A stretch of DNA of 64,000 bases, taken from a virus. Shown in pieces: positions 1 to 64,000 of the stretch; position 1 is the first letter of the stretch; each line of letters begins with the position of its first letter. The stretch spans positions 82,213 through 146,212 of IMG/VR virus record IMGVR_UViG_3300008267_000033. One strand, 5' to 3'. The position numbers and the translations under genes are program-made. The notes beneath the pieces were generated by a model, which worked only from the letters and a program-made list of their open reading frames with translations, was not told the DNA's origin and made no database searches.

Positions 1-1
1 A

Positions 2-988
2 TGCCCCATGTGTATGAGAAACTATCGTGGCCTGGACTATAATTCAGGATATCCTGTCACCGAACTTACTCTGCAACAATTCCAACATATTTTTACACCT
101 GAGTTTTGTCAGCAGCTCACAGGTGTTGAACCCATAATTGATGGGTTTCAAAAAAAGTATTTTGGACAAGCTGGGGTCAGTTTCAATGGCAATCTTGGTG
201 ATTTTGCAAGTGCTCGGGATGCCGTGGAAATAGTCGAGTACTTGACGCAACATCAGGTGCCAGTACATATCAATACCAATGGCAGCCTACGCACACCAGA
301 TTGGTGGAGTAGACTGGCCCAGCCCGGTGTTACTGTGGGATTTGCACTGGATGGCATGGCAGACACACATCACCTGTACAGACAGGATACGGACTGGCAC
401 AAAGTTATTGCCAATGCACAAGCGTTTATTGACGCTGGTGGACAGGCATGGTGGCGATTTGTTCCGTTTGATCACAATCGTCATCAAGAAGATCAGTGCC
501 GACAATTGGCAGCAGACCTGGGATTTGTAAAATTTGAAAACATCTATGACGGCAGAGACTCAGGACCTGTGTTTACCAGAACAGGGGAATACAGTCACAG
601 AATTGGCCAAGACTCGGGCCCACCAGATCACCAACCGCAGGTTGAAGATTTGTTGGCCAATCATGTCACATGGTTTGATTCGCGCACTATTAAGTCTCAC
701 AAAGACGTGTCAGATTTAAATTTACGTTGCATACACAAAATCAATCGAGAAATATACATAGCTGCAGATGGTTCAGTATATCCCTGTTGCTATCTGGGAT
801 TCTACCCTGAAACCATGACCCACGCTGGCAACAGCCAAACAAAAGAATTGGTGCAGGAAAACAATGCACTCGAATATGACTTGGCACATTGCTTGGAATG
901 GTTTGATCGTGTGGAACGGACCTGGGCAAAAGACAGCATTGCCGACGGCAGACTGTATCAATGTGTCAACAGTTGCTCAATCACCTAA
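2..988 (+). CDS. Radical SAM protein with SPASM-like C-terminus, 5'-truncated
   Basis: The gene enters from the left edge: the first in-frame codons read C-P-M-C-M-R, so the visible CxxC is the end of the CxxxCxxC motif that holds the radical SAM 4Fe-4S cluster. A second cysteine group lies near the C-terminus (C-I-H-K, then V-Y-P-C-C, then a final C-V-N-S-C), as in SPASM/twitch auxiliary-cluster domains. Such enzymes modify peptides, sugars or cofactors; the substrate is unknown. The stop overlaps the ribosome binding site of the next gene, a glycosyltransferase-like protein, which suggests one operon for glycan or peptide modification. The ATG at 8 is internal, not the true start. Confidence 0.8.
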
Positions 989-995
989 GGAAAAT

Positions 996-1880
996 ATGAC
1001 TTCAGCAAGAATTTTATACCTAGCACGATATCGTGTGCCACATGCCATCATGAGTTTACAACCTGAGTTTGCCAACAATCTCATTGGCATAGATCGTACT
1101 TGTATTGCCAGCCCTGTGCCACAGGAAGAACTGTGGCCTGTGTTTGAAAAGTACGGCATTGATACCACCAGGTTAGACTACGCACCTGATTCGGACATCT
1201 ACAGAATCTATCCTGAAGTCAACAACTGGGTATTTGAAGGTGACTACCGAACATACTGGCTGCGCCAGCAGGCCATCAAGTTTGCGTTCTTAGACTATCT
1301 CAACTATGACTTGATGATCATGCACGACTGTGATTGTTTGCTAATCAAACCCTATGAACCTATCAAAGACGGTGTACTAAACTTCCAAGTGTTGGAGAAT
1401 GAACGTCACAGTTGGGGTTACTATGAAAGCATCAAGAACGGTCTAGGGTTTGACCGACTTACACCGCACTGTTTTATTAGTGAAAATGTGCCGGTGCTCA
1501 AACAAGACTTCACGGACCTTGTGAAGTTCCTGGAGGAAAAACATCAGAAGAAATGGTTGGATGCCATGATTGATTCATGTCCACCCGAAGCCACTGTGCC
1601 GCCCTGGGGCAACGGCGAGCTCATACGCTGGTTCAGTGAATATGAATTCATTGGTAACTGGATCATGAGTCGCAGACCCATTACCATGGAATTCCAACGC
1701 AGATATCACTACGACAACATGGAAAAGATTGGCGACTTTGATCCTGCATACCACACTGCTGTGTGCGATGCTGTGCCGGACCTGAGACTAAGTTTACAAA
1801 TGGACTGGGACCAAAAAGAAGTTGTAAACTTTGATTACTACATGAACAAGATACGTGAAACTCTTGCACGCCAGTCTTAA
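996..1880 (+). CDS. Glycosyltransferase-like protein (DUF6492-type)
   Basis: About 294 residues. The segment Y-D-L-M-I-M-H-D-C-D-C near residue 105 gives a DxD-type nucleotide-sugar/metal motif after a hydrophobic strand, as in GT-A glycosyltransferases, and the W-G-N-G-E-L-I-R-W segment further on resembles the acceptor region of this family. The start was chosen at ATG 996 because AAGGA sits just upstream, overlapping the stop of the radical SAM gene; a longer in-frame extension would run deep into that gene. A second protein of the same general type is encoded at 4222-5064. Sugar donor and acceptor cannot be read from sequence. Confidence 0.6.
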   Translation: MTSARILYLARYRVPHAIMSLQPEFANNLIGIDRTCIASPVPQEELWPVFEKYGIDTTRLDYAPDSDIYRIYPEVNNWVFEGDYRTYWLRQQAIKFAFLDYLNYDLMIMHDCDCLLIKPYEPIKDGVLNFQVLENERHSWGYYESIKNGLGFDRLTPHCFISENVPVLKQDFTDLVKFLEEKHQKKWLDAMIDSCPPEATVPPWGNGELIRWFSEYEFIGNWIMSRRPITMEFQRRYHYDNMEKIGDFDPAYHTAVCDAVPDLRLSLQMDWDQKEVVNFDYYMNKIRETLARQS

Positions 1881-2916
1881 AGTATTCTCTCCTGGCTACC
1901 AGGCCACTGAGTGGGGCTTTGGTCACGATCAAATTGTGGACATGGCAACAGCCCTGGCACAACCTCATAAAATAGCAGTGATGCCAGTGTTCTACAGCCT
2001 GCCCAACAAGCATGAATACAACACAGAATACATGCAGTTGCCCTTGCACAAGTTTGACTTGGTGTTGTTTACAGATATTGAGTGGCATTCACAAGCAGAA
2101 CTTGTTGCTTGGATAGAAACCACAGGTGTAGTAAATTGGCTGTTGCACACATCCGGGGTATGGTTGGATGAACCCCAACATCCCCGAGTGATCTACAGAC
2201 CAGCATGGAGTTTTAACTTGTTGCGTTGGAATCTGCCACGTGAAGATTTTCCTTCCAACCGTGCCTATGCATTTGAGTGCTTGCTGGGTGCTAGACGTGA
2301 GCACAGAGATTTTGTAATGTTAGGACTGCAACAGTCAGGGTGTTTGGATCAAGGTATTGTGACCTACAGAGATTTATTTGTAGGCCACTGGATTGATTCA
2401 ACACCTGAACGTGTGGCTCAACTGTTCACAGATACAAAACTACAGTATCCGTACGTCAGCGCCAATCTTGATCCTGCGTGGGAAGTCAAACAAAACATGG
2501 ACAACTCTGTCAGTGGTCTAGTGCCTTGGGAAATCTACAATAGAACATGGTTTTCAGTAGTGTGTGAAACCCTGGGCCAAGGCCGCACATTTTTGTCAGC
2601 AGAAAAAACAGCCAAGTGTTTTCAGGCTCGTAGACTGTTTGTGGTGTTTGCCATACAGGGTTTCTTGCAACAATATCGAGACTGGGGATTTGAAACTTTC
2701 GGCGATGTCATAGACGAGTCGTATGATACAGAGCCAGATGATGTTCGACGTTGGGGTCGAGCATTTGAACAAGTGCAATGGTTGTGTGAACAAGATTTGT
2801 CTGCACTGTTGCAAAAACTAAAACCTAGACTGGACCACAATCACAACAGACTGTATGAGTTTGAACGAGAAAAAACTCAGGAACTACAAAATTTTGTTGT
2901 GAGTTACTTGAAGTGA
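1855..2916 (+). CDS. Conserved phage protein, possible glycosyltransferase
   Basis: 353 residues from a GTG start that overlaps the preceding gene by 26 bases. The C-terminal half carries Y-N-R-T-W-F-S-V-V-C-E-T, F-L-S-A-E-K-T-A-K-C and F-G-D-V-I-D-E-S-Y-D, a pattern I associate with glycosyltransferase-like proteins of large phages in which the E-T and E-K-T residues would contact the nucleotide sugar. No signal peptide or membrane segment is seen. It ends convergently with the next minus-strand gene, overlapping it by 13 bases. Function is inferred from the neighbours and these motifs only. Confidence 0.45.
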   Translation: MKLLHASLKVFSPGYQATEWGFGHDQIVDMATALAQPHKIAVMPVFYSLPNKHEYNTEYMQLPLHKFDLVLFTDIEWHSQAELVAWIETTGVVNWLLHTSGVWLDEPQHPRVIYRPAWSFNLLRWNLPREDFPSNRAYAFECLLGARREHRDFVMLGLQQSGCLDQGIVTYRDLFVGHWIDSTPERVAQLFTDTKLQYPYVSANLDPAWEVKQNMDNSVSGLVPWEIYNRTWFSVVCETLGQGRTFLSAEKTAKCFQARRLFVVFAIQGFLQQYRDWGFETFGDVIDESYDTEPDDVRRWGRAFEQVQWLCEQDLSALLQKLKPRLDHNHNRLYEFEREKTQELQNFVVSYLK

Positions 2917-3713
2917 TTTAACCAAGTTTGGTAGAAGTTTTTGGCAATGATCTTTTGTCCTGCAGGGCCAGAATGATAGCCAGGATCTTCACCAGTGAAT
3001 GGATTGTTGCCGCATATGGCCTGTGGAGATCGAGCAGAATCCAAGTTGATGTAATGGTCAGGCACAATACTGGGGAATGCCTCACGCCATTGTGTTTGGT
3101 TGTTGGGATCAAAAGGCCACAGCAAGTTAGGGCAAACAATAAATTTGATGTCATCTAAATACATCATTGTAATACCATCTCTCATGATCCATTCATCACA
3201 CTGTTTTTTCCAAGCGTTGTCGTAGATACTATCAATCCAGTGGCGCACACCTGTCTGTGCTTGACGAGTAATGCGTCCCTGTCTATAAGGATGATCAAAG
3301 TTTTCAGCAAGGGTAAAGATAGTTTCGCAAATCATGTTTGATGGCTCTGTACCATAGTTGACATTGCGGATGCCATCCTCTCTGCAATAACCATTACCTA
3401 GTTTTCTATTTTGCAAATGTTGTTCCAACGGGGGATTCTCTCCAGAACTGGGTTTTTGATTCCAGTTGTAAGGCACTGAGTCAGCCGGTATTTCCATTCT
3501 GTCCCAGAACGTGGGCATGATCACAGCAAAGTCCGGCCGCTGTCGGCGTATTTCATCTATCTGTATTCTAATGCCGCCATTGCTACAACCTTGACGTGCT
3601 AGGTTAATCAACTCCCAATCACCCAGTTGCTGAGCCAGCAGTTCACTCCAGGCAGTACCTGGCAATGTTTTTGATACTGCTGAAAAACTGCAGCCTGCTA
3701 CCATTAATTTCAT
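2904..3713 (-). CDS. SGNH/GDSL-type hydrolase
   Basis: 269 residues. Block I is G-C-S-F-S at residues 7-11 with Ser9 the likely nucleophile; block II is N-L-A-R-Q-G-C-S-N-G-G with the oxyanion Gly and Asn; block III is P-D-F-A-V-I-M-P-T-F-W-D; near the C-terminus D-P-G-Y-H-S-G-P-A-G supplies an Asp/His pair. This is the SGNH order, found in O-acetyl esterases and lipases. No export signal is seen, so it may act in the cytoplasm or in the virion. It overlaps the upstream deacetylase by 4 bases, so the two are probably translated together and act on the same carbohydrate. Confidence 0.7.
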   Translation of the reverse strand: MKLMVAGCSFSAVSKTLPGTAWSELLAQQLGDWELINLARQGCSNGGIRIQIDEIRRQRPDFAVIMPTFWDRMEIPADSVPYNWNQKPSSGENPPLEQHLQNRKLGNGYCREDGIRNVNYGTEPSNMICETIFTLAENFDHPYRQGRITRQAQTGVRHWIDSIYDNAWKKQCDEWIMRDGITMMYLDDIKFIVCPNLLWPFDPNNQTQWREAFPSIVPDHYINLDSARSPQAICGNNPFTGEDPGYHSGPAGQKIIAKNFYQTWLNHFK

Positions 3714-4225
3714 ACAGGTTCCTTGTAACTGTTTTGATGTTGTATAATATGAAAGCCAGCAATGATATCACCGTGCATGGGCAATTCATCCAGTTTGTAT
3801 GTGTCTAAAGGCACAGTGTGTGTGACTGTGCCTTGACCAGGCGGAGCAAATGTGATCAGGTGCGGATGCCACTGCACAGAATTATGTACCAACACATGAT
3901 GTATGTGCCCATAGTCTCCTGACTGGTCATGTGTCAGCACTAGGTCAAAATCTTTTGCCAGGTTCCAACAGGCTCGTTCAGCACGTTCTTGTGTCCAGCG
4001 AGTAAATTGTTTTAGTTCATTGTCGTGCCAGTGATCTTCAAAGCCCAGGAACACACAAGGTACACCACGACGCTGCCAAAAATTTGATAACTCAGAACCA
4101 CGTGGATCTTGCGCAGTGTAGGTCAAGTATCCAATGGTCCATGCATGCTCAGGATGGTGGTGTATGTAACTCAATCCAAAGATCACACAGTCATCAGGAT
4201 GAGCCACAAGACACAAGGCTTTCAT
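3710..4225 (-). CDS. PIG-L (LmbE) family deacetylase
   Basis: 171 residues. The zinc motif A-H-P-D-D is at residues 8-12 and the partner histidines are in G-H-I-H-H, matching GlcNAc-PI/mycothiol/bacillithiol-type N-deacetylases, though shorter than the usual 220-240 residues. It probably removes an N-acetyl group from an amino sugar. It overlaps both neighbours by 4 bases, between a glycosyltransferase-like gene and an SGNH esterase-like gene, consistent with stepwise editing of one glycan. Confidence 0.8.
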   Translation of the reverse strand: MKALCLVAHPDDCVIFGLSYIHHHPEHAWTIGYLTYTAQDPRGSELSNFWQRRGVPCVFLGFEDHWHDNELKQFTRWTQERAERACWNLAKDFDLVLTHDQSGDYGHIHHVLVHNSVQWHPHLITFAPPGQGTVTHTVPLDTYKLDELPMHGDIIAGFHIIQHQNSYKEPV

Positions 4226-5064
4226 AGATCTGCTGCTGCTGCAATACCACGTTGTGCCAACAAGTCCCGGTACTGTTGCTGTTGCTCAACAGTTAGTTTT
4301 GCCCAGGCACCTCTATGCACACTCACTGTGAGAGTTTCACCTTTGCGCATTTGATTGATTTTTATTGGCCAAGCATCAGTTTCGTCGTGACTGACATTTA
4401 TCACACTGCCGAGACTGTTGTGAGTGTCGTACAGCACATTCAAATTGCCGCATAAGAATTGCACAAAACCTGAATACAATATAAATTCCGTTACCATGCC
4501 TTGTTGTTGGAACCATATGGGGAATGATGTTTTTGTGCGTATGGTCACTTCGGCAATCATCATTCGCACAGTGTCGTTGTGTACAATAAATGGCACACCA
4601 CCTGGTCCTATTTGTTGTTGTAAATCAATATCAAACAACTTGTTGACAATTTGTCTGCTGGGCTCAAACACAGGATAGATGGGTAACCTACCAGTTTGTA
4701 TTCTGCCTGCTGAATCTACTACGTGAGCAGGAATAATCTCACGCACAAACACAGTTTTGGCATCCAGGATCATGCTATACGTGTTGTAACTTATTGATGC
4801 GGCCAACAGTTTTAACACCTGTTGACTGACCCAGCCGTTTTCTACAAACGGTGTGGAGAATGCGGTGCGTGGGATTACCAGTACTGAGTTGGCCAGCGGT
4901 CCCCACCAGGCGGGATCAATTTGTGCGGCAATGGTTTCAACATCATTCAACACCACATAGATGTTGCGTATGCCTAACTTTTGGCCATACAACGCCAGGC
5001 TTTGTGCCTGTGCTCGTAATACGGGAATTTCTGGTTCAAAAACAACAGTGACAATATCAATCAT
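4222..5064 (-). CDS. Glycosyltransferase-like protein (DUF6492-type)
   Basis: 280 residues. N-terminal M-I-D-I-V-T-V-V-F is a typical first GT-A strand; G-W-V-S-Q-Q-V-L-K-L followed by Y-S-M-I-L-D-A-K-T-V-F replaces the D-x-D with D-A-K, so the metal motif is degenerate or shifted. This organisation is characteristic of DUF6492-like proteins. It is first in a three-gene unit with the deacetylase and the SGNH hydrolase. A weak TAAATA-like box (CAAATA on the minus strand, 5074-5079) lies 9 bases before the ATG. Confidence 0.55.
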   Translation of the reverse strand: MIDIVTVVFEPEIPVLRAQAQSLALYGQKLGIRNIYVVLNDVETIAAQIDPAWWGPLANSVLVIPRTAFSTPFVENGWVSQQVLKLLAASISYNTYSMILDAKTVFVREIIPAHVVDSAGRIQTGRLPIYPVFEPSRQIVNKLFDIDLQQQIGPGGVPFIVHNDTVRMMIAEVTIRTKTSFPIWFQQQGMVTEFILYSGFVQFLCGNLNVLYDTHNSLGSVINVSHDETDAWPIKINQMRKGETLTVSVHRGAWAKLTVEQQQQYRDLLAQRGIAAAADL

Positions 5065-5097
5065 GCACTTATGTATTTGTGATTCACAGTCGGGCTG

Positions 5098-5454
5098 TTA
5101 TTTTCCTGCCACTGCCAAGCCAGCGCCTTTGTTGAAGCTGGGGCTCCATGAATTGGCTTGACGCAGGCCTCGACGTTTTGACCAGTCATATCCTGCACGA
5201 TGTCCTGAACAGTCTTTGGTGCATTCAGATCCCAGGAAGCTGAGTTCTCGCAGTTGATCACGGGTCCACTTGTCAGGAATCACACCGTGTTTGGCCACAA
5301 ACTTGTCATGCAATTGCTTGCCAGTAATGCCGTGGTCACGAGCAATGGTTTGCATCATGTGGTCAATTGCACTGTAGCTTTTGGGATCATCAAGATCTTT
5401 TTCCAAGTCTTCTACTGCATCTTCTTTCAAATGTACAAACTCTTGTGCTCTCAT
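5098..5454 (-). CDS. Small modular protein of the internal-head type
   Basis: 118 residues, with an acidic helical N-terminus and a basic, Cys/Gly/Ser-rich tail (S-E-C-T-K-D-C-S-G-H-R-A-G-Y-D-W, then S-W-S-P-S-F-N-K-G). The tail is a module I recognise from T4-like environmental phages; its function is unknown. The start M-R-A-Q-E-F-V-H-L-K-E-D resembles the capsid-targeting sequences of neighbouring genes, but the cleavage site is less clear. The start codon overlaps the stop of the following gene by 4 bases. Confidence 0.6.
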   Translation of the reverse strand: MRAQEFVHLKEDAVEDLEKDLDDPKSYSAIDHMMQTIARDHGITGKQLHDKFVAKHGVIPDKWTRDQLRELSFLGSECTKDCSGHRAGYDWSKRRGLRQANSWSPSFNKGAGLAVAGK

Positions 5455-6827
5455 TTTTTAGGTTGAACTGCTGTGGGCATGTTGCGATACTGTCGCCGGG
5501 CAGGATCGTACACAGTCTTCATGGGACCAAGTCCGGCCAGTTTTTTTACTCTGGCAACCATGTCATCGTATTCATCATCATAGTCAACTTCTTTTGGGTC
5601 ACGATAGTCAGCACCCTTTTGTTGCTCGCCTTCCTCTACACCTGGTTGTTTTTGATCTTGCTGTTGTGCCCATTGAGCAATTTTTCCAAAAAGTGTGTCA
5701 GGAACACCAGAATCCTTAGCAGCCTTTGGATCTCTAATATCAACTACGTTGATGGTTCTATCGGCCAATGGGCCGCTTGCTTGAATAGGGCCACCTGATG
5801 CAATTGTTGCGGCACCTGTATATTTTTTCTCTGGATCATTTAGTCTTTGATCTAATCCCAATTGTTTAGCGGCTGCAGGAGCCAAGGGTTTTATATCAAT
5901 AAATGATGCTGAATTACTTGCAGTAGATAAATCTTGGTTGCGACGCCAATTGGCTGCGACGTATGTACCATTGGCCAATCTAACATAAGTGGTCACTGGT
6001 GCAAACATATCTAATTCATTTAAGTTATCTTCCGCCACATCTTGTTCTCTCACACTACTGCGGAAAAGTCTGGCATCATTTGCATCGTGTTTGCCGCGTT
6101 CTAATCCTTTTTCCCACTCGTCGTATTTGCGAGCTTCTCGTGTGGCACTGTAAGGATTGTCCTTGATGGTCTTGCGTTCTTGGTAGGCTCTACGGCCCAG
6201 TTCGTATGCCACACCCACACCGGCCAGTTCATACTCTTCCGCCACACCTTGCTCTCTGACGCTAAGTTTATCAGCAGGATTGCCACCACCAAACATATTG
6301 CCGAAAGCATCACGGGCACGTTGTTGAGTTTGTTTTTGCTGCTCTTTGCGATCTGCGGTCTTTTGTTTATTAGTGCCCTGTTTGATAGTTGTCATCATTT
6401 TGTCAAAAGGTTTATCACCGGTAGCCTCCGCCACACCTTGTTTCAAATAGCCCCATTCGTCCTTGCTTGTACAGTCACGCTTGGCAATGTCTCTACCTTT
6501 AAGTTGATCTTCTCTGCGCTTGTCGCCGGCGGCACGTAGTTTAACAACCTTGCCATCATCTTTATTAGCAAGACGACTTGCGGTATTGACCATGGCATTG
6601 CTTTTGTCTTCCGCCACGCTTTCTGATTTGTTGCCATAGTTGCCAGCACCTTTTTTGCGGCACTGTACCAAGCGTCCGGATGCATAGGCCGACGGCCATA
6701 CCTTGGCACTTGCTTTGACTTTGTGATAGCAGGCGTCTTTCTTTTCAGCCAGGATCAAATCACTGAAACTGATGCCACCGCATTCGGGGCACTGTTGTGG
6801 GGCTTCAAAAAGTTCGTCTATGATCAT
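5451..6827 (-). CDS. Modular internal-head-like polyprotein with repeated VAE sites
   Basis: 458 residues. The N-terminus M-I-I-D-E-L-F-E-A-P resembles a T4 capsid-targeting sequence ending in a gp21-type site (LFE/A). Further candidate sites: ILAE (25-28), SVAE (70-73), GVAE (131-134), GVAE (194-197), DVAE (263-266) and GVEE (396-399). Between them lie unrelated segments: C-P-E-C-G-G (13-18) and D-A-C-Y-H-K-V-K (31-38) in a small Cys-containing module known from phages; Lys/Arg/Gln-rich stretches; and an Ala/Pro-rich segment with strand-like sequence (270-370). No catalytic domain is recognised. At DNA level the VAE sites share a near-identical 14-mer, suggesting duplication. Inference: packaged in the head and cut into peptides. 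Confidence 0.65.
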   Translation of the reverse strand: MIIDELFEAPQQCPECGGISFSDLILAEKKDACYHKVKASAKVWPSAYASGRLVQCRKKGAGNYGNKSESVAEDKSNAMVNTASRLANKDDGKVVKLRAAGDKRREDQLKGRDIAKRDCTSKDEWGYLKQGVAEATGDKPFDKMMTTIKQGTNKQKTADRKEQQKQTQQRARDAFGNMFGGGNPADKLSVREQGVAEEYELAGVGVAYELGRRAYQERKTIKDNPYSATREARKYDEWEKGLERGKHDANDARLFRSSVREQDVAEDNLNELDMFAPVTTYVRLANGTYVAANWRRNQDLSTASNSASFIDIKPLAPAAAKQLGLDQRLNDPEKKYTGAATIASGGPIQASGPLADRTINVVDIRDPKAAKDSGVPDTLFGKIAQWAQQQDQKQPGVEEGEQQKGADYRDPKEVDYDDEYDDMVARVKKLAGLGPMKTVYDPARRQYRNMPTAVQPKK

Positions 6828-7177
6828 TTCTTTTTAGTGGCCACGTTGATGGCCTTTCCTGTACGGTTGGGGTTGGGATCTTGTCTGCGTTTTCTTGCGG
6901 CTGCTGATGCGCGACCTTTTTTGCCCAGTGCATTGGCCTTGGCCCGGGGCAGGCACTTGGGCTTGCCTTCTGATTCTGATCCTCTGGCACAGTCTCCACG
7001 GATCTTGCCGTCAGGACCAAAGCGTACCCATTTTTCTTTGAACCAATTGCGGAGATTTTCTTCTAACTCAGCTTCGCGCACAGGCACACAGTTGGGCACC
7101 TGACGACCACCTTTGTTTTTCATACCTGCTTGGCGATAACCAGTCCAACAGGCTTCAAGAATTTCTTTGTAAGTCAT
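6824..7177 (-). CDS. Basic Cys-containing internal-head-like protein
   Basis: 117 residues. M-T-Y-K-E-I-L-E-A resembles a capsid-targeting sequence with a possible ILE/A cut. The rest, W-V-R-F-G-P-D-G-K-I-R-G-D-C, then P-K-C-L-P-R-A-K-A and a Lys/Arg-rich C-terminus (A-A-R-K-R-R-Q-D-P-N-P-N), is a module widespread in large phages, strongly basic and probably nucleic-acid associated. Its ATG overlaps the upstream stop (ATGA), and its own stop overlaps the next ATG the same way, so the set is translationally coupled. Confidence 0.65.
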   Translation of the reverse strand: MTYKEILEACWTGYRQAGMKNKGGRQVPNCVPVREAELEENLRNWFKEKWVRFGPDGKIRGDCARGSESEGKPKCLPRAKANALGKKGRASAAARKRRQDPNPNRTGKAINVATKKK

Positions 7178-7836
7178 GATTGTTTATTTATTGGTTTATC
7201 TAGATCATATGTCACAGTGTCCGAATCACCCAGGCGCCATTTGGGGTTGGTTTCAACCACCCACTTTTTGGTGGCCACTTTGAAGTCTGGGAACAGCATT
7301 TCTCGGGGATTGCTGGCAGCATCTAAAAAGATACATCTGTTGTTGGGCTGTGCGGCATACTGTCCGTTGTCCAGTTCAATGAAGTTAAAGCTCTTGTGAT
7401 CTTCGGGCCATTCTGAATAAGTGGTATCTATGATGTTCATGTCAGGTGCGGCATTGTCCACTGTGAACATGTAGTTGCCCTGATATGATTCTCGGTTCTT
7501 GGCATAAAATTTACAGCTGAGATTGCGTAGGAATGCTTTCTGAATCACAGCAATGTCATAACTGAAGCAGTCCCAGATCTGCAGGGTGTCCAAGGCCAGA
7601 AACTGGTCAGGTTCTAGGTTGTCTTTACGACTCACATAAGCGTGTAGTGGCAGCTTGTCATACAGTGCGCCATAGCGTGGCAAGTAGGCTTCTATGCGAA
7701 ATGCTTGGCTGCGTAGGCTTTTGATTGACACCCATATGCAGGGTTCGTACTCACCGTGACCTTGTTCAAAATCATACAAAAATTCTCTACGAACAAAACA
7801 ATGTATGGGGGGTAAATTTGCTACTAAAAAACTCAT
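7174..7836 (-). CDS. Conserved T4-like phage protein of unknown function
   Basis: 220 residues with no signal peptide or membrane segment. The N-terminus M-S-F-L-V-A-N-L-P-P is followed by V-R-R-E-F-L-Y-D and G-H-G-E-Y-E-P; I recognise this arrangement from T4-like cyanophage and marine phage genomes, where it has no assigned role. It sits between the GP88-like gene, with a 1-base gap, and a basic packaged-type protein, so it may also belong to the virion or the ejected set. No catalytic motif is seen. Confidence 0.6.
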   Translation of the reverse strand: MSFLVANLPPIHCFVRREFLYDFEQGHGEYEPCIWVSIKSLRSQAFRIEAYLPRYGALYDKLPLHAYVSRKDNLEPDQFLALDTLQIWDCFSYDIAVIQKAFLRNLSCKFYAKNRESYQGNYMFTVDNAAPDMNIIDTTYSEWPEDHKSFNFIELDNGQYAAQPNNRCIFLDAASNPREMLFPDFKVATKKWVVETNPKWRLGDSDTVTYDLDKPINKQS

Positions 7837-7837
7837 A

Positions 7838-9001
7838 TCAGTGAAACATTAAAAATTGGTTGGCCACGTCCAGTCGGCTTGCACCCAAATCGCCATGACC
7901 TGCAGGGAACACCACAACGTTCCATTTGGGAGCAGGCCCTTCGGGTATGCGATTCATTTCGTCATATGTGATCACAGTGTTGGGATCAATTTTGTACTTG
8001 GCACCCAGATCCTGGCGGAACTGTTGCCAGGCGTCTGCGCTTTTTACCTGTGTGCGTCCTTTTTCGTCTTTCACATACTTGCCCTTGGCATCGGTCACAA
8101 ACAACTCACGGAACATGTCTTTGGGCAGGGTCACAGCGTCTTTCACATGCCGGCCGGCATCTCGTTGTAGTTGAACTGTTTTGACTTCGCGACTTTGTGC
8201 ACCTGGTGAAAACTGTTTGACCACGTTGTCCGGCGTGTCAGGGTCTGTAACTATTTGCCCCATCTTGGTGTAGAAGTAAAATTTCACATCAGGATTGTTC
8301 CGGGCCACATCCATCATCAAGTTGTAGTATTCTTTTGAGAAGAAGTCACCAGCGTCATGTATGCGCACCAGTAGTTTGATGCCATTCTTGCTGGCCAATG
8401 CCGCGGCTTTTTTGACTTCGCTGTCGAACTTCTCCATGTAGTCTGACGGATGATTAACCAGGAAGTTTAGTGCCTGTGCCGCACTCATTGAGCTGGCTGG
8501 GAACATCACATAGCCGCCTTTTCTGGCATAGCAGTAGGTCTGGCATTCGCCAGCACCGGGGCAGGTGATCACTTCCACAAACTCACCAGTTTCTTCATCC
8601 ACCACAATGCCACTCAGGGCTGGCAAGGTCAAGTCATATGTGATGGCGCCTTCCTCTTTGCTCTTGGCCATTTTGGCATTGGTGCCCAGGATCTGTCTTG
8701 GCGGCTGCATGATCTGACTTTTTAAATCGTCTAGGTCCCACTCAGTACCACCGTCATCTCGAGTGATGGCCTTGATATTGCTGCCGTGTATGATGGGCTT
8801 GAATCGGTCAGCCTTGGTCTTGGTACCAGTTTTGATACGAGTTGCATAGTCTTGCATGTCTTGGGCGGACATAGACCGTTGTGGTGCATCCAGTTTGAGT
8901 GCTTCGTCTGTGGCACCTTGTTCCACATTCAATACTTTGGCAGGAAATCCACCCAGGGTTCGGCCACGTTCAGCAGCTTCTACAATTTGTCTTATTCTCA
9001 T
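7838..9001 (-). CDS. GP88-like protein with capsid-targeting-like N-terminus
   Basis: 387 residues. M-R-I-R-Q-I-V-E-A-A resembles a T4 capsid-targeting sequence with an IVE/A cut. The core has T-C-P-G-A-G-E-C-Q-T-Y-C-Y-A (three Cys plus one), V-R-I-H-D-A-G-D-F-F, V-K-F-Y-F-Y-T-K and a C-terminal V-F-P-A-G-H-G-D-L-G-A-S-R, ending L-M-F-H. This is the pattern of the phage 'gene product 88' family, which has cysteines and a TIM-barrel-like strand order reminiscent of radical SAM proteins. Biochemistry is unknown to me. The gene overlaps the 1129-aa gene by 4 bases. Confidence 0.65.
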   Translation of the reverse strand: MRIRQIVEAAERGRTLGGFPAKVLNVEQGATDEALKLDAPQRSMSAQDMQDYATRIKTGTKTKADRFKPIIHGSNIKAITRDDGGTEWDLDDLKSQIMQPPRQILGTNAKMAKSKEEGAITYDLTLPALSGIVVDEETGEFVEVITCPGAGECQTYCYARKGGYVMFPASSMSAAQALNFLVNHPSDYMEKFDSEVKKAAALASKNGIKLLVRIHDAGDFFSKEYYNLMMDVARNNPDVKFYFYTKMGQIVTDPDTPDNVVKQFSPGAQSREVKTVQLQRDAGRHVKDAVTLPKDMFRELFVTDAKGKYVKDEKGRTQVKSADAWQQFRQDLGAKYKIDPNTVITYDEMNRIPEGPAPKWNVVVFPAGHGDLGASRLDVANQFLMFH

Positions 9002-12000
9002 TTTCTTTTGGCCTTTGCTCTTCCGGCTTTCATGTTGGCCAGCCAGTGGGCCATGCGTTGCTTTTCACCTGACGAATTCTTTGCTGTCTTGCGCAAACTG
9101 CTGACTGACGCTTTGGTATTTACTCCTGAGCGTTTGGCTAGACCTTTGCGCCCAGGATTCTTGCCATCGGCAAAGTTTTCCGTGACACCTTGCTCGTGTA
9201 GTCCAAATGCGTCACGAATGATATTTAACAACTCGCTTACACTTGCGTCTGTAGTGGGCAATACGTCTTTGAAAGCATCATCCAAATAAGGGTCGCCGTC
9301 TTCTACAGTACCTAACGCATAGCTAAACATGCCATTACCTTGATTGGCGATCAACATTATGTACCATTGATCATCTGTTTCTTGTCCTTTGGCAGTAAAC
9401 AAGAAAGTATCTTCTCCCTCACGTTTACCGTTCCAACCAGTAGCTTTCATTGCACTGTTAATTTTGTTAACAACTTCTGGCCATGATAAAACATTTCCCA
9501 GTGCTGCTTCTGTTACACTTTTGTTGGCATTTCTTAATATCTCAATGACTTTCTCACCGGCTGTTTTTATTGCTTGATCAAGTCCCATCTCCTTGGCTTG
9601 TTTCTCAGTTTTACCCAAGAAAGGTCGGAGCATACTTTTAGCAACATCTAACCTGGCCTTGACCTCTGCAGGATCTCCGTAACGTATTTGTTGTCGTTGT
9701 CGTTCTCTATCATAGTCTCCGTTGTACATGATGGCATCAGCCAACTCTTGTATATCGTATTGTCTGGCTTTTACTTTTGGATTACGATTGACAAACATCT
9801 TGTGTTGTCGTATAATCCTTGGATCTAGTACTACACCTTGTGTTGGTTCATTATAAGCAATCCAGCCCGCACCGGGATCATATACACTGGTGAATCCCAA
9901 ATCACGCAATACTTTGTTCCAACGAACGATATTGGTTTCATCGTTTGTGCCTAGTCTACTCAAGCAGTCGTAAATCATCCAGTATGGCGTATCATCATAC
10001 AATGAATCTGGTTCATCTAATACTTGTTGTATTATTTTTTCAGGGCAGTATTGACTCAGGGCTTGACGTAATTGAGCAGGATCGACTTGGGTTTGCTGAG
10101 TCATTTCATTCGAACGGTCGTATTGAAACAACTGCATATAGGGCATGTTATCTCCCCATGGCAGTGGTTGATAACGGTTGACCATCTGTATAAAGTATTC
10201 CAATGGATAAAAGTAAATACCCTTGGGAGTGTCTTCACTGATGCCCACTTGCGGATTGATCCCCAACTTGGGCTCAGCAGTCATGCTAACACCCCAGTTT
10301 TCTTGGTCTCTGATATCTTCAGCAAATGCAGCCAGCTCATATTTACCCATCCCATATTTTTTATTCTGATCTGGGTTTTTACGTGCTTCCGCCATGCCTT
10401 GCTTGTTGGACCAAAGCAATTGGCCTTCTTCTTGTGCTATGAGGTGTATGTTGTATCCTGGATGGGTGGGTTGTATGTCATGGTTGTCAAAGTGAGAAGA
10501 TAGTTTTTGTAATATTCTTACCACGCCAAGATACTGATCACCCACAAGATCATCAGGTACCACTACCAAGATATCAGTGTCACTGTTTTTACGATGTTTT
10601 CCTGTAGCACGACTGCCATGGAACCAAATTTCTTGTGCTATGGGCATGACTTTGAGTATGGCATCAACCACTGGCTGGCCTGGTTGTTTGCCCTCCGCCA
10701 CGCCTTCTTTGACCACAGCAGGCACAGTTTCATCGCCCAGCAAGTTCAACAAAAATGTTCTGTGATGGCCGTCTTGCAAGTGATACGAGCCATCAGGCAG
10801 GGCAGACACTGTGATGGGATTCTTTTGTACAAATTGTCTTAGACGTTGTTGTGCCGCAGGGTCAGCTTTCAATGCATCCACCAGTTGTCTCATGCTCATG
10901 TCTGGTGACACTTGCATGCCAGCAGCGTGGGTCAACACATCTGCTGCTTGCTCAATGTTCACCCCTTGTGTGCCAATGGCACCGTTGGCTCTGCGCACAT
11001 TAGCAATGGGAAAATTCTCAATGTCTTCACGCAGGTTCACAGTCTTCATCAACAGTCCAGGCTCGCCATTGCGACCTGTGTTCAAGGCCAGTTTGTTGGC
11101 TTCTTTGCCAGTCTGTCCAGGTTTGATATCCACACTCAGAGCCATGGCATATTGTGGCATGGCTGCTTCACGCTTGTTCTTGGGAATGTACCCTGAGGCG
11201 CCTTCTTCCAATGAATCACGGGCAAAATGTTCAGGATGAGAGTTGGCCCAGTCACGCATGATGATGCCTGCTCTGGCGTTGGCATCATTTTCCCACCGAC
11301 TGCCAGTTTCGCCTGCGTCATCTGGTAACTGACCATGTTGTTGATTTTGTGAGCAGTGAACTAATTCATGTGCCACTGTGCGCAACACGTCCATGACATG
11401 GCGATTGGGCATGCTTACATTTAGTGTGTGTGATTCTGGATCGTAACGTCCAAAACTTTGATTGCGTTCGCTCCACTCAGGATCAGTGTGCAAATGAATT
11501 TCAGGTGCAGGATCTATGCCCAGCTCTGTTGTGACGTGTTTAATAAAGTCCTGCACAATGTTGTCATCAGATTCAGAGTCTTCCAAGAAAGACTTGGTAC
11601 TGGCAGCAACACCATCCGACGTGCTGTAAGGCTGACTCTGCATGCCTTCACCGAAGCCGTAACGAAACCGTTGTCGAGGTGCTTCACGCAGACTCAGTTT
11701 GCGATCTTGTGCGGCTCTACGTGCGTCCCACAGCAGTTTTATACAACCACTATTGCGCAAGATTTTAAACGCAAGATTTTCACAGCCAAACTCGCCTTGT
11801 TGTTCAAGTCCTGCCTGCCGCATGGCCTTGATTTTGTCGGCCAAGGTGGCCATTTTAGATTGATCTCCTGAACGCACAGCATCGTGAATACGTGCGTCCA
11901 AGTCTGCAACTTTGTCACGCACACACGCATCATCTACCCTGGCACGTTTGCGTTGGGGTATGGAGATCCAGCTATTGTGTTGCACTGAATAAATGCCCAG

Positions 12001-12387
12001 GCTGATGTGTGGTTGATCAGCAGGCTGAACATACAGTTCTACATCGGCACCACCAATTTTTATGTTGTGCTCGTTGTTGTATTGATATTTCTTGGCTGAA
12101 AACAGTTCCTGATACACAGGATCATCAGGCATTGTGACCACAATGTGCAGGTCAATATCTGAGTTTTTTGTATAAGAGTAGGCTGCGTTTGAGCCTGATA
12201 TGGTGATGTCTTCGACGTCAAGATCTTTGACACCCAAAAATTCTTGAAAGTCTTCAGCAATGGTGAGTAGTCGTTCACGCACTTCAGGAAGCAACTGCTC
12301 GTCTCGCCCCCAGATTCTGGGATTGAGACGGCGGTGAAACTTTACTGCGTCGCCAAGATTGTAAGAGTCCAACTCATGAATGTTCAT
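8998..12387 (-). CDS. Giant modular protein: nucleotidyltransferase, HEXXH protease, ParB-like, second nucleotidyltransferase
   Basis: 1129 residues. Modules in order: (1) residues 1-190, nucleotidyltransferase, G-S-N-A-A-Y at 65-70 and D-I-D at 77-79; (2) 270-390, zinc-protease-like H-E-L-V-H at 340-344 with E360 or E366 as third ligand; (3) 395-440, basic phage module G-Y-I-P-K-N-K; (4) 450-555, ParB-like, D-G-H-H-R-T-F at 539-545; (5) 570-660, second nucleotidyltransferase, G-S-R-A-T-G and D-T-D (603-605); (6) 668-870, a domain with P-K-G-I-Y-F-Y-P-L and A-Y-N-E-P-T-Q, possibly ADP-ribosyltransferase-like; (7) 960-1065 unknown; (8) 1071-1129 basic tail. SLEE (392-395), GVAE (562-565), GMAE (664-667), SVTE (957-960) and GVTE (1067-1070) separate modules and resemble prohead-protease sites. 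A GTAAATAC box lies 5 bases before ATG. Confidence 0.75.
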   Translation of the reverse strand: MNIHELDSYNLGDAVKFHRRLNPRIWGRDEQLLPEVRERLLTIAEDFQEFLGVKDLDVEDITISGSNAAYSYTKNSDIDLHIVVTMPDDPVYQELFSAKKYQYNNEHNIKIGGADVELYVQPADQPHISLGIYSVQHNSWISIPQRKRARVDDACVRDKVADLDARIHDAVRSGDQSKMATLADKIKAMRQAGLEQQGEFGCENLAFKILRNSGCIKLLWDARRAAQDRKLSLREAPRQRFRYGFGEGMQSQPYSTSDGVAASTKSFLEDSESDDNIVQDFIKHVTTELGIDPAPEIHLHTDPEWSERNQSFGRYDPESHTLNVSMPNRHVMDVLRTVAHELVHCSQNQQHGQLPDDAGETGSRWENDANARAGIIMRDWANSHPEHFARDSLEEGASGYIPKNKREAAMPQYAMALSVDIKPGQTGKEANKLALNTGRNGEPGLLMKTVNLREDIENFPIANVRRANGAIGTQGVNIEQAADVLTHAAGMQVSPDMSMRQLVDALKADPAAQQRLRQFVQKNPITVSALPDGSYHLQDGHHRTFLLNLLGDETVPAVVKEGVAEGKQPGQPVVDAILKVMPIAQEIWFHGSRATGKHRKNSDTDILVVVPDDLVGDQYLGVVRILQKLSSHFDNHDIQPTHPGYNIHLIAQEEGQLLWSNKQGMAEARKNPDQNKKYGMGKYELAAFAEDIRDQENWGVSMTAEPKLGINPQVGISEDTPKGIYFYPLEYFIQMVNRYQPLPWGDNMPYMQLFQYDRSNEMTQQTQVDPAQLRQALSQYCPEKIIQQVLDEPDSLYDDTPYWMIYDCLSRLGTNDETNIVRWNKVLRDLGFTSVYDPGAGWIAYNEPTQGVVLDPRIIRQHKMFVNRNPKVKARQYDIQELADAIMYNGDYDRERQRQQIRYGDPAEVKARLDVAKSMLRPFLGKTEKQAKEMGLDQAIKTAGEKVIEILRNANKSVTEAALGNVLSWPEVVNKINSAMKATGWNGKREGEDTFLFTAKGQETDDQWYIMLIANQGNGMFSYALGTVEDGDPYLDDAFKDVLPTTDASVSELLNIIRDAFGLHEQGVTENFADGKNPGRKGLAKRSGVNTKASVSSLRKTAKNSSGEKQRMAHWLANMKAGRAKAKRK

Positions 12388-12392
12388 AAGTT

Positions 12393-12400
12393 GTATTTAC
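12393..12400 (-). promoter_or_regulatory. Late-type TAAATA box before the 1129-aa gene
   Basis: Minus-strand GTAAATAC with only 5 bases between it and the ATG at 12387; no Shine-Dalgarno is visible. If used as a T4-like late -10 element the transcript would start at or next to the ATG. Confidence 0.45.
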
Positions 12401-12402
12401 CG

Positions 12403-13338
12403 TTAGACTGCGGCAGCGGCTTTCTTGCTCTTCTTGCTGGCAGCCATCACTACAGGCTCGGGCACAGGTGCTGGTTCTCTGGCCAGTTCATGTCCTGCAG
12501 GCACTGCATTGTTGGGTAAACCTTCAACTGGTGTAACTGTGACTGCACTGGGCTCAAACATCTGCTTGAGATCTTTGTACAGTTGTTCATGTGTGTTGTA
12601 GTCAAATGTGTAGGTGCCCACGTGACGCAACAGGATACGTTTGTCCACATACACGTTGCCGCCTAGATCCCGCCAGTTTTCACAGAATGTCCAGTCTTCC
12701 GAATAGTAGCGGTTTTCACGCACAGCAGTGTCAAAGTAGGTTTTCATGTAAGGATTCAGTTCTTCAGGCAGGCCAATGTCATTGTTGAACGGCTTGGTAG
12801 CAGGGTGTGCATTCAGCTTCTCAAACACATCACGCTTGATCAACAAGAAACCTGTGCCTGTTTTTGTGACTTCAATTAGTTTGCCATCTGGTTCGTCAGG
12901 TTGGCCAGGAATACCGTTCACGCACCATTTAACTGGCAGGCTCTTCATGGGATACAATCCGCCGATGACATCTTTTTGTGCGTCCAGCAGCACCAACAAA
13001 TGCCAAGGTTCCCAGCCAATGTCAGCGTCAATAAACATCAAGTGTGTTGACTCTTTGGTGTGCAAGAACTTGGCTGTGAGTGTGTTACGTGCTCGGCTGA
13101 TCAATGATTCATTGGTCATGGTTTCCACAGTCCAGTCAATGTTGAGTTGACGGCACAAGTTGGCCCATTTGATATAACTCATAAAGCATTGCTCTGTAAG
13201 TTGTCCACCATAACAAGGCATGCAAATATGCACTCGTGTGGTACGCAAATAATCAATGTTGACTTGAATGTTTGATTGATTGGTTTGGGCAGGATCGGTT
13301 GGTGGTGTTGTGGTCACCGGTACTTGAGGTTCTGACAT
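12403..13338 (-). CDS. Phage glycosyltransferase (GT-A fold)
   Basis: 311 residues. V-H-I-C-M-P-C-Y-G-G opens the Rossmann-like fold, L-I-S-R-A-R-N-T-L is the nucleotide-binding stretch and M-F-I-D-A-D-I-G-W contains the DxD metal motif. D-W-T-F-C-E-N-W is a likely catalytic/acceptor segment. This matches glycosyltransferases common in T4-like cyanophage and related genomes, proposed to glycosylate DNA, virion proteins or host polysaccharide. The last 40 residues are a Pro/Ala/Lys-rich tail. A TTAAATAC box at 13362-13369 and an AGGAG-like GGAG precede the ATG. Confidence 0.75.
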   Translation of the reverse strand: MSEPQVPVTTTPPTDPAQTNQSNIQVNIDYLRTTRVHICMPCYGGQLTEQCFMSYIKWANLCRQLNIDWTVETMTNESLISRARNTLTAKFLHTKESTHLMFIDADIGWEPWHLLVLLDAQKDVIGGLYPMKSLPVKWCVNGIPGQPDEPDGKLIEVTKTGTGFLLIKRDVFEKLNAHPATKPFNNDIGLPEELNPYMKTYFDTAVRENRYYSEDWTFCENWRDLGGNVYVDKRILLRHVGTYTFDYNTHEQLYKDLKQMFEPSAVTVTPVEGLPNNAVPAGHELAREPAPVPEPVVMAASKKSKKAAAAV

Positions 13339-13361
13339 GGGTTCTCCGTTAAAATATGCTA

Positions 13362-13369
13362 GTATTTAA
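13362..13369 (-). promoter_or_regulatory. Late-type TAAATA box before the glycosyltransferase gene
   Basis: Minus-strand TTAAATAC, leader of 23 bases containing CGGAG before the ATG at 13338: a classic spacing for a T4-like late promoter. Confidence 0.5.
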
Positions 13370-13394
13370 AGATTATAACAGAGAGTATTATTTT

Positions 13395-14042
13395 TTACGA
13401 CCGACGTTCTTCCACGTAGTCTTCATAAGTGGCAGCCCAGCCTTGGTTCTCAGCAACTTCTGTGCCAATTGCTGTGTCTAGCATTTTGACCACATTAGCG
13501 GCCAACTTGGGATTGCTTTGTGTCTTGGGATACAAGCTCATTATCAGGGCAGTTTTTCGTTTTTCATTCAGCTGAGGCCATGCTGCGCGGATTTCTGAGG
13601 CTGATGTCATGCCAGGTCCAAACTCCACAGTGGGCAAATAGGCCATGTAACCTTGTTGACTCATGGGTGCTGTGGAGTTTTTGTTGTAGGGCTGTAGATA
13701 TGAAGGTTCACCGTTCTTTTTGACACCGCCGGGTCGGGGAGGTTTGTCTGCATCCTTTTGACTGCGAACAAAGATCAACTGTGTGTCTTCAGCATTGTAT
13801 GGTGCTGTGATCTCAGTGGCTTGAAAAGGGCTTTTGACTTGCATGAATCTGCCTTTGTCTACCCCGGCTAACTGTGCTAGTTTTTCTTTGATCTGAAAAG
13901 GAAAAGGCCGAGCGCTGGTGTCGTTGGTAGCAGCCACATACACATCAGCGCCGGGAAATGCTGCTTTCGCTGACTGATACAAGGCAGCATGTCCTGCGTG
14001 AAAAGGGTGAAAGCCACCGGGCATTATAACAACTTGTTTCAT
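13395..14042 (-). CDS. HIGH-motif nucleotidylyltransferase (cytidylyl/adenylyltransferase-like)
   Basis: 215 residues. G-G-F-H-P-F-H-A-G-H at 9-18 is the HxGH motif of the nucleotidylyltransferase superfamily (NadM/NadD, CoaD, TagD), and G-P-G-M-T-S-A-S-E-I-R corresponds to the I-S-S-T-x-x-R phosphate-binding motif. Whether it uses ATP or CTP, and whether nicotinamide mononucleotide is the substrate, cannot be read. NAD synthetase is encoded at 52 kb, so an NAD role is possible but not shown. The C-terminus T-E-V-A-E-N-Q-G contains a VAE motif like those of the packaged proteins. An ATAAATAC box lies 5 bases before ATG. Confidence 0.7.
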   Translation of the reverse strand: MKQVVIMPGGFHPFHAGHAALYQSAKAAFPGADVYVAATNDTSARPFPFQIKEKLAQLAGVDKGRFMQVKSPFQATEITAPYNAEDTQLIFVRSQKDADKPPRPGGVKKNGEPSYLQPYNKNSTAPMSQQGYMAYLPTVEFGPGMTSASEIRAAWPQLNEKRKTALIMSLYPKTQSNPKLAANVVKMLDTAIGTEVAENQGWAATYEDYVEERRS

Positions 14043-14047
14043 ACCCT

Positions 14048-14055
14048 GTATTTAT
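14048..14055 (-). promoter_or_regulatory. Late-type TAAATA box before the nucleotidylyltransferase gene
   Basis: Minus-strand ATAAATAC, 5 bases before the ATG at 14042, no visible Shine-Dalgarno. Confidence 0.45.
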
Positions 14056-14057
14056 GG

Positions 14058-14492
14058 TTACATGTTTTCCAGCAGCCACAGGTAAATGGGTGTGGAGAAC
14101 TTGAAGCTTATCACTCCATTACAACCTGCAATGCCGTGAAATGTGTCGTTGATGTCAGGCTGCGAGCCATTGAAATTGTGTTCATACACACATTTTTCTA
14201 AAAACAACTGATTGATGTCAAGATCATCAATAATCACTTGCGACACTTCTACTGTGGCATCTTTAACAATACTTCCTGTGTCATCAATCACAGTGTGTGC
14301 AGAAGTTTTGCCGCTGAGTATAATCCTTAATTCATGTTCACCATCATCGTCGTTAAAATCATGATTGAACGCTACAGGTTGATTTAGTTGTGGTACAGAC
14401 AACAACAAAACATTGTCCATCCAAACTTCAGCAGTCATGGGGCACTGATCATCAGAGGATGACAGCACAAATTTGAAGTTTACAGTTTCCAA
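14058..14492 (-). CDS. Beta-rich virion-like protein, unknown function
   Basis: 144 residues from a TTG start preceded by GAGG. The sequence is rich in alternating hydrophobic and polar residues and Asp (N-H-D-F-N-D-D-D-G-E-H-E-L), as in small carbohydrate-binding or baseplate-decoration beta-sandwich domains. The segment V-S-Q-V-I-I-D-D-L-D-I-N-Q-L-F and the C-terminal W-L-L-E-N-M look like proteins of T4-like virions. Small genes of similar character lie just upstream. No enzymatic motif is seen. Confidence 0.5.
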   Translation of the reverse strand: METVNFKFVLSSSDDQCPMTAEVWMDNVLLLSVPQLNQPVAFNHDFNDDDGEHELRIILSGKTSAHTVIDDTGSIVKDATVEVSQVIIDDLDINQLFLEKCVYEHNFNGSQPDINDTFHGIAGCNGVISFKFSTPIYLWLLENM

Positions 14493-14510
14493 TTTTAACC
14501 TCGGGAAAGT

Positions 14511-14873
14511 TTAGTAAGTGATAGTAACGGCGTTGATAGTGCCGCCTGAAAATCCTTCAACTCGTACACGCATCCAGGTAAAGTTTCCTGTGACAGTGGC
14601 CGGGTGATAGTCGGTGAGTGGAATAGTACTGCCATCACCATATGTGTATGTGTCAAACCAGTTGGCTTCGGCAGGATTGTCGTCCAAGCAGGCTTCCAGG
14701 ATCATGTCACCTTCAAATTGTGTGACGGAAAATGTGATGGTTTGTACACCACCACGTCCGCGATAGTAGTTGGCCGCTGTAACAGGGTCACTTGACCAGT
14801 CTTGACTGCTTCCGTCATAGTTGCCCGCGGGCGTACCATACACAGTGGTGTCAAGAATGGTTTTTGTGGTCAT
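14511..14873 (-). CDS. Small beta-rich virion-like protein
   Basis: 120 residues, nearly all beta-type sequence, with repeated Thr/Gly/Tyr and W-M-R-V-R-V-E-G-F, a pattern seen in tail or neck decoration proteins of large phages. It has no Cys-pair, signal peptide or coiled coil. The ATG overlaps the stop of the 55-residue gene upstream (ATGA). Function is inferred only from composition and context. Confidence 0.5.
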   Translation of the reverse strand: MTTKTILDTTVYGTPAGNYDGSSQDWSSDPVTAANYYRGRGGVQTITFSVTQFEGDMILEACLDDNPAEANWFDTYTYGDGSTIPLTDYHPATVTGNFTWMRVRVEGFSGGTINAVTITY

Positions 14874-15037
14874 TGAACCTTGTCCGCTTCCACAACAACA
14901 CCTGGACCTGTTAGTTCTTCAGCAACTGACTGCAGGGCAGCAACAATGTCAGCGGTGGCAATGTCGTCACCAGCATCGTTATCTTTGATCAATTTTGAGA
15001 GTTTGATCACAACTACTTCTTCGTGTATTTTAGCCAT
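14870..15037 (-). CDS. Short conserved phage protein (55 aa)
   Basis: 55 residues beginning M-A-K-I-H-E-E-V-V-V-I-K-L-S-K-L, then A-D-I-V-A-A-L-Q-S-V-A-E-E-L and a hydrophobic G-P-G-V-V-V-E-A end. It looks like a compact strand-helix-strand protein and resembles a short protein seen in other T4-like phages. Its stop overlaps the next ATG by 4 bases, good evidence that it is translated. A CTAAATAG box lies 6 bases before the ATG, overlapping the stop of the preceding gene. Confidence 0.6.
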   Translation of the reverse strand: MAKIHEEVVVIKLSKLIKDNDAGDDIATADIVAALQSVAEELTGPGVVVEADKVQ

Positions 15038-15043
15038 AGTCAA

Positions 15044-15736
15044 CTATTTAGTCGTTTGAATGGGCATGGTCTTTCTTACAATGCCCGGCATCACTAGACT
15101 GATCATGGTGCCTTCGTTGGGATGATCATGATCCACAAAATAATGAGCTCGGGAGTAGTTGAGATTGTACCTAAAACTGCTGCTGCCTTTGAGCCATGCA
15201 ATCAGTGCATCACAAGGTTGAAGTGTATCTTTTCTTGAATTTAAAAAATTAACCAGCATGGTTCGTTGTTCAAGACCGTATTTGCGTTCTCGAAGATATG
15301 TTCTGTAAGCATATTTTGATTCACGCAGTTGCACAACATTAACTGGTCGGGTGAGCACTGCCTGTCGTACCAGTCGAATCCTGACCCCGTCATTGCCCAG
15401 CGTGACCAATCGGTCAGCCAGGCCACGATGATTGGTGTACACGCTCACTGTCATAAAACTAACCACAGTTTTGAATGGTGCAATTTCGGACAAAAGCACC
15501 TCACGAGTTTCACGCAGGGCAGTTTCTTTGGTAATGCTCCAGGCTCGATTAGACCATCGATCACTCTCAGCCCAATGTTTGGCATTGACAATGGCTCGTT
15601 CAAACTGAGAGGCATCCAGATTTCTCAAGCAAACAGCCTCTGAGATGTTGATGGTTATGCACCATTCATACTGAGCATAATACAGACTGCTACGATCGTC
15701 TAATTCAACTTTATACAACAATGATACCCTCAGCAT
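15044..15736 (-). CDS. Conserved phage protein of unknown function
   Basis: 230 residues, basic and Arg-rich in the middle (R-L-V-R-Q-A-V-L-T-R, then Y-R-T-Y-L-R-E-R-K-Y-G). One Trp-rich segment, A-K-H-W-A-E-S-D-R-W-S-N-R-A-W, lies near residue 55. The C-terminal Y-F-V-D-H-D-H-P is the only metal-like cluster. There is no signal peptide. The start overlaps the end of clpA by 26 bases, so expression is probably coupled to the chaperone. I do not recognise a function. Confidence 0.5.
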   Translation of the reverse strand: MLRVSLLYKVELDDRSSLYYAQYEWCITINISEAVCLRNLDASQFERAIVNAKHWAESDRWSNRAWSITKETALRETREVLLSEIAPFKTVVSFMTVSVYTNHRGLADRLVTLGNDGVRIRLVRQAVLTRPVNVVQLRESKYAYRTYLRERKYGLEQRTMLVNFLNSRKDTLQPCDALIAWLKGSSSFRYNLNYSRAHYFVDHDHPNEGTMISLVMPGIVRKTMPIQTTK

Positions 15737-17966
15737 TTACAGTGCTCACTGCATCCTGTTCTATCATGAACTCCACAGCATCCGCCTTCATCACTGCTGT
15801 GATCATGCAGTTTTCCAATCGATCAAACAACATCTGCTTTGACAACGGCACACGGATCAGTTCATCAATCTTGCGTGATAAAGGCCGTGCGCCCATTTTT
15901 GAATCGTATCCTTTGTCAGCCAAGTGATCAATCACAGGCTCAGTCAACACTAAGCGGATATTTTTGTGTGTCATGCTGGCCTTGAGTTCGTCCACAAACT
16001 TCACAACAATCTTCTTGATAGCAAGTGTGTCTAACTTGGTGAACTTGCAGATCCGGTCAATACGATTGCGCAGTTCTGGACGGAAGAAGTCTTTCATTGC
16101 ACGATCTTCTTCGCCTGACTTCTCCAGGCTACCAAAACCAATGTTGTTGGCATCGTTGGCCTGTGCGCCTAGATTAGACGTCATGATGATGATGCAGTTC
16201 TTAACATCTACTCGTTTGCCATTTGCTGAAGTAATGTGCCCTTCATCCAACATCTGCAACAGGATGTTGGTCACATCCGAGTGTGCTTTTTCAATTTCAT
16301 CGAACAATATTACAGCATAAGGGTTCTTGCTGATATCAGAGATCAGTTTGCCACCGCCTATGTTGCCATCTTCAAAGCCCACGTAGCCGGGAGGTGCACC
16401 GATTAGGCTTGACACTGTGTGCTTTTCTTGATACTCACTCATGTCGTAACGCAACAGTTTCATTTCCAAGTGTTCGCTTAGGAGTTTGGCCAGTTCAGTT
16501 TTGCCTGTGCCTGTTGGACCAAGGAACAAGAAACTGCTGATGGGACGTTTTGCATTACCAATGCCAGCAAAATTAATGTACACACGTTCCAGCACAGCCT
16601 CCACAGCTGAATCTTGTCCGTACAATTTCTGTTTGATGTTGCTTTCTAAGTCCACAATCTTTGCACTTCGTTCATTCTGCAGTCGGTCCACTGGCACACC
16701 AGCCACGCGGCTTACCTGTGCTTGGATCATTTCTTTGGTAACTGTAACAGTGCCTTCGTCTTTCACACGCTCACGTGCGCATGATGCGTCCAGCAAGTCA
16801 ATGGCTTTGTCAGGATTTTTACGATCGTGAATGTAACGATTGGCCAGTTCTACCGAAGCCATGATAGCATCAGTGTCAATCATGACATCATGAAACTTTT
16901 CCAATCTAGGACTTAATCCAATCAAGATCTTTTCTGTGGTGTCCGTATCAGGCTCGTCGATACTGAGTCTGTAGAATCTGCGCATGAGTGCGCGATCTTT
17001 TTCAAATGATTCGTAGTATTCTTCCCATGTGGTTGATGCTATCACTTTCAAATGGCCTTTGGTGATTGCGGGTTTTAACATGTTGGCAAAGTCTAGGCTG
17101 CTGTTTGAGCCAGAGCCTGCACCTTTCATGGTGTGTGCTTCGTCAATGAACAGGATACATTTTTTCTTTGTCTCCAAGGCAGCAATTACAGCCTTGAATT
17201 TTTCTTCAAACTCACCACGATACTTGGATCCTGCCAACAGCGATCCAATCTCAAGACCCCATACTTCGTGATCTTGAATGAACCGGGGCACACGTCCGGC
17301 AATGATCTCCTGCGCTAAGCCGTCCACAATACAGGTCTTGCCCACACCAGGATCGCCTACCATGAGCACGTTGGCTTTGAAGCGTCGAGCCATCACAGTG
17401 ATCATTTCGTGCAGTTCAGTCTGACGTCCAATCAAGGGTTCCAACTGATCATTCTTGGCCTGTTCAGTCAAGTTGGTACAGTACTCGTTCAAGATGTCAT
17501 TGGCTTGATTCATGTTCATCTTGGATGCTTCACCAGCTGTGTAATTCTTGGCAAAGAACTCAGAGAATTCAGTCTTCTTCACACCATATTTCAACAAGAA
17601 GTAGTGTGCATGACTGTTGGTTTCAGCCATGATGCTCAAGTACAAATCCAATGTGGTCAAGGTTCTACGTCCTGTGAACATGACCTGCACATTAGCACGG
17701 TTGAACAAGCGTTCCAGGGTTTGTGTTTTTCTTGGTTGCAAATTTACATCGTCTTTGACGATGCCTTTCATGCCGTTCAAATAAACATTTATTTCTTGAT
17801 CCATTTGTTTGACCTCTACACCAAACCGATCTAGAATTTTATGAAATGGTGCATGCCTAATCAAACTCAACAGCACATGTTCTGTTGTGACATATTCGTG
17901 CAATTTCTCACGAGCAATTTTTACTGCTTGTTCTACAATGTGTTCAATTTCGGGATTGTTTTGCAT
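15711..17966 (-). CDS. clpA: ClpA-like AAA+ unfoldase
   Basis: 751 residues, close to host ClpA (about 758). N-domain at 1-140 (two repeats beginning I-E-H-I-V-E-Q-A); D1 Walker A G-D-P-G-V-G-K-T at 204-211 with I-L-F-I-D-E-A-H as Walker B; D2 Walker A G-P-T-G-T-G-K-T with V-I-L-F-D-E-I-E-K-A-H; sensor-2 A-R-P-L-S-R. No ClpB-type middle coiled coil is present. I-G-F in the N-N-I-G-F-G-S loop matches the ClpP-docking tripeptide, so it could use the host ClpP to redirect proteolysis; no clpP is in the window. The start is preceded by AAGGA. Both a sigma70-type promoter and an ATAAATAT box lie upstream, implying early and late expression. Confidence 0.9.
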   Translation of the reverse strand: MQNNPEIEHIVEQAVKIAREKLHEYVTTEHVLLSLIRHAPFHKILDRFGVEVKQMDQEINVYLNGMKGIVKDDVNLQPRKTQTLERLFNRANVQVMFTGRRTLTTLDLYLSIMAETNSHAHYFLLKYGVKKTEFSEFFAKNYTAGEASKMNMNQANDILNEYCTNLTEQAKNDQLEPLIGRQTELHEMITVMARRFKANVLMVGDPGVGKTCIVDGLAQEIIAGRVPRFIQDHEVWGLEIGSLLAGSKYRGEFEEKFKAVIAALETKKKCILFIDEAHTMKGAGSGSNSSLDFANMLKPAITKGHLKVIASTTWEEYYESFEKDRALMRRFYRLSIDEPDTDTTEKILIGLSPRLEKFHDVMIDTDAIMASVELANRYIHDRKNPDKAIDLLDASCARERVKDEGTVTVTKEMIQAQVSRVAGVPVDRLQNERSAKIVDLESNIKQKLYGQDSAVEAVLERVYINFAGIGNAKRPISSFLFLGPTGTGKTELAKLLSEHLEMKLLRYDMSEYQEKHTVSSLIGAPPGYVGFEDGNIGGGKLISDISKNPYAVILFDEIEKAHSDVTNILLQMLDEGHITSANGKRVDVKNCIIIMTSNLGAQANDANNIGFGSLEKSGEEDRAMKDFFRPELRNRIDRICKFTKLDTLAIKKIVVKFVDELKASMTHKNIRLVLTEPVIDHLADKGYDSKMGARPLSRKIDELIRVPLSKQMLFDRLENCMITAVMKADAVEFMIEQDAVSTVNAEGIIVV

Positions 17967-17992
17967 GATGTCCTTGAGTAGTCCTATGAGTT

Positions 17993-18021
17993 ATTATATG
18001 CTATTTTGCTATTGGGTGCAA
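17993..18021 (-). promoter_or_regulatory. Sigma70-type promoter of clpA
   Basis: Minus strand TTGCAC (18016-18021), 17-base spacer, TATAAT (17993-17998), 26 bases before the ATG of clpA. The -35 is imperfect, the -10 is perfect. Confidence 0.55.
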
Positions 18022-18037
18022 CCTGTGCTGTGCCAAA

Positions 18038-18045
18038 ATATTTAT
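18038..18045 (-). promoter_or_regulatory. Late-type TAAATA box upstream of clpA
   Basis: Minus-strand ATAAATAT at the 3' end of the dnaJ-like gene, about 70 bases before the clpA ATG. Confidence 0.4.
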
Positions 18046-18827
18046 TCATGGTGCTTTTGAATAACATCAATGATTTCGGGTGCAATGTTGTCTGGAATTG
18101 ATGCCTGCAACTTTATAAGAATGTCTCCGGTGTTGCCATGGCGATCCCGTAGTCCTTGTGCTTTTAATCTTAACACAGTTCCAGGTTGTGTTCTAGCAGG
18201 TACTCGAGTGCTCAATGTTTTTCCAGTTAAGGTGTTTATGGTAAGATCACCGCCCAGGATCAAATTCCAAATGTCAATTCGGACTTCCTGTGCAAGATTC
18301 AGTTTATCACGCTGCCAAGTTTGATTCGGACTTACTCTAAATTGTGCCACCAGGTCAGCACCGCCCGGACCAATGCCTTCGTACTGCACATTGTCACCGT
18401 CATTGATGCCCAAAGGTATGTCAATTTCCACTGCACTCACACCGCTTTGTGTGCCCAGGCTCACTGTGCGTTTGCCACCAGTGGCCACATCCAGCAATGA
18501 GATCCACAATGTCATTCTCACATGACTGCGACGAGGATGTTGATGTTGTTGTGCAAACTGCTGCCCGAACATTTGCCCAAAGATGTCATTGATGTTTACG
18601 CCACCCGGATGTCCTTGGAATCCCGAAAACTGTGGTCTGGGATTGTCATACTCGGCACGTTTTTGTTCGTCACCCAGTGTGGCATAGGCTTCCTGTATGG
18701 CCTGAAACTTTTGAGTGTCGCCACCCTTGTCCGGATGGTGCTGACTGGCCAACTTACGAAAGGCTCGTTTGATATCGTCAGCAGTGGCAGTTTTTGGCAC
18801 GCCTAGTGCGGCGTAGTAGTCGGTCAT
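18042..18827 (-). CDS. DnaJ/CbpA-type co-chaperone
   Basis: 261 residues. An N-terminal J domain with Q-H-H-P-D-K-G-G contains the HPD tripeptide that stimulates DnaK ATPase; a Gly/Phe-type linker ([10 protein letters not shown]) follows, then a DnaJ C-terminal substrate domain. The Cys-rich zinc finger is absent, so it is CbpA-like (type B); it is shorter than host CbpA (about 306). No phage DnaK is visible, so it probably recruits the host DnaK. It has its own sigma70-type promoter with an inverted repeat over the -10, and is followed by clpA, suggesting a folding/proteolysis module. Confidence 0.88.
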
Positions 18828-18834
18828 AAGAAAA

Positions 18835-18860
18835 GTCCTGTACAGTTAATTATACAGGAC
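18835..18860 (-). promoter_or_regulatory. Inverted repeat over the dnaJ promoter -10 (candidate operator or leader hairpin)
   Basis: GTCCTGTA at 18835-18842 and its exact complement TACAGGAC at 18853-18860, 10 bases apart, cover the -10 and the transcription start. It could be a repressor operator or a hairpin in the leader RNA. Confidence 0.5.
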
Positions 18861-18877
18861 CCTGGCTTGGTTGTCAA
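18849..18877 (-). promoter_or_regulatory. Sigma70-type promoter of the dnaJ-like gene
   Basis: Minus-strand TTGACA (18872-18877), 17-base spacer, TATAAT (18849-18854). The -35 begins right after the stop codon of the upstream 71-aa gene. Confidence 0.75.
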
Positions 18878-19093
18878 TTATTTCTTTTCAGGTACTGGGG
18901 TGCCTTCTAGTTTCTTGTGTACTTTGATTTTTTTGCAATCTTGTGCAGGTTTGTTGGTCTTTTTGTCTACGACTACTTTGCCAGCTTTGTCTTTTCGGTC
19001 TTTGCAAACTTCTTTGATTTCGGCAGCGGCAAACACAGGAGTGGCAGCGACCGAGCCTATGGCTAGTGCGACGGATAATATGATTGTTTTCAT
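18878..19093 (-). CDS. Small exported Lys-rich protein
   Basis: 71 residues. M-K-T-I-I-L-S-V-A-L-A-I-G-S-V-A, ending V-F-A-A-A, is a Sec signal peptide with AxA-type cleavage near residue 22. The mature part is about 48 residues, Lys-rich with two Cys (E-V-C-K-D and Q-D-C-K-K) that could form a disulfide in the periplasm. It lies just downstream of the holin-like gene. I do not recognise a function; an exported lysis accessory or envelope-binding peptide is possible. Confidence 0.6.
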   Translation of the reverse strand: MKTIILSVALAIGSVAATPVFAAAEIKEVCKDRKDKAGKVVVDKKTNKPAQDCKKIKVHKKLEGTPVPEKK

Positions 19094-19105
19094 TGTGATT
19101 CCTTT

Positions 19106-19552
19106 TTAGAGTTCTGGGTAGTCGGGCTCAGGTGGTGCTTTTTTTCCGCCGAAGCCTGTGGTAACTGCTGCTGGAGCAGGTGCGAAACTGGGTTCAATTT
19201 TTGTGCCGGCTGGTGCAGAGACAAAGCTCATGCTGGGCGCAGGTGTTGGCAACGGCGTGCCTGGTGCTGTGGGATTCACAGCGGCTCCGGCCAGTTTTTC
19301 TTGTGTGCGACCAAATGCAGCAATGCCTAGCACTGCGCCCATGGCAATGTGGAATAGTCCTGCGCCTTGCAAGGTGAGTGGCTGCCACTGTGTGATTGAG
19401 GTGTTTTGAAACATCTGCAACATGGCCCACAGCACTGGGAATATGGCCATGTCCAGTGTACAGATACCCATGTACATCCATCCCATAGCTGGGCGCCATT
19501 TTTTCTGCATCCAATCTTCGTCTTTCTTTTCTGGTTTTTGTTCTTGTGACAT
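19106..19552 (-). CDS. Holin-like membrane protein
   Basis: 148 residues. A charged N-terminus (E-K-K-D-E-D-W-M-Q-K-K-W-R-P) precedes hydrophobic segments at about 22-48 (G-W-M-Y-M-G-I-C-T-L-D-M-A-I-F-P) and 62-80, then a Pro/Ala-rich soluble tail. The K-W-R-P start and D-M-A-I-F-P are typical of phage/GTA holin families. It would permeabilise the inner membrane to release the GH19 endolysin encoded at 21.5-22.1 kb. A perfect TATAAATA box followed by AAAGGAG precedes it, so late expression is likely. Confidence 0.7.
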   Translation of the reverse strand: MSQEQKPEKKDEDWMQKKWRPAMGWMYMGICTLDMAIFPVLWAMLQMFQNTSITQWQPLTLQGAGLFHIAMGAVLGIAAFGRTQEKLAGAAVNPTAPGTPLPTPAPSMSFVSAPAGTKIEPSFAPAPAAVTTGFGGKKAPPEPDYPEL

Positions 19553-19570
19553 GTGGGGCTCCTTTAGGAA

Positions 19571-19578
19571 TATTTATA
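19571..19578 (-). promoter_or_regulatory. T4-type late promoter box before the holin-like gene
   Basis: Perfect minus-strand TATAAATA, then 18 bases containing AAAGGAG before the ATG at 19552. It is the best match in the window to the T4 late consensus. Confidence 0.65.
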
Positions 19579-19636
19579 ACTTTTGGGTTAGATAACTGCT
19601 GTGTAATATTTGTGCAATATTGTTTTAAATAATAAT

Positions 19637-19780
19637 ATGGCTAAGTCTCAATCTGACCAACTGTACGAATATCTTTCCATGGTAAAACGTCCTTGGCTGT
19701 TTCTTGTGTCAGTGTTTAGCATGTTCCTAGTTATCTCTGCCATAGTGTTGAGTGCTGTGTGGTTTTATGTTCGCCACTAA
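19637..19780 (+). CDS. Small single-span membrane protein on the opposite strand
   Basis: 47 residues, M-A-K-S-Q-S-D-Q-L-Y-E-Y-L-S-M-V-K-R-P, then one strong membrane span (W-L-F-L-V-S-V-F-S-M-F-L-V-I-S-A-I-V-L) and a short basic end. A TAAATAAT box is directly upstream, and the TAA stop overlaps convergently the stop of the minus-strand gene ending at 19777. Charges predict a cytoplasmic N-terminus. Its position beside the holin gene suggests a lysis role such as antiholin, but this is inference. Confidence 0.55.
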   Translation: MAKSQSDQLYEYLSMVKRPWLFLVSVFSMFLVISAIVLSAVWFYVRH

Positions 19781-20112
19781 TGTTTTCTAGGGTGTTTGAC
19801 AAACCATTGCTCTAGTTGTTCTAAATCCAAATCACCGTCAAAGTGTTTTTTGAACCCCCGATAGAATCGTATTTTTTCTGGGTCGCCTGCAAAGCGAGCC
19901 ATGACTTGCTCTTCTTCCATGTGTGCTTGACGAAACTCTAGCAATAGTTCTTGATATGAATAATACGCAAACAACACAAAGCAAGTCACAAACAATACTA
20001 TGGCAAAGAACGCATTCAAGTATGCATGAAACACAATCAGCACCGCAGGTACGGCAAACACAGCCAGTATGGTGCCCAAGATCAACAACAAGGTTTTAAC
20101 GACTGGACTCAT
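19777..20112 (-). CDS. Small two-span membrane protein
   Basis: 111 residues. Two adjacent membrane spans (L-L-L-I-L-G-T-I-L-A-V-F and F-F-A-I-V-L-F-V-T-C-F-V-L) are followed by an acidic helical cytoplasmic tail ending in K-H-P-R-K-H. The start at ATG 20112 (M-S-P-V-V-K-T) was chosen over a longer in-frame form because the coding overlap with the upstream gene is then only 17 bases. It probably shares a unit with the coiled-coil membrane protein gene upstream. Function unknown. Confidence 0.6.
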   Translation of the reverse strand: MSPVVKTLLLILGTILAVFAVPAVLIVFHAYLNAFFAIVLFVTCFVLFAYYSYQELLLEFRQAHMEEEQVMARFAGDPEKIRFYRGFKKHFDGDLDLEQLEQWFVKHPRKH

Positions 20113-20920
20113 TTTGCTCAGACTCACGACGACGCTGTTCCAAGAACTCTTGGTATTCTTGCAATCGTCGTTGACGTTCAAACCACTCTTGTTTTTGCAC
20201 TGCTTCTAGTGTGTCTCTGTATCTGGTGTCAGTCACACCGCCCCAACGGCGTTGTGCATCATACGCAATGTACATGAACATGCCCATCACCGCAAACATC
20301 ACCACCACAGCGCCAATGCCCAGGGCAATTTCAAACTGATATTTCTGCATGCGTTGGCGTTTGCGGTGGGCTTTTTCAAGTTCATATGACATGAGCACTT
20401 TTTGTTCTTTGCCCAGGTCCTTGGTCATGCTTTCCACTTCGGTGAACAGCGCACCCAGTTCAGGTGGGCTTTGGTAGATCATGAGTTCGCGCAGTTCCTT
20501 GCCCATGGCCTCCAGTTGCTTTTTCATCAGCACACGTTTCAGCGCACGTTTTGCTAGACTGTCACCACCTGAATACACTTCAGTTTTTGATCGTTTTTCT
20601 TCGTCTTCCAGCACTGCTAGACATTTGAAATAGTTGTCGTAGTAGGCGCCCAGGGCATCGCCAATCTCTGTGTAGATATTGGTGTTTTCCTCACTGCGTT
20701 TGTTTAGGTCTCGTACCCGGGTTTTTTCTTCGTTGAGTTGTTTGACCGCAGCATCAGGCACTGGCCGGCCATCGTACTTTTTGTGAAACTGATCGTCAAG
20801 ATCTCGAAGTACGCCTTTAACATCGCCCGCGGCACTTTTGATGTCCTTGTACAGTTGACATCCTTTTTTCACGGCTGCAACAGCCGTGTTGGCCAAGGCA
20901 AATAGTGTTAGTGGATCCAT
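20096..20920 (-). CDS. Coiled-coil membrane protein conserved in T4-like phages
   Basis: 274 residues. The N-terminus M-D-P-L-T-L-F-A-L-A-N-T-A-V-A-A-V-K-K-G-C is followed by long charged helices (about 25-190), one membrane span near 200-225 (I-A-L-G-I-G-A-V-V-V-M-F-A-V-M) and a C-terminal Arg/Gln/Glu coiled coil. The N-terminal signature is one I recognise from T4-like cyanophages. Its place in the lysis region and the long coiled coil hint at an envelope or spanin-like role, which is not shown. A TTAAATAC box lies about 34 bases upstream. Confidence 0.6.
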   Translation of the reverse strand: MDPLTLFALANTAVAAVKKGCQLYKDIKSAAGDVKGVLRDLDDQFHKKYDGRPVPDAAVKQLNEEKTRVRDLNKRSEENTNIYTEIGDALGAYYDNYFKCLAVLEDEEKRSKTEVYSGGDSLAKRALKRVLMKKQLEAMGKELRELMIYQSPPELGALFTEVESMTKDLGKEQKVLMSYELEKAHRKRQRMQKYQFEIALGIGAVVVMFAVMGMFMYIAYDAQRRWGGVTDTRYRDTLEAVQKQEWFERQRRLQEYQEFLEQRRRESEQNESSR

Positions 20921-20954
20921 TGTTATTGCTCATGCCACTACGCTGGTGGCTTGA

Positions 20955-20962
20955 GTATTTAA
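20955..20962 (-). promoter_or_regulatory. Late-type TAAATA box before the coiled-coil membrane protein
   Basis: Minus-strand TTAAATAC about 34 bases before the ATG at 20920, in the 70-base gap between two genes. Confidence 0.4.
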
Positions 20963-20990
20963 CAGATCCTTGTGCGAGATCTAGTGGGTG

Positions 20991-21530
20991 TTACACAAAC
21001 GGTATCCACAGCCAAATACCTTGGCTCAACAGCACTGTGCCAATCACAGCCACCACTTCGCTGATGCGATACATGGTGTTGTTCACACTCAAAATGCTGG
21101 CACTCAACAGCACAATAGCCAGTTGAAATGCCAGGGACGCAAAGGTCAACCATGGTGTGTGGCGTGTGGCTTCATCACGTGCGGCTTCGTGGGCCTGTGC
21201 CTTTTGCAATAGTTCACGCTTGCCTTCCGCCTTCACAGGGTCTGATTCGTAACGTGCAATCTTGGCCTCCAGTAGTGCTCTGCGCTGGGGATCACGTGTT
21301 TCTTCCAGTTGTCCTTCAGCAATGCTTTGTTTGATGCTTTTGCTTTGATAGAACGCATAGGTGTCTGTGGCTTTGAGCATGTTCTTTAGCACAGCACCTG
21401 AGTAGTTGTTTGAAAAGTATGTGGTCACGGCCATGAACAGGGCCATGATCACAATCACAAGTCCGGCTTTGTCTTTGATTGCTGCTTCACGTTCTGAACG
21501 TGATAAGGGTTTTGTTTCTGCTTCTGCCAT
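20991..21530 (-). CDS. DUF4337-like membrane protein
   Basis: 179 residues from the ATG at 21530 (M-A-E-A-E-T-K-P-L-S). One span near residues 23-42 (L-V-I-V-I-M-A-L-F-M-A-V), a helical region with Y-Q-S-K-S-I-K-Q-S (the W/F-x-x-Y-Q-x-K-S-x-K hallmark of DUF4337), then two C-terminal spans. Members are small inner-membrane proteins of unknown role in proteobacteria and large phages. It follows the endolysin gene with a one-base gap in a lysis-region operon. Confidence 0.65.
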   Translation of the reverse strand: MAEAETKPLSRSEREAAIKDKAGLVIVIMALFMAVTTYFSNNYSGAVLKNMLKATDTYAFYQSKSIKQSIAEGQLEETRDPQRRALLEAKIARYESDPVKAEGKRELLQKAQAHEAARDEATRHTPWLTFASLAFQLAIVLLSASILSVNNTMYRISEVVAVIGTVLLSQGIWLWIPFV

Positions 21531-21531
21531 G

Positions 21532-22146
21532 TCATGCTCCCATAATGTGTAAGGCGTGTTCGTAATGCTTGATACGATCTTCAAGACCAATGTAACCACC
21601 ATTGATCTTTTTAGTCATCTTCTTGATGTCGCCGGCATCTGCTTCCACATTCAAGTTGTTGCTTTCCCAGAACCAGCAGGCTGATTGTGCGGCACCTTCA
21701 AATGTACCTAGGTATTCTGCGGCTTCTTCAGCGGAGATTTCCAAGCTGGCAGCAAAGTTTTCATAGTTGCTCTTGCCGGTGAGTTGAATCAGTCCACGAC
21801 CGCAGTAGCGATATCCGTCACCTGAGTGTTCGTCACCATTGCCCATGCGACTTGCATACACTCGGTTGGCAATCATTGCAGGCTTCTTGGCATAGGCCTG
21901 TGCTAGTTCTGCTGTGGGGAAATATTTGCCAAAAATCTTTTGTAGGCTTTCTGCCTTGTAATTAAGATTTTCTTTGATAAATCTAAAATTTCCTGACTCA
22001 TGTGCGCACTGTGCAATAAAAGCAGCAATGCGACGAGGTGTGTTGATCTCATAATCTGGCAGTAACTGGTCCAAGGCTTCCAACCAGTGTTCAGCATGGG
22101 GTATACCATGTACCATTTGTTTTAGTTGTCCGAGTGTTAGTTCCAT
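21532..22146 (-). CDS. Endolysin, glycoside hydrolase family 19 (chitinase/lysozyme type)
   Basis: 204 residues, typical for phage GH19 endolysins. I-A-A-F-I-A-Q-C-A-H-E-S-G contains the catalytic Glu (A-H-E-S), and G-R-G-L-I-Q-L-T-G-K-S-N-Y is the conserved substrate-binding loop. It cleaves the peptidoglycan glycan strand. No signal peptide is visible, so release depends on the holin-like protein. Immediate neighbours are a lipoprotein (o-spanin-like) upstream and a DUF4337-like protein downstream. Confidence 0.88.
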   Translation of the reverse strand: MELTLGQLKQMVHGIPHAEHWLEALDQLLPDYEINTPRRIAAFIAQCAHESGNFRFIKENLNYKAESLQKIFGKYFPTAELAQAYAKKPAMIANRVYASRMGNGDEHSGDGYRYCGRGLIQLTGKSNYENFAASLEISAEEAAEYLGTFEGAAQSACWFWESNNLNVEADAGDIKKMTKKINGGYIGLEDRIKHYEHALHIMGA

Positions 22147-22155
22147 CTTGGCTCC

Positions 22156-22443
22156 TTATTTTATGTTGTTGAATATTTGTTGTTGTTTTTGATACCATTC
22201 AATCCAGGCATCTGTTTTGACAGCACACTCATAGTAGGTGCCGTAGTTCACAGTCACAGTCCTTGATATGTCACTTAGACGGGCATCATCAGGAATTTTT
22301 TGCAGTTGTGGACAGGCCGTCATGGCCACGTTGCCCGGTGCTTCGGGGAACCGTGCTGTTACAGGTACTACTGTACTGCATCCAGTGGCAAGGAATGCCA
22401 GTATCACAAACACCACTAGAAAGAACAATTTAATCGAATGCAT
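22156..22443 (-). CDS. Outer-membrane lipoprotein, o-spanin-like
   Basis: 95 residues from ATG 22443, which overlaps the stop of the upstream gene (TGATG). M-H-S-I-K-L-F-F-L-V-V-F-V-I-L is a signal peptide ending in the lipobox L-A-T-G-C, with Cys near residue 22. The mature protein is small, with one further Cys pair and a helical end (W-I-E-W-Y-Q-K-Q-Q-Q). Size, lipobox and position next to the endolysin fit an outer-membrane spanin (Rz1-like). The likely inner-membrane partner is at 23168-23626. Confidence 0.6.
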   Translation of the reverse strand: MHSIKLFFLVVFVILAFLATGCSTVVPVTARFPEAPGNVAMTACPQLQKIPDDARLSDISRTVTVNYGTYYECAVKTDAWIEWYQKQQQIFNNIK

Positions 22444-23171
22444 CAGCAGTTCCAACGACGTCGTGCTTTGCATATGGCTTTGTCAGGAGTCTTGGCACAA
22501 CTGATGCTGTGCATTTTCATTTGTCCACGACTGCGGCTGCAATAACTCTTTCTACGCTTGGATGCCTTGCCACCTTTTTTGAGTTTGCCAGGTTTGGTGG
22601 TTACAGCAGTTTTTAGTTTTGAGCCAGGATTTTCTCTGCGGTAAGCATTCACAGCCTTTTGACTCATGCCATCTGTCTTGTCACGTTTGTTGGCTTTTTG
22701 CCAGTCTTCCATCACACCTTGCTGACTGTACATATCCATCAGTTGTCGAATATAGAAATTATAAAAACCACGACGGCCGTTGTATTCTCTGTCTCCAAGC
22801 ACAGTCTTTAGTGCGGCTACAGCATCATTTACTTCCGAACCACGCATTATTTTTAGTGCATCCGTCACAAGTGAATCAACTTGTTGTGTGTCTTCCGCCA
22901 TGTCTTGTGATTCCATGATGGGCTCTGAAGTCACAGCAAAAGCATACAGTTCATCTTCGGTGAGTGTTTCCAAATCTTCCCAGATCACTTCAGCATCCAC
23001 ACCGTTGTGTTGGGCCAGACGTTCAATGATGGATTCGATAAGATCAAACTCTTCCTCAAGTTCTACACTTTCGTTCTTGGGCTTCTTGCCAGCTTTTTTC
23101 ATTGCAATGGCCGTTGCAGCCTGTTGTGGATGTGCCGACTTGGCTTCTGCTAAGATTTCATTAATTTTCAT
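22443..23171 (-). CDS. Internal-head-like protein with capsid-targeting-like start and basic Cys tail
   Basis: 242 residues. M-K-I-N-E-I-L-A-E-A is a near copy of the T4 capsid-targeting sequence (T4 IPIII: MKTYQEFIAEA), with the cut predicted after E9. Further candidate sites are D-M-A-E (residues 90-93) and G-V-M-E. The middle is acidic and helical; the last 90 residues are strongly basic with S-K-R-R-K-S-Y-C-S-R-S and end K-A-R-R-R-W-N-C, a module widespread in large phages (DUF6321-like). Probably packaged in the head and ejected with DNA. Its placement between the two spanin-like genes is unusual. Confidence 0.7.
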   Translation of the reverse strand: MKINEILAEAKSAHPQQAATAIAMKKAGKKPKNESVELEEEFDLIESIIERLAQHNGVDAEVIWEDLETLTEDELYAFAVTSEPIMESQDMAEDTQQVDSLVTDALKIMRGSEVNDAVAALKTVLGDREYNGRRGFYNFYIRQLMDMYSQQGVMEDWQKANKRDKTDGMSQKAVNAYRRENPGSKLKTAVTTKPGKLKKGGKASKRRKSYCSRSRGQMKMHSISCAKTPDKAICKARRRWNC

Positions 23172-23626
23172 TTGGGTGCCTCTGCTGCATCATTATGCGC
23201 TTTGATAAATTCTCTAGGAATTTCACACTGACCACCAGGCGCAAACTTTGTATCATATTGTACAATTTCCCGGTCAATGTATTTGGTGATGGTTTCGCCA
23301 CGTGTGCGTATGACCTGTGTCTTGGTCACAACCTTGGTGACAATCTTGACATTTTCTTCTTTGCTTTGTGCTTCAGCAGCCGCGACTCGCGCTTCTACTG
23401 CCGCCACACGCTCACGCCATTCTTGTTCAATTGCATAGCCGCCGCGCCAGTACACACCAAGAACCAACAGTGCCATGCCCAGGACCTGTGCGGGCGTCCG
23501 ATATTGGTTAATGATGGGTATGCGCTTGATAAAGAACACTGTCACAGTCAGTGCGATACCTACCAACAGTACAATGTTGCAGATCCAAAGTATAAGTGCG
23601 TCAGGTAAGAAATGTAAAATCCACAT
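23168..23626 (-). CDS. Inner-membrane protein with coiled coil, i-spanin-like
   Basis: 152 residues. Two or three N-terminal membrane spans (L-I-L-W-I-C-N-I-V-L-L-V-G and V-L-G-M-A-L-L-V-L-G), then a periplasmic coiled coil (R-V-A-A-V-E-A-R-V-A-A-A-E) and a Lys/Thr-rich stretch. This fits an inner-membrane spanin-type protein, though classical i-spanins have one span. The stop overlaps the next gene's start. An ATAAATAT-like box (CTAAATAT) ends 4 bases before its ATG. Confidence 0.55.
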   Translation of the reverse strand: MWILHFLPDALILWICNIVLLVGIALTVTVFFIKRIPIINQYRTPAQVLGMALLVLGVYWRGGYAIEQEWRERVAAVEARVAAAEAQSKEENVKIVTKVVTKTQVIRTRGETITKYIDREIVQYDTKFAPGGQCEIPREFIKAHNDAAEAPK

Positions 23627-23630
23627 ATTG

Positions 23631-23638
23631 ATATTTAG
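23631..23638 (-). promoter_or_regulatory. TAAATA box overlapping the upstream stop codon
   Basis: Minus-strand CTAAATAT; its TAA is also the stop codon of the 342-aa gene and 4 bases separate it from the ATG at 23626. Confidence 0.4.
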
Positions 23639-24663
23639 CGAAGTAGCAATAGGTCATGTGTGTTGGTAGGCAGTTTGTCTAAATGATGCACATTCAGATG
23701 CAGTCTATTTTTGTAAACTAACTCATGCAACAAATAAACCTCATCAAATATATCAAAATTCAACTCACTCCAGTCTTTGTCTTGTCCCTGCTGTATTGCC
23801 TGTATAATTTCTTTGTGTTCTTGATCCCTGTGCATTGTGGTCTGTAATTTAGACCATTGACCTAGTACATTGTGTGCCGGCGCTGTTGATCCCACGGCCA
23901 AATGATCAAACATGTGTTGAATTGATTCCAAGGTATTGTCACGCAGTTGATCTAGAGATATAAATCTTATCTTGGGAAACTGTGCTGGTAACAGAGCCCA
24001 ATGACTCACATAGTCCGAAAACTCATATCTAATAGACTGTGCCATTACGGTACGCAACTGTCCCAGGGAAAGATTTTGAGTTTGATCACATTGAAATTTA
24101 TTCATCAAGCGTTGGTACCAGGCTCGAGATTCATAATAACTCATTTGTATTTTGGCTCGTTCAATAGGATCCTCGGCAGTCAACCAAGCCTGGGACGAGA
24201 TCATTATTTGGGCCTCTTCACTGCCCGGAGCAAAACTGTTGATTTTTTTGTCATACATACCAGGTGACCAAACAACTTTTTTGCAGTTGTTGTGCCACCA
24301 CCAAATCTTACTAGTAACAGTTGGATATATTACACAGACCTGTACTGAATAATTTTGAAAATATTGCAGATGACCATGAGTCAAGTTGTAATAAAAATTT
24401 GACAGCCCTTTTTCATTGAACATTTTGCCGTTGTGGTCCAAGGGCCAGATACATGATACCACTGTGTCATACTGAGTACTCACAAAATCACGGTAACATT
24501 GTGGTGTGACCAACAGTTTGTATTGATCTGACAGCACATAGCCGTGGCTGTTGCCATCGGTGTGAAACGGCAAATTTTGCTCTTGCAACTCTGCAGGGGT
24601 GTTACACAACCACTGTAAAAAAGTGCCGTAGCAACCTGTGGGATAATATATTAGTTTATTCAA
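23635..24663 (-). CDS. P-loop (sulfotransferase-like) protein
   Basis: 342 residues. The N-terminus K-L-I-Y-Y-P-T-G-C-Y-G-T-F-L-Q-W resembles the 5'-phosphosulfate-binding loop of sulfotransferase-like P-loop proteins. R-F-I-S-L-D-Q-L-R-D-N-T-L further on is consistent with the second (3'-phosphate) region. No signal peptide is seen. Function is uncertain: it may modify a glycan, since a similar P-loop protein is encoded at 27.1-27.7 kb and sugar-modifying genes lie at the left end. It overlaps the amidotransferase gene by 4 bases. Confidence 0.45.
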   Translation of the reverse strand: MNKLIYYPTGCYGTFLQWLCNTPAELQEQNLPFHTDGNSHGYVLSDQYKLLVTPQCYRDFVSTQYDTVVSCIWPLDHNGKMFNEKGLSNFYYNLTHGHLQYFQNYSVQVCVIYPTVTSKIWWWHNNCKKVVWSPGMYDKKINSFAPGSEEAQIMISSQAWLTAEDPIERAKIQMSYYESRAWYQRLMNKFQCDQTQNLSLGQLRTVMAQSIRYEFSDYVSHWALLPAQFPKIRFISLDQLRDNTLESIQHMFDHLAVGSTAPAHNVLGQWSKLQTTMHRDQEHKEIIQAIQQGQDKDWSELNFDIFDEVYLLHELVYKNRLHLNVHHLDKLPTNTHDLLLLR

Positions 24664-25199
24664 TTAAACAGCACCGCAATTTCTCTTGGAACCCATGGTT
24701 CTTTCATGCGCTCAGGATGCCACATTATGCCAGCTGTCAAGCCATGTATCCAGGCTTCCGTGTTGCCGTCTGGGTCGTGTGCCAAGCCAGTTGCCCCAGG
24801 AGGCAGTTGTTTTATGCGCAGGGTATGATAACTGTTGACTAGGTGCTGTTGATTGTTATAAGAGATTTCATGATAACTGCCCTGGTGATCATCCACAGGC
24901 ACAATTGAGCCGCCTAGTTTGGTTGTCAACAGTTGACAACCATGACAAATACCTATCACAGGAACATTACGAGCTGTCATGACGTCAATCAATTCATGTT
25001 CAACTTGGTTGCGCACAGGATGGTCATCGCCGCCGGTGATGATCAACACATCTAGATCTGGGATTGATATTGGGAGTCTGTTTGGAATAGAAACAAGCGT
25101 ATGTCCTTGCAAAAACTCATACCATGAGTGCTCCAAGGAATCATACGCTCGATCTCGGTGAAACAGGACTCGTTGGGTGAGTCCTATTCGCATTACCAA
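24660..25199 (-). CDS. Class I glutamine amidotransferase-like hydrolase
   Basis: 179 residues. G-I-C-H-G-C-Q-L-L contains the nucleophile elbow Cys (G-x-C-x-G), and M-W-H-P-E-R near residue 160 supplies the catalytic His and Glu. This is the C26-type gamma-glutamyl hydrolase/amidotransferase fold, short for the family (usually 220-250). It may hydrolyse a gamma-glutamyl amide or feed ammonia to a partner. Neighbours are a ferritin-like protein and a P-loop transferase. Confidence 0.75.
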   Translation of the reverse strand: MVMRIGLTQRVLFHRDRAYDSLEHSWYEFLQGHTLVSIPNRLPISIPDLDVLIITGGDDHPVRNQVEHELIDVMTARNVPVIGICHGCQLLTTKLGGSIVPVDDHQGSYHEISYNNQQHLVNSYHTLRIKQLPPGATGLAHDPDGNTEAWIHGLTAGIMWHPERMKEPWVPREIAVLFN

Positions 25200-25888
25200 C
25201 CGTAGGCGTCAGCCACTAGTTGTCGGCCTGCCGCAGCAGCCACAGTGTTCTTGCATGAAATGTCATACAAGTCCCGACGCATCTTAACCACCAAGGCTTC
25301 AACACGTTGTTGAGTGGCTTCGTCTTGAGCCAATTTTTCCAATTTCCAACCACCAATATTGGCATGGAAGCCTTCGTCCCGGGCAATCTTGGCATATGAA
25401 GTAGAAATAAACTCGTCTTCAATGCAGTCAGCCATTTGATTCCAAACAGCTTCGGCACGGCCTTCGGCCACCAACTGATATGCAGCCAGAGCAGCAGGAT
25501 CAGTTTCTGCGCCGTACTTGGCCAACAAGCCAGCACCTTTGGCAGTGGGTTTGGCAGCCTCGGCAGCGATGGCAGCAGCTACGTCTAGCGGCTGACCAGT
25601 CATGTGCTCAATGACTTCTTTGACCATGCGGAAGTGGCGGGCTTCGTCTTGTGCTTGACGAGTCAACAGTTCAAGTTCTTCTGTTGGGGTGTCAGCAGGC
25701 ATCTGAGCAATGGCTTGGCTGATTTCAACCATGTTCATGCGCTCGTTGACCATGCGGCCCACAAAGTGCTCTACTAATTCTTCTTGAGCAGGCTTGCTGT
25801 CAAAGTATTCTTTAACGTTGTGTTGACTGGCCTGGAACAATGCTTGATTGTCCTCAACTAGTTTTTTAACAAATTGTTTTGCATCCAT
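25193..25888 (-). CDS. Ferritin-like di-iron protein
   Basis: 231 residues, almost all alpha helical. Two carboxylate-bridged di-iron motifs can be read: D-E-A-R-H in L-T-R-Q-A-Q-D-E-A-R-H-F, and D-E-G-F-H in I-A-R-D-E-G-F-H-A, with Glu residues on helices before each (E-R-M-N-M-V-E-I and D-C-I-E-D-E-F). This fits ferritin-like oxidase/monooxygenase or iron-storage folds; the substrate cannot be assigned. The SD AAGGAG is clear, and a late-type box with a perfect palindrome lies upstream. Confidence 0.65.
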   Translation of the reverse strand: MDAKQFVKKLVEDNQALFQASQHNVKEYFDSKPAQEELVEHFVGRMVNERMNMVEISQAIAQMPADTPTEELELLTRQAQDEARHFRMVKEVIEHMTGQPLDVAAAIAAEAAKPTAKGAGLLAKYGAETDPAALAAYQLVAEGRAEAVWNQMADCIEDEFISTSYAKIARDEGFHANIGGWKLEKLAQDEATQQRVEALVVKMRRDLYDISCKNTVAAAAGRQLVADAYGW

Positions 25889-25902
25889 CGTATTCTCCTT
25901 AA

Positions 25903-25916
25903 GTGTATCGATACAC
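25903..25916 (-). promoter_or_regulatory. Perfect 14-bp palindrome in the ferritin-like gene leader
   Basis: GTGTATCGATACAC, a perfect dyad, lies between the ATAAATAT box (25919-25926) and the SD. It could be an operator or an RNA hairpin. Confidence 0.5.
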
Positions 25917-25918
25917 GA

Positions 25919-25926
25919 ATATTTAT
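25919..25926 (-). promoter_or_regulatory. Late-type TAAATA box before the ferritin-like gene
   Basis: Minus-strand ATAAATAT, about 30 bases before the ATG at 25888. Confidence 0.5.
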
Positions 25927-25927
25927 G

Positions 25928-26893
25928 TTATTCGTTGGGGTTGATTTGGTTTGCTAGGGGTAGGAATGTTCGTCGCAGTTCTTGGGCATGCTGCCTCAAA
26001 CCATCTGGATCTAGCTCTCTGCTGTCCACAAATACCAAGTTTTGATCCATCCACTCTTGATATTCAACTGTATTTATAGCTCTAGCAAATAAATTAGCAT
26101 AATAGTCCACTATTACTCGGTCTGTACGAGGGGGCAGCACAAGATTCCAGGCTGCAAATACATTGATTCCAGGGGCAATTTTTCTCAACAGCGGGATGGT
26201 TGGCATTTGTGCAACTTTGCGATCTCCAGTGATACCAATAGCTCGGACTCGACCTGCTTCTATTAGCGGACGGGCTATGGCCAATGGCATGATACCAAAT
26301 TCTGTGCCACCTGCACTACTGGCCACACTTTGCAGGGCTTGTGCAGGGCCGTTGAATTGTATGTGTTTTATCAGGCTGCGATTGCCTGAAGTTTTCATCA
26401 TCAAGTATTCAAGGGTGATTCGGTGTGCGCCCGATCCCACAGCAATAAACACAGGCTGCTGTGTGGTGCGTAGCAGCGTGGCAAACTCATCTGGAGTGTT
26501 CACAGCACTAGTGGCAATGGCAACAAGCACTAGTGGACTTTTGCCTATTGTGAGCACATCTTCAAATGTGTTATACTCATAGCGTTTGATGTCACGCTGC
26601 CAGATATCCTGCGTGACATACTGACTCATGTGATTGAGTGCAGCAATGGTATGCCCATCTGGCAGCACAGTCATAAGGTGATTCATGGCAATCACACTGT
26701 CTGCCCCTGCACGATTTTCCACAACAAACGTGATCTTTTTGTTTGTGCGGCTGATGATCTGTGACAGTTTTCTAAATGCTATTTCGTTGCCAGCACCAGG
26801 TGCGTTGCCTATCACAATTGTGACAGGGCGTGTGGGTTCCCAGGCAGCAGCCATGATAGGAACCAGTAATAAGAGTAGGAGTAGTCGTTTCAT
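25928..26893 (-). CDS. Tricarboxylate-binding Bug-type periplasmic protein
   Basis: 321 residues, the normal length of the family. M-K-R-L-L-L-L-L-L-L-V-P-I-M-A-A-A is a Sec signal peptide. The mature protein has the Bug signature: P-V-T-I-V-I-G-N-A-P-G-A-G-N-E at the ligand-binding loop, N-R-A-G-A-D, the D-G-H-T-I-A segment and a C-terminal helix. Such proteins bind tri- or dicarboxylates in the periplasm for a TctAB-type tripartite transporter. No TctA/B genes are near, so the host permease may be used, or the protein may be ligand scavenging. Very unusual in a phage. Confidence 0.85.
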   Translation of the reverse strand: MKRLLLLLLLVPIMAAAWEPTRPVTIVIGNAPGAGNEIAFRKLSQIISRTNKKITFVVENRAGADSVIAMNHLMTVLPDGHTIAALNHMSQYVTQDIWQRDIKRYEYNTFEDVLTIGKSPLVLVAIATSAVNTPDEFATLLRTTQQPVFIAVGSGAHRITLEYLMMKTSGNRSLIKHIQFNGPAQALQSVASSAGGTEFGIMPLAIARPLIEAGRVRAIGITGDRKVAQMPTIPLLRKIAPGINVFAAWNLVLPPRTDRVIVDYYANLFARAINTVEYQEWMDQNLVFVDSRELDPDGLRQHAQELRRTFLPLANQINPNE

Positions 26894-27123
26894 TTTAAAA
26901 AATATATGTACACCAGTGCTGGTATAATGATAAAGAACTGTGGCACGAAGTTCAACATCAGAGCTCGTTCATTCCACTTGTATCCCACATAGACCCAGCC
27001 ACAGGCTCCGATCAGTTGTACAAAACTGTTCCAGGGCGTGATGCCAAACGTATGCAATACCATGGCACACAAGATTGTGACAGCACTGGCGTACTTGATA
27101 TACCAAACATGATCTCGTTTCAT
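26890..27123 (-). CDS. Small three-span membrane protein
   Basis: 77 residues. Three hydrophobic segments (A-S-A-V-T-I-L-C-A-M-V, S-F-V-Q-L-I-G-A-C-G-W and F-V-P-Q-F-F-I-I-I-P-A-L-V) are joined by short loops with W-N-E-R-A-L-M-L-N. The pattern K-Y-A-S-A-x-T-I-L and W-x-Y-V-G-Y-K-W-N resembles a small family of phage/bacterial membrane proteins of unknown function. It overlaps both neighbours by 4 bases, so it is cotranslated with the sulfotransferase-like and the Bug protein genes. Confidence 0.6.
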   Translation of the reverse strand: MKRDHVWYIKYASAVTILCAMVLHTFGITPWNSFVQLIGACGWVYVGYKWNERALMLNFVPQFFIIIPALVYIYFLK

Positions 27124-27695
27124 TTAAACACCGTTACTAAAATATCTGGAAAAGTTCGTGCAATCTCAACCTTATATCCAAATGTACTTTCAACCCACTC
27201 GGAAGTGAAGTGATGCCAAGTGGCATTTCTACTGTGTGCATATTCCAGTATGCACTGATTCTGTCGAGTGATTGCTGCCAACATACCTGTGCTGTCCTGG
27301 TAGGCATCGTAACAAGGGTACTTGATCTGAAACCCTCCGGCTTCGTGCCACCATGCGTAACTGGCCATGTCTGGACGATACACCAGCATGATCCAGTCAT
27401 TGGGAAATACTTGTGTGACCTTGGGCAACATATATGCCCAGTCATGGCTTTTGACCAATCGTGTGCCACCGGGCTCGGTCCATGCTGAGTCAATGTAATC
27501 AGCACTCAACAGACATTCCAGTTCCATGCCCGGACCAAAGTACGCACCTTGATGTCCTGTGTAACTGTGATGTGTGTATGTGCGAGCAGGTGTACGGTCT
27601 GTGGTATTAAATCCTGGAATAGACTCCAAGGTCTGTGCAATACCTGACCAACGTGAACCAGGCACGCCAGTTAGAAATATTCTGTTGGGAAGCAT
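27120..27695 (-). CDS. P-loop sulfotransferase-like protein
   Basis: 191 residues. I-F-L-T-G-V-P-G-S-R-W-S-G-I-A-Q is a phosphosulfate-binding-type P-loop; T-R-L-V-K-S-H-D-W and W-I-M-L-V-Y-R-P-D correspond to the 3'-phosphate-binding region of sulfotransferase-like proteins. I recognise the family from T4-like marine phages, where it is annotated only by fold. It may modify a glycan or protein, and is probably non-kinase. It starts on the opposite side of a short shared promoter region from the methyltransferase. Confidence 0.6.
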   Translation of the reverse strand: MLPNRIFLTGVPGSRWSGIAQTLESIPGFNTTDRTPARTYTHHSYTGHQGAYFGPGMELECLLSADYIDSAWTEPGGTRLVKSHDWAYMLPKVTQVFPNDWIMLVYRPDMASYAWWHEAGGFQIKYPCYDAYQDSTGMLAAITRQNQCILEYAHSRNATWHHFTSEWVESTFGYKVEIARTFPDILVTVFK

Positions 27696-27698
27696 TTG

Positions 27699-27714
27699 TA
27701 TAATTAATTATATG
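27699..27714. promoter_or_regulatory. Palindromic AT-rich divergent promoter region
   Basis: The 16 bases between two divergent ATGs hold TATAATTAATTATA, a palindrome in which each strand reads a TATAAT-like -10. It could serve both genes. No clear -35 was found on either side. Confidence 0.35.
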
Positions 27715-28227
27715 GATCAACACACCCTGGACAAATATTTCAGCACACATTGGCACTCAAACATTGATCAATATGAGTATTCTGGATGGGCTTTGCTGCA
27801 AAAGATAAAATTAGGCGAATCAGTATTGGATGTAGGCTGTGGTCCCAATCCGTTCAAAGCACGTATTGCCAATTTGACCGGAATTGATCCTGCGTTTGAT
27901 TCGGCAGATGTCAAGTGTACCATCGAAGAGTTTGAGAGCAACATTCAATTCAATGTGGCGTTCTGTTTAGGCAGTATCAATTTTGGCACCGAAGACACAA
28001 TACTGCGGCAGATTGGTCATGTGGTTCAATTACTGACACCGCATGCTAGAATCTACTGGCGTTGCAATCCTGGGCGGCAGGATCATGGCAATGAGCATTG
28101 TCAAGCGATTGATTTTTTTAACTGGACTCCAGAACTGTTGCAAAAATATGCTGATCAGTTTGAATTTTGTGTTGCTGATCTACAGCAGGATTCCAACAAC
28201 AGAATCTACTGCGAGTGGGTTAGATAA
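27712..28227 (+). CDS. SAM-dependent methyltransferase (class I)
   Basis: 171 residues from ATG 27712 (M-D-Q-H-T-L-D-K-Y-F), chosen because the longer in-frame form would enter the divergent gene. V-L-D-V-G-C-G-P-N-P-F is the class I SAM-binding motif, and an acidic residue follows at T-G-I-D-P. C-N-P-G-R-Q-D-H-G-N-E is a possible substrate segment. It is short (usual 200+). Substrate unknown; host-avoidance DNA methylation is not indicated because no D/N-P-P-Y motif is present. It ends convergently 8 bases inside the next gene. Confidence 0.75.
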   Translation: MDQHTLDKYFSTHWHSNIDQYEYSGWALLQKIKLGESVLDVGCGPNPFKARIANLTGIDPAFDSADVKCTIEEFESNIQFNVAFCLGSINFGTEDTILRQIGHVVQLLTPHARIYWRCNPGRQDHGNEHCQAIDFFNWTPELLQKYADQFEFCVADLQQDSNNRIYCEWVR

Positions 28228-28807
28228 GGCCAGCAGCGGCCTGCAAGGCCCGCATGTCAGGTTTGGTCTCGTGAATTTGTTTTACAGGCAAACCAGCAGC
28301 AGTGCGCCACTCGTTCAATTCTGACTCATGTGTGCGACGATAGTCATCGGGTGTGAGAGGTACAGTGCTTGCAAACGCTTCTTCTGACCAGGGTTGTGTT
28401 CGGCCATCATACTTCATGGTCCAGTCTTCACTCTCGTGTTCTGTTAGTGTGCCCAGGTCATCAATCAGTTCAGCCACGTACTGTGGTGCGGCACTGCGTC
28501 TGCGAATTTCAACATATACCAAAAAACGTGATGGTTTGATCTCGCCTGGTGAGCGGTCAGCATCCAACACAAAGTCATAGCCCTTTTCAAACCAGGCCAC
28601 CAGGTCCTTGGCAGCCTGTTTGTCACGCACAAAGAAGCTGAGTACAATGATGTCTTCATCGTCGCCCATTTTGCCACTAAATTCGTCCACATGAACAGTG
28701 GACTTCATCATGCCCTCTAGGTCACGGTACTGTAGCCCTTCAAGCAGCTGGGACGGGGGCAAGGTCTTGTTCGAGGTTTTGTTGTGCATCTTGTGCCTTT
28801 GCATCAC
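28220..28807 (-). CDS. Conserved T4-like phage protein of unknown function
   Basis: 195 residues in the annotated form; the true start may be M-H-N-K-T (28786-28789 region) or M-M-K-S-T, since the first 68 bases overlap the next gene. It has ferredoxin-like alternation (V-L-S-F-F-V-R-D-K-Q-A-A-K-D-L-V-A-W-F) and V-Y-V-E-I-R-R-R. It pairs with the following gene in a fixed order, as virion or tail-associated proteins often do. Function not recognised. Confidence 0.5.
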   Translation of the reverse strand: MMQRHKMHNKTSNKTLPPSQLLEGLQYRDLEGMMKSTVHVDEFSGKMGDDEDIIVLSFFVRDKQAAKDLVAWFEKGYDFVLDADRSPGEIKPSRFLVYVEIRRRSAAPQYVAELIDDLGTLTEHESEDWTMKYDGRTQPWSEEAFASTVPLTPDDYRRTHESELNEWRTAAGLPVKQIHETKPDMRALQAAAGLI

Positions 28808-29351
28808 TTTGTGTGTCTTCTTTGTCTAGATCCTGCTCGTAGGCTGCGTCTAGTTCGTCCAGGTCAATTTCTTGGCCTTCCATCTCTATTGAGCCTGTGC
28901 GTATTTCACTCATGAGTCGCTTGGGCATGACAATTTCCACCAGCCACACAGGTTTTTCAACAATGCGGGCTTTCTTGGTGCCGGGAACGTAATCTGACGG
29001 ATCGTTGATCCGGATGGGAATTTTGATCTTTTGCTTTTTATAAGTAACTTTGCAATCAAATGGCAGCAGACGTTTGCCGCCTCTGGGGTCCGGCATCATT
29101 TTTTCCGGCCACATGAAAGTCACACCCACTGTGTATTTGTTGATGTCTGGGCCGGCCACTAGTTCACCAATTTCCCAGTTCTTAAATGCGTAGATATCCA
29201 TCTCGTCCAGCACACGTTCAAAGTCCAGCAGCGTGGTCAGGCTACCGTCACTCATGTAAATGTCACGGATGTTGTCAGCCACCTGCCAGTAATCTTCGTG
29301 ATTTTTAAACAGTTCTTTGTCGTTGATGCCGTGAATGTTTTTGGTTTGCAT
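28740..29351 (-). CDS. Conserved phage protein of unknown function
   Basis: 203 residues. Mixed alpha/beta start (I-N-D-K-E-L-F-K-N-H-E-D-Y-W), a beta segment with V-T-F-M-W-P-E-K-M and K-I-K-I-P-I-R-I, then a long acidic helical end (D-L-D-E-L-D-A-A-Y-E-Q-D-L-D-K-E). The acidic tail suggests a scaffold or DNA-mimic role; no motif confirms it. A GTAAATAA box lies 6 bases before the ATG. Confidence 0.5.
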   Translation of the reverse strand: MQTKNIHGINDKELFKNHEDYWQVADNIRDIYMSDGSLTTLLDFERVLDEMDIYAFKNWEIGELVAGPDINKYTVGVTFMWPEKMMPDPRGGKRLLPFDCKVTYKKQKIKIPIRINDPSDYVPGTKKARIVEKPVWLVEIVMPKRLMSEIRTGSIEMEGQEIDLDELDAAYEQDLDKEDTQSDAKAQDAQQNLEQDLAPVPAA

Positions 29352-29357
29352 AATACA

Positions 29358-29365
29358 TTATTTAC
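29358..29365 (-). promoter_or_regulatory. Late-type TAAATA box before the gene at 28740-29351
   Basis: Minus-strand GTAAATAA, 6 bases before the ATG at 29351, with no Shine-Dalgarno. Confidence 0.4.
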
Positions 29366-29480
29366 CAAAGTTGTTGAGTACGTACAACAGACTTGAGTCA
29401 TGGTACTTTTATGCTGCCTGGTTAATATTTAGCAACCAAATATTTGAAAATACCACTCCGTTATTGTCAAATCTTGCACC

Positions 29481-29519
29481 GTAAATACCAGGCCCTACAG
29501 GGCTTAGGAGAATAACACT
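29481..29519 (+). promoter_or_regulatory. phoH leader: TAAATA box, hairpin and ribosome binding site
   Basis: Plus-strand GTAAATAC (29481-29488), followed by a GCCCT-AC-AGGGC hairpin (29492-29503) and AGGAG before the TTG start at 29519. The hairpin sits just before the SD and may affect translation. Confidence 0.45.
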
Positions 29520-30253
29520 TGAGTAGACAACGAGCACAAAAAGCACAAAAACGTATGAACCTGGAAGTAGCAAACACCATAGCCTTTAACTCAACGCAGC
29601 GAGCACAACCTCGTCGCATTGACTTGATCCCTCGCACACGAAATCAAGAACGCTTGGTCATGGCCCTGCAAGATCCGGATCAACACATTGTAGTCACAGC
29701 AGGACCCGCTGGCACAGGCAAAACGTACCTGGCCATGCTGGCTGCTGTTAAGAATCTCAGAGAAGGAGTATGCGATCGAATAGTGCTGACAAGACCCGCA
29801 GTGGGTGTGGAGGGTGAAAGTCATGGCTTTCTTCCCGGCAATTTAGTTGCCAAAATGGAACCTTGGACTCGTCCCTTACTGGACGTCATGCGTGAATACT
29901 ATAGGCCACAAGACATCTTGGCCATGATTGAAGATCAGATTCTGGAAATATCTCCTCTGGCATACATGAGAGGCCGGACCTTCAAAAATTCGTGGATCAT
30001 CGCAGACGAAATGCAGAATGCCACACCAGCACAGGTCAAGATGCTGATGACACGCATTGGACAACATTCCAAGATAGTGATCACAGGAGATGTGGATCAA
30101 GCAGATCGTGCTCAAGGAGACAACGGCCTGCTGGATCTATGTGCCAAACTGCAACAAACCGCAGTGGCAGGAATTGCTGTGTGCGAAATGCAAACTCGTG
30201 ACGTGCAACGCCACAGCATCATTGGGTCAGTGTTGAAACTCTACGCGGTTTAG
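29519..30253 (+). CDS. phoH: PhoH-like ATPase
   Basis: 244 residues from a TTG start with AGGAG at good distance; M-N-L-E-V at 29555 is the alternative. Walker A G-P-A-G-T-G-K-T at 62-69, then W-I-I-A-D-E-M-Q-N and the helix with R-I-G-Q-H-S-K-I-V-I-T-G-D, all diagnostic of PhoH. The family has phosphate-starvation-linked expression and RNA-related ATPase activity in bacteria; its phage role is unclear. It is a common T4-like phage gene, on the plus strand here. It overlaps the next minus gene by 27 bases. Confidence 0.85.
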   Translation: MSRQRAQKAQKRMNLEVANTIAFNSTQRAQPRRIDLIPRTRNQERLVMALQDPDQHIVVTAGPAGTGKTYLAMLAAVKNLREGVCDRIVLTRPAVGVEGESHGFLPGNLVAKMEPWTRPLLDVMREYYRPQDILAMIEDQILEISPLAYMRGRTFKNSWIIADEMQNATPAQVKMLMTRIGQHSKIVITGDVDQADRAQGDNGLLDLCAKLQQTAVAGIAVCEMQTRDVQRHSIIGSVLKLYAV

Positions 30254-30844
30254 GAGGTGATTATTGCGTAGATTTCCCGCCAAAGGGTACGGGCACTCAT
30301 GATTCATGTTGTGCCCGTGTTCCATTAATATACTCTGCAAACCCATGTACATGCCTAGGTCAGCATTTTCGGGCTTGTCCTCAATCCACCACAGGTAGGA
30401 ATTACGATAGGGTTCCAAGGCTGAGTCTTTGTTGGCACCAGTGGCCAAACAAGTCACCCCTTCAAACGCAGTCCTACCAAACAGTTTACGCAGGTTCATT
30501 TCTCGCAAGCGGCCAGCATTGACATCGGTGCTCAAACTGGTGATGCAATGAAACACATAGCCATGTTCTTCATGCAGTCGTTTCACATAGTACATGGCAT
30601 CACGCAGTGGTGGCAAGAATCCAATTGCAGCTGATTCGTTGAACATCTTGATCAGTTTAAATGACTGCTCTCGATCAATGCCATAACGAACACCAATGTC
30701 ATATTCGAATTGGTGTCCTTCCTGCTTGGCAAATCCGTGCTCTTCCATCCAGATTGAAAATGCGTATTCCCAATCAAGCAAGACACCATCGGCATCAACC
30801 AGGATCAGATTCTTTTTGTGTGTTGACTTCAACTTCGTATCCAT
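30227..30844 (-). CDS. HAD-superfamily nucleotidase-like phosphatase
   Basis: 205 residues. L-I-L-V-D-A-D-G-V-L-L-D-W contains the catalytic D-x-D, C-I-T-S-L is motif II, a Lys lies in N-K-D-S-A, and W-I-E-D-K-P-E-N-A is motif IV. The arrangement fits 5'(3')-deoxyribonucleotidase-like HAD enzymes and could help nucleotide salvage. It overlaps the upstream gene by 50 bases and PhoH convergently. Confidence 0.7.
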   Translation of the reverse strand: MDTKLKSTHKKNLILVDADGVLLDWEYAFSIWMEEHGFAKQEGHQFEYDIGVRYGIDREQSFKLIKMFNESAAIGFLPPLRDAMYYVKRLHEEHGYVFHCITSLSTDVNAGRLREMNLRKLFGRTAFEGVTCLATGANKDSALEPYRNSYLWWIEDKPENADLGMYMGLQSILMEHGHNMNHECPYPLAGNLRNNHLLNRVEFQH

Positions 30845-31085
30845 TCTCTTTAAACAATCGTTCTATTGTGGCAGCATAGTGTTGATGATAGTAACCAGCA
30901 ATTCGGTCAAAATCTCTAGGTACTTGAGTACCTGCCATGCTGCATTTTAACACAGAAAGGGTTTTGAAGTCAAGTATAACATTACAAGTTTGATAGTCGC
31001 GGGTCTTTAAGTTTTTGGCCACAGCCATGACTTCATCAATTTTGCCATCTGGTTTGGTATAATAGGTTAAAAGTAAGTATCTCAT
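30795..31085 (-). CDS. Small conserved T4-like phage protein
   Basis: 96 residues. The sequence M-R-Y-L-L-L-T-Y-Y-T-K-P-D-G-K-I-D-E and N-V-I-L-D-F-K-T-L is one I recognise from many T4-like cyanophages, with no known function. A ferredoxin-like or cystatin-like small alpha/beta fold is plausible. Long overlap with the HAD gene suggests translational coupling. Confidence 0.6.
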   Translation of the reverse strand: MRYLLLTYYTKPDGKIDEVMAVAKNLKTRDYQTCNVILDFKTLSVLKCSMAGTQVPRDFDRIAGYYHQHYAATIERLFKENGYEVEVNTQKESDPG

Positions 31086-32149
31086 GTTAGTTTTATTGGT
31101 AAAAAATCCTGATGATTGATGCCTCGACGACTATCTAAGGCAGCAATGTAATTGGTCAGTGCTGTACTGGATCCTGCTTGATCCAAAAGAGCCGATGCAT
31201 GTGTCACACGGCTTTTGAATACTGGATCCTTTGTGAAGAATTTACTGGATTTTATTTTGTCCCAACTTTTGCGCACCTGATCTCTTGCATGTTCGGGTAA
31301 GTTATTGATCTGCAATTCTACAGGTCCTGTTAGCACAGCGAGGTTCCACATGTCACATTGTGATTCTATTAAAACTAATTCTGCGGCATTTATAATGCTT
31401 ACAGCATCTAGTACTGTATTAAACTGTATTGTACAACCAACATCTCTGGCCCAGGTTAGATTGTCAATAAATTTTTTCCATTTCATTGGCCATCTATGAT
31501 ATTCATTTACTCGACTGTATGCATCCACACTAATCACCAGCGTGAGATTTTTTATGCGTTGTAGAATCATTTGCATATCAGGATCGACCCTGGTCAGATT
31601 GGTGTTTATCACAACCTCTGGTTGTTGATCCTGCCCAGCTACCTGTTTCAACAACTCAATACATTTGTCAATGATCAAAGGCTCACCGCCTGCCATGTAT
31701 ATTTTACTGCTGGTCACAATATCGGCGTTGTCAAAATCAAGTGGATATGATTTGATTTCTAAACCCATCTCTTTACTCCATAATGAACTAGAATTAGGGC
31801 CGCAAGTGATACACGCTAGGTTACATTTATTATCAAATCGTAAATCATAAAAAAAAGTACGATCTGGATCACCAGGTTTCCATTGTTCAATGTGGGATTT
31901 TACTTCAGTATTTTTTAACCATCTTGCAGTTTCTTGTAATCTAGGACTAATTGTTTGCTGCTGATCTAATTTATAACAGGATTCGCAATGCGGAACAGGT
32001 TCTTGATTTGCCAACTTTGTTCTAATACCATCAATCTCGTCAGAACCTATAGGTATGGTACTGTAACAACAAACATATCGTTTGCCGTCAAGATTTTGAT
32101 ACTTTTCAATCCAAGGCAAAACACAAAACGTCTTGCTCCTTAAATTCAA
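31082..32149 (-). CDS. Radical SAM protein with twitch-type extra cysteines
   Basis: 355 residues. C-N-L-A-C-I-T-C (C109, C113, C116) is the CxxxCxxC cluster motif, followed by G-G-E-P-L-I-I at the SAM-binding GGE. An upstream Cys set (C9, C27, C28, C55, C58) may bind an auxiliary cluster, as in twitch-domain peptide-modifying enzymes. The target is unknown. A second radical SAM gene is cut by the left window edge. It overlaps the clamp-loader gene by 4 bases, so it is expressed with replication genes. Confidence 0.75.
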   Translation of the reverse strand: MNLRSKTFCVLPWIEKYQNLDGKRYVCCYSTIPIGSDEIDGIRTKLANQEPVPHCESCYKLDQQQTISPRLQETARWLKNTEVKSHIEQWKPGDPDRTFFYDLRFDNKCNLACITCGPNSSSLWSKEMGLEIKSYPLDFDNADIVTSSKIYMAGGEPLIIDKCIELLKQVAGQDQQPEVVINTNLTRVDPDMQMILQRIKNLTLVISVDAYSRVNEYHRWPMKWKKFIDNLTWARDVGCTIQFNTVLDAVSIINAAELVLIESQCDMWNLAVLTGPVELQINNLPEHARDQVRKSWDKIKSSKFFTKDPVFKSRVTHASALLDQAGSSTALTNYIAALDSRRGINHQDFLPIKLT

Positions 32150-33069
32150 GGTATTCCTGCAAGTTCAATTAGTGTAGCACTCAAATTGATTTCATGATCG
32201 GCCACAAGACTGGCATTGGCTGCGCTGTTACGGATGATTATGATGGCTTGATCTTGGCGTTCAGGTGTGGTACCCCACAAGTCCAAGTTGTTGTACATCC
32301 AACGGAACAATGCTTCCATGTCCTCACTGCGCACATTTTGGCACAACAGGGTTCTGGCTTCACGTATCTTACCACGTTTGAACATATCCACTGCACTGAG
32401 CAAATAGTCTGAAGTTGCTCCACCTTCGTCTCCGTGCGGCGCACTCAGTCGACCATCCACGGTGTTCATTTGACACAGGTTGATACACTTGCGCAGATCT
32501 GGATATGTGGCTTTGACATAACTGTCTAGTGTGTCCAAATCAAACTCCACACTCTCTGTCACCAGTATAGTGGCCATTCTAGCAGTGAACTCTGTCACAT
32601 CCACTTTCTCAATGTGAAATCCTTGACATCTACTGTGTAGGGCAGGGATCACACGATTGGGATAGTTGCAAGTGAGAATGAATCTTGCAGTACTGGAATA
32701 AGTTTCCATTACACCACGCAAGGCCGCCTGACCATTGGGGGTGATGTAGTCTGCTTCGTCCAACAACACAATTTTAAAATCGCCAAATGGCATGGTTTGC
32801 ACAAAGCCTGTGATCTTGGCTCGAATGGTGTCAATGTTGTTTTCTCTGGACGCATTGATTTCCATTACATCAAATGGATCAATGCCCAGTTCGTGAATCA
32901 AGATTCGGGCCAAGGTGGTCTTGCCCACACCCGGTGATCCTGAAAACAACAGGTGCGGTATGGCACCTGACCGAACCCAACCCTCCACTTGTTCTCGTTG
33001 TGCTTGGTCACGAAACACATAGTCAATCAACTGATTGGGGCGATACTTCTCTGTCCATAACTCTTTCAT
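32146..33069 (-). CDS. Sliding-clamp loader ATPase subunit (gp44-like)
   Basis: 307 residues, the length of T4 gp44 (319). Walker A G-S-P-G-V-G-K-T at 44-51, Walker B V-L-L-D-E-A-D, and the H-S-R-C-Q-G-F SRC motif (R-finger) near residue 145. It loads the sliding clamp at primer-template junctions. The small partner (gp62-like) is not obvious; the 78-aa gene directly upstream is too short and dissimilar. Strong support for the T4-like assignment. Confidence 0.85.
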   Translation of the reverse strand: MKELWTEKYRPNQLIDYVFRDQAQREQVEGWVRSGAIPHLLFSGSPGVGKTTLARILIHELGIDPFDVMEINASRENNIDTIRAKITGFVQTMPFGDFKIVLLDEADYITPNGQAALRGVMETYSSTARFILTCNYPNRVIPALHSRCQGFHIEKVDVTEFTARMATILVTESVEFDLDTLDSYVKATYPDLRKCINLCQMNTVDGRLSAPHGDEGGATSDYLLSAVDMFKRGKIREARTLLCQNVRSEDMEALFRWMYNNLDLWGTTPERQDQAIIIIRNSAANASLVADHEINLSATLIELAGIP

Positions 33070-33072
33070 GTT

Positions 33073-33309
33073 TTACCTTGACGTTAATCGTTTCCACATT
33101 TTATCTTTTTCTTGCTCCAGCAGCCATTCCGCTTCGCCGCTGAACTGGCTGGTTTTTGCCAGCATCTCGTCTACAGCAAATTTTACACGATATAAGTCTT
33201 GTTTGCAAGGCCAGTTTACCCAACCTGTCACATGTGGATCATTGGCACCAAAATACATTTGTTGGCATTCACTTATGACCCGATTGGCATCCCAATGCTT
33301 TGTCACCAT
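33073..33309 (-). CDS. Small conserved phage protein next to the clamp loader
   Basis: 78 residues. Segments N-D-P-H-V-T-G-W-V-N-W-P and K-Q-D-L-Y-R-V-K-F are rich in Trp, and the end (W-L-L-E-Q-E-K-D-K-M-W-K-R-L) is helical. It resembles small proteins next to gp44 in T4-like environmental phages. Function unknown; a clamp-loader partner is possible only by position. Confidence 0.5.
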   Translation of the reverse strand: MVTKHWDANRVISECQQMYFGANDPHVTGWVNWPCKQDLYRVKFAVDEMLAKTSQFSGEAEWLLEQEKDKMWKRLTSR

Positions 33310-33695
33310 TCTTTCTTTTCCACGTGGATGGCGTCGGAGAATGTGACGTCAGCAGGACGTTCATCTGCACTCATTAGGATGTCTTTAGGATCAATTTTAC
33401 GAATGGTATGCTGTCCCTCATCATCTTCGATGTCCAGGCCACGTGTCCAACGTCCATGTGCCACAAGAATCCACTCGCCCACATGCACATCCTGTTGCTC
33501 AGGGCCAACAGCATACACTCTGCCCCAGCGTGGACGTATGCCCGAACTCTTGCCATTATCGTTCAACAACACAATTCCACCATTGGATAAACGTTCGTCA
33601 AATGTCATGTCTTCTACCAGCACTGAATCACTCAGTGCTTGTAGTCGGCTTACCTTGTGTGCGCTGTATGCTGCCTTCATTGGTCTAAATTCCAT
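33303..33695 (-). CDS. GroES-like co-chaperonin (gp31 analogue)
   Basis: 130 residues, longer than host GroES (about 97) and T4 gp31 (111). The core reads L-S-D-S-V-L-V-E, then the mobile-loop region F-D-E-R-L-S-N-G-G-I-V-L with the G-G-I-V-L GroEL-binding tripeptide-like segment, R-W-G-R-V-Y-A-V-G-P and V-G-E-W-I-L-V. It likely caps host GroEL to fold the capsid protein, as gp31 does. The N- and C-terminal extensions are extra. Overlaps the upstream gene by 19 bases. Confidence 0.8.
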   Translation of the reverse strand: MEFRPMKAAYSAHKVSRLQALSDSVLVEDMTFDERLSNGGIVLLNDNGKSSGIRPRWGRVYAVGPEQQDVHVGEWILVAHGRWTRGLDIEDDEGQHTIRKIDPKDILMSADERPADVTFSDAIHVEKKEW

Positions 33696-33907
33696 TTATG
33701 TGAAGATGTCTTGGCCTGAACTTGTTTTTGATATTGATCGTGAACTTGTTGTGGACGGCTTTGAACAGGTTGATTTTGTTCATTTATTGCGTCACCACGT
33801 GCATTGACTTTCATGTTGCCCACTGCACGTTCTTTTTCGTTTTTCAAACGCAAGGCACCCATGTCCACTGGTTTACCTCTAGAACTTTTGTATATTTCTT
33901 TGGTCAT
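33677..33907 (-). CDS. Small conserved T4-like phage protein
   Basis: 76 residues, basic and disordered-like, with M-T-K-E-I-Y-K-S-S-R-G-K-P-V-D-M-G, N-M-K-V-N-A-R-G-D-A-I and a Gln-rich end. I recognise the pattern from T4-like marine phages; it has no assigned role. A good AGGAG precedes the ATG, and a TTAAATAA box whose TAA is the stop of the next gene lies at 33925-33932. Confidence 0.6.
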   Translation of the reverse strand: MTKEIYKSSRGKPVDMGALRLKNEKERAVGNMKVNARGDAINEQNQPVQSRPQQVHDQYQKQVQAKTSSHKWNLDQ

Positions 33908-33924
33908 TGTTTTCTCCTAAAATC

Positions 33925-33932
33925 TTATTTAA
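33925..33932 (-). promoter_or_regulatory. TAAATA box overlapping an upstream stop codon
   Basis: Minus-strand TTAAATAA; its TAA is the stop of the gene ending at 33929; AGGAG and the ATG at 33907 follow. Confidence 0.45.
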
Positions 33933-34441
33933 CGCAGGAACTCACGGGCATCTAAATCATAGAAAATTGAGTCAATTCTATGCACACCCAACAAGTACAA
34001 CACGTAACTGGCCACACTGGACCCACGTCCTACTCCCCATATCATGCGGTTGGCTTGCAATGTATCCACAAGATATTTAAGATAACGCAACAGGTCAAAC
34101 AAGTTGCGTTCTTGAAACAGCAACAGCTCTTGACCACAACGTTGTAATTTTGCTTCTGAATCACACAGGCTCAAGATATATTCAGCAATGTCCATGTGTT
34201 GATATTCCGCAGGCATGTGCCAGCAGTTCTGCTTAATTGTATCAAACTCCGCCACGGTCATGTCTGTAAATGCATACTCAACCAGCTCAGGAACTTGGTC
34301 CAGGTATGCTGATGCTGTTTCCAAGTTCACATCCGGCTCCACCAGCATGCCCGACAGGCTTTCGATTGTGGCATCACGCATGATCATGCTCACAAGATCA
34401 CTCTCGTTGTAGATGATTTGTCCGTATTGATCAGTCTTCAT
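33929..34441 (-). CDS. DnaE-like fragment conserved in T4-like phages
   Basis: 170 residues from ATG 34441. The C-terminal 60 residues (F-D-L-L-R-Y-L-K-Y-L-V, then W-G-V-G-R-G-S-S-V-A-S-Y-V-L-Y-L-L-G-V) match the start of the catalytic module of bacterial DNA polymerase III alpha (V-G-P-G-R-G-S-A-A-G-S). The catalytic Asp triad and all other polymerase parts are absent, so it cannot be a polymerase alone. It may be a nucleotide-binding remnant with a new role. The start overlaps the upstream gene by 11 bases. Confidence 0.6.
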   Translation of the reverse strand: MKTDQYGQIIYNESDLVSMIMRDATIESLSGMLVEPDVNLETASAYLDQVPELVEYAFTDMTVAEFDTIKQNCWHMPAEYQHMDIAEYILSLCDSEAKLQRCGQELLLFQERNLFDLLRYLKYLVDTLQANRMIWGVGRGSSVASYVLYLLGVHRIDSIFYDLDAREFLR

Positions 34442-35033
34442 TTCGTGTGAAGTTGGCAAACACCACTGTGTTGGCAGTGGGTTCAGACATGTTTTCGGGC
34501 CAGGTCAGGCCATATTCAACCCAGGCATTGGGCACAACTTTGAGTACATTGTCTGCCAAGGCATCTGCTTCTATGGTGTTGTGTTGCACTGTGGATGCAT
34601 GCCACCAGCCTTCCACACGGAACGGCCCTGGGCTATCTTCTTCAGCATCATGTTGATACCAAACTGAATCCCCCAACACACTGCTCAAATCTAATCTGGT
34701 CACTGTCATTCGCCCTTCCATGATGGCATTGAGTTTGTAGTATAACATCATGCCAATGATCTGGTCAACTGGTTCTTCGGGCAGGGTGGTCACATTCACA
34801 CCCATGATCTGCAACATTTCGGCACGTTCTCTTGAGTCTTGGTTGATGAACACAGTATTGGCCAACTCGCCATGCATGAACATTTTGAGTCGGTCCATGG
34901 CAATGTTGGTATTGAGTGCATCCATGGTCTTGGTCAACAGGCTCATGCTTAGTGAATAGCTGTTCATTTGCAGGCGGTCATCGTAGTAGATTCCGGCCAG
35001 GAAGTCTAGGTCGTATTGTAGTCTAACGTTCAT
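34431..35033 (-). CDS. Conserved phage protein of unknown function
   Basis: 200 residues. N-terminal M-N-V-R-L-Q-Y-D-L-D-F-L-A-G-I-Y, then a helical middle (M-D-R-L-K-M-F-M-H-G-E-L-A-N) and an acidic loop (H-D-A-E-E-D-S-P-G-P-F). Only seen in T4-like phage context as far as I recognise. It is the second gene in a unit driven by the promoter at 35272-35301, next to the DnaE-like fragment. Confidence 0.5.
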   Translation of the reverse strand: MNVRLQYDLDFLAGIYYDDRLQMNSYSLSMSLLTKTMDALNTNIAMDRLKMFMHGELANTVFINQDSRERAEMLQIMGVNVTTLPEEPVDQIIGMMLYYKLNAIMEGRMTVTRLDLSSVLGDSVWYQHDAEEDSPGPFRVEGWWHASTVQHNTIEADALADNVLKVVPNAWVEYGLTWPENMSEPTANTVVFANFTRNED

Positions 35034-35266
35034 TGGATGTTGATCTTGTCGTCAAAGTTTGAGTCACCTTGAGCCTTCTTGTAGCTCTCTTGCAACCGGG
35101 TTTGATACATGTTTTGATAGTTTTCCATGGCCATGCGTATTTGATCGCACAAATGACCATTTCCTGTGCGAGCAGCAATGCTTAGTTTTTTGCCCAGTTC
35201 GTTGATTCGGGCGCCGAGTTCTTCCAGCGTTTGTTCGTCGAGTGAGCCTATCAGCGGATGTTCCAT
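35030..35266 (-). CDS. Small helical conserved phage protein
   Basis: 78 residues, mostly two helices (L-E-E-L-G-A-R-I-N-E-L-G-K-K-L and Q-I-R-M-A-M-E-N-Y-Q-N-M-Y). It resembles small dimeric helical proteins of T4-like phages. It is the first gene after a sigma70-type promoter and is translationally coupled to the next gene by a 4-base overlap. Confidence 0.55.
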   Translation of the reverse strand: MEHPLIGSLDEQTLEELGARINELGKKLSIAARTGNGHLCDQIRMAMENYQNMYQTRLQESYKKAQGDSNFDDKINIQ

Positions 35267-35271
35267 AGTGT

Positions 35272-35301
35272 ATTATAGCGCGACCCGCTGACAGAAGTCA
35301 A
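35272..35301 (-). promoter_or_regulatory. Sigma70-type promoter (18-bp spacer)
   Basis: Minus-strand TTGACT (35296-35301), 18-base spacer, TATAAT (35272-35277), directly before the gene starting at 35266. Confidence 0.65.
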
Positions 35302-35311
35302 GGCGTTTGGA

Positions 35312-36814
35312 TTACCAGTTGCCCACAAAAGTAACAGCATTGTTTCCAATAGGAGTCAATCTGATGTAACTGTTGGTCAGTACAGTGGGTGCGCCACCAG
35401 GTGCCGAACTGTATTGAATCTGCGGAGTGAATGTGGTTGCAGCATTGGTTCTCACAATGCCACGAATTACCACAGTGATATTTTCTGTTGCACTGACACT
35501 GGCAGCAGTTACTACCACCGCAGTAACAGACGTGCCGTATATTCTACTCACAGCACCCAGGGTATTACCAGTAGTGCTAGTAGTGTCAGCAGTGTAGGTA
35601 ATACCAGTCAATGCGGCAGACACAGCAAACAGTGTGCTCAAGGTATGTGAGTTTGACCCCACTCCGCGTGTGATGTAATACACTGCTTCCATAAAGTAAC
35701 TGGTACCAGATGGCAGTGAAATTGCCCCCAAACCACTAGTACCAATGTTGAATACTTTTTGTGCTGCACTACTGTCGTTGGCCAGGTAGTCTGCGGCCAA
35801 CACCATAAAGTGTGTGGTGTCTAACACACCGCGATTGCTGGCACTGGGTGTGCCGTAAAATGACACACCGTCATATTCAAATGCACCAGCACCAGCAGTG
35901 GTCATATTGGTACCACTACTGAATGACAGTGCAGGAACTGTGGCTGTACCTGCAGTTGGACGTACAAAAGCATTGACATTGCCACCTGTGACATTTCCTG
36001 TGGCACTTACCAAACCAACTGTGCGTAAGTTACCACCTTGTATGTTGCCAGTGATATTGGCCAAGCCTGCTGAATTAATATTGCCACCGGTGACATTACC
36101 TGTGGCCGAAACTAACCCTGCAGTGTTGACATTGCCACCTATGACATTGCCTGTGGCGCTGACAAAACCACTGGCAGTCAAACTGGCCACAGTGAGTGCG
36201 CCGCCGGGGAAACTGCTCAAACCGCGATTCAAGTCAAACACAGTGATGGTGCTGCCGCCGTCATAACTGCCAAATCCAAATTCAAATGTACCTGTGGTGC
36301 CAAATGTAATGGTGTTGCTGACTCCAGACGTACCCGGGCTTATGCCTTGAATACCTGTCAACCCCACGCTGACTGTTGCAGGCAAGGTCAATGTGTGTGC
36401 CACGTTGGTGATGGCTATTTGCAGTTTCATGTAGCCATAGCTTCCACTGGAGGGGAAATTATTAAATGCCAAGGTCACGCTGCCTGCACTGGCCGAAGAA
36501 TAAGACTGATAGTGTGCAGATGCATAATTCAGTGTGAGTGTGCCCGAAATTGGGCTGGGAGCAATTTTTACCGCTGAAAAATCCTGGATCAATGCTGCAT
36601 ATAGCAATGCATCATTCATGTTGTTGTCCAAGGTGGTTCCTGTGAGTGCTGCCTTGAGTACAACTTTGGTCTGCAGATCATTAATTTCATCTGCAGCATA
36701 CTGAAAATTCACCTTGGTCTGTGTGAAGTTGTCACGAAACCCTTGCGAGTTGTTGTCTTGACCAGCAATGGGGTAAGTGCCGTCAATGTTGTTTGGGTTA
36801 ATATTACTTGACAT
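35312..36814 (-). CDS. Tail-fibre-like structural protein with GNVTGGNV repeats
   Basis: 500 residues, strongly beta type with few Lys/Arg. The N-terminus N-P-N-N-I-D-G-T-Y-P-I-A-G-Q-D-N-N-S-Q-G-F-R-D is typical of long fibre or tail proteins that start with an attachment segment. Residues around 210-290 contain repeated V-S-A-T-G-N-V-T-G-G-N-V-N-T-A-G-L units, as in the 814-aa protein. The C-terminal 200 residues look like a receptor-binding domain. Role inferred from composition and repeats. Confidence 0.65.
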   Translation of the reverse strand: MSSNINPNNIDGTYPIAGQDNNSQGFRDNFTQTKVNFQYAADEINDLQTKVVLKAALTGTTLDNNMNDALLYAALIQDFSAVKIAPSPISGTLTLNYASAHYQSYSSASAGSVTLAFNNFPSSGSYGYMKLQIAITNVAHTLTLPATVSVGLTGIQGISPGTSGVSNTITFGTTGTFEFGFGSYDGGSTITVFDLNRGLSSFPGGALTVASLTASGFVSATGNVIGGNVNTAGLVSATGNVTGGNINSAGLANITGNIQGGNLRTVGLVSATGNVTGGNVNAFVRPTAGTATVPALSFSSGTNMTTAGAGAFEYDGVSFYGTPSASNRGVLDTTHFMVLAADYLANDSSAAQKVFNIGTSGLGAISLPSGTSYFMEAVYYITRGVGSNSHTLSTLFAVSAALTGITYTADTTSTTGNTLGAVSRIYGTSVTAVVVTAASVSATENITVVIRGIVRTNAATTFTPQIQYSSAPGGAPTVLTNSYIRLTPIGNNAVTFVGNW

Positions 36815-36826
36815 CGATAATCCTTG

Positions 36827-39800
36827 TTAGACCAAAATATTAGATTTGGGAAATACCAGATATTTATCCAATGTGTCACTGGTATCATACATATCCACTG
36901 GCGCAATAAACTGCATGCTGGCTTCATCAAATGTGGTTTCGTTGCCAATCACAGTGACCACAGTTATCAAATTTTGCCAGTTGATTAGTGTCAATCCCAC
37001 GCCTGGAGCTGTTGGACGATACAATTGAGCAGTAGCGTAGAACTGTCCTTGTGTGACTTGTACAAAGCTGTTGGGTGCAATCTGCTGAAAAGGTTGCAGG
37101 GTGACCACAGCCGGATCAGTGGCAGTGGCTGGTGTTATGACCACTTCATAAATGTCCATGCGGTAATTGCCCCAGTTAGCAGTCATCAACCCTGTGTCAT
37201 TGAGTAGTTGTACAGGAGGGCTGTCGGCAGCAGTGATGGTAGCGACAGACACAGTTTGATTCACACTCACAGTGTATGTGCCTGCGCCACCGGCCGCAGT
37301 CTGAAATGCCGTGATTGTGGTATTTGCAGATATTCCAGTTCCTATGAGTTCTGTGCCTATTGCCAGGGTACCTGTAATGATAGAACTCACAGTGAGTGTG
37401 GTGCCAGATATTGATCCTCTAAATGTGGCGGCAATTTCTGCAATACGAAATTGAGTACTATTGGGTTTGTCATACACACAATAAATTTGGTTGTTGGTAC
37501 CAAATCCTACCACGTCGCCAATGGCATCACCGGTGAACCATATGATATCACCTGCTGTCATGTCAGTGGTATCGGTACAAGTTATACGGTCTGTGGCTGC
37601 TGTGGTAGCTGTGCAGTCCACCTGAAAGCCGCCGGGAATGGTGTAAGCACTATCAAAACTGCCGGTAGCAAATCCCACTGTGGCAGTATCAAATCCTGTG
37701 CTGTCATACACCGCAGTGTACTCTTGCCAGGCTTCATCGTTTGTGTAATTGGCAAAATTTTCTTGTTTGACAAAGATGATTTTGGTGCCGTTGTCTAGAA
37801 CCACTTTTGTACCAAATGGTGCTGTGCCACCATCGTCGATCCAGGTCAAGCCATCAACTCCACCCATAGCATTGATTTCATCTTGAGTGCGGTAGTTGAT
37901 GTCCACATAGGCCAAATTGGTAGCACATTGTACCTGGCCCAGATTCACAAAACCTGCGGTGTTTTCATAGTCAAAAGTGGTTAGACTGCCCTCAGGGGTC
38001 CACTGCTGTGTTTCTGTGTCCCAGTTGCGACTTAGAGTGCGATCCAGCACATAGCGATCAACCTTGTAGTCCACACTGTTGAGTTGTTGCGCAAAATATT
38101 CCGATATGTAGTAGGCAATCTGCTGACTGCGTCCTGGGTTGGCGTAGCAGATCACCCAGGCTGGTGTAAATCCCAGCACCCGCCCATTGGTTTGTTTGCT
38201 GGTCATCCACAAGGGCAATTTGGTAGATATCTGTCCCACCACATCAATCACTTGGTCTCGCATGTTGATCAAACTGTTGGGATACACCTGTGTGACAGAC
38301 GTACTGCCGTCGCCGGGGTCTGTGATGGCATAGGGCAAATTTACAATTTTGTTCACACTTTCACCGGCTGCATTCACAAGATTGTCAACAATTCGGCTGT
38401 ACACAACTTCATAAACAACATTGCCGTTGACGTCCAATGCCTGCGCAGTTTCAATACTGCCCAGTATGAGATTTTTCCAGTAGTGGTTGAGGTACAAGCT
38501 GGACACATAAGTGTCAATGGTTTCCGGTGCCAGGCCCACCGCATGTTCGTACTTAACAGCAGTGCTGACTCCAAAGTTGGCGTCATCAGGTCTGTAAATG
38601 TATGTAGGCACAAAAATTTCTTGATTGGTTAACAGGCTGTTCAGCAGCAGTCGATCATTCACCGGCGGTTGTGCTACCACATACAAATTTTGATAAGGAT
38701 AGTTGTACTCTCTTAGCAATTTTAGATTGAATGTGCGAAACACCGACACTGCATCCAGTGCGCCAGTGACCTGCATCACTGGCTCGAGCACAGCACCAGT
38801 ACCGCCAAATCCCTGGGTCACTGTCAGTGTGGCTGGCGCAGTGTATCCTTCGCCCTGTGTGGTCACAATCACAGAAGTGATGACCCCACCACTGACCACT
38901 GCTGTGGCAGTGGCTGTGACTGCGGTGGCACCCACTGGAGCTGAAAACGTCAGCGTGGGCAAATTCACACTGCTGTAGCCTGATCCGCCATTGACCACGG
39001 TCACACTGGCCACATTGAATATATCTTGTGTGCTACTTTCTGAATAGGCATTGATAGTAAACACAAATTCACTGTCAAATGTGGTCTCTTCCACTCCGGT
39101 GATATTGCTTTGAGTTCGGTCAAATGTGGTAAAACCCAGGTCCACTGCAAATGTGTTGAACGTGACCCTTCCGGCAATTTCTCCACTGGGCAACAGTTGC
39201 AGACCCTGCGGCAGTTCGTTGAATGCACCACTTTTGAGTCTATAGCTCAACACAGTGCCGCCACGATTCACAGCTTCAATTTTGAGTAGGCTGGTGGCTC
39301 CATTTTCTATTGCGCCCAGATCTGTCTCAGTGATCCAGAGAGATTCAGTGTCAGACTGACCAATGATGGTGATGGTAAAAGGATATGGTTGACTGACCAC
39401 TGTGGGATTGCTGACCTGGCTCACAGTGATGTTGAAGCTGAAAGTTACTTCTAACAGACCTTGATCAGGAATAAATCCGTAATACCAACCTGTGGTGGGA
39501 TCCAGTGTGAGTCCCGGTGGTAGTCCTTCGCCTTGATTGACAGAAATACTGTAGGTCAATCCCACAGTGTCATAGTCATTGCCCCTAAACTGATAGGCAA
39601 AATAGTTGTCGGCACGCACTCGACCCAGATCACTGGGTTGAGCATTCAGCAAAAAGGGACTGCGATCTACATCAACGTCTGCTGTGACAAAAGTATTGTC
39701 ACTGGTGACTTCTGTGTTGTCTGCAGTGAGATCATCTTTGTTGTACACATATATGGTAAAAGTTCTTAGATTGCTGCTTTTGCCGTCAGTGGCTTGCAGG

Positions 39801-40654
39801 GTAAACTGATAATTTTTGTTGATGGCTTCGACCACAAAATCAAAAGGCACAGTGTCATTTTGAGTAAGGTCGTAGCCTGCAGTTTGTCCAACGTCGGCAG
39901 CAGGTTGTATGTAGCCAGACAGACGACCGGCTGTGGTGAGGGTTAGTCCTGGGGGTAATTCACCTGCCACTTTACGAACTGTGATGGTTTCGTCAGGATC
40001 TTGATTGGTTGTTTCAAAGGTCAGATCCACAAGATCACCGTCATAGTAGATGCCCACCCAACCAGTGATTGTGGCACCCAAGTTGGTTTGACTGATGTTA
40101 ATGGTGTATCGTCCTATGCCGCCGTTGGCTGTGCCAGTGTTGGTAATGGTGGTGCCTGGCACAATGCCAATGCCACGCAGTGCCATGCCATTGAGTATGG
40201 GGCCGGTGGTGACTGCACTTACCACAAGCTGGTCGCCGTTGATGGCTGCCACAAAAACAGCAGTGTCCGAAGTATCAAACGACCCCACAGGGGTGGCAAA
40301 TTCAGGCACGTCATTGCCTGACACAGTGAGTATGAATGTGCGATCGGCAATGCGAAGAACAGCACCAGTGGCTTCATTTTCGGTGTAGGCTCGCACAGTG
40401 AATTTGCTGGTTTCGTTACGATTGACCAGTTGCGGCACACCCTGCAAACTGGCAATGGCCTGCGGCACCCCAGCCACCAGGCCAGTGAGGCTGCACTGTA
40501 CACCAGCAGGCAAACGGCCGGCTATGACTTGATAATACACCTCTGTGCCAGGTTCGGGCACAGGATCATAGGCCGACAGTGTTTGCTGGTAAAATATGCC
40601 TTCAGGTATGATACCCAAGCTGCCGGCGGGGGTGATCCAAATAGGTTGTGCCAT
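36827..40654 (-). CDS. Very large tail/baseplate-associated protein with Ig-like domains
   Basis: 1275 residues. Several He_PIG-type motifs (G-R-L-P-A-G-V-Q at about 46-53, G-E-L-P-P-G-L-T-L at 231-239, L-P-P-G-L-T-L-D-P and E-L-P-Q-G-L-Q-L further on) mark Ig-like beta sandwiches. Two copies of a segment with G-T-T-I-T-N-T-G-T and [10 protein letters not shown] (about 165-192) and [10 protein letters not shown] near 1150 are related. Such extended proteins usually decorate the tail or fibres and bind carbohydrate. It starts 6 bases after the stop of the 814-aa protein and 13 bases before the next, in one operon. Confidence 0.7.
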
Positions 40655-40660
40655 GTTATG

Positions 40661-43105
40661 TTACACGTTCTGCCAGGCGTTGGCATTGTAGATTCTGAGT
40701 ACATTGGCGGCGGTGTTGAAGTAAAATTGCCCTTGGACATTACCACTTAATGGGTTAGCGTTTGCGGTTGGTATGATCAAACTGGTCAATGATCCCAGGC
40801 TGGTGATGTTGGGCTGGGCCGCTGTGGTAACTGTGCCTGCTGTTGTAGCACTGGTGGCTGTGGTTGCTGTGGTTGCTGTGGTGGCTGTGGTGGCTGTGGT
40901 TGCACTGGCCACTGTTCCTGTGACATTGCCCCCTGTGATTGATGACAACGCTGCACCTGATCCAAAATGTGTGCCGGTGATATTGGCACCAGTAATGTTG
41001 CCTGTTACTGAAACAGTGGCGCCTGTGAGTGTTGTGGCATTGACATTGGCTCCGCCCAGCACATTACCACCTGTGATATTGCCAGAGACTGACACTGTGG
41101 TGCCTGTGTGAGTGGTGGCATTGACATTGGCAACACCGGTGATGTTGCCACTGGTTATGTTGCCGGTAACATTGAGTGCAGAAACTACGTTGCCACTCAA
41201 ACTCAAACCAACAGCGTTCAAGTTGCCACCTGTGATATTGCCTGTTACTGACACTGTGGTACCTGTGTGAGTGGTGGCATTGACATTGGCTCCACCCAGC
41301 ACATTACCACCTGTTATATTGCCAGTGGCACTGACAGTGGAACCTTCCAAGGCACCAACTAAAAAAGTGCCATAGCTACTGACTGTGACCACTTCGTTGG
41401 TGATACCCACTTCTTGAGCAGCAATTAGTTTTCCTGCACTTTGATCGTAGCCTATGAATGCTGATTTTTCTGCGGTGCTGTAATAAAACAACTGCTGGCC
41501 ACGATCAAAGCCGTCATTGCTGGCCAAAGCAGCATTGTTGGCTCCGCGACCTACGCCAACAATGGGATCTTTGATGGCCAAGTTTGTGGCATTCAAATAG
41601 CTGGTACTACCCCCCACTGCAAGATTCCCGGCCAACACTGTATCGCCGGCTGCACTCACTGTGCCACCAGTGGCCAGGTTGCCTCCAGTGATGGTTCCTG
41701 TGGCTGCAAAGGCATTGGTGGTTTTGTCAAAGGTCAAGTTGGCAGTGGCGTTTGCTATTGCACTGTCGTTGAATATCACTTGAGTGTTGGCACCAGGCGC
41801 TGTTAAATTACCTGAAATATTACCAACCACATTGCCAATGAAGTTTGGTGCTGTGACATTGCCTGCAGACGACACAATGCCTAAGGTGCGTATATTGCCA
41901 CCGTCTATGTTGCCAGCCACGTTGGCTAGACCAGCAGTGACCAAGTTGCCACCTGTGACGTTGCCTGTGACTGAAACAGTGGCGCCTGTGTGAGTGGTGG
42001 CATTGACATTGGCTCCGCCCAGTACGTTGCCACCAGTGATGTTGCCTGTTGCGCTGACTTGGCCACCAGTGAGAATATTGCCACCAGTGATGTTGCCTGT
42101 AGCTGTGATAACGCCTAATGAATTTAGTTGTGTGGCAATTTCGATGTTGCCTCCAGAAATATTGGCTGCTGTCACAATATTACCAACAGCAGAAACAATT
42201 GTGCCTGATTGAATAACACCAGTGGCACTGACTATGCCACCTGTGTTGACATTGCCACCTGTGATGTTGCCTGTGGCCACTATGGTCTGCCCAGCTGTGA
42301 CTGTGTTGCTGCTGATGGCACCATTGCCGCCCAGGGCATTGCTCACATTCAAAAAGTTCAGTGTTCCCACTGTGGTCAAACTGCTGGTGGTCACGTTAGA
42401 ACTAAGTGTGGCACCAGTGAGCAAGGCTGCATTGGAGCTCACGGTGATACCTGACAATTGTGATCCATTGCCAATGAAATAGTTGCCTGACACATTACCC
42501 ACTGCACTCATTGTGGCACCCACGGTGATCAACCCGGTTATGGCCAAGTTGGCGCCTGTAATATTGCCTGCAGCATTGACATCCTGCCCGGCATTTACTG
42601 TGGCCACTGCTATGTCGCCTGCGGCTGATACTGCACCAGGTGTGACCAAGTTACCACCACGTACATTGCCTGTGACACTGAGTGTGCCCAAGGTGCCCAC
42701 TGTGGTCAAACTGCTGACTGTGACGTTGGAACTCAGGGTTGATCCTGTGATCAATGCTGCGGCAGCAACAGACACCACCCCTGTCAGTTGCGAGCCATTG
42801 CCCAAGAAAAACTGCCCAGCAGTGATGTTGCCCACAGCTGAAATAGCTGTGTTGCCAATCAAGGTGCCTGTCACAGTGGCTCCTGTGGCAGTGACAGCTA
42901 TCACGTTGGCCACGCCCTGCGGGCTCATTAATATAGCACCGCTGTTGAGTATGTTGATATTGCTGGTACCGTTGCTGATACCGCTTACCCCGCCAGCAGC
43001 AAACAGCTGACTGAAGTTGTTGTTGGTTTTGCCAAATGCTGTGCGAATCGGGTCGCCTGCGCCGTCGTTGGCAGTGGTTCCAATGCTGATGATTTCTTGT
43101 GCCAT
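40661..43105 (-). CDS. Long tail fibre with GNITGGN repeats
   Basis: 814 residues, nearly all low-complexity beta-helix-like sequence. About twenty units of T-V-S-A/V-T-G-N-I-T-G-G-N-V/L recur between residues 100 and 770, with a conserved N-terminal segment (G-D-P-I-R-T-A-F-G-K-T-N-N-N-F-S-Q-L-F) that attaches fibres to the baseplate. The C-terminus ends F-Y-F-N-T-A-A-N-V-L-R-I-Y-N-A-N-A-W, a common fibre tip. A GTAAATAC box with 17-base leader precedes the ATG. Confidence 0.75.
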   Translation of the reverse strand: MAQEIISIGTTANDGAGDPIRTAFGKTNNNFSQLFAAGGVSGISNGTSNINILNSGAILMSPQGVANVIAVTATGATVTGTLIGNTAISAVGNITAGQFFLGNGSQLTGVVSVAAAALITGSTLSSNVTVSSLTTVGTLGTLSVTGNVRGGNLVTPGAVSAAGDIAVATVNAGQDVNAAGNITGANLAITGLITVGATMSAVGNVSGNYFIGNGSQLSGITVSSNAALLTGATLSSNVTTSSLTTVGTLNFLNVSNALGGNGAISSNTVTAGQTIVATGNITGGNVNTGGIVSATGVIQSGTIVSAVGNIVTAANISGGNIEIATQLNSLGVITATGNITGGNILTGGQVSATGNITGGNVLGGANVNATTHTGATVSVTGNVTGGNLVTAGLANVAGNIDGGNIRTLGIVSSAGNVTAPNFIGNVVGNISGNLTAPGANTQVIFNDSAIANATANLTFDKTTNAFAATGTITGGNLATGGTVSAAGDTVLAGNLAVGGSTSYLNATNLAIKDPIVGVGRGANNAALASNDGFDRGQQLFYYSTAEKSAFIGYDQSAGKLIAAQEVGITNEVVTVSSYGTFLVGALEGSTVSATGNITGGNVLGGANVNATTHTGTTVSVTGNITGGNLNAVGLSLSGNVVSALNVTGNITSGNITGVANVNATTHTGTTVSVSGNITGGNVLGGANVNATTLTGATVSVTGNITGANITGTHFGSGAALSSITGGNVTGTVASATTATTATTATTATTATSATTAGTVTTAAQPNITSLGSLTSLIIPTANANPLSGNVQGQFYFNTAANVLRIYNANAWQNV
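40800..42700 (-). repeat. Repeat region of fibre gene (GNITGGN units)
   Basis: DNA copies of the same repeat, for example V-S-A-T-G-N-I-T-G-G-N units of about 19-30 residues, are spread over most of the gene and give near-identical stretches such as A-N-V-N-A-T-T-H-T-G. Homologous recombination between copies can change fibre length. Confidence 0.7.
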
Positions 43106-43122
43106 GTTTGTGTTCCAGTGCA

Positions 43123-43130
43123 GTATTTAC
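43123..43130 (-). promoter_or_regulatory. Late-type TAAATA box of the leftward fibre operon
   Basis: Minus-strand GTAAATAC, 17 bases before the ATG at 43105. Confidence 0.5.
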
Positions 43131-43146
43131 CAAAACTTTTATTGTG

Positions 43147-43154
43147 CTAAATAC
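43147..43154 (+). promoter_or_regulatory. Late-type TAAATA box of the rightward fibre operon
   Basis: Plus-strand CTAAATAC, 18 bases before the ATG at 43173, with GGGAG in the leader. It lies back to back with the leftward box at 43123. Confidence 0.5.
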
Positions 43155-43172
43155 TCAGAATGGGAGTGTTCA

Positions 43173-45011
43173 ATGGCATATATCGTCAATAATAGTCGTG
43201 GGCAGATTGTGGCCGTGGTAGGTGACGGCACTGTAAATACATCTGCTACCGATTTGGCTCTGATTGGGCGAGCTGTAACCAATTTTGGTGATTTTCAAAA
43301 CGAAAATTTTATATATCTGCTGGAAAATTTTGCCAGTCCCGCTGCGCCCACACAGCCGGTACTGGGGCAACTGTGGTACAACAGTTCTCTGGATGAAATC
43401 AATACCTACAGCACAGCCAATGTGTTTGTGGCCTTGGCCACTCAAGACTATGTACAATTACAAAAAATCAGTCCTGTGTTTACTGGCACACCCACAGCAC
43501 CCACGGCTGCCACACTGACCAACAGCACACAGTTGGCCACCACAGCTTTTGTGCAACTGAACAAGATCAGCCCTGCTTTTACTGGCACACCCACTGTGCC
43601 CACGCCTGTTTATGGCACAAATACCACACAGGTGGCCACCACAGCTTTTGTGCAGGGCGAAAAGGTCAGCCCTGCTTTTACTGGCACACCCACTGTGCCC
43701 ACGCCTGTTTATGGCAGTAGTACTACTGAAATTGCTTCCACAGCATTTGTACAGGGTGAAAAAGTCAGTCCGGTGTTTACTGGCATTCCTATTGCACCCA
43801 CTGCTGCACCAGGAACCAGTACCACTCAGATTGCTACCACAGCTTTTGTGGGTACAAGTCCGGTGTTCACTGGCGTACCAATTGCGCCCACTGCTGTGCC
43901 AGGTACCAGTAGCACTCAGATTGCTACCACAGCTTTTGTGGGTACAAGTCCAGTGTTCACTGGCGTACCAATTGCACCCACTGCTGCACCAGGAACCAGT
44001 ACCACTCAAATTGCTACCACAGGTTTTGTACAAGGGGAGAAAACAAGCCCTGCGTTTAATGGCGTGCCCACTGCGCCCACTGCTGCGCCAAGTACAAACA
44101 GTGTGCAGTTGGCCACCACAGCGTTTGTACAAGGTGAAAAAGTCAGTCCTATATTCACTGGCGTGCCCACTGCGCCCACTGCTGCACCAGGGACCAGTAC
44201 CACTCAGATTGCTACCACAGCTTTTGTGACAAATGCGCCAGTGTTTCAGGGCGTTGCCATAGCAACCACAGCCGTAGCAGGAACCAACACTGATCAAATT
44301 GCTACCACGGCTTTTGTACAAAGTGAAAAAGTCAGTCCTATATTTACTGGTGTGCCCACAGCACCTACTGCTGGACCAGGCACCGGTACCACTCAAATTG
44401 CCACCACAGCTTTTGTACAAGGTGAAAAAGTCAGTCCTGTGTTTACTGGTGTGCCCACAGTACCTACTGCACCCCTTGCTACCAACACTGATCAAATTGC
44501 TACCACAGCTTTTGTAAAAAACAATGTGAACAATCTTGGCAGTATGTCCACACAAAATGCCAGTGCAGTGGCTATCACAGGTGGAACTGTGACTGGTATC
44601 ACACCGTTGACCATTGCCAACGGTGGCACAGGTGCCAGTGATGCTGGAGTGGCCAGATTCAACCTTGGTCTGGCCACAGGAGCAACAACCACAGTGGGCA
44701 CAATGGCAACACAAAATGCCAATGTTGTGGCCATCACAGGTGGTAGCATACTCAATATAACAGACTTGATCATTGCTGATGGCGGTACAGGTGCCAGCAC
44801 TGCTGCACAGGCCAGAATCAACCTGGGCGTACCTGATGCTGCCAATATCTCAATCTCTGGAGGTAGTGGACTCACTGGAGGTGGTGATTTAACAGCCAGC
44901 AGAACCATATCAATAGCCACCAACAGCAATGGATTTGGCGAAAGATATATATCTAGCGCCACTCCCAGCAACGCCACGGGTGTTGACGGAGATATCTGGT
45001 ATCAAATCTAA
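43173..45011 (+). CDS. Tail fibre with eleven tandem VFTGxPxAPT repeats
   Basis: 612 residues from the ATG at 43173, preferred over a longer in-frame start that overlaps the divergent gene. N-terminus M-A-Y-I-V-N-N-S-R-G-Q-I-V-A-V-V-G-D-G is an attachment segment. Residues about 95-445 hold 11 tandem repeats of S-P-V-F-T-G-V-P-T-A-P-T-A-A-P with I-A-T-T-A-F. Then two I-A-N-G-G-T-G-A-S ... R-x-N-L-G-L segments and a C-terminal domain, typical of phage fibres. Forms an operon with the glycine-rich gene. Confidence 0.8.
   Translation: MAYIVNNSRGQIVAVVGDGTVNTSATDLALIGRAVTNFGDFQNENFIYLLENFASPAAPTQPVLGQLWYNSSLDEINTYSTANVFVALATQDYVQLQKISPVFTGTPTAPTAATLTNSTQLATTAFVQLNKISPAFTGTPTVPTPVYGTNTTQVATTAFVQGEKVSPAFTGTPTVPTPVYGSSTTEIASTAFVQGEKVSPVFTGIPIAPTAAPGTSTTQIATTAFVGTSPVFTGVPIAPTAVPGTSSTQIATTAFVGTSPVFTGVPIAPTAAPGTSTTQIATTGFVQGEKTSPAFNGVPTAPTAAPSTNSVQLATTAFVQGEKVSPIFTGVPTAPTAAPGTSTTQIATTAFVTNAPVFQGVAIATTAVAGTNTDQIATTAFVQSEKVSPIFTGVPTAPTAGPGTGTTQIATTAFVQGEKVSPVFTGVPTVPTAPLATNTDQIATTAFVKNNVNNLGSMSTQNASAVAITGGTVTGITPLTIANGGTGASDAGVARFNLGLATGATTTVGTMATQNANVVAITGGSILNITDLIIADGGTGASTAAQARINLGVPDAANISISGGSGLTGGGDLTASRTISIATNSNGFGERYISSATPSNATGVDGDIWYQI
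43440..44515 (+). repeat. Tandem repeats of 33 and 30 codons in the fibre gene
   Basis: Eleven copies, eight of 33 codons (V-Q-G-E-K-V-S-P linkers) and three of 30 codons (V-G-T-S-P or V-T-N-A-P linkers), differing by the three-residue linker. DNA identity is high (copies 5 and 6 are almost the same). This is a hypervariable fibre region, not a CRISPR. Confidence 0.8.
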
Positions 45012-45014
45012 CAT

Positions 45015-46904
45015 ATGGCAAACACAGTTGTAAGACCCCTTGGTTACGATAACACTCGACAACAGTTGACTTGGACCAGCCTTACATCAAGTTGCAGGGC
45101 CTATCTTTTTGGCGGGGGTGGCGGGGGTGGCGGCAATGATTCTGCAACAGGTGGGGTTGGGTCGGGCGGAGGATTCTCATATGTTAATTTCAATATAAAT
45201 CCTGGCGATGTGCTCACAGTGGTAGTAGGCGGGCCTGGCGGAGCTGGTGCCAGCGGTGTCAGTGGACAAGGTGGTGGGCAAGCTGGTGCCAGCTTGTTGG
45301 ACGCCAACACAGTGTTCACCACACGAGATGCAGCAGCCTCTCCGCCGGTGTACGCCCAATACAACCCTAATTATTGTGCATTTCTCAACACCTATGGTGT
45401 ATGGGAATCTAATACCAACATACAGGATTTTGATAGATCTTACCTAGTGTCATTTCCCAGCACTGGTTTGTACACTTTTACCGCCAGTTCTGACAACAGC
45501 GCATCGATTTCCTTGGACGGCCAGGCACTTTTCTTTACTGATACTTTTGTACAAACTTTTGAAAGACCAGCCCAGGTCACTGCTGGCAATCACACTGTGA
45601 GAATCCAGGCCTTAAACACCGGCGGACCAGGCTCAGTGGGCCTGACCATCAGTGGAGGCAACAACTACAGCGGCGCTCGTGGCGGCAATGCTGGTGGTAA
45701 TGGTTCATCTGGTGCTGGCGGGGGTGGTGCCGGTGCCACGGTGTTGTTGTTGAATGGCACAGTGATTGGCGTGGCTGGTGGTGGTGGCGGAGGTGGCGGA
45801 GCTGGAAACGGACCTCAAGGGTCACCGGCACCAGGCCCTAACGGCGCCGCTGCTTTTCCCACGTCCAATGGACAAAATGGCACCAATAAAAACGGCGATG
45901 GTGGTGGCGGTGGTGGTGGTGGTGGTGGCTACGGTGGTGGCAACGGTGGGCAAAGCCCCGGCGGTGACATCGGCGGTCAGGCAGGTTCCTTTGGTACTAG
46001 TTATTCCATAAACGGCACTATTATAGACTCAAATAACCAGCTGCCAGCTGGCGCCACATATCCATATTGGAGTCAAGAAAGAGGCTTGGGCGGCGGCATT
46101 GCTGGGCAAGGTACCGGCGGATTTGCAGTGATGGAGTTTGATGTTGTGGGCGCTTTTGTTAAAAATGCTGGAGTTTGGCAGCCTGTAGAAAACGCTTATA
46201 TCAAAGTCAACGGTGCTTGGCAATTGATCAAAGCTACCTATAGAAAAACTACCACCTCTTTGAGTTACTGGCAACCAATACAAGGATCATATGCACCTGA
46301 GTTTGTTGGATCAGCAGCCCAAGTGGGCATAAATCCTCGCGAAGCCACAGGCAATGCTGGTGCAGGTGGCGGGGGCGGGGGTGACAAAATTATCTGTAAT
46401 AAGCTGGCTGAACTGGGATATTTTGACCCAGCAATGAATGCCGCTGATCAACAATTTGGACGAGAATTAAAAGTCAAAGATCCAGCAGCCTATCACGGGT
46501 ACCTGCGTTGGGCTCAGACCGTGGTTGATCTTATGGAAGGCCAAGGTAGTGAGCAACTGCGGCGTTGGGTATTTTTCTGGCAGAGAGATGCCCAAAAACG
46601 TGTGGACATGCAAAAACGCATTGTGATCTACTACATGAACGTGGTGGCTAGACCCTGGGCAGAAGAAATGGCCTACCGTATGCAAGCGCCAGGTTACACT
46701 CAATCCAATACAGCTGGCAAATTGATAATGAACATTGGCATGCCATTAAATAGAATCATATCAAGATTGAACGGCAAACAATTACCGTTGCCTGTGAAAA
46801 TATTGACCATATGGAGTACAGTGTCAGTGTTGTTGGCAGCAGTCACAGTGATCACAGTCATACACAACATTGGTAAACGATTGCGATCTTGGTTGTTTAA
46901 ATAA
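45015..46904 (+). CDS. Glycine-rich tail-fibre/adhesin protein
   Basis: 629 residues. N-terminal beta part, then polyglycine tracts (G-G-G-G-G-G-G-N near 33, and more between 210 and 340) separated by beta strands, as in the polyglycine type-II helices of T4-like gp38 adhesins. Residues about 110-210 (A-A-S-P-P-V-Y-A-Q-Y, P-A-Q-V-T-A-G-N-H-T-V-R) look like a lectin-like insert. The C-terminal 130 residues start C-N-K-L-A-E-L-G-Y-F and end in a hydrophobic segment (W-S-T-V-S-V-L-L-A-A-V-T-V-I-T-V-I) with K-R-L-R-S-W-L-F-K after it, an unexpected membrane-type tail. Starts 4 bases after the fibre gene stop. Confidence 0.65.
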   Translation: MANTVVRPLGYDNTRQQLTWTSLTSSCRAYLFGGGGGGGGNDSATGGVGSGGGFSYVNFNINPGDVLTVVVGGPGGAGASGVSGQGGGQAGASLLDANTVFTTRDAAASPPVYAQYNPNYCAFLNTYGVWESNTNIQDFDRSYLVSFPSTGLYTFTASSDNSASISLDGQALFFTDTFVQTFERPAQVTAGNHTVRIQALNTGGPGSVGLTISGGNNYSGARGGNAGGNGSSGAGGGGAGATVLLLNGTVIGVAGGGGGGGGAGNGPQGSPAPGPNGAAAFPTSNGQNGTNKNGDGGGGGGGGGGYGGGNGGQSPGGDIGGQAGSFGTSYSINGTIIDSNNQLPAGATYPYWSQERGLGGGIAGQGTGGFAVMEFDVVGAFVKNAGVWQPVENAYIKVNGAWQLIKATYRKTTTSLSYWQPIQGSYAPEFVGSAAQVGINPREATGNAGAGGGGGGDKIICNKLAELGYFDPAMNAADQQFGRELKVKDPAAYHGYLRWAQTVVDLMEGQGSEQLRRWVFFWQRDAQKRVDMQKRIVIYYMNVVARPWAEEMAYRMQAPGYTQSNTAGKLIMNIGMPLNRIISRLNGKQLPLPVKILTIWSTVSVLLAAVTVITVIHNIGKRLRSWLFK

Positions 46905-46913
46905 AGGAATATG

Positions 46914-47114
46914 ATGTATCAAGCACTGACAGAAAATGTGTTGTCTGCACTGAGCCCTGCAGAAACAAATCAATTGTTTGCATTGATCACAGACAATGTA
47001 GATCTATTTGACAAAATCATGCCGCAGTCGCCATTTATTGCGCATGTCAAACACGGCAAACCCTTGGATCATGTGTTGATGCACATGTATCAGAGCTGGT
47101 TGATCACACGCTGA
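46914..47114 (+). CDS. Small helical conserved phage protein
   Basis: 66 residues, helical with amphipathic pattern ([18 protein letters not shown]). AAGGA lies before two adjacent ATGs; the second was chosen for spacing. It follows the adhesin gene in the same plus-strand unit, and ends convergently 11 bases inside iscA. Might be a fibre chaperone, by position only. Confidence 0.5.
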
Positions 47115-47424
47115 AACTTGATCCACAACCGCAGGTTGAAACTGCTTGTGGATTGTTGATCACAAAGCTGGCGCCCATGGCATCTTCCTTGTAGTCGATT
47201 GCTGAATCTTGTAGATACTGCATGCTCATGGCATCTACTACAACTTTGACTGAGTCGTAAACAAAGTCAAAATCATCTTCGTTTTGTGCTTCATCAAATG
47301 TGAAGCCATAACTGAAGCCCGAGCATCCCCCACCTTGTACAAACACACGCAACATCAAGTTGGGATTGCCTTCTTCGGCCACAAGTTCTTTTAATTTGTC
47401 AACGGCTGCTGGTTGTAGGTTCAT
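47104..47424 (-). CDS. A-type iron-sulfur carrier (IscA/ErpA family)
   Basis: 106 residues, normal for the family. The three Fe-S ligands are C34 (G-G-G-C-S-G-F), C98 and C100 (C-G-C-G), matching the IscA/ErpA/HesB pattern. It would carry clusters to target proteins. A ferredoxin gene and two radical SAM genes are in the window, so the carrier may serve phage Fe-S enzymes. One-base overlap with superoxide dismutase upstream. Confidence 0.9.
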
Positions 47425-47984
47425 TATAGTCTTTCATTGCAAACGTCCCAGTCAATAATTTTCCAAATATTGTCCAGGTACTGTTCTTTGTCGCTTTGGT
47501 AATCCAATGCCCAAACATGCTCCCACCAGTCGACCAGCACACAGATATCTGTACGCACAGCATGGTTGGCAATGGTTTTGATGTCGCCACTGGTACTCAA
47601 GTACACCCAACCTGAGCCTTGTATGGCCATGGCTGCAGTTTTGAACTGTTCACGGAAATCTTCGTAGGTTTTGAACTTTTCTTCAATCAAGGCCAGCACA
47701 GCGCCACGTGGTCTGTTGGCTCCTTTTGGAGGACGAAGCTGTGGGAAAAATTTATTGTGCAAAAAATTGCCAGCACGGTTGAAATCTTTGGTGTAACTAC
47801 CACCAGTGTTGCCCGTATCGGCATTGTAGCGTTTGGCGTAACCTTTGGCTAGATTTTCATAATGATAATTGATACTGTCTGCACTCATCACCGGTGCCAG
47901 ATCCTTGGGCCCGTAGGGCAGGGGAGTGGTTTCCAACTTGGCCGGTCTTGTGCTGGCTTCTACTAGGTCAATATGTTCACGCAT
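47424..47984 (-). CDS. Fe/Mn superoxide dismutase with capsid-targeting-like N-terminus
   Basis: 186 residues. Metal ligands: H41 (N-Y-H-Y-E-N), H76 (G-N-F-L-H-N-K-F-F), D152 and H156 (D-W-W-E-H), the classic order. Host enzymes start a few residues before L-P-Y; here a 20-residue extension begins [10 protein letters not shown], with the LVE/A pattern of capsid-targeting sequences. So the enzyme might be packaged in the head and delivered early, as inference. An ATAAATAT box is 4 bases before the ATG. Confidence 0.85.
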
Positions 47985-47988
47985 AGGA

Positions 47989-47996
47989 ATATTTAT
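47989..47996 (-). promoter_or_regulatory. TAAATA box overlapping the IF-1 stop codon
   Basis: Minus-strand ATAAATAT; the TAA is the IF-1 stop, and the sodB-like ATG at 47984 follows after 4 bases. Confidence 0.45.
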
Positions 47997-48211
47997 CTAC
48001 GTCGAGTGATTCGACCACGTGTCAAATCATAGGGACTGAACTCCATGGCAACTCGATCACCCAGCAATACTTTGATATTGTGTGTGCGCATCTTGCCTGA
48101 CAAATACGCAATTACTTCTGTGTTGACATCATCCAGTAATACTCTAAACATGGTGTTGGGCAGTATTTCTTTTACCCGGCCCTCCATGCTGATTGTTTCT
48201 TCTTTGGCCAT
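47993..48211 (-). CDS. infA: Translation initiation factor IF-1
   Basis: 72 residues, full-length as in bacteria. [33 protein letters not shown] and [11 protein letters not shown] are the OB-fold IF-1 signature, nearly position by position with host IF-1. It binds the ribosomal A site and biases initiation. A phage copy could favour phage mRNAs such as leaderless or short-leader messages. TAATG overlap with the gene upstream. Confidence 0.93.
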
Positions 48212-49206
48212 TACTTGACCCAGTCACCAACCACTTGCATGCTGGTGACATCAGTAGATGTATCAAAAAACAAGGCTTTTTTATTTTTGGTATGACAACA
48301 AGTATACTGTCCAGTCATCCATGGCAACAGCAGATCTATATACACTGGTTCAGAGACATCATACAGCCAAAGGTTCAGTTGAGACTCATCAAAACCCAAT
48401 GGCACTTCTGTTTTTCTATACGCACCTAGAATTTTTCCATAACTCCATTGCCACTCTTCGTGTTTTTCATGCACCACATTCCAGGTAAAAACTTTACTGG
48501 GTTGTAGCAATTTTTCTACTTCCGGTGTGCATCTAATATTTAGATTCACTTTGTCTTTTTTGACATGTCTGCTCCAGAAACTTGAAATATTAGCACCTAT
48601 TTGAGTGTGAGGCAATGCCTGATCTTTTTTGTCATAAATTGAGTATTTTAGCACACTTCGATTGAATTGAAACTCACTCATGTCTCCGGCCAGAGCGTCC
48701 GACATGCTGATTTCGTAATCAATGTCTGCCAAACTGTAAATTTTTTCAAAGTTAGCAGTGCTGGTCAATGGTTTGACATTTTGTAATTGCGAAACGTTTT
48801 GACCTTTGGGTGCAAAGGCCACAGTTTTTAACTCATGTGCAGTGCGCCCATTCATTATGCTAGCCACCAATCTAGCAAGTCCTGTAGTGATTTTTAGTTC
48901 AGTACTGCCTGCAGGTATTGATCCAAACATAGGAAATACAAATTCGTCATTGATTAAAATATTACTCAAATGATTTATAAAACCCAGATTTTTTTTGTTG
49001 TCTTCTATGGCATGTTTGGTAATAATGTCAATCACTTGTTGATGGCATTTTTTATAAAATTCTTCGCTGACAGCATCAGCATAAAAAAGTTGGCCTCGCT
49101 GGTTGCAGTATTCCACCCAACCGTGTTCTGGTCCAATGATAGTGGTGCTTAACGAATTGCTTTCGATTGAATCCACTACGTATTTGATTGTTAGTTCTGC
49201 TGCCAT
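48211..49206 (-). CDS. Unknown protein upstream of IF-1
   Basis: 331 residues with no recognised family. Mixed alpha/beta, several Trp, and a C-terminal C-C-H-T-K-N-K-K. No signal peptide or membrane segment; the predicted charge is near neutral. Segments [11 protein letters not shown] and [10 protein letters not shown] are the most distinctive. It is the first gene of the unit that continues with IF-1, SOD and IscA, so it may share their regulation. Confidence 0.5.
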
Positions 49207-49232
49207 GCGTTTCCTTAAAGTGACTCTATTAC

Positions 49233-49676
49233 TTATTCAAAACTCATGGTGGCAGTGACCTTTTTCAGTCGATCATAACGAAAACTGCGCCAGGCAAAGG
49301 CATCCAGGTCAAACACCTTTTGAGTATGATTTTCTTCAGGCTCAACCAGTGCTGCCTTTTCGTGGTCTTCTCGAACAATACCATCCACAGGTGCTTTGCT
49401 GTGTTCACGTGTTGGTTGGGTTGGGATAAAGTCTCTATTCAGGGTGCATCGCATGTCACGTAGGGTGCCATCTGCTTTGACAAATGTCACTGTGATTTCT
49501 GCCACATCCAACAGGCCGCGCACCCAGTCTCTAAAATACTTGCGCACTTCTATGTCTGCTTCTTGATACATTGTGCCTGGTTGTGCTTTCAACAATCTAA
49601 ACACTTCTTGCTGTTCCCAGGTCATTGGGTTTTCCATAAGTTCTCCTCTTGCGGTTAATAAACGTCTCTTCTTCAT
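49233..49676 (-). CDS. Small SH3-like phage protein (DUF2693-type)
   Basis: 147 residues. The core V-T-F-V-K-A-D-G-T-L-R-D-M-R-C-T-L and V-F-D-L-D-A-F-A-W-R-S-F-R-Y-D-R-L is the beta-strand pair of a DUF2693-like SH3 fold found in many large phages. The acidic linker 100-125 (E-H-E-K-A-A-L-V-E-P-E-E) is probably disordered. Nucleic-acid binding is plausible for this fold, not shown. Four-base overlap with the gene upstream. Confidence 0.65.
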   Translation of the reverse strand: MKKRRLLTARGELMENPMTWEQQEVFRLLKAQPGTMYQEADIEVRKYFRDWVRGLLDVAEITVTFVKADGTLRDMRCTLNRDFIPTQPTREHSKAPVDGIVREDHEKAALVEPEENHTQKVFDLDAFAWRSFRYDRLKKVTATMSFE

Positions 49677-49954
49677 GCCTGCTTCAACGCCCGTGCTCGT
49701 AGTTTGATCCAGGCAAATTGTTTCATTTTTTCTGAATCCTGCCGCAGATACGGTGCCCAGTAATTCCAGGGAAGTGATTCACTGCTGTCTTTGACCAACT
49801 TGACGCCACCACGTGGGCCTTGATACCATACCTGTTCACTCTCACGTATGAGTCGGGGTTGATGATACCAGTTTTTTTCTAAAGGTGTTGACGTGTGTTG
49901 CCACCGCAGTTTCCATACAACATCACCAGCGACACCGTAGTAAGTATTAGCCAC
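49673..49954 (-). CDS. Small conserved phage protein
   Basis: 93 residues from a GTG start at 49954, which overlaps the stop of the upstream gene by 8 bases; longer in-frame starts would be embedded in that gene. It is Trp-rich (W-K-L-R-W-Q-H, W-Y-Q-G-P-R-G-G, L-P-W-N-Y-W-A-P-Y-L) and basic. No motif is recognised. Confidence 0.5.
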   Translation of the reverse strand: MANTYYGVAGDVVWKLRWQHTSTPLEKNWYHQPRLIRESEQVWYQGPRGGVKLVKDSSESLPWNYWAPYLRQDSEKMKQFAWIKLRARALKQA

Positions 49955-50339
49955 GGCGCATCCTTGAAATCTCCACTGCCTCCTCGTCCGAGAACACCGG
50001 CACGGCGTTACTCTTGTGCATGGTAGCAATGCCCTTGACCTTGGTACCAGTGTACACTTTGGGCGCAGCCAGTGTGGCATTGCCACCTGTGTCACGTGAA
50101 GGAATGTGATGTGTATTAGTACGACCCACGGGTGTAGTCAATTTGTAATCCAGTGGGGGTGCCTTCATAGCACGAGTCTGCCGCTTTTGTTCTGCTTCAA
50201 CGCCCTGGCGCTTCAGCAGTTGATTCCAGCTCTCTTCCAACTCACGTGCCTTTCTTGCTTCTTCAGCGTTGCGAAACTTTACCTTGCCGCGCTTTTTACC
50301 GCTCATGCTGAGCCAAGGGCCTTCAAGATGCATGGTCAT
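49947..50339 (-). CDS. Conserved phage protein, KGIATMHKSN type
   Basis: 130 residues. M-H-L-E-G-P-W-L-S at the start, then K-V-K-F-R-N-A-E-E-A-R-K-A-R, and C-terminal K-V-Y-T-G-T-K-V-K-G-I-A-T-M-H-K-S-N, a very common protein of large environmental phages without known function. An initial M-T may be cotranslational. A strong sigma70-type promoter lies upstream (50371-50399), so it is probably an early gene. Confidence 0.65.
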   Translation of the reverse strand: MTMHLEGPWLSMSGKKRGKVKFRNAEEARKARELEESWNQLLKRQGVEAEQKRQTRAMKAPPLDYKLTTPVGRTNTHHIPSRDTGGNATLAAPKVYTGTKVKGIATMHKSNAVPVFSDEEAVEISRMRRG

Positions 50340-50370
50340 TGCAATACTCCGTAGTTGTCAATCATGCTGT

Positions 50371-50399
50371 ATTATAGCAGGATTGCAATTTTCAGTCAA
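50371..50399 (-). promoter_or_regulatory. Sigma70-type promoter
   Basis: Minus-strand TTGACT (50394-50399), 17-base spacer, TATAAT (50371-50376); 30 bases before the start at 50339. Confidence 0.75.
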
Positions 50400-50412
50400 T
50401 ACTACTTTGGTA

Positions 50413-50724
50413 TTACCTAAATAGGATCAGGGCCATCAGTGAGGCTTGAACTATAAACCCTAGGCCGATGGTGATGATGTTCAGGGTGTCTTTCAGCACA
50501 ATGGCTCGCAGGAACAGCAATACAAGTCCTGCCCAAAGAAACGCCACCACATCCAAACTGGGCACATGATCACTGAGTCCGGTCATCAAGGCCAGCAAAC
50601 TGGGCACTGTGGCACAGTGCAACACAATGGCTGCCAACCAGCCCAGGGTGTCTGCTGAAATCTTACTCAAATGATTGGTCAAAAAATCGCGGATTATTTG
50701 CAAGTTAAAGGGCCAGGTGTTCAT
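50413..50724 (-). CDS. Small three-span membrane protein
   Basis: 103 residues with three hydrophobic segments (L-G-W-L-A-A-I-V-L-H-C-A, L-D-V-V-A-F-L-W-A-G-L and I-I-T-I-G-L-G-F-I-V) and few charges. Common in T4-like phage genomes; function unknown. Directly downstream of the SleB-type hydrolase with a 4-base overlap, so a lysis-related or membrane-modifying role is possible. Confidence 0.55.
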   Translation of the reverse strand: MNTWPFNLQIIRDFLTNHLSKISADTLGWLAAIVLHCATVPSLLALMTGLSDHVPSLDVVAFLWAGLVLLFLRAIVLKDTLNIITIGLGFIVQASLMALILFR

Positions 50725-51296
50725 GAACGTTCTCCATAAAAAATGTGACGACCAATTTGGTCAATTTTGGGCTTGCGCCAGTTGGGATTTACATAATCAG
50801 CATGATAGTATAGGGCATTTTTCATGCCGGGCAATCGGAAGTTTTCCAATAATACTTTTTTGGCCACTAGTTCGCTTTCTTGCCACATGGGCTTGTGTAC
50901 TGCTCGAATCTTGTGATTGCCTTCGCAAAACCACGAAAACTGGCAAACTACCCGTTCGTAAAACACGTTCTTTTGATAAACCACACCACATACAGTGTTG
51001 GCAAATCTACCGTCTTCTACTCTATTTAACGTGACCTGCGCCACTGCTACTTTGCCTTCAAAAGGCTCTGAGGCTGCTTCCCAATAGATGTTGCGTGTTA
51101 GACAATCCAGTTGTCGCAATCGGTCTTCGGCCGACACATAGCCTGCCATGCTGGCTGCTCGGTCTTGTTTCAACACATTCAACCGTGCCTGGCACACGTT
51201 CCATACAATTGAGATTACCAAAAGTAGTCCCAGTAACTTGATAACTCGAGATGACCACTCAGCCAAAGCATTGGGTCGCTTTATATTCAATTTCAT
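50721..51296 (-). CDS. SleB-type cell wall hydrolase, membrane anchored
   Basis: 191 residues from the ATG at 51296 (a longer in-frame form enters non-coding sequence). One N-terminal membrane anchor (V-I-K-L-L-G-L-L-L-V-I-S-I-V-W), then the hydrolase_2 domain: N-I-Y-W-E-A-A-S-E-P with the catalytic Glu, A-V-A-Q-V-T-L-N-R-V, and F-S-W-F-C-E-G-N. Cleaves peptidoglycan, seen in spore-cortex hydrolases and phage enzymes. It is separate from the GH19 endolysin and probably serves entry, remodelling or superinfection control. Confidence 0.8.
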   Translation of the reverse strand: MKLNIKRPNALAEWSSRVIKLLGLLLVISIVWNVCQARLNVLKQDRAASMAGYVSAEDRLRQLDCLTRNIYWEAASEPFEGKVAVAQVTLNRVEDGRFANTVCGVVYQKNVFYERVVCQFSWFCEGNHKIRAVHKPMWQESELVAKKVLLENFRLPGMKNALYYHADYVNPNWRKPKIDQIGRHIFYGERS

Positions 51297-51334
51297 TCGA
51301 TTTCCTTTAGAAAGCCAATACGTGGCCATACGCG

Positions 51335-51575
51335 GATGCCCGAGAGAATCACGTTGACAGGTTAGGGGTTGAGATGAGCATAGATAGACCTCGGGCCTCC
51401 TTGGCATACTCGTTTAAGACAAGCTCGCGTCCTGAGAAATGAGCCTGTCCAATTCTAGTTGTCAACGAAGAGACTTTCCGAGAGCCTCTTTCGAACACCA
51501 GCGCCTGCTTGGACAAACATCGTTTGGTGTCACGGGTACTTGTTTTGTTCAATTGGACAAGATACCAATCAGCAG
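51335..51575. ncRNA. Candidate structured RNA with nested helices
   Basis: In a 395-base gap, complementary pairs are GCCCGAG (51339) with CTCGGGC (51390 region), GACAaGCTC (51418 region) with GAGCcTGTC (51441 region), GTCCAATT (51448) with AATTGGAC (51555 region), and inside the last pair AAGAG with CTCTT and ACACCA with TGGTGT. The last set is nested like a multibranch RNA. A minus-strand ORF of 112 codons at 51349-51687 also spans it, but has no motif. Type unknown; no tRNA, tmRNA or RNase P signature was found. Confidence 0.45.
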
Positions 51576-51692
51576 TAGAAGATCCTATTAGATTGCAATT
51601 TGTTTTTCTACCACCACTTGTACTTAGTTTTTTTGACTCTAGTACTGTCAAAAAACTGTCAAAATGGTGTGTTTTTGTCATTAACATAGCAG

Positions 51693-52022
51693 TTAACTCT
51701 GTTGATCAATCAAGTGTCGCTTGTCAGTGATTGTAGCCCAATGATCTGAGTCAGGCTGCGCCGGCTGCCGTTTTGAGATCACTGGCCAAAGTTTAGCCAA
51801 GCGTTGATTGATTTCAATAAATTCTCGTTGATTTTCTGGCACATCTTCCTCAGTAAAGATTGCATTTACCGGACATTCAGGGATACACACAGCACAGTCA
51901 ATACATTCGTCAGGATCAATCACAAGAAAGTTTGGGCCCATATGGAAACAATCTACTGGACAAACATCAACACAATCTGTATAACGACATTTTACGCAGG
52001 CTTCGCCTACCACATGAGTCAT
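51693..52022 (-). CDS. fdxA: 7Fe ferredoxin (FdxA type)
   Basis: 109 residues. Nine Cys: C9, C12, C17, C21, C25 and C40, C43, C46, C50, the arrangement for one 3Fe-4S and one 4Fe-4S cluster (extra C12). Length equals host FdxA (107). A low-potential electron carrier; it could serve the radical SAM enzymes or other redox enzymes in the window. Overlaps nadE by 4 bases. Confidence 0.9.
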
Positions 52023-52801
52023 GTAATTTTCTGGTTAATTTTGCATACCGGGATAGGTTCCATCTTGTGCAGATTTCTTGCACGTATTTTGCGATACTGT
52101 TTGACCAGCTTGGCCTCGGCAGCAGTAGCATACCGACCAATTTCTTCATGGGTGTCTTGTAACATGGCCTGTTCCAATTCAGGATAAGTCATGCCTAGCT
52201 GATCTTCATCGTTACGTCCGTCTGCCCAGAGTCCATCTGTGGGTGGTGCATTGATGATGTCCTGTAATAGACCCAGTTCCTGGCCTATTGCCCACACTTC
52301 AGTTTTCATACAGTCACCAATGGGTGAAATATCCACGCCACCATCACCGTATTTGGTAAAGAATCCCACACCAAAATCTTCTACCCGGTTGCCTGTGCCT
52401 ACCACAATGCCACCATGACTCTGTGCAATTTGATACAGTGTCATCATGCGTAGTCGGGCTCTGCTGTTGGCAAATGCCAGCTCCGAATCTCCAAACGGTG
52501 TGAGCTTTTTTTCAAATGCTGTGAACACTGCGGTCAAGTCCATGCTCATGTGTGTGACGTTGTCGGGGTGGTGTTCCAGCAGCCAGGTGGCCTGTGCTGA
52601 ACTTAGATTGTTCAGTCTTGGATTCTGGCGAATGGGCATTTGAACCACAATGGTTTTTAGGCCAGTTTGCGCACACAAGGCACTCACAACGGAACTATCA
52701 ATTCCGCCTGAAATACCCACTACCAATGAATCCACTCGAGCCTTGCGGGCATAGTCTCGAATCCATTTGCTAATGTGTCTGATACGTTGTCGAGGTGTCA
52801 T
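52019..52801 (-). CDS. nadE: NAD synthetase, ammonia-dependent
   Basis: 260 residues, normal length. S-G-G-I-D-S-S at residues 31-37 is the PP-loop; [10 protein letters not shown] and K-T-E-V-W-A are the deamido-NAD-binding parts; D-G-L-W at about 196 and D-E-D-Q-L-G-M are typical. Converts nicotinate adenine dinucleotide to NAD with ATP and ammonia; the glutaminase domain is absent. Supports NAD pools during infection. Its upstream neighbour overlaps by 4 bases. Confidence 0.88.
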
Positions 52802-53313
52802 AGTTGTTTAGGTTGTACTTTTTTCAGTGCCGCCCACATCTTGGCTTTTTCTTTACACTGTTTTTCCAAGGCTCGGTAGCGTTCACCAAGTTCTTGCAGT
52901 TCATCCCAGTCTTTTTCCAGTTCAGGATTTGGTGTAAGAATGTTGAGTCGTTCTTCTACCGCCTCCATCCAGGCCACCATGCTTTTGCCATTGATCTTGA
53001 TATCAGCATCTTCGCCCTTGATTTCTATTGTGCCACTTTGGCTGACCACCATTGCAGGGTTTGAACCGGTAGCAATCCAAGGACTTGTGGTATTGGTTGT
53101 GTAGGTGTACCCGGTTCCGCCATTAGCGGGGACAAGCACTGTGTTTACTCCAGAAACGTTTGGACCAAACGTGACTGGACTGCTGTAGCTGCCAAACGGG
53201 TCGGCGACATAACTTGAATCAGACCAAGTAATGGTATCTGTGCCGATACTGCTGGTTAGATGATTGAGCTCATCAATGGTCAAACCGGCCAAAGGTTCAG
53301 TTGTGATTGTCAT
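52798..53313 (-). CDS. Phage protein with ADIKINGKS segment and C-terminal coiled coil
   Basis: 171 residues. Thr/Ser/Gly-rich N-terminal half (beta), then S-G-T-I-E-I-K-G-E-D-A-D-I-K-I-N-G-K-S and a Glu/Lys-rich coiled coil (E-K-D-W-D-E-L-Q-E-L-G-E-R-Y). The segment is widespread in large phages; function unknown, probably a virion protein. It overlaps nadE by 4 bases downstream and the 61-aa gene by 17 bases upstream. Confidence 0.55.
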   Translation of the reverse strand: MTITTEPLAGLTIDELNHLTSSIGTDTITWSDSSYVADPFGSYSSPVTFGPNVSGVNTVLVPANGGTGYTYTTNTTSPWIATGSNPAMVVSQSGTIEIKGEDADIKINGKSMVAWMEAVEERLNILTPNPELEKDWDELQELGERYRALEKQCKEKAKMWAALKKVQPKQL

Positions 53314-53482
53314 GGTCTATAAGGAATTTTGGCACTGCGGATTTTTGTTGCGCCTGCCAATAATTCAGGGCTCGACGCAGTTTGTCATCCAACAGTTTCT
53401 GCCGCAGGTCGGCAGTGAGATGCAAGGGCCACGAGTGTAGTTCCTGCATCTCAGGCTGTGTGTTACTTGGCTGCTGTTGCAA
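53297..53482 (-). CDS. Small Gln-rich protein
   Basis: 61 residues, basic with Q-Q-Q-P-S-N-T-Q-P-E and a helix (L-R-Q-K-L-L-D-D-K-L-R-R-A-L-N-Y-W). Overlaps the histone-like gene end by 20 bases. No family recognised; translation is plausible but unproven. Confidence 0.4.
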   Translation of the reverse strand: MQQQPSNTQPEMQELHSWPLHLTADLRQKLLDDKLRRALNYWQAQQKSAVPKFLIDHDNHN

Positions 53483-53654
53483 GTGCTTCTTTCTCTGCTG
53501 TGATTTCTTTACGGCGCTCTTTGATGCCTTTGCTCATTTCTTGCAAGGCTTTTCTAGCACGGGCAGCCGCGGCTTTAACCCCTTTGGCTGTGAATTTTTC
53601 ATTTTCCGCAATGTATTGTTCGTAAGCGGTGACGATTTGTTCATGATTGGTCAT
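53463..53654 (-). CDS. Histone H1-like (Hc1-type) nucleoid protein
   Basis: 63 residues from the ATG at 53654 with AAGGAG. The sequence N-E-K-F-T-A-K-G-V-K-A-A-A-A-R-A-R-K-A-L and I-K-E-R-R-K-E-I is helical, Ala/Lys/Arg-rich and resembles chlamydial Hc1 N-domain proteins, which several large phages encode. It likely binds DNA. A perfect TTGACA-N17-TATAAT promoter precedes it, so it is expressed early and strongly. Confidence 0.55.
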   Translation of the reverse strand: MTNHEQIVTAYEQYIAENEKFTAKGVKAAAARARKALQEMSKGIKERRKEITAEKEALATAAK

Positions 53655-53679
53655 ATAGACTCCTTTGTTATGAATAGTA

Positions 53680-53708
53680 ATTATACATGCATTGTGACAG
53701 CATGTCAA
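53680..53708 (-). promoter_or_regulatory. Sigma70-type promoter of the Hc1-like gene
   Basis: Minus-strand TTGACA (53703-53708), 17-base spacer, TATAAT (53680-53685). Confidence 0.8.
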
Positions 53709-53736
53709 GAAAAACACAGGAATTTGGCACTGCTGC

Positions 53737-53985
53737 CTAGTCCACGTAGATGTGTCTACGGTTCCAGGTATCCCACACAGTGATGGCTGTCCACTCATGT
53801 GTCCAGGTCACAAGAAATCGATCAAATGCCTGTTGGTGGTGAAGCATCATTCGATTGCCTGACACAGTGGCATGATCAATTTGATGTCGGCGTATCCAGG
53901 TCTTGAACATGGGTTCTGCTTGAGTGTTGTTGCGCAACATCACAATGTACAGTGGTTCAACTGCACGGTACGTGGGAATGGACAT
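53737..53985 (-). CDS. Small phage protein, unknown
   Basis: 82 residues with a compact alpha/beta pattern (Y-I-V-M-L-R-N-N-T-Q-A-E-P-M, W-T-A-I-T-V-W-D-T-W). One His pair (L-H-H-Q). No family recognised. The ATG overlaps the stop of the preceding gene by 1 base. Confidence 0.45.
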   Translation of the reverse strand: MSIPTYRAVEPLYIVMLRNNTQAEPMFKTWIRRHQIDHATVSGNRMMLHHQQAFDRFLVTWTHEWTAITVWDTWNRRHIYVD

Positions 53986-54245
53986 TAATGAATTGTGGTT
54001 CCTTGAGGAATTTGAACTGATGTAAGTTCGTTCATATTTAAGGCTACGGCCATCTTCACAAAATTTTCATCCAGTTCAATTCTCTCGTCATCATGCAGTC
54101 TGGCATGTTCTTCATCCACACCCAACAGCCTCATGATGGCACCCACGTGCGCTTCGGTGCGACCGTTTAGGTATAACACAGTCATAATTTGAAACATCAC
54201 TGACTTGGCATACTCGTAAATGGGATCATCTTCAAATTCGTGCAT
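53985..54245 (-). CDS. Small helical phage protein
   Basis: 86 residues from ATG 54245 (M-H-E-F-E-D-D-P-I-Y). An upstream in-frame start at 54341 would place a strong rho-independent terminator (54271-54299) inside the coding region, so the later ATG is preferred. Segments K-S-V-M-F-Q-I-M-T-V and M-K-M-A-V-A-L-N-M-like helices follow. Function unknown. Confidence 0.5.
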   Translation of the reverse strand: MHEFEDDPIYEYAKSVMFQIMTVLYLNGRTEAHVGAIMRLLGVDEEHARLHDDERIELDENFVKMAVALNMNELTSVQIPQGTTIH

Positions 54246-54270
54246 ACAGTAATTATCTCTTTTGAGCAGC

Positions 54271-54299
54271 CAATAAAAAACGCGGTCAATGACCGCGTT
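54271..54299 (-). terminator. Rho-independent terminator
   Basis: Stem AACGCGGTC (54279-54287) with GACCGCGTT (54291-54299), loop of 3, then on the minus strand a T-rich tail (TTTTTTATT). It ends the 119-aa gene's unit. Confidence 0.8.
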
Positions 54300-54315
54300 G
54301 TAGGAGCCTGGAGTA

Positions 54316-54675
54316 TTAGGCGTTGGCACTTTCAACTGCATCTGATTTCACAGTTGCAGGAGCAGTCTTAGACTTAGCCTTGGCACCCTTTGCAGACACC
54401 TTGACTTCGCCTTTCTTGGCTACCTTGCTCTTCTCAGCCAGTTTATTGGCCACTGCATAGCCTTCATCACCTGTGGTGATGCCCTGTGCCTGCAGATATT
54501 GCAGGGCTTCCAACTTGGTCATTGCCTGGGGCAGTTCAACCAAGTTGATGTTGTTGCAACCTGACTTGTTCAGGATCTTGATACGAGCCACAAGATCGTT
54601 TGCAAAGCGCACCTTGACGGTGCCATCTGCGTTGGTTGCGGTGCCTGCTACGGTAAAAGTTTTGTCATTTGACAT
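54316..54675 (-). CDS. Small basic phage protein, strongly expressed early
   Basis: 119 residues. N-terminal F-T-V-A-G-T-A-T-N-A-D-G, then a helix I-L-N-K-S-G, L-V-E-L-P-Q-A-M-T-K-L-E-A-L and a Lys/Ala-rich tail (A-K-G-A-K-A-K-S-K-T). The family is common in large phages; likely DNA- or RNA-binding. It is a single-gene unit with a strong promoter (54740-54768) and its own terminator, so probably abundant. Confidence 0.6.
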   Translation of the reverse strand: MSNDKTFTVAGTATNADGTVKVRFANDLVARIKILNKSGCNNINLVELPQAMTKLEALQYLQAQGITTGDEGYAVANKLAEKSKVAKKGEVKVSAKGAKAKSKTAPATVKSDAVESANA

Positions 54676-54739
54676 GGTGTTGCCTTTCTGAGTTGCCTAA
54701 AGTTAAGTTACGAAACATGCTGTGCTTCAGCATATCCAA

Positions 54740-54768
54740 ATTATACGACAAAACGGTATTGGTGTCAA
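54740..54768 (-). promoter_or_regulatory. Sigma70-type promoter
   Basis: Minus-strand TTGACA (54763-54768), 17-base spacer, TATAAT (54740-54745), 65 bases before the start. Confidence 0.8.
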
Positions 54769-54805
54769 CCATTTTTTTGCACAATCTAGATTGGGTTTGC
54801 CCGAA

Positions 54806-54934
54806 TTACTGGGCCAATTCTTTGCTTTGTTCTTGGATGGTTTGGACGCCTCGGTCAGCAATTCGAGCAATGCCCGAAAAGCCCACTGACGCAACAATCA
54901 AACCCAGTACAAAACCAATTAAAATTTTACTCAT
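54806..54934 (-). CDS. Small single-span membrane protein (42 aa)
   Basis: 42 residues, M-S-K-I-L-I-G-F-V-L-G-L-I-V-A-S-V-G-F-S-G, then a charged helix (R-I-A-D-R-G-V-Q-T-I-Q-E-Q). One N-terminal span. A common short phage protein of unknown function. AAGGAA precedes it. Note the next promoter begins right after its stop. Confidence 0.6.
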   Translation of the reverse strand: MSKILIGFVLGLIVASVGFSGIARIADRGVQTIQEQSKELAQ

Positions 54935-54943
54935 GATATTTCC

Positions 54944-55711
54944 TTATAAAACGCTTACACGATTGAGTTGAGTCTGTCCGTCTTTGTGAGCTTTGACGGT
55001 ACCACGGACAGTGATGTGTACGCCAGCATCAAATGGTTCGCGGATGGAAAAGAACACTGTTTCATTGTTGGTTGTGATGCCAGTTGCGTAATAAGTGTTC
55101 CACTTTTGGCTGAAAACACAACGAACAATTTCCATGTTGACTGTGACTTTGTCACCCACAGCACCTATGAGACCAGCAGTTTGGTTCAGTTTGTCCTGTT
55201 CTGCAATACGTGTTAAGGCACGTTGGTGACTGTTAGGCAAACATGCCACAGTGGCCAATTCCAGTCGGTGACTTTGCGGAAAGAATCTATCGGTCACAGC
55301 CGTAATTTTCATCACACTACGGTCAAAGTCTGTGAGCTTGTTTTGCAGTGCGCGGAATGTCATGTCATTAGAAATGAACTTCAAGCACTCTGCACCTGTG
55401 ACACGATCTTCGTCTGTGATCATGAAAGGATTTTCCAAGGCTTCCATCATAATGTTGCGATTGCTTTTGCGGCTGAGTGCCATAGCAGTTGCTGTCTCTG
55501 AGGGCCATTCCCAATGATCTTCTTTGATGTACACACCGTTTATGCGTTGTGCATGGCATGCCGCGCCCCACACATCACTGATACTGTAGCCACGATGCCC
55601 ACCACCGGCAGTAGTACGTGGTTGCCATTTGCGTTGCACAGGACCCTCGTCGTCCATGTGGCCCAGGCGTTGCACTTCGCGGGCTGTCATATTGGTTACG
55701 TCTACAAACAT
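54944..55711 (-). CDS. Conserved phage protein of unknown function
   Basis: 255 residues from ATG 55711 (M-F-V-D-V-T-N-M-T-A-R-E-V), a choice that reduces overlap with the upstream gene. Contains G-G-G-H-R-G-Y-S-I-S-D-V-W and a long alpha/beta middle. I recall similar proteins from marine T4-like phages; no role is known. C-terminal S-I-R-E-P-F-D-A-G-V-H is an OB-like segment. Confidence 0.5.
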   Translation of the reverse strand: MFVDVTNMTAREVQRLGHMDDEGPVQRKWQPRTTAGGGHRGYSISDVWGAACHAQRINGVYIKEDHWEWPSETATAMALSRKSNRNIMMEALENPFMITDEDRVTGAECLKFISNDMTFRALQNKLTDFDRSVMKITAVTDRFFPQSHRLELATVACLPNSHQRALTRIAEQDKLNQTAGLIGAVGDKVTVNMEIVRCVFSQKWNTYYATGITTNNETVFFSIREPFDAGVHITVRGTVKAHKDGQTQLNRVSVL

Positions 55712-55712
55712 A

Positions 55713-55901
55713 TCAGTCTTTCCGGCTGAAGCTGCCACGGAACATGCCGCCTACCAACATCACAGCCGCCCATGTTTGTATGGTGTAGGGAATGGCCAAC
55801 GCAGGAAACAAGGTATTCAAGGACCATATGCTCAACAGCGGGCCAACAATGATTATAATCACTATCAGTACCAGCCACAAATATTCGTTGTGTATTTTCA
55901 T
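55713..55901 (-). CDS. Small two-span membrane protein
   Basis: 62 residues. Three consecutive ATGs lie at 55901, 55904 and 55907; spacing from AGGAG favours 55901. Two spans (W-L-V-L-I-V-I-I-I-I-V-G-P-L-L and W-A-A-V-M-L-V-G-G-M-F). Function unknown. Confidence 0.5.
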   Translation of the reverse strand: MKIHNEYLWLVLIVIIIIVGPLLSIWSLNTLFPALAIPYTIQTWAAVMLVGGMFRGSFSRKD

Positions 55902-55911
55902 CATCATCTCC

Positions 55912-56136
55912 TTAGATGTAAAAAGGGCCATCAGCACCAATTGCGTCATACACCATCTCACGCACCATGGTGTCCAGGGCTTCAGCATAATCCGAAACCA
56001 TTGCCAACTGTGACAACAGTTTGTAAGTCTGTGTCCAAGTAAGTTGTTTTGCCTTGGCGTGTTCCACAATAGCGGCAACTTCTTTATTGCCAGCATCTGT
56101 AAACATGCCGTAATTGATCTCTTGTGTGCTTTGCAT
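55912..56136 (-). CDS. Small helical phage protein
   Basis: 74 residues from ATG 56136 (three ATGs in a row; AAGGAA is upstream). A short helical protein (K-Q-L-T-W-T-Q-T-Y-K-L-L-S-Q, L-D-T-M-V-R-E-M-V). It is the first gene of a unit under the promoter at 56167-56195. Confidence 0.5.
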   Translation of the reverse strand: MQSTQEINYGMFTDAGNKEVAAIVEHAKAKQLTWTQTYKLLSQLAMVSDYAEALDTMVREMVYDAIGADGPFYI

Positions 56137-56166
56137 CATCATTTCCTTTTTGCTTTGTATGTCCGT

Positions 56167-56195
56167 ATTATAGCATTTGAGCAATTATTGGTCAA
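56167..56195 (-). promoter_or_regulatory. Sigma70-type promoter, TTGACC variant
   Basis: Minus-strand TTGACC (56190-56195), 17-base spacer, TATAAT (56167-56172). Confidence 0.75.
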
Positions 56196-56658
56196 CCGTT
56201 TCAGATTCCAGTGCTTGGCTCAACAACACCAGGCGCTTGTAGAACGGGTTGTCTTCGTTCATGCTGCCAAAGTACCATTCACCATTTTCCATGATGTAGT
56301 AATACTCACCGCCACAGCCGTCCACACGTTCCAGGAACTCCGCAAAGGTATGATCCACTTTGTGCTCGGTGCCTTTCTCGCCACGATCACGGCCGTAAAA
56401 TGTACACCAGTTTTCAGTCAGTGTTTTGAATGCTTCACGCTCTTCAGCAGGCAAGTCAAACGAGCTGAACGCATGCTTCTCACCAATTGTGGCTCGCAGG
56501 CTGCTCAAGTCGCCCAGTGCTACCAGCTGATTGGCTCGGGCACTGTCGTAGCTTTCTTGCAGGATGCGTCCATTAAAGTGCAAGTAACCGTCCCAATGGC
56601 AGTAAATGCTTTTGACTTTGTTACCGTGCATGACACCAATTCGACTGCGTGTTCCCAT
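56185..56658 (-). CDS. Common phage protein with CHWDGY motif
   Basis: 157 residues from ATG 56658 (AAGGAG 6 bases upstream; an earlier TTG is less likely). Y-C-H-W-D-G-Y-L-H-F-N-G-R-I-L is a signature of a widespread phage protein of unknown role. Gly-rich loop D-G-C-G-G-E-Y-Y-Y and an acidic end. No catalytic motif assigned. Confidence 0.6.
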   Translation of the reverse strand: MGTRSRIGVMHGNKVKSIYCHWDGYLHFNGRILQESYDSARANQLVALGDLSSLRATIGEKHAFSSFDLPAEEREAFKTLTENWCTFYGRDRGEKGTEHKVDHTFAEFLERVDGCGGEYYYIMENGEWYFGSMNEDNPFYKRLVLLSQALESETVDQ

Positions 56659-56688
56659 GTCCAACTCCTTTTGTTACAATATGTTCAT

Positions 56689-56717
56689 ATTATAGCATTT
56701 CGGCTATTTCTGGTCAA
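56689..56717 (-). promoter_or_regulatory. Sigma70-type promoter, TTGACC variant
   Basis: Minus-strand TTGACC (56712-56717), 17-base spacer, TATAAT (56689-56694), just before the gene starting at 56658. Confidence 0.75.
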
Positions 56718-56719
56718 CC

Positions 56720-56750
56720 AAAAAGTACTACTGCAAGAGTAGTACTTTTT
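56720..56750 (-). terminator. Strong intrinsic terminator (13-bp stem)
   Basis: AAAAAGTACTACT (56720-56732) and its exact complement AGTAGTACTTTTT (56738-56750), loop GCAAG. The T-tract ends the gene finishing at 56752. The stem's A/T ends allow bidirectional use. Confidence 0.8.
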
Positions 56751-56751
56751 G

Positions 56752-57021
56752 TTACTCACCAAACTCATACATGAACTGAGCCATTGTGGGGTCCAGTCGG
56801 ACCAAATCTTGTGCGGCACCAGTTAGTGCGCGATATCTAGCACGAACTTGAGTCATGGGCAGTTCGCCATCGCAACTCAAATTTTCAGGGCTGAGCTTGG
56901 AGTCAATCATTTCTGCCACACGACGTCGACCTGCCACTGTGGCAACTTCGTAGGCAGTGTGGTTGTTGAATATGCTGGCCCATGCGTTCTCTTGTTTGAT
57001 CAGTGCGTTGAGTGCTTTCAT
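56752..57021 (-). CDS. Small helical phage protein
   Basis: 89 residues, helical (L-N-A-L-I-K-Q-E-N-A-W-A-S-I-F, V-A-G-R-R-R-V-A-E-M-I). Two-sided: TTGACC promoter upstream (57052-57080) and terminator directly after the stop. An early single-gene unit; function unknown. Confidence 0.5.
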   Translation of the reverse strand: MKALNALIKQENAWASIFNNHTAYEVATVAGRRRVAEMIDSKLSPENLSCDGELPMTQVRARYRALTGAAQDLVRLDPTMAQFMYEFGE

Positions 57022-57051
57022 TCCTGGCTCCTTTTGTTACAATATGTCCAT

Positions 57052-57080
57052 ATTATAGCATTTTGGGCATTATTGGTCAA
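57052..57080 (-). promoter_or_regulatory. Sigma70-type promoter, TTGACC variant
   Basis: Minus-strand TTGACC (57075-57080), 17-base spacer, TATAAT (57052-57057). Confidence 0.75.
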
Positions 57081-57097
57081 CCAGTACAAAAGTACTA

Positions 57098-58456
57098 CTA
57101 GAGTATTACCGGGCAAACAGGCATGGGAAATTGCTTTTGTATGGACTGCGCCACTTGCAGTATCAATGCATCGCCATGTTGTGGACCAATAATCATTACC
57201 GCTAGAGGTAAGCCTTGAGTATCTAGTCCAACAGGCACTGTGACGCTGGGTAGCCCAGCAACTGCACACAAGGTAGACCAGGGAGTAAAATTTATACTAA
57301 TGGTGCCAGGTATGACATTACATGATACATTGGATGCAGAAGTGATTGTGGCCGGAACTACAATCACATTAAATTCATGCATGTGTTGATTGACCGTCAC
57401 GGCAAATTTGGTACGTTGGACCAACCAATGATAAAGATTGGGTTCTCTATGTGCCTGTATGGCATTTTTTTGAGTGTGTTTTTCTGTAACTGATTGTTGT
57501 TTCTGTGTCAAGGTTTGCCATTGATTCAATTGAATTGGCTGAGAAATATTGTTAAAAATTTCCACAGCCAACTGCAAATCAAATTGTTGCAGTGTGTCGA
57601 CCGGCTGAGTCTGCCAAAGATCTTTAATTTTGTCAAACACCGACTGAAGTTCTGTGTAAACTGTTGTGTCTAGTCCAACACGTGGCAAGCGGCATTGCAA
57701 GTCAAAGTCTGCGTTGATTTTTGTGCTGGGCGCATGAAACCAATCTCGTGCATCAGTTGTGCCGATAATGTTGATTGTGGTAATTAAATCTGGCACTGAT
57801 CTTGCAAACACGCCCACAGAGCCAAGATTCAGCGCATCTCGAGGGCTATGTGCTATTTTACCTGTACTGGGTTTGTATCCAAGCACCCCACAAAATGCGC
57901 CTGGCACCGTGATACTACCGCCCATGTCTGTGCCAATTGTTACAGGCACTAACCCACTGGCCACGGCCACTGCTGAACCACCTGAACTGCCGCCCGGTGA
58001 ACACTTGATATTCCAGGGGTTTGCAGTTACTCCATAAATCTGAGATATTGTGCTTTTTGTGCCCCAGGAAAATTCGGGCATGGTAGTTTTGCCCACAAAT
58101 ACTGCACCGGCTTCACGCAACCGTGCCACTGCTGGTGCATCTTCCAGCCAAGGTTGATTGGGATCAACTGCTAGACTGGCATGCCGCGTGGGCCAACCTT
58201 GAGTGAGTATTGAGTCTTTCACAGCCACTGGCACTCCGTCCAATGCACTCAACGGTTGACCTTGGCGCCATCGTTGAGCACTGGCCTGGGCCTGCGCCAA
58301 GGTGGTCTCAGGATCTGTGAAACAGAATGCATTGAGCACAGGATTTACACGTTCGATCTTGGCCAGTACCTGTTCAGCCACAGTCACAGGACTGGCTGAT
58401 CCTGTACAATAAAGATCGGCCAGTTCTGTAGCAGAACACAAGGTATAATCAGTCAT
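57098..58456 (-). CDS. Amidase signature family enzyme
   Basis: 452 residues, near GatA length (about 480). Catalytic Ser-cis-Ser-Lys: V-A-V-K-D-S-I gives the Lys, and G-G-S-S-G-G-S-A with T-D-M-G-G-S-I gives the Ser pair. C-terminal G-L-P-S-V-T-V-P is the usual end. Hydrolyses amides, maybe nicotinamide-like or short amide substrates; GatA needs GatB/C partners, not found. No signal peptide. Uncommon in phages. Confidence 0.85.
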   Translation of the reverse strand: MTDYTLCSATELADLYCTGSASPVTVAEQVLAKIERVNPVLNAFCFTDPETTLAQAQASAQRWRQGQPLSALDGVPVAVKDSILTQGWPTRHASLAVDPNQPWLEDAPAVARLREAGAVFVGKTTMPEFSWGTKSTISQIYGVTANPWNIKCSPGGSSGGSAVAVASGLVPVTIGTDMGGSITVPGAFCGVLGYKPSTGKIAHSPRDALNLGSVGVFARSVPDLITTINIIGTTDARDWFHAPSTKINADFDLQCRLPRVGLDTTVYTELQSVFDKIKDLWQTQPVDTLQQFDLQLAVEIFNNISQPIQLNQWQTLTQKQQSVTEKHTQKNAIQAHREPNLYHWLVQRTKFAVTVNQHMHEFNVIVVPATITSASNVSCNVIPGTISINFTPWSTLCAVAGLPSVTVPVGLDTQGLPLAVMIIGPQHGDALILQVAQSIQKQFPMPVCPVIL

Positions 58457-58491
58457 CCAATATTTTTTGAGTTATTTTCAGTATCTTTAAC

Positions 58492-58854
58492 TCAGATTTT
58501 TACAATGTCAGCAAATGTATTTTCAACTTCCCATGCCACCCAATTTTGTATGTTTTCAAAAGGGATAGTTTCATCTACCCATTCATACACATAATCATTG
58601 TGTCCAGCAAAAAGATAATCTCTAAATGCTGTCTTGAGACGATGCTCTAGCTCACGTATTTGTCGCTCTGGGCCTTGCCAGGTACTGGCCCATTTTATTG
58701 GGTGCCCGACATGGCCTTCGTATCCATTTTGTCTTGAGTCAAGATTGGTAGTAATTCCAAAGCAGGTTCTGGTTATAATGAAATCAGTATCATCATCTAC
58801 AAAGCGATGACGCCAAAGATAGAAATGATGTGACTCAGAGGGATTTATATTCAT
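58492..58854 (-). CDS. Unknown phage protein
   Basis: 120 residues from ATG 58854, in an overlap with the upstream gene's end. Alpha/beta, with H-H-F-Y-L-W-R-H-R-F, W-A-S-T-W-Q-G-P and D-Y-V-Y-E-W-V-D-E-T. No family recognised. Possibly coupled to the ParB-like gene. Confidence 0.45.
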   Translation of the reverse strand: MNINPSESHHFYLWRHRFVDDDTDFIITRTCFGITTNLDSRQNGYEGHVGHPIKWASTWQGPERQIRELEHRLKTAFRDYLFAGHNDYVYEWVDETIPFENIQNWVAWEVENTFADIVKI

Positions 58855-59962
58855 TGTAGTTCTCAATTGTTGGCAACGTCAAAGTTCCGCCGCGTTTCAT
58901 ATAATCTTTTTGCCAAATTGGCAACAAACAAGCATCGGCCCATCCGCCGTACACCTTCTTGTATCGTTGTTTACAATCATCGTGGAATGCCTTGGGAGAT
59001 CCATAGCGTTTCATGTGTTGATAAAATTCAAGTTCATGTTCTTTGGTAATTTCTATTTCTTGTTTACGGCACAATGCGGCAAATCTTCCAAAGGTTAAAA
59101 GATAACCGCCATTTACACCTTTTTCACTGGCATAGAATTTGTCGTGCCAGGCAAGTACCCAGTCCAAATCTTCTTTGCTTACCTCAAAGGTATCTGTACC
59201 ATGTCCTGCCAATTTTAACATGCCACTGATGTGAGTGACCATACCTGGTTTGGCTTTTTGCCCTCTTGCTTCAAGTCCCGGAGCCGCAAACATATTATGA
59301 TTTTGCAATATGTTTTGTATCTCATTGGCCTGTAAATCTTCTGTTAACGTGCTGTAATAAAGACGAACGCCATTGACCATGCTTCTATAAATGTAGTACA
59401 AATCAGGTTCTTTGCGACCTTTGTAGTTCAAACAGCGAAACCCATAATTACCAACTGCCTCGCCCATCAAAGTGGATCCTGGCACTTCAAGATCGTCATC
59501 TACAACTTTACATTGTATCAACGTGTCAGGAGAAATCAATCCAAAGTGCATCATTAGTGCAAAGGCCGTGCCGCTTTGTTGACCCTCCCACGCACTGTAT
59601 CGACCAGTTTCTTTAATGTAAATTACATTGAGTGGTTGCATAATCCTTGGGTCAAACAGCTCAATGATATTTTTACCAATATGTGGAATTTCCAGCAGTC
59701 GTTGAATGTCAATATTGATGTCAACCAGGCTTGCAGGCTGCAATTCAAGTCGTCCAAAATGTTCTTGTGTGTATTGTTTACCTTGCAGTCGTTGTCGCAA
59801 ATTATCTATGGCCTCTTGTATGTCGACTTCGTTGGCAATTGCCAAGGCCCGAGATACCAATGGATCATAAATGTTGCCAGTTGACACCATTGGTGTTTGA
59901 ACTGCTTTGGGCACAGGAACAAACGGATTTACTATTAAATTAGACACATTGGCTTGAGCCAT
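58835..59962 (-). CDS. ParB-like protein
   Basis: 375 residues. F-D-P-R-I-M-Q-P-L-N-V-I-Y-I-K-E-T and Y-S-A-W-E-G-Q-Q-S-G-T-A-F-A-L match the ParB/Srx-like fold (G-P-L-x-V and D-G-x-H/Q positions), with the catalytic-like segment degenerate. Long helical C-terminus. Phage ParB-like proteins act in DNA binding, nicking or NTP-dependent switching. The -35/-10 upstream is TTGACC / TACACT. Confidence 0.55.
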   Translation of the reverse strand: MAQANVSNLIVNPFVPVPKAVQTPMVSTGNIYDPLVSRALAIANEVDIQEAIDNLRQRLQGKQYTQEHFGRLELQPASLVDINIDIQRLLEIPHIGKNIIELFDPRIMQPLNVIYIKETGRYSAWEGQQSGTAFALMMHFGLISPDTLIQCKVVDDDLEVPGSTLMGEAVGNYGFRCLNYKGRKEPDLYYIYRSMVNGVRLYYSTLTEDLQANEIQNILQNHNMFAAPGLEARGQKAKPGMVTHISGMLKLAGHGTDTFEVSKEDLDWVLAWHDKFYASEKGVNGGYLLTFGRFAALCRKQEIEITKEHELEFYQHMKRYGSPKAFHDDCKQRYKKVYGGWADACLLPIWQKDYMKRGGTLTLPTIENYNEYKSL

Positions 59963-59991
59963 TCTTCACTCCAAAAAATTAAAGACAAACA

Positions 59992-60020
59992 AGTGTAACA
60001 GGCATTGATTTATCGGTCAA
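59992..60020 (-). promoter_or_regulatory. Sigma70-type promoter of the ParB-like gene
   Basis: Minus-strand TTGACC (60015-60020), 17-base spacer, TACACT (59992-59997). Weaker -10 than the others. Confidence 0.6.
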
Positions 60021-60024
60021 CCAT

Positions 60025-60250
60025 GATGCTCTGCAACCCCCGGCGGTAATTTAGTATGTCAGCTCGCACCGTTGCTACTTTGGCTCCCCGTTTGGTTCAA
60101 CGCCTTGTAACACACACCTTCCACCCGCTTCCCGACAGGGTCCGTTCACGCATTGCCAGCGGCCTTTCGGTAAGAAGACTACCACCCTTGAGAGTCACCT
60201 CACTTCTTATCCTGCGGGTCACAGTATCCGCTAACCAAGCGGAACGTTCA
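60025..60250. other. GC-rich segment without a convincing gene
   Basis: About 225 bases between the promoter and the next gene's stop. It is GC-richer than the surroundings and holds hairpins (TCCGCT-AACCA-AGCGGA near 60228-60243, GGTA/TACC at 60168-60182). A plus-strand 67-codon ORF (60056-60259) looks Arg-rich and non-biological. It may be a structured RNA or a long leader. Confidence 0.35.
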
Positions 60251-60251
60251 G

Positions 60252-60587
60252 TTAGGTGATCAACACCCGGTCCGTTGTGGCCCGGTCACTGTGCATGCAG
60301 TGTCCCAGGCGTCGAATTGTGTCAGCCGCGGTCTGCGGACTGGCTTCAAACATGTCTTGAATATCCTTAGCAGTGATGCCATCTGTGGCTTCACAAGTGT
60401 AGACCTCATAGTGCCGTTGACTGTTGACTCTAGCACGTAGCATGATATGATTGAGATTGGGAATGGCTTTTTCACTCACCGGCTCGCCCTTTAACTGTTG
60501 CCACATGCGCCGCTGTTCGTCCGCCGTGATGTCTATGCAACACTCAAGGCCTTCGTTGCACCACATGATCAAAAACTGATGATTCAC
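60252..60587 (-). CDS. Small phage protein
   Basis: 111 residues from a GTG at 60587, which overlaps the upstream stop (GTGA). Helical, with T-A-D-E-Q-R-R-M-W-Q-Q-L and a Cys-rich centre (C-N-E-G-L-E-C-C). Unknown. Translational coupling to the 78-aa gene is likely. Confidence 0.5.
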   Translation of the reverse strand: MNHQFLIMWCNEGLECCIDITADEQRRMWQQLKGEPVSEKAIPNLNHIMLRARVNSQRHYEVYTCEATDGITAKDIQDMFEASPQTAADTIRRLGHCMHSDRATTDRVLIT

Positions 60588-60820
60588 AGTTGAAATTTCC
60601 TTAACACACTGCAAGCATCTGCCACATCATCTGCTGTGGCATTGGTAAGGATCTCGTCCAGGATGTCGGCTTCTTGTATCAGCAGTTCTGTTCGGGCTTC
60701 ACGCACAAGACTCAAGGCATAGGCTAGGTCGTCTGTCGTGGCCCAGCTATAAAAGTCCTCCAGGGTCTCCTCATCTGAATCTAGGATAAAATGCAGGTTG
60801 TTTCGGTCCCACTCATTCAT
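60584..60820 (-). CDS. Small acidic phage protein
   Basis: 78 residues, acidic helical (L-D-S-D-E-E-T-L-E-D-F-Y, L-I-Q-E-A-D-I-L-D-E-I-L). Acidity and small size suggest a DNA-mimic or host-inhibitor type, as is common for early phage genes; not proven. TTGACC promoter upstream. Confidence 0.5.
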   Translation of the reverse strand: MNEWDRNNLHFILDSDEETLEDFYSWATTDDLAYALSLVREARTELLIQEADILDEILTNATADDVADACSVLRKFQL

Positions 60821-60847
60821 ATCAATCCTTTACAATGCAATACCGCT

Positions 60848-60876
60848 ATTATACAGCAGATTCATTTATTGGTCAA
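60848..60876 (-). promoter_or_regulatory. Sigma70-type promoter, TTGACC variant
   Basis: Minus-strand TTGACC (60871-60876), 17-base spacer, TATAAT (60848-60853). Confidence 0.75.
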
Positions 60877-61355
60877 CTGGCAAGAGCCAGTTCTCTAAAA
60901 TTTTTGACTCGGTAATCTTCAAACATGCCATAACTATCACCCCGCGTACTGTACGAAAACAAAATTCGCTCTTTGTGATCGTTCACTCCATAACAAGGAC
61001 TTTTAACATACTTCATGTCACGTTTGCTGACGTAAAAAAAGTCAGCGGCTTCCTTAAACGGATTGTATGCTGTGATACGCAATGCACCTATCTTTGTTTC
61101 CACACTACCAATGGTGCCCACTCGTGTATTGGCATTGATTGTGGTGGTCTTGCTGTCACTGTAGTCAGTAAAATCATACCCTGCTTCGTCTATATAACGG
61201 TACGGGCCCAGTGCCGCTAAAGTTTCTTCAATCAACCGTTCAATATTAAATCGTTCTGGCATCTCTAAACCAAACTTTTGCAAGTCACGACTGGAGTTAA
61301 AACTAGGGTGGTAAACGCAGATGACATCTCGCATGAGCACTAGACTTTTTGACAT
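60873..61355 (-). CDS. Common phage protein, YDFTDYSDSK type
   Basis: 160 residues from ATG 61355 (a TTG at 61367 is less likely). Segments Y-H-P-S-F-N-S-S-R-D-L-Q-K-F, Y-D-F-T-D-Y-S-D-S-K-T and G-A-L-R-I-T-A-Y-N-P are shared by many large-phage proteins. Basic C-terminus. Function unknown. Confidence 0.5.
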   Translation of the reverse strand: MSKSLVLMRDVICVYHPSFNSSRDLQKFGLEMPERFNIERLIEETLAALGPYRYIDEAGYDFTDYSDSKTTTINANTRVGTIGSVETKIGALRITAYNPFKEAADFFYVSKRDMKYVKSPCYGVNDHKERILFSYSTRGDSYGMFEDYRVKNFRELALAS

Positions 61356-61387
61356 ATACAATTCCAATTTTTGTTGTTGATGTGTCT

Positions 61388-61416
61388 ATTATAGCAAAAC
61401 GAGAATATTCGGTCAA
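61388..61416 (-). promoter_or_regulatory. Sigma70-type promoter, TTGACC variant
   Basis: Minus-strand TTGACC (61411-61416), 17-base spacer, TATAAT (61388-61393). Confidence 0.75.
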
Positions 61417-61430
61417 GTCAGTAAAAAGTA

Positions 61431-61667
61431 TTAGGACCAGAACAGTCGGAACACAGCGGCGTCACGGTCTGAATCAAAATAGAAAATGTAGCGTCCCGGG
61501 GCACGGTCACTGCTGGTTGTGACCACTTGCCAGCGCCAGTCGCCCACCAGTTCAGTTTTGCACCACTCTATCACTCGATCTACTTGCCCAAAAGGTCGGG
61601 CAATTTCTCGTGCGTGGGTGAAACTTTCGCCGAGACGTATGGTGCCATGAGGTTGTTGCAGTTGCAT
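61431..61667 (-). CDS. Small WRWQ-type phage protein
   Basis: 78 residues. V-G-D-W-R-W-Q-V-V-T-T-S-S-D-R-A-P-G-R-Y-I-F-Y-F-D-S is a compact fold seen in a phage family (beta-rich). Neighbouring small genes at 62472-62699 and 62671-62874 carry related end motifs (F-T-F-R-N-P, F-W-F-R-D-H-H-D-A). Unknown. Confidence 0.5.
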   Translation of the reverse strand: MQLQQPHGTIRLGESFTHAREIARPFGQVDRVIEWCKTELVGDWRWQVVTTSSDRAPGRYIFYFDSDRDAAVFRLFWS

Positions 61668-61672
61668 TAACT

Positions 61673-62464
61673 TTAATTATTGATGTATTTGGGATCCTGC
61701 AAATTTTGATCCAACACATGATTGTACATGATGTCTTGCACAGTGTCCGTTCTGCGGCTTTTGTTGCGCTCGCCCAGCACCACAATCACTCGTCGTTGCT
61801 TTTGATGTTCTACCACAAGTGCCACACAGTATCCTGCTGGTCCTGTGTAGCCTGTTTTTGACGCAATAATTTCGTCAAACTCCATTAACAGTGGTCGATT
61901 GGTATTGTTGAGTTGAATCTTCTTCAGTCGCTTTTTGAACTTACGTTCAAAGGCCACAGTCTTTTTCACACTGGCATCACGTATGACCCAGTAGCCCGCG
62001 GCATACACAGCCAGGTGGCCCACGTCACCGGCAGTGGCCATGTTGCCCGGATGCAGGCCAGTGGGATCTCTAAACACCGCATTGATGCCCCACTCTTTGG
62101 CCTGTTGGTTCATACGCCATACAAACTCTTTACGACCACCGGGATAGTCAGCGGCCAGGGTTTCTGCGGCTGCATTGTCCGACCGTACCAGCATGGCTGT
62201 AAACAGGTCCTGCCTGGTGTATGAACCACGCGGCAAGTTGCTTTTGACCATGGTATTGAGTGGTAACTGACGAAACAAGTTCTTGTCGTGGTCCAAGGCC
62301 ACCATGGCAGTCATCAGTTTGGTAAGGCTGGCAATGCTTCTATATTGTGTGCTGTTGCGTTGGTGCTCAACCCGGTCTGTGGTTTCATTGTATACGTAAA
62401 CACTGGACTCACGTGCCGCAGCCGTGGCCACAAAAAATAATAAAACCAACATTAAATATCTCAT
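61673..62464 (-). CDS. D-alanyl-D-alanine carboxypeptidase/endopeptidase (S11, PBP7-like)
   Basis: 263 residues. Signal peptide M-R-Y-L-M-L-V-L-L-F-F-V-A-T-A-A-A. Active-site triad: S-x-x-K in S-I-A-S-L-T-K, S-x-N in V-R-S-D-N-A-A, K-T-G in A-S-K-T-G. Cleaves D-Ala-D-Ala or meso-DAP crosslinks in the periplasm. Probably remodels host wall during infection or for lysis control; not a classical phage gene. Confidence 0.88.
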   Translation of the reverse strand: MRYLMLVLLFFVATAAARESSVYVYNETTDRVEHQRNSTQYRSIASLTKLMTAMVALDHDKNLFRQLPLNTMVKSNLPRGSYTRQDLFTAMLVRSDNAAAETLAADYPGGRKEFVWRMNQQAKEWGINAVFRDPTGLHPGNMATAGDVGHLAVYAAGYWVIRDASVKKTVAFERKFKKRLKKIQLNNTNRPLLMEFDEIIASKTGYTGPAGYCVALVVEHQKQRRVIVVLGERNKSRRTDTVQDIMYNHVLDQNLQDPKYINN

Positions 62465-62471
62465 AAGATAT

Positions 62472-62699
62472 TTACCGAGCCCACTTCAACTGATAAAACG
62501 TGGCCAGTGAGGGATTTCGAAATGTAAAGGTCACGTTGCTGACTTCACTATCAGTCCAGGCAAACTCATCATACACAGGTTTTTGGTAGCGCCACTCATA
62601 GTCTTGGTTGACTACAAGTCCATCCAGATCCAGTTGGTACTTGTAGGCCAGAGCCTGTTGAGTACCGCAATCAAGCCGGATGTAGTTTACTGTGTCCAT
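62472..62699 (-). CDS. Small phage protein, FRNPSLATFY type
   Basis: 75 residues from ATG 62699 (M-D-T-V-N-Y-I-R-L-D-C). The end F-T-F-R-N-P-S-L-A-T-F-Y-Q-L-K-W is a phage family signature, related to its two neighbours; likely paralogues. Unknown role. Confidence 0.5.
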   Translation of the reverse strand: MDTVNYIRLDCGTQQALAYKYQLDLDGLVVNQDYEWRYQKPVYDEFAWTDSEVSNVTFTFRNPSLATFYQLKWAR

Positions 62700-62874
62700 G
62701 GCATAGTCGGAACAGCAGGGCATCGTGGTGATCACGAAACCAAAAGGTCATGTCTTCTGTTGTGATTTCTGTGACATATCTGTCACCGGGCAAGCCAAAC
62801 ACTTCGACTATATTGGCCAGCATGTGATTCCAACGTTGCATTTCATGGTCATGATACAGCCAATGCAAGATCAT
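62671..62874 (-). CDS. Small phage protein, related to neighbours
   Basis: 67 residues from ATG 62874. M-I-L-H-W-L-Y-H-D-H-E-M-Q-R-W-N-H, F-W-F-R-D-H-H-D-A-L-L-F-R-L. His-rich. Overlaps both neighbours. Confidence 0.45.
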   Translation of the reverse strand: MILHWLYHDHEMQRWNHMLANIVEVFGLPGDRYVTEITTEDMTFWFRDHHDALLFRLCHGHSKLHPA

Positions 62875-62887
62875 GCCATGTGTGTGT

Positions 62888-63142
62888 TCAGCACTTCTCA
62901 AGATACAACTTCCTTATGTGTTGGTCGGCCCTGTCCCAGTCCAGCATATAAAACAGCACATAGTCTGTTATGCCAAAATGATTGCAAAAACTCTGTCCGT
63001 ATCTCATGCCCCGAATGCCATCAAACACAAACTCATCACGCCAGGCATCATATTCTGCTTGTAGGATACTGTTTTGACGTTCCACTCTGGCTTCTATGGC
63101 CAACAAGGCTGCAGTCATGTTTTCAAATACATCATTACCCAT
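62888..63142 (-). CDS. Small phage protein
   Basis: 84 residues, helical start (M-T-A-A-L-L-A-I-E-A-R-V-E-R-Q-N) and F-C-N-H-F-G-I-T-D-Y-V-L-F-Y. No recognised family; 8-base overlap with the next gene. Confidence 0.45.
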   Translation of the reverse strand: MGNDVFENMTAALLAIEARVERQNSILQAEYDAWRDEFVFDGIRGMRYGQSFCNHFGITDYVLFYMLDWDRADQHIRKLYLEKC

Positions 63143-63407
63143 GGGGACCTTTCAATGTCCAAATCAAATGTTCATGGCGATCATGCCAACGATAATCAGG
63201 TGTGGCCCACCCATCAGTCCACCTAACACAACCACAGTAAGCATATTGCAACCAAATAATTCGTTTAGTGAGTTCACAGCGGTGTGGCCACCAGGCAAAC
63301 TTTGCAGTCCAGGTGGCCATTTTATAATAGAATACATCAGCTTCTTCCATGGTCTTAGACTGATAGCCCAGTTTGGATCTATAATCGTTGTAGTTGGTGC
63401 CGAACAT
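63135..63407 (-). CDS. Small Trp-rich phage protein
   Basis: 90 residues from ATG 63407, overlapping the upstream stop (TGATG). M-F-G-T-N-Y-N-D-Y-R-S-K-L-G, W-T-A-K-F-A-W-W-P-H-R-C-E, Trp- and Cys-rich. Unknown. Confidence 0.45.
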   Translation of the reverse strand: MFGTNYNDYRSKLGYQSKTMEEADVFYYKMATWTAKFAWWPHRCELTKRIIWLQYAYCGCVRWTDGWATPDYRWHDRHEHLIWTLKGPHG

Positions 63408-64000
63408 CAATCCCACAGGGCCTGGTAGTATTTGCCAAACAATCTGAAGCCGTTTTGAATGCGTGTTTCTACCACCTTCATGCCTTCGTAATCGCACTTG
63501 TAAGTGTCTTTAGGGCCTTTGTCCATATGGTAATACTTGTGCTCGCCCTTGGGTACTTCATTACCTTCCCGATCTACCGGCACCCACAGTATATCATGTT
63601 CACCTTCGCGGAAAGCATCTTGCCATGAATCATCTACCTTGCACTCAAACGCAAAGATCATTTCATCCATAGCCCAGTCCCAACGAAGAAAGTGGTTGGC
63701 ATCGGTGTCCCATTCGTTTTCTTTGGCCGGTGCAGCGGTTGACTTGAGTTCTTCGGGCACATCTTCGTCATCCACAAACGGGCTACCGTGTTTGGTTTCT
63801 TTTAGTTGTTTGAGCATGGGCAGGATAATGGGACTTAGAGTATGGTCCATGCTCCAGGTGTCATAACGATCAATCTTTATATAGTTGATGGATGGATGCA
63901 CACGATCCAGCACCCACATGATGCCCCGGCTGATGGGTGTAAGACGGTCACTCCACTTTTCACACCAGTCGGGACGTTCCACGAACAGGGATTTTTCTCG
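63407..64000 (-). CDS. Conserved phage protein, cut by the right window edge
   Basis: At least 197 residues; the frame stays open to the right edge (R-E-K-S-L-F-V-E-R-P-D-W). Segments R-G-I-M-W-V-L-D-R-V, D-V-P-E-E-L-K-S, W-D-W-A-M-D-E-M-I-F-A-F and Y-Y-H-M-D-K-G. Seen in large phages; unknown function. The GTG at 63982 is internal, not a safe start. Confidence 0.6.
   Translation of the reverse strand, partial: REKSLFVERPDWCEKWSDRLTPISRGIMWVLDRVHPSINYIKIDRYDTWSMDHTLSPIILPMLKQLKETKHGSPFVDDEDVPEELKSTAAPAKENEWDTDANHFLRWDWAMDEMIFAFECKVDDSWQDAFREGEHDILWVPVDREGNEVPKGEHKYYHMDKGPKDTYKCDYEGMKVVETRIQNGFRLFGKYYQALWD

Follow-up and report, generated by a model that had tools for sequence, protein, structure and literature searches.

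The window analysed here, a 64,000-nt stretch of a 146,212-base virus record, contains on its minus strand a gap between a ferredoxin gene and a gene for a SleB-like cell wall hydrolase, or endolysin (Table 1). The hydrolase matches PF07486 with an E-value of 3.3e-25 and the phrog_938 endolysin family with an E-value of 3.6e-20. Its true start is the ATG at 51296; a longer open reading frame reaching 51407 was rejected because relatives do not keep the extension. A GGAG-type Shine-Dalgarno site lies at the equivalent position in most relatives.

The genes around the gap merit a brief description. Immediately upstream of the RNA are the FdxA-type ferredoxin and NAD synthetase genes (51693–52801, minus strand), and the nearest isolate homologues of the NAD synthetase are in Pelagibacter phage HTVC008M and cyanophages. 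A gene for a 103-residue predicted membrane protein (50413–50724, minus strand) lies downstream of the sleB-like gene, an order shared by relatives whether or not they carry the RNA; the protein has no match in Pfam or PHROG and could be a holin. The phage also encodes a homologue of translation initiation factor IF-1 (47993–48211, minus strand; PF01176, E 8.4e-22), adjoining a Fe/Mn superoxide dismutase (47424–47984) and an iron-sulphur assembly protein (47104–47424), and a TctC-type tricarboxylate-binding receptor homologue (25928–26893, minus strand; PF03401, E 1.4e-24).

Table 1 Features of the ferredoxin–sleB-like locus, in window coordinates
Feature	Position	Strand	Remarks
Ferredoxin gene	51693–52022	minus	Fer4 and DUF3470 domains; upstream of RNA leader
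Inter-gene gap	51297–51692	minus	between ferredoxin and SleB-like hydrolase genes
5' module hairpin, TTTTTTGAC/GTCAAAAAA	51629–51655	minus	same-position hairpin precedes sleB in core-less relatives
Conserved CTAAGTA	51621–51627	minus	start of structured domain; also in leaders of core-less relatives
Helix P1, GGTAGAA (51606–51612)/TTCTACT (51574–51580)	51574–51612	minus	pairing kept in relatives
Helix P4, GACACCA (51525–51531)/TGGTGTTC (51493–51500)	51493–51531	minus	arms read in relatives
Inner hairpin of P4, TGTTT-GTCC-AAGCA	51506–51519	minus	
Conserved RNA core, model R1	51304–51498	minus	cmsearch 133.5 bits, E 4.5e-41
Hairpin H5, AAGAGGCT-CTCGGAA-AGTCTCTT	51468–51491	minus	paired in 57/57 copies
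Long-range helix P6, 5' strand CGTTGACA	51460–51467	minus	partner 51352–51359
Hairpin P7, GGACAGGCTC (51441–51450)/GAGCTTGTCT (51417–51426)	51417–51450	minus	GGAC in loop; changes on both sides
Near-invariant 26-nt segment GAGTATGCCAAGGAGGCCCGAGGTCT	51386–51411	minus	search key; conserved in alignments
CCGAG, proposed loop-loop partner of H5 loop CTCGG	51390–51394	minus	97% of cells paired
Long-range helix P6, 3' strand TGTCAACG	51352–51359	minus	partner 51460–51467
Terminal H-type pseudoknot, CCGCGTATGGCCACGTATTGGC	51314–51335	minus	stem 1 paired in 39 relatives
Shine-Dalgarno region of sleB-like gene, AAAGGAAAT	51300–51308	minus	4–12 nt before ATG 51296
SleB-like cell wall hydrolase (endolysin) gene	50721–51296	minus	PF07486, phrog_938; 191 aa, N-terminal membrane anchor

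A ferredoxin-based search identified loci sharing this gene order, and three of them (L002, L005, and L006) retain blocks of the gap at the DNA level. DNA-pattern scans with the near-invariant block (GAGTATGCC...AGGCCCGAGGTC) and the H5/P6 block (CGG..CTCTTCRTTGACA) returned 16, 17, 24, and 63 contigs, a few in the 24-contig set being chance matches. In a profile search over all loci, 84 met the iteration threshold; the number of unique copies extracted was 61. The family thus has about 61 distinct relatives, all from contigs of uncultivated phages reaching 349 kb in length, and profile-HMM searches place the window core within it. The window copy was itself among the 41 sequences used to build covariance model R1; the model recovered two copies left out of its building (L116 and L120) at E-values of about 1e-8. 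Each of the 17 records searched whole has a single full-length copy, and the 14 records of core-less relatives have none.

Beyond this family we found no counterpart in the collections searched. A scan of a bacterial genome collection gave 16 matches, all at chance level beyond the search pattern itself, and a BLASTN comparison with isolate phages matched the gap only over 24–25 nt, at chance level. At the nearest isolate endolysin loci the inspected leaders are short, and the model search of those loci was empty. The preliminary description had reported no known RNA signature (tmRNA, tRNA, or others), and this held: ARAGORN predicted no tmRNA or tRNA gene in the window, and no Rfam 15 family reached its gathering score anywhere in it. 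At E-values up to 10, Rfam returned only a sub-threshold preQ1 match outside the core and three chance-level matches to eukaryotic families. The preQ1 riboswitch candidate (51618–51648, minus strand), which overlies the 5' module hairpin, was rejected; its 21.1 bits fall short of the gathering score of 39, and relatives differ there. No published description of the family turned up in the literature searched, which left out most subscription papers. As far as tested, what is new is this RNA family, how large it is, and its link to lysis; a structured leader on a phage gene is a known kind of element.

The fold is assembled from local hairpins, long-range helices, and a terminal pseudoknot. Of the unique copies examined, all but 7 have the TAAGTA at its start. 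P1 appears in relatives as GAGTAGA/TCTACTC, GAACAGA/TCTGTTC, GTGTAGA/TCTACAC, and GTGCAAA/TTTGCAC; the test of this helix is weaker in that its arms were themselves searched for. P4 is read in relatives as ACACCA/TGGTGT, GCACTGA/TCAGTGT, and AGTCTTGG/CCAAGGCT, by eye and unscored. H5 has two variable pairs with compensatory changes, one occurring as GC, AT, or GT and the other as AT, CG, TA, GT, or TG. P6 is paired in 94.5% of cells, with one pair appearing as A-U, G-C, and G-U. In P7, both sides change at 9/9 pairs within class A (0/500 shuffles as good); in the other class, which includes the window, 92% of cells are paired and 8/9 pairs change on both sides (0/1000 shuffles as good). The P9 hairpin is paired in 33/33 copies and does not beat shuffling (175/1000), because there are too few distinct arm pairs.

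Two loop-loop contacts are proposed. The GTCC loop of the P4 inner hairpin and the GGAC loop of P7 occur together in 14 copies and are both missing from 45, with one exception lying outside the loop, and by eye L118 seems to have swapped them for UUCUA/UAGAA. This contact is likely, subject to confounding by relatedness and to little variation. The CTCGG/CCGAG contact is proposed only and remains unproven because both elements are nearly invariant; L116 reads CUCGGG/CCCGAG. The terminal pseudoknot stops a few bases short of the Shine-Dalgarno site. Its stem 1 is paired in 39/39 relatives as CTG/CAG, GTG/CAC, CCG/CGG, or CAG/CTG, and both sides change at all four pairs of stem 2. The arms of both stems were chosen partly by complementarity in this first count, and a fixed-column test is the fairer one; there, 89% of stem 1 and 75% of stem 2 cells are paired, and all seven pairs change on both sides. 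By eye, the window's own subgroup has a shorter variant of the pseudoknot.

These results establish that the RNA fold is conserved, its helices keeping their pairing while both strands change. The single-helix tests used arms cut at sequence anchors, so that the structure did not shape the alignment. The combined-structure test used a plain MAFFT alignment of 41 sequences and six helices, in which 91.9% of cells are paired, compared with 83.5% after shuffling and 27–43% when partners are slid. The covariation score of the six helices is 0.282, against 0.139 ± 0.008 for shuffles and at most 0.068 for slid partners, and none of 500 shuffles reaches it. A stricter tree-aware column test on the plain alignment found no single pair at E < 0.05 (best 0.09 and 0.22), and four of its five strongest pairs fall inside the proposed helices. 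The helix-wise, anchor-based counting was adopted after the tree-aware run had given no significant single pair.

The preliminary description, made from the sequence alone, had read 51335–51575 as a possible structured RNA on the basis of complementary pairs denser than chance. That reading is supported, and the pairs do exist as sequence. The CGTTGACA/TGTCAACG pair holds across the family as P6. The TGTCCAATT/AATTGGACA pair (51446–51454/51551–51559) is present in the sequence, and GGATGCCCGAG/CTCGGGCCTCC (51334–51344/51390–51400) is present at 91% and found solely in the window's own subgroup. The nested hairpins at 51468–51491 and 51493–51531 are present, and both hold. The outer GTCCAATT/AATTGGAC pair proposed around them fails as a family feature, because AATTGGACAGG is part of a covarying hairpin with which it clashes. 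The claimed density also held: the interval has 4 maximal perfect inverted repeats of at least 7 nt where 1.18 are expected (equalled in 4/200 dinucleotide shuffles), and 2 of at least 8 nt where 0.3 are expected (3/200). The folding energy is only weakly unusual, with z = −1.74 for the minus and −0.32 for the plus strand. Other points also needed correction. The RNA lies on the minus strand, the interval was too small, as the RNA spans from about 51304 to at least 51627, and the element is better described as a gene leader than as a clearly separate transcript. Of the two checks that had been named, compensatory changes in helices across related phages were found as described above, and the codon pattern of an overlapping frame is taken up below; both favoured a structured RNA.

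All 60 copies with readable downstream sequence directly precede a SleB-type hydrolase gene, a gene invisible to the DNA-pattern scans that collected the copies. The RNA keeps this place even where the protein is very divergent (L219 and L221) and where a signal-peptide-like N-terminus replaces the membrane anchor, and it was never found away from sleB among copies with readable context or in the 17 records searched whole. Conserved gene order may account for part of this constancy. Core-less relatives share the 5' module, which ends in GTAAGTAAAA shortly before the sleB ATG, and in them the ATG comes immediately after GTAAGTAAAACTACC. Lineages with and without the RNA are intermixed on the sleB tree, with nine changes, at least two of them forced. 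Separately, by eye, other sleB relatives lacking the RNA (L100, L102, L109, L133, L134, L137, and L141) appear to have different structured-looking leaders upstream, such as TCCCC...GGGGA around a hairpin or GTAGT.GTTT...AAACTAC. These different leaders suggest that leader control of sleB is common.

A sigma-70-type promoter with at most two mismatches lies 62–103 nt upstream of TAAGTA in 33/53 copies, compared with 63/1200 background positions; the window's own copy has no good promoter match. TAAGTA as a phage-wide late promoter was rejected, as it occurs merely three times per strand in the window. A search of the gap for a terminator found none. Across all leaders, the Shine-Dalgarno site is predicted to be only slightly more hidden than in shuffled sequences, unpaired at 0.235 compared with 0.295 (p 0.002, uncorrected for relatedness and with pseudoknots outside the calculation). 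For the window copy the values are 0.37 and 0.33, so no extra hiding is predicted.

We propose that 51297–51692 (minus strand) is a cis-acting 5' leader controlling the timing or strength of endolysin translation, a reading that we favour with a probability of roughly 0.62. The conserved fold, its constant position before SleB-type hydrolases, and its single copy per genome are shown; the leader's regulatory role, like any ligand, is inferred in the absence of expression or functional data. The pseudoknot abuts the Shine-Dalgarno site, and it is the endolysin gene, not a particular lineage of its protein, that the fold accompanies; cis control of endolysin translation is the simplest reading. 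The leader folds compactly into a P1-closed 5' domain, the P4 hairpin, H5, P6 enclosing P7 and the near-invariant segment, the proposed loop-loop contacts, and the terminal pseudoknot adjoining the Shine-Dalgarno site. This fold would hold the ribosome site under control and so guard against lysis that comes too early or is too weak; a conformational change may then release the site, triggered by a ligand, by a protein, or by transcripts that begin at another 5' end late in infection.

The most serious rival, which remains possible, is a phage RNA that acts in trans as a separate molecule, transcribed from a promoter of its own and processed off the sleB mRNA, its position held through inherited gene order. 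The promoter-like sequence at a fixed distance, a size and loop contacts resembling those of ornate stand-alone RNAs, and the mixing of lineages on the sleB tree speak for it. However, the gap has no terminator, no copy was found apart from sleB, and the pseudoknot, whose stems change the most and yet stay paired, abuts the sleB ribosome site. It is unlikely that the element instead governs stability or processing of the sleB mRNA, as a protective 5' structure or a nuclease site; a compact fold at the likely transcript 5' end would suit such a role, but the pseudoknot beside the ribosome site would be left unexplained.

Less likely still is an RNA of intron or ribozyme type, mobile or catalytic, that entered between the shared 5' module and the start codon of sleB. 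The core does look inserted, because core-less relatives have the 5' module ending shortly before the sleB ATG, and the distribution is patchy, as the changes on the sleB tree show. Against this, Rfam searches at E up to 10 matched neither group I or group II introns nor any ribozyme family, there is a single insertion site, and no gene is interrupted. A small protein gene in the 112-codon frame at 51349–51687 can be all but dismissed. The frame is open here and in several close relatives, but substitutions fall 66/63/52 at codon positions 1/2/3, with no third-position excess, frameshifts and stops break it in two of seven close relatives (L092 and L094), it has no Pfam match, and the RNA helices covary. 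A conserved codon-position pattern, which the preliminary description had said would count against structured RNA, was not found, and the gap has no coding function.

The timing of lysis is a central phage decision, usually ascribed to holins and anchor-release proteins. An elaborate conserved RNA fixed to the endolysin gene, on contigs of up to about 350 kb, points to an RNA layer of lysis control. Under a bolder version of the cis-acting leader reading, possible but without ligand evidence, the family would be a large riboswitch-like class of uncultivated large phages that senses a metabolite or phage factor, gates endolysin translation, and so times lysis. According to a review of T4, no riboswitch had been functionally characterised there, and its authors hoped for candidates among T4 relatives (PMC3014915). 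SAM-II and preQ1-II are translational riboswitches that end in a pseudoknot, the last strand of which lies next to the Shine-Dalgarno sequence. The leader RNA shares this arrangement but differs in having no Rfam match at the gathering threshold. GOLLD and ROOL are large folded RNAs linked to phages; structures of these and other ornate RNAs are available (PMC12286853). The leader RNA is likewise large and folded but unmatched by Rfam, shorter, and bound to the leader of one gene.

Two further parallels come from T4-type phages. In T4, RNA structure hides the ribosome site of the lysozyme gene e on early transcripts, cutting synthesis about 100-fold (PMC3014915). The present leader is comparable in that structured RNA sits where translation of a phage lysis enzyme begins, but it is far more elaborate. 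Gene e has a single hairpin, and late transcripts lack its 5' half; here the conserved domain exceeds 300 nt and includes a pseudoknot and long-range helices, without an identified late promoter inside it. The autoregulatory pseudoknot of T4 gene 32 is similar as a pseudoknot in the leader of a T4-type phage gene, where it controls translation (PMC3014915). That pseudoknot controls a DNA-binding protein from a position about 67 nt upstream and has an A+U-rich tract, in contrast to the present one, which almost touches the Shine-Dalgarno site of the endolysin gene.
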